A DNA stretch of 20,404 bases from a virus: positions 1 through 20,404 of IMG/VR virus record IMGVR_UViG_3300042323_000213; one strand, written 5' to 3'. The position numbers and the translations under genes are program-made. Shown piece after piece: positions 1 to 20,404 of the stretch; the stretch's first letter is position 1, and each line of letters begins with the position of its first letter. The notes below the pieces were generated by a model. That model did no database searches, was not told the origin of the DNA, and saw only the letters and a list, made by a program, of their open reading frames with translations.

Positions 1-1625
1 ATTTGTGCGTTTCTTACAAAATCATAATAAGCAAAATTAGCTACTTCTCTAAATTCAGGTCTTGCTAATGTTTTACTTAATGAAAATCTATACTTTATTT
101 TTTCTAAATTGTAAGAAAGGTTTAGTGATGGTAAAAGGTCTAAATACTCTCTATTCACATTTACTTTCTGTCCACTAAAATCTGCGGTATTAACATTGAA
201 TAGATTATACTCACTTCTTACGCCTGTGTTTAATTTCCACTTACCCCATTCGTTTTCATACATTGAGTAAAGAGAACCTAAATCGAAATCGGCAGTATAT
301 CTATCGGTATTGTTTGTTATTTCATCCAACATATCAATTGAAAGGTATCTAAATATTCTTGCATTAAATCCTCTAATCTTTTTTAGATAACCACCACCAA
401 CTTTAATGTTACCAAACGATTTGTTGATATTACCATTAAAACTATTTTCATCCATTACACTCCAAAAACGATATGTATCTCTCCATGCAATAGCATAAGG
501 TTCGTTTACACCTAATGATTTTGTAATTGGGTTTACTCTATAATCAGGCTGTTCTCTGAATATAAAATTATATCCTAAATTGAAATCTAATGTTTTAATC
601 TTCCCATCAAATTGAGAATTGATAACAACATTATTAATATGGTTAGATGAATTACTTAAAACATTTTGAACATTATCAAAGTTATTACCATTACGAGTTA
701 GATATGTATCATCGGCCTGATAGTTTACTAATGTTTTCCAGCTATATCGGTTTTTACCCAAATAAGTTAAATTTAATAAACCATTTGCGGAAAATCTTTT
801 TGTAAACAAAGTATCTCTATAATCATATGCTAATTCGGTTGATGATTGATAATCACTTCTTTCAATATAATTTAAACCAAATGTATTTCTAATGGTTGAA
901 CTAAACAATGCATTGAATTTGTTTTTCTTTAAACCAAATGATAATCCACCATTTAAGTTTGGTGATGATGTAAACCCTTCTACAATTGGATTACCAAATT
1001 GTTTTGTGAATAATCTTTTATCACCATTACCACTAATACGATATTTGTAAGTGGATGGGAATGTGGAAGGGAATTCGGTAGCTTGAACTAACTTAAAATC
1101 TTTAAGAGATGAAACCAAACCCCAACCACTTCCCAATGAGATATTGAAAAAGTTATCGGATACTTCTTTTGTTGTAATTTGTACCAATCCACCACTCCAA
1201 TCACCAGGTTGATTTGCGGATGCCGATTTAGCAACTATAATATTATCAATTAATGCAGTTGGAATTATATCAAATGAAAATGCTCTCCTATCAGGTTCGG
1301 TTGATGGTAGGAGTGTTTTGTTTAGGATAGCTGAATTATATCTATCTGCCAATCCTCTTACCAATACAAACTTATCGTTTTGGATTGTTACACCACTTAC
1401 TCTTTTAAGTGCATCACCTACATTTCTATCAGGTGTTTTTTTAATAAAATCAATAGATACTCCGTCCGAAACTACGGATGAATTACGAATGGTTGTTATT
1501 ACAGCTACTTCTGTAGATTTCTTACCCGCTGAACGGACTGTAATTGTGGATAGTTGTTTGGAAAATAATGTGTCTTGTGAATAGGTTACAAATGGAAGTA
1601 ACATTAATAAAAGAAACGCTCTCAT
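1..1625 (-). CDS. TonB-dependent outer-membrane receptor, C-terminus cut by window edge
   Basis: An uninterrupted frame runs from ATG at 1625 to the left edge, giving 541 codons without a stop. Residues 1-17 form a signal peptide ending TYSQ. A TonB-box-like TITV lies at 27-30. The plug domain follows at about 45-153, with VRGLADRYN (89-97), PDRRAFSFDIIP (111-122) and GGLVQITTK (145-153), all typical of TonB receptor plugs. The rest reads as alternating beta-strands of the 22-stranded barrel. Receptors of this family usually have 700-1000 residues, so 200 or more are probably missing. There is no N-terminal carboxypeptidase-like domain of the SusC kind. The family imports large substrates (siderophores, glycans, cobalamin) using TonB energy; the substrate here cannot be read. 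A hairpin covers the start codon. Finding such a gene beside phage genes is odd. Confidence 0.88.
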   Translation of the reverse strand, partial: MRAFLLLMLLPFVTYSQDTLFSKQLSTITVRSAGKKSTEVAVITTIRNSSVVSDGVSIDFIKKTPDRNVGDALKRVSGVTIQNDKFVLVRGLADRYNSAILNKTLLPSTEPDRRAFSFDIIPTALIDNIIVAKSASANQPGDWSGGLVQITTKEVSDNFFNISLGSGWGLVSSLKDFKLVQATEFPSTFPSTYKYRISGNGDKRLFTKQFGNPIVEGFTSSPNLNGGLSFGLKKNKFNALFSSTIRNTFGLNYIERSDYQSSTELAYDYRDTLFTKRFSANGLLNLTYLGKNRYSWKTLVNYQADDTYLTRNGNNFDNVQNVLSNSSNHINNVVINSQFDGKIKTLDFNLGYNFIFREQPDYRVNPITKSLGVNEPYAIAWRDTYRFWSVMDENSFNGNINKSFGNIKVGGGYLKKIRGFNARIFRYLSIDMLDEITNNTDRYTADFDLGSLYSMYENEWGKWKLNTGVRSEYNLFNVNTADFSGQKVNVNREYLDLLPSLNLSYNLEKIKYRFSLSKTLARPEFREVANFAYYDFVRNAQ

Positions 1626-1670
1626 AAAGTTATTTTAGGTTAGTTCCCCAATAACTATGAGAGCGTTTCT
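1612..1670 (-). terminator. Long hairpin overlapping the TonB receptor start codon (terminator or translation switch)
   Basis: Positions 1612-1625 and 1657-1670 are perfect 14-bp inverted repeats. Positions 1628-1634 and 1650-1656 add 7 bp inside a 2-nt bulge, with a 15-nt loop at 1635-1649. In the minus-strand transcript the descending arm contains the receptor's ATG and its next codons, followed by a T-rich run (TTTCTTTTATTA). It may terminate the upstream unit ending at 1699, and any read-through RNA would have its start codon paired. No other terminator is visible between 1699 and 1625. Confidence 0.7.
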
Positions 1671-1698
1671 CTAAATCGGTTATTTTAATATTAAGAAA

Positions 1699-2613
1699 TT
1701 ATGAAGAAATTCCACATAATGTTAAAAACTCTTCTGCATTATGTATAACATCTTCTGATTTGAATTTTCTTAACATAGAATCGGCTATTTGTTTTCTATT
1801 ATCCATATCATCCACCATACGAAGTATTTCCGCAACACCTACAACCATATCTCTATCATTTTCATGCCCTTGTCCTACTTCTACTTCTTTCATAACACTT
1901 TCTTTACATACTTTCCAACCACCACCTTTTGATTTGTAGTTTTTTGCAGCCCATCCATTTGCATATGCCGATGGATATACATCAAACTTCTTTTTAGCTG
2001 CTGCTTTAGATGCTGACCATTTACCCGGATCAGTTGGACAATTCTTTTCTAAAAACAATTCCATTTTTTCTTCGATAGTCATAATTTCATTTTTCTTTTT
2101 ACCAGCACAATGTGCTTTTTGTGAGAACCCTTTTGGGTTACTACAATTTATTGAGTTCTTATATTTTTGAGACCATTTTTCTTCTAATCCTTCACTAGCT
2201 CCTGTCTTTACAAATGTAGGTTTCTGTCCTTTCTTTTGTTCACCACCTTTCTTACTATCACCGGCATCAGATTGCGCAGCTCTCTTTCTTTTTACAAATG
2301 AAGCTCTACCATCTTTACCTAATTTATCAGCTTTAGCATTTGATAAACAGGCTGCATATACAGAACCTTTTTTAGAATCTCCACATTTTCCAACCTTCTC
2401 GCCTTTGGTATTGTATCTATCCCAACCACCAGTTGGTCCACTACCAAACCATTTACGAAGGTCTTCGCTAATTGGTGTATTATCATATCCGCATTTGTGA
2501 CACATATAAGGTTTATTGCCACCATCAGATATATCCCAATGCCAATTACATGAATCACAAGTGACTACATTAGCACTCACACCTTCATTTAATATATTAG
2601 TTAGTTTTATCAC
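1699..2613 (-). CDS. Phage protein with zinc finger and DUF6321/DUF5872-like domains
   Basis: This protein has 304 residues and a GTG start; the following MIKLTNILNE is a common phage N-terminus, which supports that start. Residues 19-41 hold a C-x2-C...C-x2-C zinc finger (C19, C22, C38, C41). Residues about 54-115 (WFGSGPTGGWDRY ... GRASFVKRKRAAQ) resemble the domain I know as DUF6321. Residues about 157-172 hold a Cys-rich CSNPKGFSQKAHC segment. Residues about 191-236 (CPTDPGKWSASKAAAKKKF ... GGGWK) resemble DUF5872. The C-terminal 60 residues are helical and acidic. These modules recur in large T4-like phage genomes without known function. The basic central part might bind nucleic acid, but that is a guess. 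It overlaps the upstream 40-aa gene by 17 bp. The DUF names are from memory. Confidence 0.8.
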   Translation of the reverse strand: MIKLTNILNEGVSANVVTCDSCNWHWDISDGGNKPYMCHKCGYDNTPISEDLRKWFGSGPTGGWDRYNTKGEKVGKCGDSKKGSVYAACLSNAKADKLGKDGRASFVKRKRAAQSDAGDSKKGGEQKKGQKPTFVKTGASEGLEEKWSQKYKNSINCSNPKGFSQKAHCAGKKKNEIMTIEEKMELFLEKNCPTDPGKWSASKAAAKKKFDVYPSAYANGWAAKNYKSKGGGWKVCKESVMKEVEVGQGHENDRDMVVGVAEILRMVDDMDNRKQIADSMLRKFKSEDVIHNAEEFLTLCGISS

Positions 2614-2719
2614 TCTCTAATTTCTTTAAAATTGCTAAATTAGCTTTTACTAATTCTAATTTTTTAATACCGCTTCTACGGCTTCTCATTGCTCTTGGTT
2701 TCTTTGCTTTGCTTCCCAT
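2597..2719 (-). CDS. Small basic protein, 40 aa
   Basis: The frame runs ATG 2719 to TAA 2597 and encodes a very basic peptide starting MGSKAKKPRAMRSRRSGIKK and ending in a short helix (LVKANLAILKKLESDKTN). It begins 3 nt after the stop of the CsgG-like gene and its end overlaps the GTG start of the next gene by 17 bp, so all three look translationally coupled. It fills what would otherwise be a 110-bp gap. The charge suggests nucleic-acid or ribosome contact, but no family is recognised. Confidence 0.6.
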   Translation of the reverse strand: MGSKAKKPRAMRSRRSGIKKLELVKANLAILKKLESDKTN

Positions 2720-2722
2720 AAA

Positions 2723-3451
2723 CTATTTAGTGAATACACCTTTTTTAATTAATTTATCTAATATATTTGCACATGCAATATCTAATGCTTTTTTAGTTGA
2801 GATACTAATTGTAGATTGATTGAATTTAATCGGGTCTATTGTTGCATCAGAAACTAATGTTAATTGTCTATTTGTTTTAGCTTCACCTAAACCGGATGCT
2901 GCGATAATAGCTCCAGTCTCAGCATTTGTGAATCTAACCTGCAAACCCAAACGAGTTACCAAGTTATCTTTGATACCATCTTTTAAGTTGATAGTTTCAT
3001 CTTCTGATACTGAATAATCATATACTTCAATTTCTACAAAATAATGTGCTAATTTAATATTTCCTCTACCTTGAATTTTGTTTTCAGAAATACCAGCATT
3101 TGATGCTTTGAATTGAGCAACCATTCTGTTCTTAATTTCTGTTTTATCTTCGGTGAATTCAAATCTATTAAGGTTATCCAAATATTCCAATACGATATTT
3201 GCAACACCCAATCCAACTCTCTTTTCTTTTAATTCAGGATACATTTCGTACACTTCTTCACCAATACCACATTTAAGGATTTGAATATACTTCTTTGGAC
3301 CTTCGTAATCTAAATATGCAGATATATCTTTCTTTTTTTCAAAATCTGCTTTGAATTCTTCTGTTTTAGTACTTCCTATTGTTTGAGCATGTAGGACACC
3401 CACACCACTCGTAATTAACAATATACCTAATAATACGATTAATTTTTTCAT
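2723..3451 (-). CDS. CsgG-like secreted protein
   Basis: The product has 242 residues, with a signal peptide at 1-23 (hydrophobic core IVLLGILLITSGVGVLHAQ). The mature part follows the CsgG plan: KKYIQILKCGIGEE, a helix with RVGLGVANIVLEYLDNL, then a strand-rich part with GRGNIKLAHYFVEIEVYDY and a C-terminal helix KKALDIACANILDKLIKKG. CsgG forms the outer-membrane pore that exports curli subunits in enterobacteria, and CsgG-like genes have been described in marine T4-like phages. Unlike E. coli CsgG there is no lipobox cysteine, so it should be soluble or differently anchored. No curlin repeat protein is visible in the window. An ATATTTAT motif lies 17 bp before the start. A FlgT- or LpoB-type relative of the same fold is the main alternative. 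Confidence 0.7.
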   Translation of the reverse strand: MKKLIVLLGILLITSGVGVLHAQTIGSTKTEEFKADFEKKKDISAYLDYEGPKKYIQILKCGIGEEVYEMYPELKEKRVGLGVANIVLEYLDNLNRFEFTEDKTEIKNRMVAQFKASNAGISENKIQGRGNIKLAHYFVEIEVYDYSVSEDETINLKDGIKDNLVTRLGLQVRFTNAETGAIIAASGLGEAKTNRQLTLVSDATIDPIKFNQSTISISTKKALDIACANILDKLIKKGVFTK

Positions 3452-3467
3452 ACATAAATAATTTATT

Positions 3468-3475
3468 ATAAATAT
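3468..3475 (-). promoter_or_regulatory. ATATTTAT motif, candidate phage promoter for the CsgG-like unit
   Basis: The minus strand reads TTATATTTATAATAAA here, directly after the T-run of the terminator at 3483-3502 and 17 bp before ATG 3451. The same 8-mer precedes six other genes or units in the window. No upstream -33 element is present. Confidence 0.5.
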
Positions 3476-3482
3476 AAAAAAA

Positions 3483-3502
3483 GGGAGAAACGATGTTCTC
3501 CC
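3483..3502 (-). terminator. Intrinsic terminator after the DUF2589 unit
   Basis: The stem is GGGAGAA (3483-3489) with TTCTCCC (3496-3502) and a 6-nt loop. On the minus strand it is followed by seven T residues (3482-3476). It lies just after the stop at 3508. Confidence 0.85.
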
Positions 3503-3507
3503 CTAAT

Positions 3508-3984
3508 TTACTTTACATTTGGGTCTTCTAGATTTTTGATATATTCATCAATCAATCTACTTACAGCTTCAGGTTTTTCATCCGCCTTAAACTTAACTTT
3601 TATTTTAGCCATCCCGGCTTCACTTGGATTATATCCTGAATCAACTTCAATACCTTTGATATTGTGTTCGTATCCCTTTTTCTTAAATAACCCCAATAGA
3701 GATTTTTTAAGACTGGATACTTCCTTTTCTTCATCACCAAATATAAGTCTACAAGTAAACTCAATATCTAGCTCGTCTAATCCAATAGATGAATGGTCCG
3801 CCAAAATATAAAGAGGTACAACCAAATCCTTACCACCTATATTAAAGGTAGTGGTTTTGGGTGTACCATCTTCATTGAAATAGTTTCGGAGAGCATTAAT
3901 ATGCTGTCTTTCACTTATACCTTGAGAAACCATGGCGGCCTCTAAAAGACCGCCAACTAGTTCCTCTACATTTAATCTTGCCAT
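3508..3984 (-). CDS. DUF2589-like protein
   Basis: The product has 158 residues with no signal peptide or membrane segment. The order of elements matches the DUF2589 protein encoded just upstream. There is an N-terminal helix with LVGGLLEAAMVSQ, then VVPLYILADHSSIGLDELDIEF, which parallels VPLLPLVPLPSLAITSADIEF-type segments of the family. A closing AKIKVKFKADEKPEAVSRLIDEYI follows. The two proteins are therefore probably diverged paralogues that may form a hetero-oligomer. The family has no assigned function that I know. Start ATG 3984 follows an A-rich leader of AAAAT repeats. It is the last gene before the terminator at 3483-3502. Confidence 0.7.
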   Translation of the reverse strand: MARLNVEELVGGLLEAAMVSQGISERQHINALRNYFNEDGTPKTTTFNIGGKDLVVPLYILADHSSIGLDELDIEFTCRLIFGDEEKEVSSLKKSLLGLFKKKGYEHNIKGIEVDSGYNPSEAGMAKIKVKFKADEKPEAVSRLIDEYIKNLEDPNVK

Positions 3985-4011
3985 AATATAACCTTTATTT
4001 TATTTTATTTA

Positions 4012-4626
4012 TTACTTCTTACCACCACCAGTTGCTGGGTCTTCAGTAAGTGGAATTAAAGATGGTTCTAACATTTGAGTTAGGTAATCTGATAATTTCA
4101 ACATACCTTCGGTTGCTGGTAATTGTTCAGCGTGTACTTTTACGTTGTATTTAGCTGAGTTATCAGTACTTCTAGTGTTCTCTTTGTTTGTAGCTACTTT
4201 ACCAGAAATTTTTGCATTCCAGCTCATACCCCAAAATCTACCACCTGCTGATACTTCAACACTGCTTTCACTTTTTACTTCACTTTTTTCTGCTTCTGAA
4301 GTTTTTACTTCCATAGCAAATTCAATATCTGCTGAAGTAATTGCTAATGAAGGAAGTGGTACTAATGGTAACATAGGAACTTTACTATAAATTTTTTGTA
4401 GTTTTTGTTCACCTGTTGCACCATCGGTTACAACTCTGTTCATTTCAACATCTAAAGAACGTGCTTTAGTTTTTTTAGTTTTTTCATCCGTTACGAATGC
4501 TACTTCAGAAATGTATTTCCAAGTTACTTCGTTTAATTTTGCTTGACCTTTTGCCATACCAACAATCGGTGAAACAATCAAATCTTCAATAGGAAGACCT
4601 GCGAATTGGTCTGCGATACCTGCCAT
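4012..4626 (-). CDS. DUF2589 family protein
   Basis: The product has 204 residues. LPIEDLIVSPIVGMAKGQAKL (11-31), the linker PMLPLVPLPSLAITSADIEF (84-103) and the closing NVKVHAEQLPATEGMLKLSDYL (161-182) are the hallmarks of DUF2589. The middle, 108-160, is rich in K, E and S and less ordered. The family is widespread in bacteria, often as tandem copies, but its role is unknown to me. No secretion signal is present, so it should act in the cytoplasm or in the virion. It lies 27 bp upstream of a second DUF2589-like gene and 75 bp downstream of a zinc-ribbon gene. Confidence 0.85.
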   Translation of the reverse strand: MAGIADQFAGLPIEDLIVSPIVGMAKGQAKLNEVTWKYISEVAFVTDEKTKKTKARSLDVEMNRVVTDGATGEQKLQKIYSKVPMLPLVPLPSLAITSADIEFAMEVKTSEAEKSEVKSESSVEVSAGGRFWGMSWNAKISGKVATNKENTRSTDNSAKYNVKVHAEQLPATEGMLKLSDYLTQMLEPSLIPLTEDPATGGGKK

Positions 4627-4669
4627 AAATTTAAGTTTTTATAATTAATTTTTTGTAACTTGTTTGGAC

Positions 4670-4677
4670 ATAAATAT
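4670..4677 (-). promoter_or_regulatory. ATATTTAT motif upstream of the DUF2589 gene
   Basis: The minus strand reads TAGGATATTTATGTCC, 44 bp before ATG 4626 in a 75-bp intergenic gap. The flanks GGA and TCC are complementary, making a small inverted repeat around the motif. It may be an internal promoter of the unit starting at 4905. Confidence 0.45.
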
Positions 4678-4701
4678 CCTAAAAAGCATAAAACAACCCA
4701 A

Positions 4702-4905
4702 TTATCCAAATTTTACCACACCCTGATACTCTTTTTTAATTTTTTCTATCTCAACAAGTGCTTCCTTATATTTTTCCTTTATTTCATCGTTAACTGTAAA
4801 ATCCAAAACTGTCTCACAATGTGGACAGGCTGAAACTGGATGTTTAAATATAAATTCTAAAGTTAGTCCCAAAGGTTTCCTACAAGCTGGACAAGGTAGT
4901 GCCAT
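4702..4905 (-). CDS. Small zinc-ribbon protein
   Basis: The product has 67 residues. CPAC (5-8) and CPHC (27-30) form a four-cysteine zinc ribbon, with a hydrophobic stretch between them. The C-terminal half (40-62) is a charged helix of heptad type (KEKYKEALVEIEKIKKEY). Its position as first gene before two DUF2589 genes suggests a shared function, perhaps as an assembly or regulatory partner. No enzyme activity is suggested by the sequence. An ATATTTAT motif lies 16 bp before the start. Confidence 0.8.
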   Translation of the reverse strand: MALPCPACRKPLGLTLEFIFKHPVSACPHCETVLDFTVNDEIKEKYKEALVEIEKIKKEYQGVVKFG

Positions 4906-4920
4906 AACATTTTATTTATT

Positions 4921-4928
4921 ATAAATAT
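4921..4928 (-). promoter_or_regulatory. ATATTTAT motif, candidate phage promoter for the zinc-ribbon/DUF2589 unit
   Basis: The minus strand reads TTATATTTATAATAAATA, immediately after the terminator T-run and 16 bp before ATG 4905. It matches the copy at 3468 over 15 or more bases. Confidence 0.5.
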
Positions 4929-4934
4929 AAAAAA

Positions 4935-4954
4935 GGGAGAAACTATGTTCTCCC
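4935..4954 (-). terminator. Intrinsic terminator at the end of the surface operon
   Basis: Stem GGGAGAA (4935-4941) and TTCTCCC (4948-4954), loop of 6 nt, six T residues following on the minus strand. It is 40 bp after the stop at 4994. Confidence 0.85.
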
Positions 4955-4993
4955 TTAAATACTTCCGCCCTTCCTACAGTTAAAGGAAATATA

Positions 4994-5272
4994 TTATCCT
5001 AATTCTTCTTCAGTCCCAGCATCCAATTTGTTCTTATCGTGTTCCGCTTTTCTATTGATGTACTTATCAACCGAAGCGATACCAAATGAACCCAATGTGA
5101 TTACTAAGAATCCGTTGAAAATATATTCGTTGATTAGTAATTCCTTACCCATATAACCTGTTATCAAGTCTACGAATAATGCAAGTACCATACAACCAAA
5201 TGATAAGAAACCAACTACTGATTTTTCGTTGATATCATTGTTGTCTTTGAATAATTCTTTAAAGAATCCCAT
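4994..5272 (-). CDS. Two-TM small membrane protein, holin-like
   Basis: The product has 92 residues. It has an amphipathic start (MGFFKELFKD), two membrane helices at about 18-41 and 48-69, and a charged C-terminus (KYINRKAEHDKNK ... EEELG). Size and plan fit class II phage holins, which time lysis by permeabilising the inner membrane. Holins share little sequence, so this rests on topology alone. It is the last gene of the operon, after two other small membrane proteins. No endolysin is visible nearby. Confidence 0.65.
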   Translation of the reverse strand: MGFFKELFKDNNDINEKSVVGFLSFGCMVLALFVDLITGYMGKELLINEYIFNGFLVITLGSFGIASVDKYINRKAEHDKNKLDAGTEEELG

Positions 5273-5315
5273 AATTTTACAATTTAATTAATTAATGTAA
5301 CAATACATAACTAAT

Positions 5316-5948
5316 TTATCCAGCTTGCTCAGCATCTTCATCTTTAATCTTTCCACACTTCAAACATTCTTCATCACCATCTCCGTCTAAGTCACCCCAA
5401 ACGTGCTCACATTGTCTGTGTGCGAAATATTCATCAATATCGCCATCACCATCGGTATCTAAACCATCCATTACACCATCGCCATCTTCATCAATTTCAA
5501 CCGGTGTAAAAGCTGCTTTAGGTGCTTCAACGATTGATGTTGATTCAACTACTGATTCAACTTTCGGTTGTGATTGTGCATTTGAAATAGCTGCGGTAAA
5601 TGCTTCTGGAATTAATGGAGTGTTGTTCGGTGGAGTTACAGGCATATCAGCGGTGTTGCTTAATGATGTACCATCTTCCTCATCCATCTTTTGTACTAAC
5701 ATCTTATCCTTATCGGTATCACTAAACCAATAATCAATAATCTTACCATAAGAACCGATGAAAGCTCCTAATAACAATAATAGAAGTTCTTTCCATTCTC
5801 CTTCTATTGCAGATTTGTTAAATATAGCAAAGAACATTCCTGCCATAATAAACATAAATCCACCCAACACCATAGCAGTAATCCACCATCTACGGCTCAT
5901 CATTTTATTTAATAGGTCTTTAAACCCACTTGGTTGTTGCTCTGCCAT
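5316..5948 (-). CDS. Two-TM membrane protein with calcium-loop and Cys/His tail
   Basis: The product has 210 residues. Two membrane helices lie at about 21-43 and 54-73. A low-complexity linker at 95-150 (rich in P, S, T, V, A) follows. The tail has tandem Asp-rich loops (DEDGDGVMDGLDTDGDGDID, 153-172) of the thrombospondin type 3 or EF-hand calcium-binding kind. After that, C180 and H182, a third loop DLDGDGDEE (186-194) and C195/C198 could bind zinc. The membrane part resembles phage holin or virion membrane proteins; the tail suggests a metal-stabilised extracellular or periplasmic end. A similar Asp-rich motif ends the 467-aa membrane protein at 17637-19040. Function unknown. Confidence 0.75.
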   Translation of the reverse strand: MAEQQPSGFKDLLNKMMSRRWWITAMVLGGFMFIMAGMFFAIFNKSAIEGEWKELLLLLLGAFIGSYGKIIDYWFSDTDKDKMLVQKMDEEDGTSLSNTADMPVTPPNNTPLIPEAFTAAISNAQSQPKVESVVESTSIVEAPKAAFTPVEIDEDGDGVMDGLDTDGDGDIDEYFAHRQCEHVWGDLDGDGDEECLKCGKIKDEDAEQAG

Positions 5949-5971
5949 TTTATATAAATTTTAGTTTTTTA

Positions 5972-6292
5972 TTACCACTCAGCTGGTTTCTCTTTGAATT
6001 CATCACCTTCTTTCTTCTTCTCCTTTGGAGCTGGTGCTGGTTGTGCCGTTCCACCATTTCCACCTTTGTTGATGATTACAGTTTTACCTGCTGCTTGAGA
6101 TTGTTGGTTAGAGTTTGTAATGTTAATTACTGGAGCTGCTGCCGGTGCCGGAGTTGCTTCTTTATCATCACCACCTGTTAATTTAGTTGTAAACCATCCA
6201 CCAACACCTAATGTGATTGTAGATACAAGTCCTAATAGTATGTTCTTTATTGAACCACCACCGCTTGATTGTTCTTGTTGTTCTTCTGCCAT
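5972..6292 (-). CDS. Small single-TM protein with Pro/Ala linker
   Basis: The product has 106 residues. A Gln/Ser/Gly-rich start precedes one membrane helix at about 15-38 (IKNILLGLVSTITLGVGGWF). After it come an Ala/Pro-rich spacer (PAPAAAP), a polar patch INITNSNQQSQ, a VIINKGGNGG strand and a Lys/Glu-rich end. It could be a spanin-like or holin-accessory protein, or a membrane-anchored virion part; nothing in the sequence decides. It lies 23 bp before the next membrane protein gene, which shares its MAE start. Confidence 0.65.
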   Translation of the reverse strand: MAEEQQEQSSGGGSIKNILLGLVSTITLGVGGWFTTKLTGGDDKEATPAPAAAPVINITNSNQQSQAAGKTVIINKGGNGGTAQPAPAPKEKKKEGDEFKEKPAEW

Positions 6293-6319
6293 TTTGTTTT
6301 TATTTTAATGTTACAAATT

Positions 6320-6691
6320 TTATAACTTATTGAAATCAGTAATACCAATCATCTTACCATTTGCATCATATAGAGCTATTCTATATGCAGATGCAGGTAA
6401 AGCGGTAGTATATACTTTTAATATATTATCTCCAGAATTTGCGTACATTACTTCTTTAGATACTACTCTATTTGCAATATCTAAAATTTTAACTGTCACA
6501 TTTCCTGCAGTTTCTAACTTTACGTTCATAGCCACTTCTGAAGTGACAAATTGAGATTGTAACTTAATACCAGCGGTTGCTGACATTTTTAATTCTGCGT
6601 TTGGATTTACAGGTTGAATTATATCAATTGGAGATTTTCTACATCCAACCAAGATGATTACTCCAAATAACACTAATAATACTTTTTTCAT
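6320..6691 (-). CDS. Lipoprotein with type IX sorting-domain-like fold
   Basis: The product has 123 residues. A lipoprotein signal ends in a lipobox LVGC at 14-17, so it should be lipidated and membrane-bound. The C-terminal 65 residues (GNVTVKILDIANRVVSKEV ... LPASAYRIALYDANGKMIG) show the strand pattern of the Bacteroidota T9SS type A sorting domain: V-x-I-x-D ... L-P-x-x-x-Y-R-I ... D-x-x-G-K. In secreted host proteins that domain sits at the end of a cargo; here it makes up nearly the whole mature protein. The next gene upstream encodes a paralogue with the same plan, 12 bp away. Confidence 0.75.
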   Translation of the reverse strand: MKKVLLVLFGVIILVGCRKSPIDIIQPVNPNAELKMSATAGIKLQSQFVTSEVAMNVKLETAGNVTVKILDIANRVVSKEVMYANSGDNILKVYTTALPASAYRIALYDANGKMIGITDFNKL

Positions 6692-6703
6692 TTTAATTCT
6701 ATT

Positions 6704-7057
6704 TTAATTTATTATCAGTAACGTTTTACCTATTTGGACACTATTCTCATCTTCCAAAGATAAATATAAATATCTAACAGGTAACGATTTTGTGTATAAC
6801 TTTAAGGAATTTTCCCCAATTTTACCAATTATTCTTTCTCTAGTAACTACTTGCTGACCTACTGAATCAAAAAGAGTAAGTGTATATATTCCTTCCGATT
6901 TTAAAGTGAACTTAAATTGTTCTCCGTTTCCAATAGATGCTTCTTTAACAGAAAATATATCTTCTACTTTTGGTGGTGGGGTTGGTTCTACTTCTACTTT
7001 TCTACAAGAGATTATAAAAACAACACAACACAATAAGATTAATATTAACTTTTTCAT
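6704..7057 (-). CDS. Lipoprotein, paralogue of the next gene
   Basis: The product has 117 residues. The lipoprotein signal ends IISC at 15-18, followed by RK and a Pro-rich spacer (EPTPPPK). The remainder matches its neighbour in layout: GIYTLTLFDSVGQQVVTRE, then GENSLKLYTKSLPVRYLYLSLED and a final KTLLIIN. This again resembles a T9SS type A sorting domain or the related Ig-like FlgD fold. Its ATG overlaps the stop of the upstream lectin/cohesin gene by one base (TAATG), so the genes are translationally coupled and the lipoprotein probably works with the secreted protein. Confidence 0.75.
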   Translation of the reverse strand: MKKLILILLCCVVFIISCRKVEVEPTPPPKVEDIFSVKEASIGNGEQFKFTLKSEGIYTLTLFDSVGQQVVTRERIIGKIGENSLKLYTKSLPVRYLYLSLEDENSVQIGKTLLIIN

Positions 7058-9348
7058 TATTTCATTTTTACTTTTAATGTGTTTCCGCTTTTATTTACTG
7101 CATCGGTGAATGAAATTGAAATTAAACCTAATACATTGTTCAATTTTGTTTGTGGTTTGAAACTGATTTTATATTCGGTAGTATTATCTAAAACCCCACC
7201 ATCAGTAATTAAAGAACCAAAATTTACATAATCACCTTTATCAGTTCCATAATTAGTTGGTGACCCCTTTGTCTTATAAGATACACTACTAAATTTCAAT
7301 AAACTATTATCGTAATTTAATTTGAATTGAGTTCCAACTAATTCTTGTTGTAATGGGTCAATCTTAATATATGCAGTAACACTATCTCCAATAATTTCAG
7401 TTATTATAGATGCGTTTATTTGATTTGATATTGGTAAACTCATTGGTATAACACTCATACTTCTAATAGAAGACCCTGCTATTGTAGGTGGAGTTTGTTG
7501 TGCCGAATGCGATAAGTTTACATCACCTATCCATGTAGCACTAACATTGTAAGTATTGTTTAATGTACCTGTATTTAAACTAAATGGATACAAACTTCTT
7601 GTATAATTGAATTGTGTATTCCAATTTGTTTTTGTTATAGCATCATATTCCGATTTACCATATAGTTTCATTAAATAAGTTAATGTCGAATATTGTGTAA
7701 GAGGTGCAACTCCTGTTAAGTGTTGTAATAATTTGTAAGTATCCGATTCATTGAATACTCCATTACCATCTACATCTGCGTTCATAAATTGAATGCCCGA
7801 TGTAAACTCTAATCCACTTTGATTTCCAAAAATACCACCATTTGATAATTCTTTAAATGCCAAATACACATCGGATACACTTACTATACTACTATATAAA
7901 TTGTTTAGTTCGGTTTGATTGGTATATGATAAATCAATTCCATGTTGTTTAAATACTGAATTTGGAGTAAATGTAAATTCTGCACTCCATCCCCAAAAAC
8001 TTCCAGCTCGTCTTATATAAGATGTAAATGATGAATTTGTGAAATTAAATTCTGTTGGTGTATAAATATAATATGCAGCCCATGTTCCATCATCCCATTG
8101 ATAAGTTACAGGTCCATCCCATACATCAAATAATTGTAAACTTGTAACATTACTTGGTGAAATACCTTGTGGGAATTCTCTTTTATCAATTAAAAGTTGG
8201 TATCGTTGATTTTGTGGTTCGTAATCATATACTACAAGCCACTCTACTTGTCCACCTGTTGTTGTTCCTCTAACACCATTACCATTTACTTTTATGGTAT
8301 CTAAATCATTTGTTAAATCAGTTTTACCCAATCCACTTATTGCTCTTGATGTATTAGTTGTTGTTCCCCATACATTATTTACATAAGTGTTTGCTTTGGC
8401 TGTAAATTTAGTTTCATCTACATTACTTCCAAAATCAATATTAAATCTTGCACTTAATACCTCTCCGTTTGTATGTGTTACTGAATTGGTATAAAACTCT
8501 GTAAATGTTGCGTTATCGGGATTAGTCCAAGTTCCAAATTCAATTACATAAGGATTTGAAAAATGGTTTGGTAAATCATTCCATTGAGAACCGCCACTCC
8601 ATTTAGTTACTGCGTAATCTTCGTTACCACTATTGTTTGGTTCACCCGGTGCCCAGTTATTATATTGACCAGGAATGTTTCCGTTTAGTTGGCCGTTATT
8701 GATTTTAATTAAAGTTCCTGCTTCAGGCCCTGCATCAATTGTCCATCTTGCTTCACTTGCTTCATCACTTAATGCAAACCAAATATTACCTTGTGGCACA
8801 TTATTGAAAATGAAAGCATCTTCATCGGCTGAAGTAATTGTTACCAAATATCCTTGTTGTCCTTTGAATGTTTGTTGTGATGCTAATGTTCTAGCATTTA
8901 TATAAGTTGCAGTTGTTGATATTGGTCTATAAAAATGTCCGTTTACACCATTGTAATAGTATCCCGTTGGGTTTATAGTTGCTGCTACTGATAATAAAAC
9001 ATTTCCTTTTACTGAACCTGTATTTACTTTTAATGATGCCAATGCTGTATTAATATTAGCCATTGTACCAGTTACCACCAAACGAGTCTTATTGCCCACT
9101 AATGTAAATCCACTTGCTGCGGTTAGGCCTGTTGTAGTAGTTAAATAGAAAGTTGTACCTGTTGGTGGGTTTACCAAACTGATTGATGCCAATAGCGTTG
9201 ATGTTGCATTGAACCCATTTAATACAAATCCACTTGCATCTTGTCCGTTTGTGGATTGTGTAAACGATTTAGAGTCCGGTGCAGATACACTCTGACCGAA
9301 CCCTAAATTTGTAATTAATAAAAATAAAAATATTAATAAGTTTCTCAT
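7057..9348 (-). CDS. Secreted C-type lectin protein with dockerin-like and cohesin-like domains
   Basis: The product has 763 residues with a signal peptide ending GFGQ (16-19). Residues 20-125 form a beta-rich Ig-like region. Residues about 127-272 are a C-type lectin-like domain: QGYLVTITSADEDAFI, IWFALSD, WAPGEPNN and QWNDLP. The EPN (236-238) and WND (256-258) calcium/sugar motifs are intact; EPN usually indicates mannose-type sugars. Residues 272-480 are unassigned beta-rich sequence. VSDVYLAFKE (491-500) and DVDGNGVFNESDTYKLLQHL (525-544) form a dockerin-like calcium-loop pair. Residues about 640-763 resemble a cohesin domain. It is probably exported and binds glycans on a cell or matrix. 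Its start overlaps the upstream stop by one base. Confidence 0.85.
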   Translation of the reverse strand: MRNLLIFLFLLITNLGFGQSVSAPDSKSFTQSTNGQDASGFVLNGFNATSTLLASISLVNPPTGTTFYLTTTTGLTAASGFTLVGNKTRLVVTGTMANINTALASLKVNTGSVKGNVLLSVAATINPTGYYYNGVNGHFYRPISTTATYINARTLASQQTFKGQQGYLVTITSADEDAFIFNNVPQGNIWFALSDEASEARWTIDAGPEAGTLIKINNGQLNGNIPGQYNNWAPGEPNNSGNEDYAVTKWSGGSQWNDLPNHFSNPYVIEFGTWTNPDNATFTEFYTNSVTHTNGEVLSARFNIDFGSNVDETKFTAKANTYVNNVWGTTTNTSRAISGLGKTDLTNDLDTIKVNGNGVRGTTTGGQVEWLVVYDYEPQNQRYQLLIDKREFPQGISPSNVTSLQLFDVWDGPVTYQWDDGTWAAYYIYTPTEFNFTNSSFTSYIRRAGSFWGWSAEFTFTPNSVFKQHGIDLSYTNQTELNNLYSSIVSVSDVYLAFKELSNGGIFGNQSGLEFTSGIQFMNADVDGNGVFNESDTYKLLQHLTGVAPLTQYSTLTYLMKLYGKSEYDAITKTNWNTQFNYTRSLYPFSLNTGTLNNTYNVSATWIGDVNLSHSAQQTPPTIAGSSIRSMSVIPMSLPISNQINASIITEIIGDSVTAYIKIDPLQQELVGTQFKLNYDNSLLKFSSVSYKTKGSPTNYGTDKGDYVNFGSLITDGGVLDNTTEYKISFKPQTKLNNVLGLISISFTDAVNKSGNTLKVKMK

Positions 9349-11030
9349 TAGTCTACTACAAGTTCTATCTTCTTACCAGTCGCATCAACAGCATCTGCTA
9401 GTACAAAGAAGAATAAACCGGCAGTATTGCTTAATGGAACTTTTGGTGTGAAGATTAATTTATATGGAATACCAGTTTTGATTCTAGAAACTTTTATTTG
9501 GTCAATAGAACCAAATGTTAATCTACCATTATCATGCGTTGAGAAATTGGTGATTGTAGAACCAGCATCAAATATTACATTATCTAATGTTAATTTTGTT
9601 GAATCATAATTCATAATAACCTGTAAACCCGCTAAACCTTCTTTGGTTAATCTAGTACTTAAAACAACTTTACCACCTTCTAATGTAGATACTACACTTA
9701 AAGATGCTTGTTCTAATTTAGCACTTTCATATGAATTTGATTGATATGAAGTCATCGCCATTGTTGACATACTCTTTATAGTAGCAACATCCGATGTGCC
9801 AGGATTAGCTGCATTTGTAAAGATACCACTTGCTATTCTTGCAGCTACAGTATCAGGATGAGATGAATGTGACCAATCCAAATCACCACCCCATGCAAAT
9901 ACAGCATCCACAGTTTGTGCGGGTTGTGTAACATATACTCTATATTTTGAAGTACCATCTAACCAACTCTGATTTAACAATCCACTATTCCATCTCCAAG
10001 AAGTTGCAGTTGATGTTGGTACAAATGCGTTAGCCGATACGTCTTGTCCCATTACATAAGCAAATGCGAAATACGAATCTGCTTCGGTGAAGGTCATATC
10101 ATTTTTAGTAATATTACCAATCTTCTTTTCTAAATTTGGTCTTGTAAAATAATTCGCAGTACCACTAATATCAGTTTGTGAAATACCTAAAAATGATTTG
10201 TATGCATCCGATACAGTTATTACATTATTCATCCAACTCTTTTGTGATGCGGGTGATACAAAAACACCCAATGAATCACCAACTTTAACACCTGATGTGA
10301 ATATAACCTCACCACTACCATCCAATGCTTTTTGTTGAAGTGGTTGTTGTGACCAATCAATATCACCAGTACCATCTGTTTTCAATCTCATTAATTGAAC
10401 ATTATGGTCAGCAATATTATATCCGGATGGGAATAGTACTCTTACTTTAAAGAAAGAAGTATTACCGGTAACTCCGCTAATTGATAAAGGGCCGGATGTT
10501 GTTTTTACATATGGAATATTTGCACCAGTAGCACTATCTAAACCATATGCTAAATCTAATTTGTGAAAGTTTTGATAAGTGTTTTGGTCTTTGATAATAT
10601 ACTTTTGAGTTGCTATTACACCATTAACCGATTGGTCTGCTCTTTGAACTGCTAATTGTCCAACGTTCCAATCCGCATTTACAGCATATCCCCAAGGTGT
10701 AGTGGTATATTGACCATATAAAGATGTATCACTCACATTTGCATTTGAGGTGAACTTATAGTTAGTCCAACCGGTATAATAAGTTTGTGATTGACTACCT
10801 TGTGAGAAAGCAGTAGATACATAAGTTAAAGCCTTATTATTAAATTGGTATCTTAACCAAAAATAACGTGGTTTAGTTGTACCTTTATCTACGCTATACG
10901 TTACCGTTACAGTATCGCCAACTTTATAAGGTCCTGCTGAAATAGATTGGTTTACAACTATTTGAGCTTCTGTATTAAATGATAATAGGGATATCACTAA
11001 TACTCCTAAAAATGTTAATAATTTTTTCAT
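9348..11030 (-). CDS. Secreted cohesin/dockerin-like protein
   Basis: The likely start is ATG 11030 (MKKLLTFLG), 1 nt after the upstream stop, giving 560 residues; a longer frame from 11051 would overlap the upstream gene. The signal peptide ends NTEAQ. The mature N-terminus (GPYKVGDTVTVTYSVDKG) looks like a cohesin or Ig-like strand pair. The centre has VSDAYKSFLGIS and NDMTFTEADSYFAFAYVMG, aligned with the dockerin-like part of the next protein but with fewer calcium ligands. The last 120 residues match the neighbour's cohesin-like end (LAGLQVIMNYDSTKLTLDNV ... GIPYKLIFTPKVPLSNTAGL). The two proteins are paralogous over this half. No lectin domain is seen. Secretion is clear; function is not. 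Confidence 0.8.
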   Translation of the reverse strand: MKKLLTFLGVLVISLLSFNTEAQIVVNQSISAGPYKVGDTVTVTYSVDKGTTKPRYFWLRYQFNNKALTYVSTAFSQGSQSQTYYTGWTNYKFTSNANVSDTSLYGQYTTTPWGYAVNADWNVGQLAVQRADQSVNGVIATQKYIIKDQNTYQNFHKLDLAYGLDSATGANIPYVKTTSGPLSISGVTGNTSFFKVRVLFPSGYNIADHNVQLMRLKTDGTGDIDWSQQPLQQKALDGSGEVIFTSGVKVGDSLGVFVSPASQKSWMNNVITVSDAYKSFLGISQTDISGTANYFTRPNLEKKIGNITKNDMTFTEADSYFAFAYVMGQDVSANAFVPTSTATSWRWNSGLLNQSWLDGTSKYRVYVTQPAQTVDAVFAWGGDLDWSHSSHPDTVAARIASGIFTNAANPGTSDVATIKSMSTMAMTSYQSNSYESAKLEQASLSVVSTLEGGKVVLSTRLTKEGLAGLQVIMNYDSTKLTLDNVIFDAGSTITNFSTHDNGRLTFGSIDQIKVSRIKTGIPYKLIFTPKVPLSNTAGLFFFVLADAVDATGKKIELVVD

Positions 11031-11031
11031 C

Positions 11032-11688
11032 TTACTTTGCGTTTTTACCAAATAGTTTTTTAATTAAACTATCCGATGCTTTTTTAAGGGCGTTGCTCAA
11101 GGAAGTTTGATTGAATTTACCACCCTGGTCAACAATTAACGTAGACATTGATATTTCAGATGAACTTTCTTCCACCACCACTTCTTTCTCCTTCTTTCCA
11201 TCTTTATAAAGAATACCTTGTAGTCTTACAACCACTTCTTCTTCTCCTTTATGAAAAACTGAAATATTTGTTTTTGTAGATAACACATCCAAATAAACAA
11301 TATTTACTTTTAATTTGTATGGTGCATCCGGAGCTAAATCATATCCTTTTTCCTGAAGATATTCTTCTAATATATTTTTTACCCCAAATGCCAAATTACG
11401 ATTTCCGGCTAATTTACCAATCTTAACCTGGTTTTCAACACCTTCAACCCAAACGTGGTCTGATTCTTCATACCAAATATTTTCTGGATTATTTTTGAAT
11501 GTACCGTCAATTCTATGAGTAATTTCATTAGAGAGTTCGGTAGCCCATTGTTCTCTACCACTAATTTGTAGAAATACAAAGAACAATTGGAATACGAGTG
11601 CAAATCCTATAAAAAGACCAACACCCAGTAAAAACATTTTGAACAATAACTCTTTAAAGTTCAAAACAGTTGATTTAATGTATTGCAT
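11032..11688 (-). CDS. Membrane-anchored protein, CsgG-like fold possible
   Basis: The product has 218 residues. An uncleaved membrane helix at about 14-42 is followed by a periplasmic-type domain. The region VKIGKLAGNRNLAFGVKNILEEYLQEKGYDL, the strands YKLKVNIVYLDVLSTK and VVVRLQGILYKDGKKEKEV, and a last helix FNQTSLSNALKKASDSLIKKL follow the order of small CsgG/YajG-type lipoprotein folds. The final segment is similar to the end of the 242-aa CsgG-like protein (FNQSTISISTKKALDIA...LIKK). It opens the surface operon and is 1 nt from the secreted cohesin-like gene. A role in moving or anchoring the secreted proteins is an inference from context. Confidence 0.7.
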   Translation of the reverse strand: MQYIKSTVLNFKELLFKMFLLGVGLFIGFALVFQLFFVFLQISGREQWATELSNEITHRIDGTFKNNPENIWYEESDHVWVEGVENQVKIGKLAGNRNLAFGVKNILEEYLQEKGYDLAPDAPYKLKVNIVYLDVLSTKTNISVFHKGEEEVVVRLQGILYKDGKKEKEVVVEESSSEISMSTLIVDQGGKFNQTSLSNALKKASDSLIKKLFGKNAK

Positions 11689-11787
11689 GATTTTTCCTGC
11701 TTATTATATTAGTATAACAAGTTACGGAACACTTATCACAACGAAATTTTGTAAAACTATTGCAGAAACTAATTGGACACAAATAAA

Positions 11788-11820
11788 AAGAGTATCCAAA
11801 CATAAATATCGGATACTCTT
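11788..11820 (-). terminator. Intrinsic terminator after the sigma factor unit, with promoter motif in its loop
   Basis: The 10-bp perfect stem AAGAGTATCC (11788-11797) and GGATACTCTT (11811-11820) encloses a 13-nt loop, followed on the minus strand by TTTATTT. It lies 27 bp beyond the stop at 11847. The loop carries the ATATTTAT motif. Confidence 0.8.
11802..11809 (-). promoter_or_regulatory. ATATTTAT motif inside the terminator loop
   Basis: The minus strand reads CCGATATTTATGTTTGG. It is 114 bp before the start at 11688, the first gene of the surface operon. The 158-bp gap between 11688 and 11847 holds this hairpin and otherwise no recognisable feature. Confidence 0.4.
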
Positions 11821-11846
11821 AAAATAGTATTATTTTTAATGTTAAA

Positions 11847-12212
11847 TTATAAATTTCTCAATTTATAAAGGGTAGAATATATTAATTTCTCAACATTATC
11901 AACTTCGTTCTGTATCCAACTAGCTGATAATTCTTCGGTTTTTCTATTTGTTTGTACAAATTTTAATAGGTCTTCAAAGTATTCAATGATATTCTCAATT
12001 GATGCATCATTATCAATTCCCTTTACTGCTTTGAATTCAATCAAACCCGCCATTCCTTGATAACCTTCTACTAAACCATCTATTAATCCTACTATACCAT
12101 CGTAGTATGCTTCTAAAGCAAGATGTGGAGCTAATCCGTTTGGAGATACTCTTAAATGAAACACATGCGCCTGTGTTCTGCTGTGTAATAACATTGAAGC
12201 TAAATCTGTCAT
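11847..12212 (-). CDS. Dps/ferritin-like helical protein (DUF5856-like)
   Basis: The product has 121 residues, all helical. The N-terminal helix has H10, H16 and H19, followed by HLALEAYYDGIVGLIDGLVEG (30-50). The pattern H...H...H-x-x-x-E-x-Y-Y-D resembles the ferroxidase helices of Dps proteins (WH...F..LH...E..Y....D), and the size is slightly below Dps (about 150). I recall this phage family as DUF5856, whose role is not established. Dps proteins bind DNA and oxidise iron; whether the residues here form a metal site cannot be settled by eye. It follows the sigma factor gene by 18 bp and ends before a strong terminator. Confidence 0.7.
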   Translation of the reverse strand: MTDLASMLLHSRTQAHVFHLRVSPNGLAPHLALEAYYDGIVGLIDGLVEGYQGMAGLIEFKAVKGIDNDASIENIIEYFEDLLKFVQTNRKTEELSASWIQNEVDNVEKLIYSTLYKLRNL

Positions 12213-12230
12213 ATTATAATCCTTTATAGA

Positions 12231-12953
12231 TTATAAATATTCCTCTTTCCAAAAATCGTTACTTGGTGATGTAATCATTCCGTGGTCTAAATAATCATTC
12301 AACATCTTTACCTGATGTTTCTTCATTTCGTTTACCACTTTTGTAATGTAGTGAGTCTTACAATCTGTCATTTCTCTAATAAGAAGATATAAATGTTTCT
12401 TATTAAAGTTTTCTATAAATCTACTTCTGCGGAATAACTCTAATACTGCGTCTGCAATTTGTATATCTCTTTTCTTTGTAAATACTTTGGTAAGATTCTG
12501 GTCCCAATATTTGAGCATTAAATCTTTGAATTCCACAAACTCATTTCCTTGCTCAACTTCTCTAAAGTCATCTTCAGGATTCCAACTTTCTGGCATTTCA
12601 GAAAGTAGTGCAGTCTTTTTGAAGCGTTTGTAGTTACCATTATTTTTTAGAATCAAATGGTTTTTTGCAACAATAGAAAAATAAGAGAATGCTTTACCCT
12701 TACCTTCTTTGAACATATGTATTTTTTCAATGAGAGTAGATACCACTTCCATTTGAATATCTTCTTTGGATACATCAAAATATGAAAACTTAAATGTATT
12801 GAGAATATTTTCCGCTAATTTCTCAAATGGATATTTTATACTTTCTTCGTAAATTTTATTTCTAAATTTAAAATCTTCAGATTTGTTATATTCTATAATG
12901 GCTCTTTCGGTATCCATTGTAAAATACATTTTTTCCTTCTTTTTTCTAGGCAT
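12231..12953 (-). CDS. Late-transcription sigma factor, T4 gp55-like
   Basis: The product has 240 residues, longer than T4 gp55 (185). After a basic start (MPRKKKEKMYFTMDTERAI) come helices with NKIYEESIKYPFEKLAENILN. The sigma region 2-like core spans about 65-110 (DIQMEVVSTLIEKI, GKGKAFSYFSIVAKNHLI), the part that contacts RNA polymerase and the -10 DNA. The C-terminal part (CKTHYITKVVNEMKKHQVKML) could be a second DNA- or clamp-binding region. Proteins of this kind direct host RNA polymerase to late promoters with only a -10 element. It is transcribed from a host-type promoter at 13263-13294 and lies between a small membrane protein and the Dps-like protein. The repeated ATATTTAT motif is a candidate target. 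Confidence 0.8.
   Translation of the reverse strand: MPRKKKEKMYFTMDTERAIIEYNKSEDFKFRNKIYEESIKYPFEKLAENILNTFKFSYFDVSKEDIQMEVVSTLIEKIHMFKEGKGKAFSYFSIVAKNHLILKNNGNYKRFKKTALLSEMPESWNPEDDFREVEQGNEFVEFKDLMLKYWDQNLTKVFTKKRDIQIADAVLELFRRSRFIENFNKKHLYLLIREMTDCKTHYITKVVNEMKKHQVKMLNDYLDHGMITSPSNDFWKEEYL
12233..12240 (-). promoter_or_regulatory. ATATTTAT motif overlapping the sigma factor stop codon
   Basis: The minus strand reads GAATATTTATAATC, including the last codons and stop of the sigma gene, 21 bp before ATG 12212. The match may simply be coding for Glu-Tyr-Leu-stop; its position relative to the next start fits the other copies. Confidence 0.3.
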
Positions 12954-12956
12954 GTT

Positions 12957-13244
12957 TTAGATTTCGTTTTTATATGTTTCTATTGTTTCCTTTAATTCAG
13001 AAAACACAGCTCCTACTTCATCATCGGATTCAAATGAACCTCTAATATCAATTTCTTTCATTTTTTGGAGCATCGATTCTATTTTAATTTGAGTACCGAT
13101 TTGTCTATCATCGTAATCTCTAATAGTATCCATCAATTGTTCATTTTGCTTGACAAAGTTTATCCCTCTAATTAATAGAAGGATATTAAATATTATTGAA
13201 GCTGGTAATAATATTATTAGTAAGAATCCAATTAAATAATCCAT
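12957..13244 (-). CDS. Small membrane protein with coiled-coil tail
   Basis: The product has 95 residues. One membrane helix at about 3-27 (LIGFLLIILLPASIIFNILLLI) is followed by charged helical sequence with coiled-coil character (QIGTQIKIESMLQKMKEIDI; EVGAVFSELKETIETYKNEI). It is the first gene after a host-type promoter, with about 15 nt of leader, and ends 3 nt before the sigma factor gene. No family recognised. Confidence 0.7.
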   Translation of the reverse strand: MDYLIGFLLIILLPASIIFNILLLIRGINFVKQNEQLMDTIRDYDDRQIGTQIKIESMLQKMKEIDIRGSFESDDEVGAVFSELKETIETYKNEI

Positions 13245-13262
13245 AAAATTTTAATTAATATA

Positions 13263-13294
13263 CAAATATACAATTTTTTATTGAAACTACCAAA
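13263..13294 (-). promoter_or_regulatory. Bacteroidota-type promoter for the sigma factor unit
   Basis: On the minus strand TTTG (13294-13291), exactly 20 nt, then TATATTTG (13270-13263). This fits the known Bacteroides/Flavobacterium consensus TTTG-N19-21-TAnnTTTG. The start codon at 13244 follows after 18 nt. Confidence 0.8.
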
Positions 13295-13295
13295 T

Positions 13296-13526
13296 TTAAG
13301 CTTCACCCATTTTACCACCAAACATAGAACTATTAAAATAATCTATTTCCATTTCGTTTCTGGCTTTTTTTATTTCTCTTTGGGCCCACTCCATTTTATC
13401 CTTAAATCTATCATCAAGTTTTTCTTCCTTAATTTTTTTAGTTTCTATTAACTCATCTACTAATGCTTCCAATAACAATTGTAAGGTTAATATTCTTTCG
13501 TTTTGTGCTGCTAATAATTCTTTCAT
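13296..13526 (-). CDS. Small coiled-coil protein, 76 aa
   Basis: The product is almost entirely helical and charged, with a Leu heptad pattern at the start (LLAAQNERILTLQLLLEALVDELIETKK) and a Gly-rich end (SSMFGGKMGEA). Its ATG overlaps the upstream TGA by 4 bp, so translation is coupled. Its last codons abut the promoter of the next unit. No family recognised; its size and place near the sigma gene bring to mind a transcription co-factor such as T4 gp33, but no similarity was seen. Confidence 0.7.
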   Translation of the reverse strand: MKELLAAQNERILTLQLLLEALVDELIETKKIKEEKLDDRFKDKMEWAQREIKKARNEMEIDYFNSSMFGGKMGEA

Positions 13527-13768
13527 GCTAATTCAATTGAGCCACTATAAGCGGTTTGAAAGATTTGTGATAGTTCTGAATCCAAATCTTTTTTATATTC
13601 TATACCAAATGCTTTTCTTACTGATAACGATGTGTATCCCATAGCTCCTGCCATTCTCATACACATTCTTTTGTATTCCCAAACATCCATATCGTTTGGT
13701 ACTTCAAATTCTATTTTAGAAGCTTCTCTATTTTCTTCTTCATCTATGATAAATATTAATTTTGCCAT
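13523..13768 (-). CDS. Small conserved-looking phage protein, 81 aa
   Basis: The start MAKLIFIIDEEEN at 13768 is chosen over ATG 13795, which lies inside the upstream gene and would add nine residues. A beta-strand (KLIFIIDEE) and strand KIEFEVPNDMDVWEYKRMC lead into a helix and a Met-rich MCMRMAGAMGY. The end is SELSQIFQTAYSG. It overlaps the next gene by 4 bp. No family recognised. Confidence 0.7.
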   Translation of the reverse strand: MAKLIFIIDEEENREASKIEFEVPNDMDVWEYKRMCMRMAGAMGYTSLSVRKAFGIEYKKDLDSELSQIFQTAYSGSIELA

Positions 13769-13779
13769 TTGTTTAGAAT

Positions 13780-14361
13780 TTAAATTACACTCCATCCTTT
13801 TTGTAGGTAAGAATCAACCTTTTTACTTTTTACAAATTCCATCTCACCTGCAGGTCCTTGTAACATTACCCTTTCGTTTCTACCAGGTTGTTTATCTTTT
13901 GTAATAGTTTCTGAATATTGTCTTGATGGGTGTGTGATATCAATACCATCAATTGCATCTAATGCTCTTTGTACTAATACTGCTTCCAATAAACCGGCAT
14001 CACTAAAAAACTCATCAGCACTTTTCCAATCAAATGTTTCACTTGTTGCTCTAAATTCAACTTTCCCTAAATTATCAGTTTCTAGTACTATCCAAGGATA
14101 ACGAAGTGTTTTTCTAACTTTATTTTCTTTATATGTATCTTTTTCAAAATACACCAACGGTCTATCTGATAATGATATTACTTTTGGATTTACCAAAGTT
14201 AATTCATCTTCTTTATTACCCAATCGTATAGTAATGATTCGTTTATCAATTGATACATCGGCTGCACTAAATACAATGCCTTCTAAAGAAGATATCAATG
14301 ATTTATACGAAGAAACATCTTCGGCAGATATCGGAGCCTCACTAATTTTTTTTATTTTCAT
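13780..14361 (-). CDS. Peptide deformylase-like protein lacking the catalytic residues
   Basis: The start is ATG 14361 (MKIKKISEAP), giving 193 residues; ATG 14370 is an alternative and the longer frame to 14466 is coding for the upstream gene. LVNPKV (56-61) matches the deformylase strand before motif 2. LRYPWIVLETDNLGKVEF (86-103) matches the strand pair after motif 2. QRALDAIDGI (131-140) aligns without gaps to the metal-binding motif QHEIDHLDGI. Both zinc histidines and the catalytic glutamate are replaced (R132, A133, A136), and the EGCLS cysteine motif is absent. The fold is probably kept with no deformylase activity. The C-terminal 35 residues (GRNERVMLQGPAGEMEF ... LQKGWSVI) are an extra module. 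Confidence 0.65.
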   Translation of the reverse strand: MKIKKISEAPISAEDVSSYKSLISSLEGIVFSAADVSIDKRIITIRLGNKEDELTLVNPKVISLSDRPLVYFEKDTYKENKVRKTLRYPWIVLETDNLGKVEFRATSETFDWKSADEFFSDAGLLEAVLVQRALDAIDGIDITHPSRQYSETITKDKQPGRNERVMLQGPAGEMEFVKSKKVDSYLQKGWSVI

Positions 14362-14626
14362 TTTGTTCATTTTTATATTTAATATTATTTTCAAAAAATT
14401 CTTTATCAACCAATTTCCATTTATTTGCAGGACAAGCGTTTTCAACAGGTGAATATACTTTACCACTCAACGGACATGCACACAATCCACATCTTGCAAA
14501 AGCAATTACTTGCTTATGTTCGCACGAATTACAAATATCCATCCTTAAAGATGCTAATTCTTTTTGTGCCTCATTTGGATTGAATGAAGTTTTCCATGCT
14601 TTAAAAATTTCTTCAACTTTATTCAT
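14342..14626 (-). CDS. Cysteine-rich zinc- or iron-sulfur-binding protein
   Basis: The product has 94 residues. CNSC (32-35), a second pair CGLC (46-49) plus C51, and a late Cys in ENACPANKWKL (about 64) give six cysteines arranged as one or two metal sites. The segment CGLCACPLSGKVYSP...CPANKW is a recurring pattern in phage small proteins of unknown role. It overlaps the upstream 63-aa gene by 8 bp and the downstream gene by 20 bp. The last 15 residues are very Asn/Lys-rich, as expected where the frame overlaps another gene. Confidence 0.75.
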   Translation of the reverse strand: MNKVEEIFKAWKTSFNPNEAQKELASLRMDICNSCEHKQVIAFARCGLCACPLSGKVYSPVENACPANKWKLVDKEFFENNIKYKNEQNENKKN

Positions 14627-14810
14627 TGTTGTTTGGATTTTTTATAATGTTATTATATTCTTTAATTTTTTCTTCTACATAATCTATCGAACCTTCATGT
14701 TGAGATTCAAATCCCATATAACCCATATAGAATTTTATATTCTCCGGATGTTCTTCTAATTCTTTTTTTATATCTTCTACACTTCGTAGATGTTTTGTTA
14801 TCTTTGTCAT
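14619..14810 (-). CDS. Small hypothetical protein, 63 aa
   Basis: A soluble acidic-basic peptide (MTKITKHLRSVEDIKKELEE ... GFESQHEGSIDYVEEKIKEY). It could fold as helix-strand-helix. Its ATG overlaps the cupin stop by one base (TAATG) and its end overlaps the next gene by 8 bp, which supports it as a real coupled gene. No family recognised. Confidence 0.65.
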   Translation of the reverse strand: MTKITKHLRSVEDIKKELEEHPENIKFYMGYMGFESQHEGSIDYVEEKIKEYNNIIKNPNNNE

Positions 14811-15199
14811 TATTCTAAATCACTTGGTTGATTTCTGTATATTCGGTAACTATCTTCGTCAAAGTGTTGAGTACTCACTTCAAATATTGTAGCTTCATCG
14901 GTTAATGCGGTTAATTGATGTGGTAATCCTTTTTTTATTTCTATCACATCCCCTTGTTGTATTTGTGTATAACATCTCTCACCATTCTCAACATCAATCC
15001 AATCAAATTGAAATGCTCCTTTTTGAACGTACCAAGTTTCATCTTTAATCATATGATAGTGCATTGAGAATTTATTTCCTGAATTATTAAATACTAATAA
15101 CTTACCACAATAATCGGTATCGTTATGTATCCATAATTCATATCCCCATTTTTTTTCAACTCGTTTTGGGGTTTGTATTTTTACATCAAAGTTTGCCAT
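14810..15199 (-). CDS. Cupin protein, mannose-6-phosphate isomerase-like
   Basis: The product has 129 residues. Cupin motif 1 is HYHMIKDETWYVQKG (47-61) with ligands H47, H49 and E54; motif 2 is GDVIEIKKGLPHQLTA (83-98) with H94. The start (RVEKKWGYELWIHN) is the WG-x-E-x-W pattern of the type II mannose-6-phosphate isomerase/guanylyltransferase cupin. The metal site is complete, so it may be an active isomerase or epimerase acting on a sugar phosphate or nucleotide sugar. Such short cupins are seen in T4-like phages near glycan genes. It follows thyA by 1 nt. Confidence 0.8.
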   Translation of the reverse strand: MANFDVKIQTPKRVEKKWGYELWIHNDTDYCGKLLVFNNSGNKFSMHYHMIKDETWYVQKGAFQFDWIDVENGERCYTQIQQGDVIEIKKGLPHQLTALTDEATIFEVSTQHFDEDSYRIYRNQPSDLE

Positions 15200-15200
15200 A

Positions 15201-16166
15201 TTAATTACTTAAAGGTGCTTTAATTGTTGGATGATGTTGATAATCTTCTAATATAAAATCATCAGGAGTTGCACAACATATACCATCTATTTTTACTTTC
15301 GTTTTTAATGTTGGTAAATCATAAGGAGTTCTACTCAATTGTTCTTTGGCCTGGTCAATGTGATTTGAATATAAATGTACATCTCCTAAATTTCCAATCA
15401 ATTCATCAGCAACCATACCACACTCATTTGCTAATATATGAAGTAATAACCCATAAGAAGCGATGTTGAATGGTAATCCTAAAAATGTATCAACTGAACG
15501 TTGATTCCACATTAGAGATATTGCTCTAGTTGGAGCTGCATTATTCGCAGGATAATATGCTAATCTTTCTTTTGTAGATAATTCTCTTGTATAAATTTGA
15601 AATCCATAATGACAAGGTGGTAAAACCATCATATCTAATTCACCTACATTCCAAGCTGATACCATTAATCTTCTACTATCCGGATTTTCTTTTAAGTTTC
15701 TTACTAAATCATCTATTTGGTCAACAGGACTATTATAGTATCGTGTCCATTTTCTCCATTGCCTACCATAGATAGGTCCTAAATCTCCCCATTCTTTTGC
15801 AAATACATCATCAGTTTTAATTCTTTCAATGAATTCTTTCATTTCCATTGGTTTGTAATGTATAGAATGTTTTTCTGATAACTTTCTAGTATAATTCTTA
15901 TAAACATCACCATCCCAAATATGATTATTATGTTTTAATAAAAAAGAAATATTAGTTTGGCCTGTTAGAAACCAAAGTAGTTCTGATACAACTTGCTTCC
16001 ATGCTAATTTTTTTGTTGTAAGAGCTGGAAATCCATCTTTCATATTATGTCTGATAGTGTATCCGAAAATAGATTTAGTACCAGTTCCGGTTCTATCTTT
16101 TTTCTCAACACCATAGTTGATAATAGTTTCTAATAATTCTTTATATTGTTTATCTAAATTATTCAT
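15201..16166 (-). CDS. thyA: Thymidylate synthase
   Basis: The product has 321 residues and makes dTMP from dUMP with methylene-tetrahydrofolate, raising the thymidine pool for phage DNA. RTGTGT (25-30), PDSRRLMVSAWN (162-173), the catalytic LPPCHYGFQ (C185), QRSVDTFLGLPFNIASYG (222-239) and GDVHLYSNH (261-269) are all present. It is about 57 residues longer than E. coli ThyA (264). About 30 extra residues lie at 95-125, as in some Gram-positive enzymes, and about 18 at 193-215 between the cysteine loop and QRS. The end IKAPLSN keeps the conserved C-terminus. It lies 1 nt from both neighbours in the operon. Confidence 0.97.
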   Translation of the reverse strand: MNNLDKQYKELLETIINYGVEKKDRTGTGTKSIFGYTIRHNMKDGFPALTTKKLAWKQVVSELLWFLTGQTNISFLLKHNNHIWDGDVYKNYTRKLSEKHSIHYKPMEMKEFIERIKTDDVFAKEWGDLGPIYGRQWRKWTRYYNSPVDQIDDLVRNLKENPDSRRLMVSAWNVGELDMMVLPPCHYGFQIYTRELSTKERLAYYPANNAAPTRAISLMWNQRSVDTFLGLPFNIASYGLLLHILANECGMVADELIGNLGDVHLYSNHIDQAKEQLSRTPYDLPTLKTKVKIDGICCATPDDFILEDYQHHPTIKAPLSN

Positions 16167-16167
16167 A

Positions 16168-16413
16168 TTAAATTATTAAATCATCCAGTTTTATATTGTG
16201 TTCATCCAATATTTCATATATCTTTTCATATACCATATCTAATGCCTCATACTTATCTATTTCTTTACCTTCCATACTCCACTCTAACCTCTTTTTAGTA
16301 TTATGAGTTATATCCCACAATGCTAATGCCATATCCAATGATTTAACGGCTCTTTTATGTGCCATAGAATCATCGGCATCATTTAAATCATATTCTAGTT
16401 TTGCCTTTGCCAT
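16168..16413 (-). CDS. Small phage protein, 81 aa
   Basis: The product is helical and acidic (MAKAKLEYDLNDADDSMAHK, then RAVKSLDMALALWDI and EKIYEILDEHNI). The opening KLEYDLNDADD...HKRAVKSLDMALALW is a pattern I recall from hypothetical proteins in many phages, with no function. The ATG overlaps the end of the upstream membrane protein gene by 26 bp in another frame. It ends 1 nt before thyA. Confidence 0.75.
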   Translation of the reverse strand: MAKAKLEYDLNDADDSMAHKRAVKSLDMALALWDITHNTKKRLEWSMEGKEIDKYEALDMVYEKIYEILDEHNIKLDDLII

Positions 16414-16708
16414 TTTTTTCAGTTTTAGTTTTGAAAAAGAAAAATAATTTTGATTCTAAATTATCCATTTGAGTCATAGCTATCCATTTACCCAATACAC
16501 TACCACCAATATAAAATGGCAGTACCCACATATCACCTTTTAACAAACTATCCAATGAGAAATAAACCGAAGCAAGTGATACCAAATTAATCCATACTGA
16601 ATTAATCATCAATCGTGTCAATTGATTTTCATAAGTAAATTTAATTTCTAATACCTTAAAGATATTAAACATTATTTGAAAAGTTAATATGGCTATATAA
16701 TTCATCAT
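16388..16708 (-). CDS. Phage membrane protein, 106 aa
   Basis: About three hydrophobic segments are visible (3-18, 34-52, 60-78) with GGSVLGKW between the last one and the tail. The C-terminus is basic (FKTKTEKNGKGKTRI), and its coding overlaps the next gene by 26 bp. The start overlaps the uvsE stop by 4 bp. The sequence (FNIFKVLEIKFTYENQ...NLVSLASVYFSLD) resembles small membrane proteins seen in marine phages, but no role is known. Confidence 0.7.
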   Translation of the reverse strand: MMNYIAILTFQIMFNIFKVLEIKFTYENQLTRLMINSVWINLVSLASVYFSLDSLLKGDMWVLPFYIGGSVLGKWIAMTQMDNLESKLFFFFKTKTEKNGKGKTRI

Positions 16709-17580
16709 TTAATAAAAGGTAGTATTGCTAATTCTTTTGCCTTTGCCTCAACCATAATATCCAAATCCAATCCATATGTGTTTGGTAATTGTTTAATATA
16801 ATCAGCATGTGCTTGTGGTTTGTTTCCTTCTCTTGCTTCAGAATAATGTACTTCTTGAGTAATACCATTAGGCCAAGTTGCTGATGCCAATTTAAGAGCT
16901 TCTTCTTCGGTTAATCCACCTGTGCAGAATTGATGATGGTGGTAATCAAATACAATTGGAATATTTGTATGTTTGTGAATATACATAAGGTCTAAAACTG
17001 AATACATAGATGCCTTATCATCATTCTCTACTGTCAATCGTTTACGAACCGATGGAGATAACCTTTTGAAGTTTTGAATGAATCTATCCATAGCGGATTT
17101 TTTATCACCATAAACACCATTACAATGAATATTAATATTATTATAATGAGTTTTAGATAATCCCATCATATCAAATATTTTAGCATGTAATTCTAAATCT
17201 GCAATTGCATTTTTTACAACTTCTTCCTTTGGAGAAGTTAATACAACAAATGGACCAGGATGTGAATTAATACGCATATCCCAAAACTTAGCGAAATCAC
17301 CAGCTTTCTTTAACTCACTTTTAATCTCTTTGTAATCTTTTAATTGAGTTAAATCCAAATGGTCACCCCAAGGTACAATAGTAGATGATAAACGGAATAA
17401 TTTAATTCCATTCAATCTATTCCACTCTAAAATTTTAATAATATCTCTTGCATTGAGTAATGCAAGTTCAGAAACATAGTCTAAACCTTTTGTTTGGAAA
17501 GTTCTCTTAACCATAGCTCGATTAGTAGATACTTTCTTACCCATACTCATATTGATACAAGCGTATCCTAAATTCATCAT
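16705..17580 (-). CDS. uvsE: UV DNA damage endonuclease
   Basis: The product has 291 residues, a TIM-barrel enzyme that nicks DNA 5' to UV photoproducts and some abasic sites. Signature parts are NLGYACIN (3-10), LFRLSSTIVPWGDH (61-74), MRINSHPGP (102-110), INIHCNGVYGDK (149-160), LTVENDDK (182-189) with E185, FDYHHH (211-216), VHYSEAR (244-250) and the closing MVEAKAKELA. The ligands H107, E185, D212, H215, H245 and E278 seem complete, so it should be active. The length fits the bacterial UvsE family. It is the first gene of the operon behind a host-type promoter. T4 uses a different repair enzyme (DenV) for the same lesion. Confidence 0.95.
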   Translation of the reverse strand: MMNLGYACINMSMGKKVSTNRAMVKRTFQTKGLDYVSELALLNARDIIKILEWNRLNGIKLFRLSSTIVPWGDHLDLTQLKDYKEIKSELKKAGDFAKFWDMRINSHPGPFVVLTSPKEEVVKNAIADLELHAKIFDMMGLSKTHYNNINIHCNGVYGDKKSAMDRFIQNFKRLSPSVRKRLTVENDDKASMYSVLDLMYIHKHTNIPIVFDYHHHQFCTGGLTEEEALKLASATWPNGITQEVHYSEAREGNKPQAHADYIKQLPNTYGLDLDIMVEAKAKELAILPFIK

Positions 17581-17602
17581 TTTAGTATTATTTGTTGTTA
17601 TA

Positions 17603-17634
17603 CAAATATACGAAAACTTTATGAATTTACCAAA
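17603..17634 (-). promoter_or_regulatory. Bacteroidota-type promoter for the uvsE-thyA operon
   Basis: TTTG (17634-17631), 20 nt, then TATATTTG (17610-17603) on the minus strand. It is the same in both boxes and in spacing as 13263-13294. The TTTG box begins 3 bp beyond the stop of the upstream gene, and uvsE starts about 22 nt after the -7 box. Confidence 0.8.
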
Positions 17635-17636
17635 TA

Positions 17637-19040
17637 TTAATATGATTTACTTGAAAAATCGGTTGGATATTGAGAAGGTTTGATATGTTTTATCCAATAA
17701 TTAACAGCGTTTTGGTCATTTATCCAATGTTTACGGTCAGCCCAATTGAAATCAGGTCTAGCATAGTATGGTAACATATTTTGTATTGCTGCCGCTCTAC
17801 CAGGATGCGATGCTATAACTCTATTTATTAAACCATCACCATCGGTATCTATACCATCAGTACTACCATCACCATCCAAATCAATAGCTCTTTCTGAATA
17901 ATCAGTTTTAAGATTTAATAGTATTTCATCGGTGATTTCTGGTTCTAATGCTTTCTTTTCTTCATCCGTTAATGTAGCGTATTCCTCTTCCAAATTTGTT
18001 GGAGTGGCATCAATTTCGTTTTTTTTTATGTCCTCATTATATTGAGTAGCTGTATTAACTAACGTTTCGTTTGGTTCTGATGGATTTTCTATTTCATTAA
18101 AGAATACTTCCGCATCTTTTTCTGATAGAGTTATTGGTTCATTATACAATCCCAATTCCTCATCTCCTTTCATCATTTCAACTATGGCTTCTTTTTGCTT
18201 TTCCTTATCACCATATACTTCATATTCCTTATAATCATCATCTAACCCATCCCCCAATGTAACATCCCAATCTGATAAATCATCTTCTTCTTTTCGTTTC
18301 ATCAATAATCCATTAAATGCAATAATCAATGCAACCGCTAACGGGTCAAATACAATTACTATAATGAATATAAAGAATTTTACAACTGTATTAAGTGGTA
18401 CTCCAAATGCTTCTGCTACGAAACGGAATCCACCAACTTCTCTTTCTAATTCAATGTTGTTATTTTTGATTGCGTTAATTGAATCTAATGCAACATTGTT
18501 TTGTTTTGTCAGTTCATCAATACGTTTAGATACCGATGCAATTTCTTTATCGGCAGTTTTAATCATTTGTGAAACTCTTGAAGTTGATTTATCTTTATCT
18601 ATTTGTTTAGATAAATTAGCCTCTTGTGAGTTACGAATATTTTGTTGGTTAGTTAATTGAGTTGTATAACGGGCTATCTCTCCATCATTTTTAGTTATTT
18701 GAGTTTGATACACTGCGATATCTCTTTCAATCTTTTGTAATCCCAAATTTTGTTGTTGGAATGCGTTTGATAGATAACCAAAGATACCTGCTGATGTGAT
18801 AAGCATCAAAGTACCAACTGATATAGTTAAATACCATTTGTTAAATCCTTTAAGGGTATCCCATTCTTGTTTTAGGTATGTTGCAGCAACTAATTTAGCA
18901 AGTTCCAATGAACCTGCCATTACCATTACCGAAACCGATGCTCCGGCGAATAATACACCTAATCCAGTTACGGAGAAATAAGCCGCACATCCGGCAACAA
19001 GGATTGCTGAAAGTCCAACTAATACTTTTAACCAATTCAT
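17637..19040 (-). CDS. Four-TM coiled-coil phage protein with calcium-loop tail
   Basis: The product has 467 residues. Membrane helices are at about 5-24, 28-52, 70-92 and 219-245. Between the third and fourth is a long coiled coil (95-202, with ISKRIDEL-type heptads). SLELAKLVAATYL (44-56), LMLITSAGIFGYLS (78-91) and FDPLAVALIIAFN (231-243) are strongly conserved-looking and resemble a protein common in large marine phages. The tail is acidic and ends with a calcium-type motif (LDGDGSTDGIDTDGDG, 388-403) followed by HPGRAAAIQNMLPYYARPDFN. The coiled coil should lie outside the membrane on one side; whether it is a virion or host-membrane protein is open. Confidence 0.75.
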   Translation of the reverse strand: MNWLKVLVGLSAILVAGCAAYFSVTGLGVLFAGASVSVMVMAGSLELAKLVAATYLKQEWDTLKGFNKWYLTISVGTLMLITSAGIFGYLSNAFQQQNLGLQKIERDIAVYQTQITKNDGEIARYTTQLTNQQNIRNSQEANLSKQIDKDKSTSRVSQMIKTADKEIASVSKRIDELTKQNNVALDSINAIKNNNIELEREVGGFRFVAEAFGVPLNTVVKFFIFIIVIVFDPLAVALIIAFNGLLMKRKEEDDLSDWDVTLGDGLDDDYKEYEVYGDKEKQKEAIVEMMKGDEELGLYNEPITLSEKDAEVFFNEIENPSEPNETLVNTATQYNEDIKKNEIDATPTNLEEEYATLTDEEKKALEPEITDEILLNLKTDYSERAIDLDGDGSTDGIDTDGDGLINRVIASHPGRAAAIQNMLPYYARPDFNWADRKHWINDQNAVNYWIKHIKPSQYPTDFSSKSY

Positions 19041-19045
19041 TTTTA

Positions 19046-19225
19046 TTATGCTAAATCTACAATGTTTGTTGTCAATTCAACCAATCTTTCAATTTCCTTT
19101 GAAGCTCTTTTTGCTTCATCTTGATTAACCGGTCTTTCACCATTTAACATTTCGGAAATAACTTTAGCTCTTTTAGCAATTGCTTCTAAATTCTCTTGAG
19201 CTCTCATTTTGTATTCAGGTTTCAT
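19046..19225 (-). CDS. Small helical protein, 59 aa
   Basis: The frame runs ATG 19225 to TAA 19046 and encodes MKPEYKMRAQENLEAIAKRA followed by KVISEMLNGERPVNQDE and a second helix (AKRASKEIERLVELTTNIVDLA). A helical hairpin is likely. It ends 5 bp before the ATG of the 467-aa membrane protein, and a promoter motif is 22 bp before its own start. Codon use matches the neighbours. No family recognised. Confidence 0.7.
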   Translation of the reverse strand: MKPEYKMRAQENLEAIAKRAKVISEMLNGERPVNQDEAKRASKEIERLVELTTNIVDLA

Positions 19226-19246
19226 AAAACTATTATTTGTTTCTAT

Positions 19247-19254
19247 ATAAATAT
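19247..19254 (-). promoter_or_regulatory. ATATTTAT motif before the 59-aa gene
   Basis: The minus strand reads CTTATATTTATATAG, 22 bp before ATG 19225 and directly after the T-rich end of the terminator at 19269-19292. Confidence 0.5.
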
Positions 19255-19268
19255 AAGTAAAAAGAAAA

Positions 19269-19292
19269 AGGGTGGATTTTGATACCCACCCT
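19269..19292 (-). terminator. Intrinsic terminator after Hsp20
   Basis: Stem AGGGTGG (19269-19275) and CCACCCT (19286-19292), 10-nt loop, then TTTTCTTTTT on the minus strand. It is 20 bp after the Hsp20 stop. Confidence 0.85.
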
Positions 19293-19311
19293 CTTCTGTA
19301 TTTTGATAGGA

Positions 19312-19791
19312 TTACCCTATTGAAATTGTTCTTTTCTTTGGTTTTTCAGGTTCTCTCTTTGGTATTTGTAACTCCAATACACCATCTTCAAATGATGCTT
19401 TTACCTTATCTAAATCAAAGATTTTAGAATCAGCCGTAAAACTTCTCAAGAAAGATGAACGTTTAACTTCTCTACGAAGATATACTCCACCTTCTTTTTC
19501 TTGTGATTTACTTGCTTTTTCTCCTTTTAAAGTAATTACATCACCATCTACATCAATGGTAATTTGTTCTTTGGTTAGTCCAGGAACTTCCGCTACAATC
19601 TCAATACGGTCATCAAAGTTAATGATATCACATTTTGGATAAGCGTTTTGTTGAAATGGGTTGATACCTATTTCCTTTGTTAATTCAGGAAATGCATCTG
19701 AAAATACTTTATCAAATAAAGTATCTAATGGAGTGAAGAACTCGTCCCTAAAATTTGGGGTAGGGAATCCCCTTTGAATTTGGTTTTTCAT
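19312..19791 (-). CDS. Small heat shock protein, Hsp20 family
   Basis: The product has 159 residues, typical for the family. The N-terminal arm (1-50) has RGFPTPNFRDEFFTPLDTLF. The alpha-crystallin domain spans about 52-145, with DIINFDDRIEIVAEVPGL (55-72), VDGDVITLKGEK (81-92) and FEDGVLELQIPK (134-145). The C-terminal ISI (156-158) is the I-x-I motif that docks into a neighbouring subunit. It is an ATP-independent holdase that keeps unfolding proteins soluble; related genes occur in T4-like cyanophages. The start ATG 19791 has AAGG about 7 nt upstream. It is a single-gene unit with a structured leader and its own terminator. Confidence 0.95.
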   Translation of the reverse strand: MKNQIQRGFPTPNFRDEFFTPLDTLFDKVFSDAFPELTKEIGINPFQQNAYPKCDIINFDDRIEIVAEVPGLTKEQITIDVDGDVITLKGEKASKSQEKEGGVYLRREVKRSSFLRSFTADSKIFDLDKVKASFEDGVLELQIPKREPEKPKKRTISIG

Positions 19792-19818
19792 TTTTTTACC
19801 TTTTTTAAGCGTTAATTT

Positions 19819-19865
19819 GTATCTCCTTTTGGATGATACGCCGATATGCTGGCCAGCTCTATCGG
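19819..19865 (-). promoter_or_regulatory. Two hairpins in the Hsp20 leader
   Basis: Positions 19819-19839 form an 8-bp stem (GTATC plus TCC, one-base bulge, TTTT loop, GGA, GATAC as read on the plus strand), which pairs an AGGAG in the transcript. Positions 19841-19846 and 19860-19865 form CCGATA/TATCGG around the palindrome GCTGGCCAGC. Both lie between the promoter motif at 19869 and the start codon. Confidence 0.45.
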
Positions 19866-19868
19866 TTT

Positions 19869-19876
19869 ATAAATAT
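19869..19876 (-). promoter_or_regulatory. ATATTTAT motif upstream of Hsp20
   Basis: The minus strand reads GGCTATATTTATAAACC, 78 bp before ATG 19791 in the gap after the HD gene. The longer leader leaves room for the hairpins at 19819-19865. Confidence 0.45.
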
Positions 19877-19891
19877 AGCCGTAGCTAAAAA

Positions 19892-20404
19892 TTATGCATT
19901 TTGTCTTTCAATAATTGTACTCATATGGTCAGCCCAATGTAGTATATATTGAATTTTAGAACGAAGGTATTTTGAAGTATCATATACTTTAAAGTATTTT
20001 TCATTATCTTCATCGTATAGACCATCGGTTAGTTTGATACCAAAGTATTCATTCTCATTATACTGAACCCCATAGTGATTTAATGTAAAGAATGTTCTAT
20101 CAGTAATCGTCATAAAAGGAATATTTTCATTTCTTTTATACAATTCACCTCTATTATCAATGTGCCATTTTGAATCATTTGGTACATAGTGCAATTCGTC
20201 TTTAATACCTAACTTGCCCAAATCATGATGAAGTGCTGCAAATAATAACTGCTCATCGGTGAAATCAACTGTACCACCAGCTTCTTCGTAAAGTTTTTTC
20301 ATACGAAGTGCGTTTTTACAAACATTCATAACGTGGTCAATATATCCACCCTCATATGCATTGTGATAATTGAGATTACCACTCGCAGGAGATATAATCA
20401 AATT
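19892..20404 (-). CDS. HD-domain phosphohydrolase, N-terminus cut by window edge
   Basis: The frame is open to the right edge; the only start inside is a TTG at 20401, so the gene most likely begins beyond the window. The visible 170 residues hold GGYIDHVMNVCKN (H23 counting from the TTG codon), LHHDLGKLG with the HD pair (59-60), and a late HWADHMS (H155, D158), the expected metal ligands H...HD...D. The start SPASGNLNYHNAYEGGYIDH resembles HD proteins found in phages of the T4 group. Members hydrolyse nucleotides or cyclic nucleotides; the substrate is not readable here. Confidence 0.85.
   Translation of the reverse strand, partial: NLIISPASGNLNYHNAYEGGYIDHVMNVCKNALRMKKLYEEAGGTVDFTDEQLLFAALHHDLGKLGIKDELHYVPNDSKWHIDNRGELYKRNENIPFMTITDRTFFTLNHYGVQYNENEYFGIKLTDGLYDEDNEKYFKVYDTSKYLRSKIQYILHWADHMSTIIERQNA

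Follow-up and report, generated by a model that had tools for sequence, protein, structure and literature searches.

Surface lipoproteins made by phages or plasmids are represented by T5 Llp, Cor and TraT of the F plasmid; those of phages serve superinfection exclusion. In cryophages, genes with type A sorting domains of the type IX secretion system (T9SS) have been reported, including one for a PA14 protein (PMC7468147). Jumbo myophages that encode ribosomal protein bS21 are predicted to infect freshwater Bacteroidetes, and surface remodelling by these phages has been proposed from their LPS genes (PMC9723584). In the main text of that paper, the words lectin, cohesin, lipoprotein, TonB and secreted do not occur.

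A cultured relative of the phages considered here, Flavobacterium phage vB_FspM_immuto (MW353177), has a homologous gene cluster (immuto136C_13 to _19), which is annotated by domain only. An earlier note on the present locus held that no phage system of this composition had been described. Since the immuto annotations include 'lectin C-type' and 'cohesin domain-containing', this statement is supported only in part; no paper describing the function of the cluster was found. Our search of the literature on phages with cohesin/dockerin or T9SS components likewise found nothing on such an operon.

Results

Organization of the operon

The window, i.e., the whole stretch of DNA that was analyzed, is an entire viral contig of 20,404 bases. 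The eight open reading frames A to H were confirmed, all on the minus strand and at the positions that the earlier note gave. These genes, together with gene I and the associated signals, are listed below in the direction of reading.

11802..11809, minus strand: ATATTTAT motif upstream of A, in a hairpin loop between the phrog_858 gene and A
11032..11688, minus strand: A, N-terminal transmembrane (TM) segment and YajG/TraT-like (Lipoprotein_16) periplasmic domain
9348..11030, minus strand: B, secreted; N-terminal cohesin-like domain, beta domain, degenerate dockerin-like helices and C-terminal cohesin
7057..9348, minus strand: C, secreted; C-type lectin, one-loop dockerin-like part and C-terminal cohesin
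6704..7057, minus strand: D, lipoprotein, paralogue of E
6320..6691, minus strand: E, lipoprotein; family mostly with a surface-export-like signal and a domain similar to the C-terminal sorting domain of T9SS
5972..6292, minus strand: F, small protein with a weak hydrophobic segment
5316..5948, minus strand: G, membrane protein; acidic DxDGDG repeats and a C-terminal Cys/His motif (alignment)
4994..5272, minus strand: H, small two-TM, holin-like protein
4933..4956, minus strand: terminator-like hairpin 3' of H
3481..3504, minus strand: terminator-like hairpin just upstream of gene I
3468..3475, minus strand: ATATTTAT motif upstream of I
2723..3451, minus strand: I, signal-peptide protein, outside the span first noted

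The ATG of B is at 11030 and the stop of A at 11032, with one base between them; base 9348 is common to B and C, and base 7057 to C and D (TAATG-type junctions). The one-base overlaps and the one-base gap at 11031 that had been claimed are thus as read in the sequence, and a terminator-like hairpin (4956-4933) is present where the operon was said to end. Secretion and lipidation, also claimed, agree with type-I-like signal peptides in B and C and with lipoprotein signals in D and E (invariant Cys). For the three small membrane proteins that had been proposed, TM segments were found in G and H, but the hydrophobic segment of F is weak.

The promoter motif assigned to the operon received no backing from a sigma-70-like scan, which was uninformative (34 matches versus 51.4 in shuffles). 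It is better represented by ATATTTAT, which stands upstream of A within a hairpin (AGAGTATCC/GGATACTCT) recognized by eye, and which occurs in the window 11 times on the minus (coding) strand and 0 times on the plus strand. Its total is just modestly over chance (mean 6.5), and the argument is based on strand bias and placement, not on the count. Among relative loci, 57/90 have ATATTTAT upstream of A and 27/74 have it upstream of I; it never precedes B, C, D, F, G or H. A match upstream of E was not taken as a promoter, as it overlaps the coding sequence of D (YLYL). The motif also precedes several genes of the structural module, and its presence at head and neck genes suggests that the operon is expressed late or in the productive phase. 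We infer late or general productive-phase expression of the operon from these sequence features, with late expression being probable. Late expression is a poor fit to classical early superinfection exclusion.

Recurrence in large phages

Relatives were gathered by searches with C (79 loci) and B (72 loci); the two sets partly overlap and include 100 distinct B genes. The gene order was sought in other large phages and it recurs, on viral contigs of up to 287 kb: approximately 100 of 149 partly overlapping loci, from uncultured phages, show the order ABCDEFG(H)I. The gap between A and B is at most 5 nt in 87 of 90 distinct loci, and that between B and C in 81 of 85. So frequent a recurrence far exceeds what chance would give. 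Gene I accompanies the others in 116/149 related loci and is the most conserved core member; it belongs to the conserved set, and the system therefore extends past the reported 4994-11688 span. An outer-membrane-like protein, J (cluster 7), is encoded 3' of the set in 87 loci. Most genes that flank the set in the window recur in only ~6-33 loci, so the A-I block is conserved beyond its surroundings.

Ribosomal protein bS21 is encoded by seven of eight large contigs, which places them near the T4-like jumbo phages already described for freshwater Bacteroidota. In one of these contigs (G004), genes for terminase, portal, head protease and major head protein are located near bS21. These proteins, bS21 itself and the freshwater setting are common to the window relatives and the bS21 jumbo phages (PMC9723584), and the two probably belong to a single phage group. 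Universal occurrence of the operon in T4-like phages with a related major head protein found no support, gene I being present in only 1 of 11 such contigs, mostly fragments. Among 84,980 prokaryote genomes, gene I was found in only 2, in both cases on phage-like contigs with the same cluster. Being nearly confined to such contigs, gene I marks the system as phage-specific and not as a captured host operon, though its cohesin, dockerin and sorting-domain modules are of host type. Overall, the gene set is strongly conserved in large viruses of lake and sea Bacteroidota.

In immuto, homologues of F (E 1e-18), I (1e-97; 54-56% identity to window I) and A (1e-8) all lie within one block. A scan with the immuto I gene found 80 further loci. 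The recurring genes there are F, I, J and A together with one for a secreted protein; G, H, an endolysin and a lectin protein are often encoded as well. F was found in 77 loci of this immuto-like group. The group has a fused protein of ~635 residues with a T9SS sorting domain in 19/19 cases, cohesin in 15 and dockerin in 6, and exactly one such sorting domain is present per genome (7/7 genomes). The lectin-type partner of the fused protein adds Laminin_G_3, PA14 or GEVED domains. Like the window, immuto encodes a protein with C-type lectin and dockerin, cohesin proteins and homologues of F, I and A; unlike the window, one of its cohesin proteins ends in a T9SS sorting domain, and the D/E pair is absent.

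Modular secreted proteins B and C

Cohesin folds, which had been suspected in B and C, were upheld by AF2 models (pLDDT 85.3 for B and 79.6 for C), whose best Foldseek matches in PDB are cohesins (E 4e-7 for B and 3.5e-7 for C; TMt 0.6-0.7). Pfam cohesin (PF00963) was detected in 21/36 C homologues, with the window proteins under the cut-off. B and C are paralogues of each other in their C-terminal halves (hhalign 99.8-99.9%). Homology of the N-terminal cohesin-like domain of B with the N-terminal domain of relatives was unsupported by hhalign (0.7%). When viral proteins were searched by fold with B, the top match was a phage protein named for a sorting domain, and the next two have lengths that fit immuto_14 and _15. 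The layout of C, by residue, is as follows.

N-terminus: beta domain
136-275: lectin
276-477: variable beta region
478-545: dockerin-like part with one Ca loop
643-763: C-terminal cohesin

The lectin was likewise correctly predicted. Lectin_C (PF00059) scores 24.1 bits in C against a cut-off of 22.6 and is found in 34/36 homologues; the model matches the CD23 lectin (Foldseek, TMt ~0.73), and the Ca/sugar ligands EPN, E and WND are present in 36/36. The N-terminal, lectin and dockerin-like parts of C are conserved; the middle region is variable (identity as low as 22%) and has a ~108-residue insert in some homologues. An LCCL domain was matched in 5 C homologues.

The dockerin assignment survived in part. 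C has one canonical dockerin Ca loop (F-hand) of the DVDGNGVFNESD type in 36/36 homologues but no second loop, and B has essentially none (1/33). Type I dockerin (PF00404) has two F-hand loops, a pattern found in neither B nor C; the Pfam dockerin value for window C was 0.11.

Lipoproteins D and E

D and E are paralogous (hhalign 97.9%), and the lipobox Cys of D is invariant. A surface export signal, LES (C-X-K-(D/E)2-X), has been experimentally defined in Capnocytophaga (PMC5080379). Most E homologues agree with it in having C-x-K-[DE]-[DE] after the lipid Cys: K is at +3 in most, and D/E at +4 and +5 in 45% and 70%. The signal is weaker in D, and E of the window itself (CRKSPID) departs from the consensus. 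E also weakly resembles the T9SS sorting domain (hhalign 36.9%, E 3.6e-4). No window protein passes the cut-off for this domain, nor does any protein in the eight genomes of the window group (0/8); sub-threshold PF18962 matches occur in five of these genomes, several of them at E lipoprotein homologues.

Proteins A and F to I

A had been described as a CsgG-like membrane-anchored protein. It has one TM segment, but CsgG (PF03783) gave no match to it, nor any at E<=10 across eight large contigs and immuto. A instead appears to be YajG/TraT-like: Lipoprotein_16 was found in 27/27 homologues (best 2.4e-6) and TraT in 4, window A itself scoring 23.2 bits against the curated cut-off of 25. At locus L163, separate genes encode the TM and the YajG-like portions, which suggests that A is a fusion of two interacting parts.

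F is a strongly conserved partner of gene I, and homology between I and A is weak (hhalign 35%). A CsgG-like resemblance of the gene I product was seen by eye only. H, with two TM segments, has a PHROG holin match (0.21), and in the window no endolysin gene is adjacent to it. Profile searches of PDB with A, B and I returned nothing useful, and none of A, B, C and I was assigned to a PHROGs family. Identity with the Cor superinfection-exclusion protein was rejected because the PHROGs match spans the signal peptide only.

Discussion

We consider it somewhat better than an even chance that the operon enables the phage to display modular adhesins on the outside of the Bacteroidota cell that it infects. 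B and C would leave the cytoplasm through their predicted signal peptides and finish at the cell surface, an end-point suggested by the T9SS sorting domain of relatives together with the surface-type lipoprotein signals of the E family. D and E would act as lipoprotein anchors, and A, I and F-H may provide envelope-side support, as their conserved linkage suggests. The lectin of C would bind a conserved glycan through Ca, with exchangeable extra domains alongside; indeed, glycan-type domains (Laminin_G_3, PA14, LCCL) are swapped beside it. The likeliest purpose would be an altered cell surface, with different adhesive and receptor properties, whereby further phage adsorption might be blocked, progeny kept off debris, or cells and particles made to adhere.

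A further proposal, less likely than not, is that A, F, G, H, I and an outer-membrane barrel form a dedicated, phage-specific envelope apparatus that exports or anchors lectin/cohesin fibres late in infection. One lineage would use host type IX secretion, and in the window lineage the sorting domain would have moved to a separate surface lipoprotein. Such an apparatus would constitute a new class of phage system.

It is doubtful that the cluster is mainly a lysis module, with H and perhaps G as holins, A, I and outer-membrane proteins as spanin-like components, and the secreted proteins opening or shedding the outer layer. H lies directly upstream of an endolysin gene (gap -1 to 7 nt) in 13 of 31 distinct endolysin loci of the immuto group, with lectin-type genes preceding it in 10 of the 31, endolysins are found near the cluster in 32 window-group loci and in L163, and the promoter motif is common to structural genes. 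However, in immuto a chitinase and a holin are annotated separately, ~30 kb away, the endolysin of contig G008 is located in the structural module, and lectins and cohesins with sorting domains are superfluous for lysis.

Capture of nutrients or polysaccharides, in which surface glycan-binding proteins and an outer-membrane transporter feed replication, is similarly improbable. The lectin, laminin-G and PA14 domains and the outer-membrane-like barrels nearby fit this function, as does a TonB-dependent receptor gene, followed by a lipoprotein gene, in the same region of relatives. But a homologue of this receptor was found in only 21/149 loci, whereas A-I are near universal, and neither a glycoside hydrolase nor another catalytic domain was found in the secreted proteins, nor any enzyme in the operon.

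The cohesin folds and dockerin-like helices within the same polypeptides, and the invariant Ca loop of C, had suggested cellulosome-like polymerization, in which the dockerin of one chain binds the cohesin of another and fibres or a mat form on lipoprotein bases. This is unlikely given that B and C of the window group lack two canonical F-hand loops, with the loop of B lost (1/33), and that cohesins also exist as non-cellulosomal modules.

That B and C are decoration or adhesion proteins acquired by virions is very improbable: lectin domains are common on virions and the ATATTTAT motif is shared with structural genes, but Sec signal peptides, lipoprotein signals and T9SS domains route the products away from cytoplasmic head and tail assembly, and the G004 operon lies ~190 kb (contig coordinates) from its structural module.

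Altered surface adhesion or receptor blocking is thus the reading we prefer over lysis, nutrient capture and virion decoration. If display of adhesins is indeed the function, lytic phages that are widespread among aquatic Bacteroidota rebuild the host exterior with sugar-binding fibres, possibly by way of the host's own gliding/type IX export route, and infection is tied to adhesion, aggregation and phage-phage competition where Bacteroidota process polysaccharides. The display model is testable now, since immuto has been cultured on Flavobacterium sp. LMO8.

Among known systems, the clostridial cellulosome shares cohesin and dockerin-like modules with B and C, but the operon has no scaffoldin array, two-loop dockerins or enzymes, and has a lectin instead. 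The T9SS-tagged genes of cryophages resemble the immuto group in being phage genes that carry T9SS sorting domains; they are three variable cargo genes (endoglucanase, GH39 and PA14; PMC7468147), whereas the operon is a conserved cohesin/lectin set with envelope proteins. Llp, Cor and TraT, the last of which is weakly similar to A, offer an analogy as surface lipoproteins encoded by phages or plasmids; unlike these single small proteins, the operon would be a multi-gene adhesin system.

Candidate promoter and genes around the operon

The strand-specific motif ATATTTAT is found 20-50 nt upstream of many genes across all related loci, and represents a candidate promoter of these phages, general or late. 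Genes of the window discussed here are as follows.

3-1625, minus strand: phage-encoded TonB-dependent receptor (domains CarboxypepD_reg, Plug and OMP_b-brl_3), incomplete, running off the contig end
3508-3984, minus: gene of unknown kind, adjoining the next
4012-4626, minus: DUF2589 protein (match 5.6e-30)
5316-5948 (operon gene G) and 17637-19040, both minus: membrane proteins with DxDGDGxxDGxDxDGDG repeats
11847-12212, minus: phrog_858 gene (starvation-inducible regulator family), adjoining operon gene A

The acidic repeats are common to the C-terminal parts of the two membrane proteins. A relative of the phrog_858 gene (L160:13800-14171) lies within the structural module of G004, a large related contig. 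The DUF2589 gene and its neighbor separate operon gene H from the conserved gene I in only about 14 related loci.

Genes in related loci

L031:17123-19600 and L045:16263-18740: full-length TonB-dependent receptors (examples)
L125:6382-7275: outer-membrane-barrel-like protein, cluster 9
L033:18064-19482: outer-membrane-barrel-like protein J, cluster 7
L061:16738-17361: secreted DNA/RNA non-specific endonuclease (PF01223, 4.9e-18)

The window receptor is 70-98% identical to its relatives' copies, and records of other uncultured phages contain more distant homologs. In the relatives, the receptor gene is followed by a gene for a lipoprotein of ~398 aa, with a 4-base overlap (L031:19597-20793). 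Barrel-like proteins occur inside or after the operon (cluster 9 in 39 loci, cluster 7 in 87), and neither cluster matched a Pfam family except for one low-complexity match. The PF01223 endonuclease, which could target incoming DNA, is encoded close to the cluster in 24 loci. In the cultured Flavobacterium phage immuto, such a secreted endonuclease (immuto136C_12) adjoins the homologous cluster.
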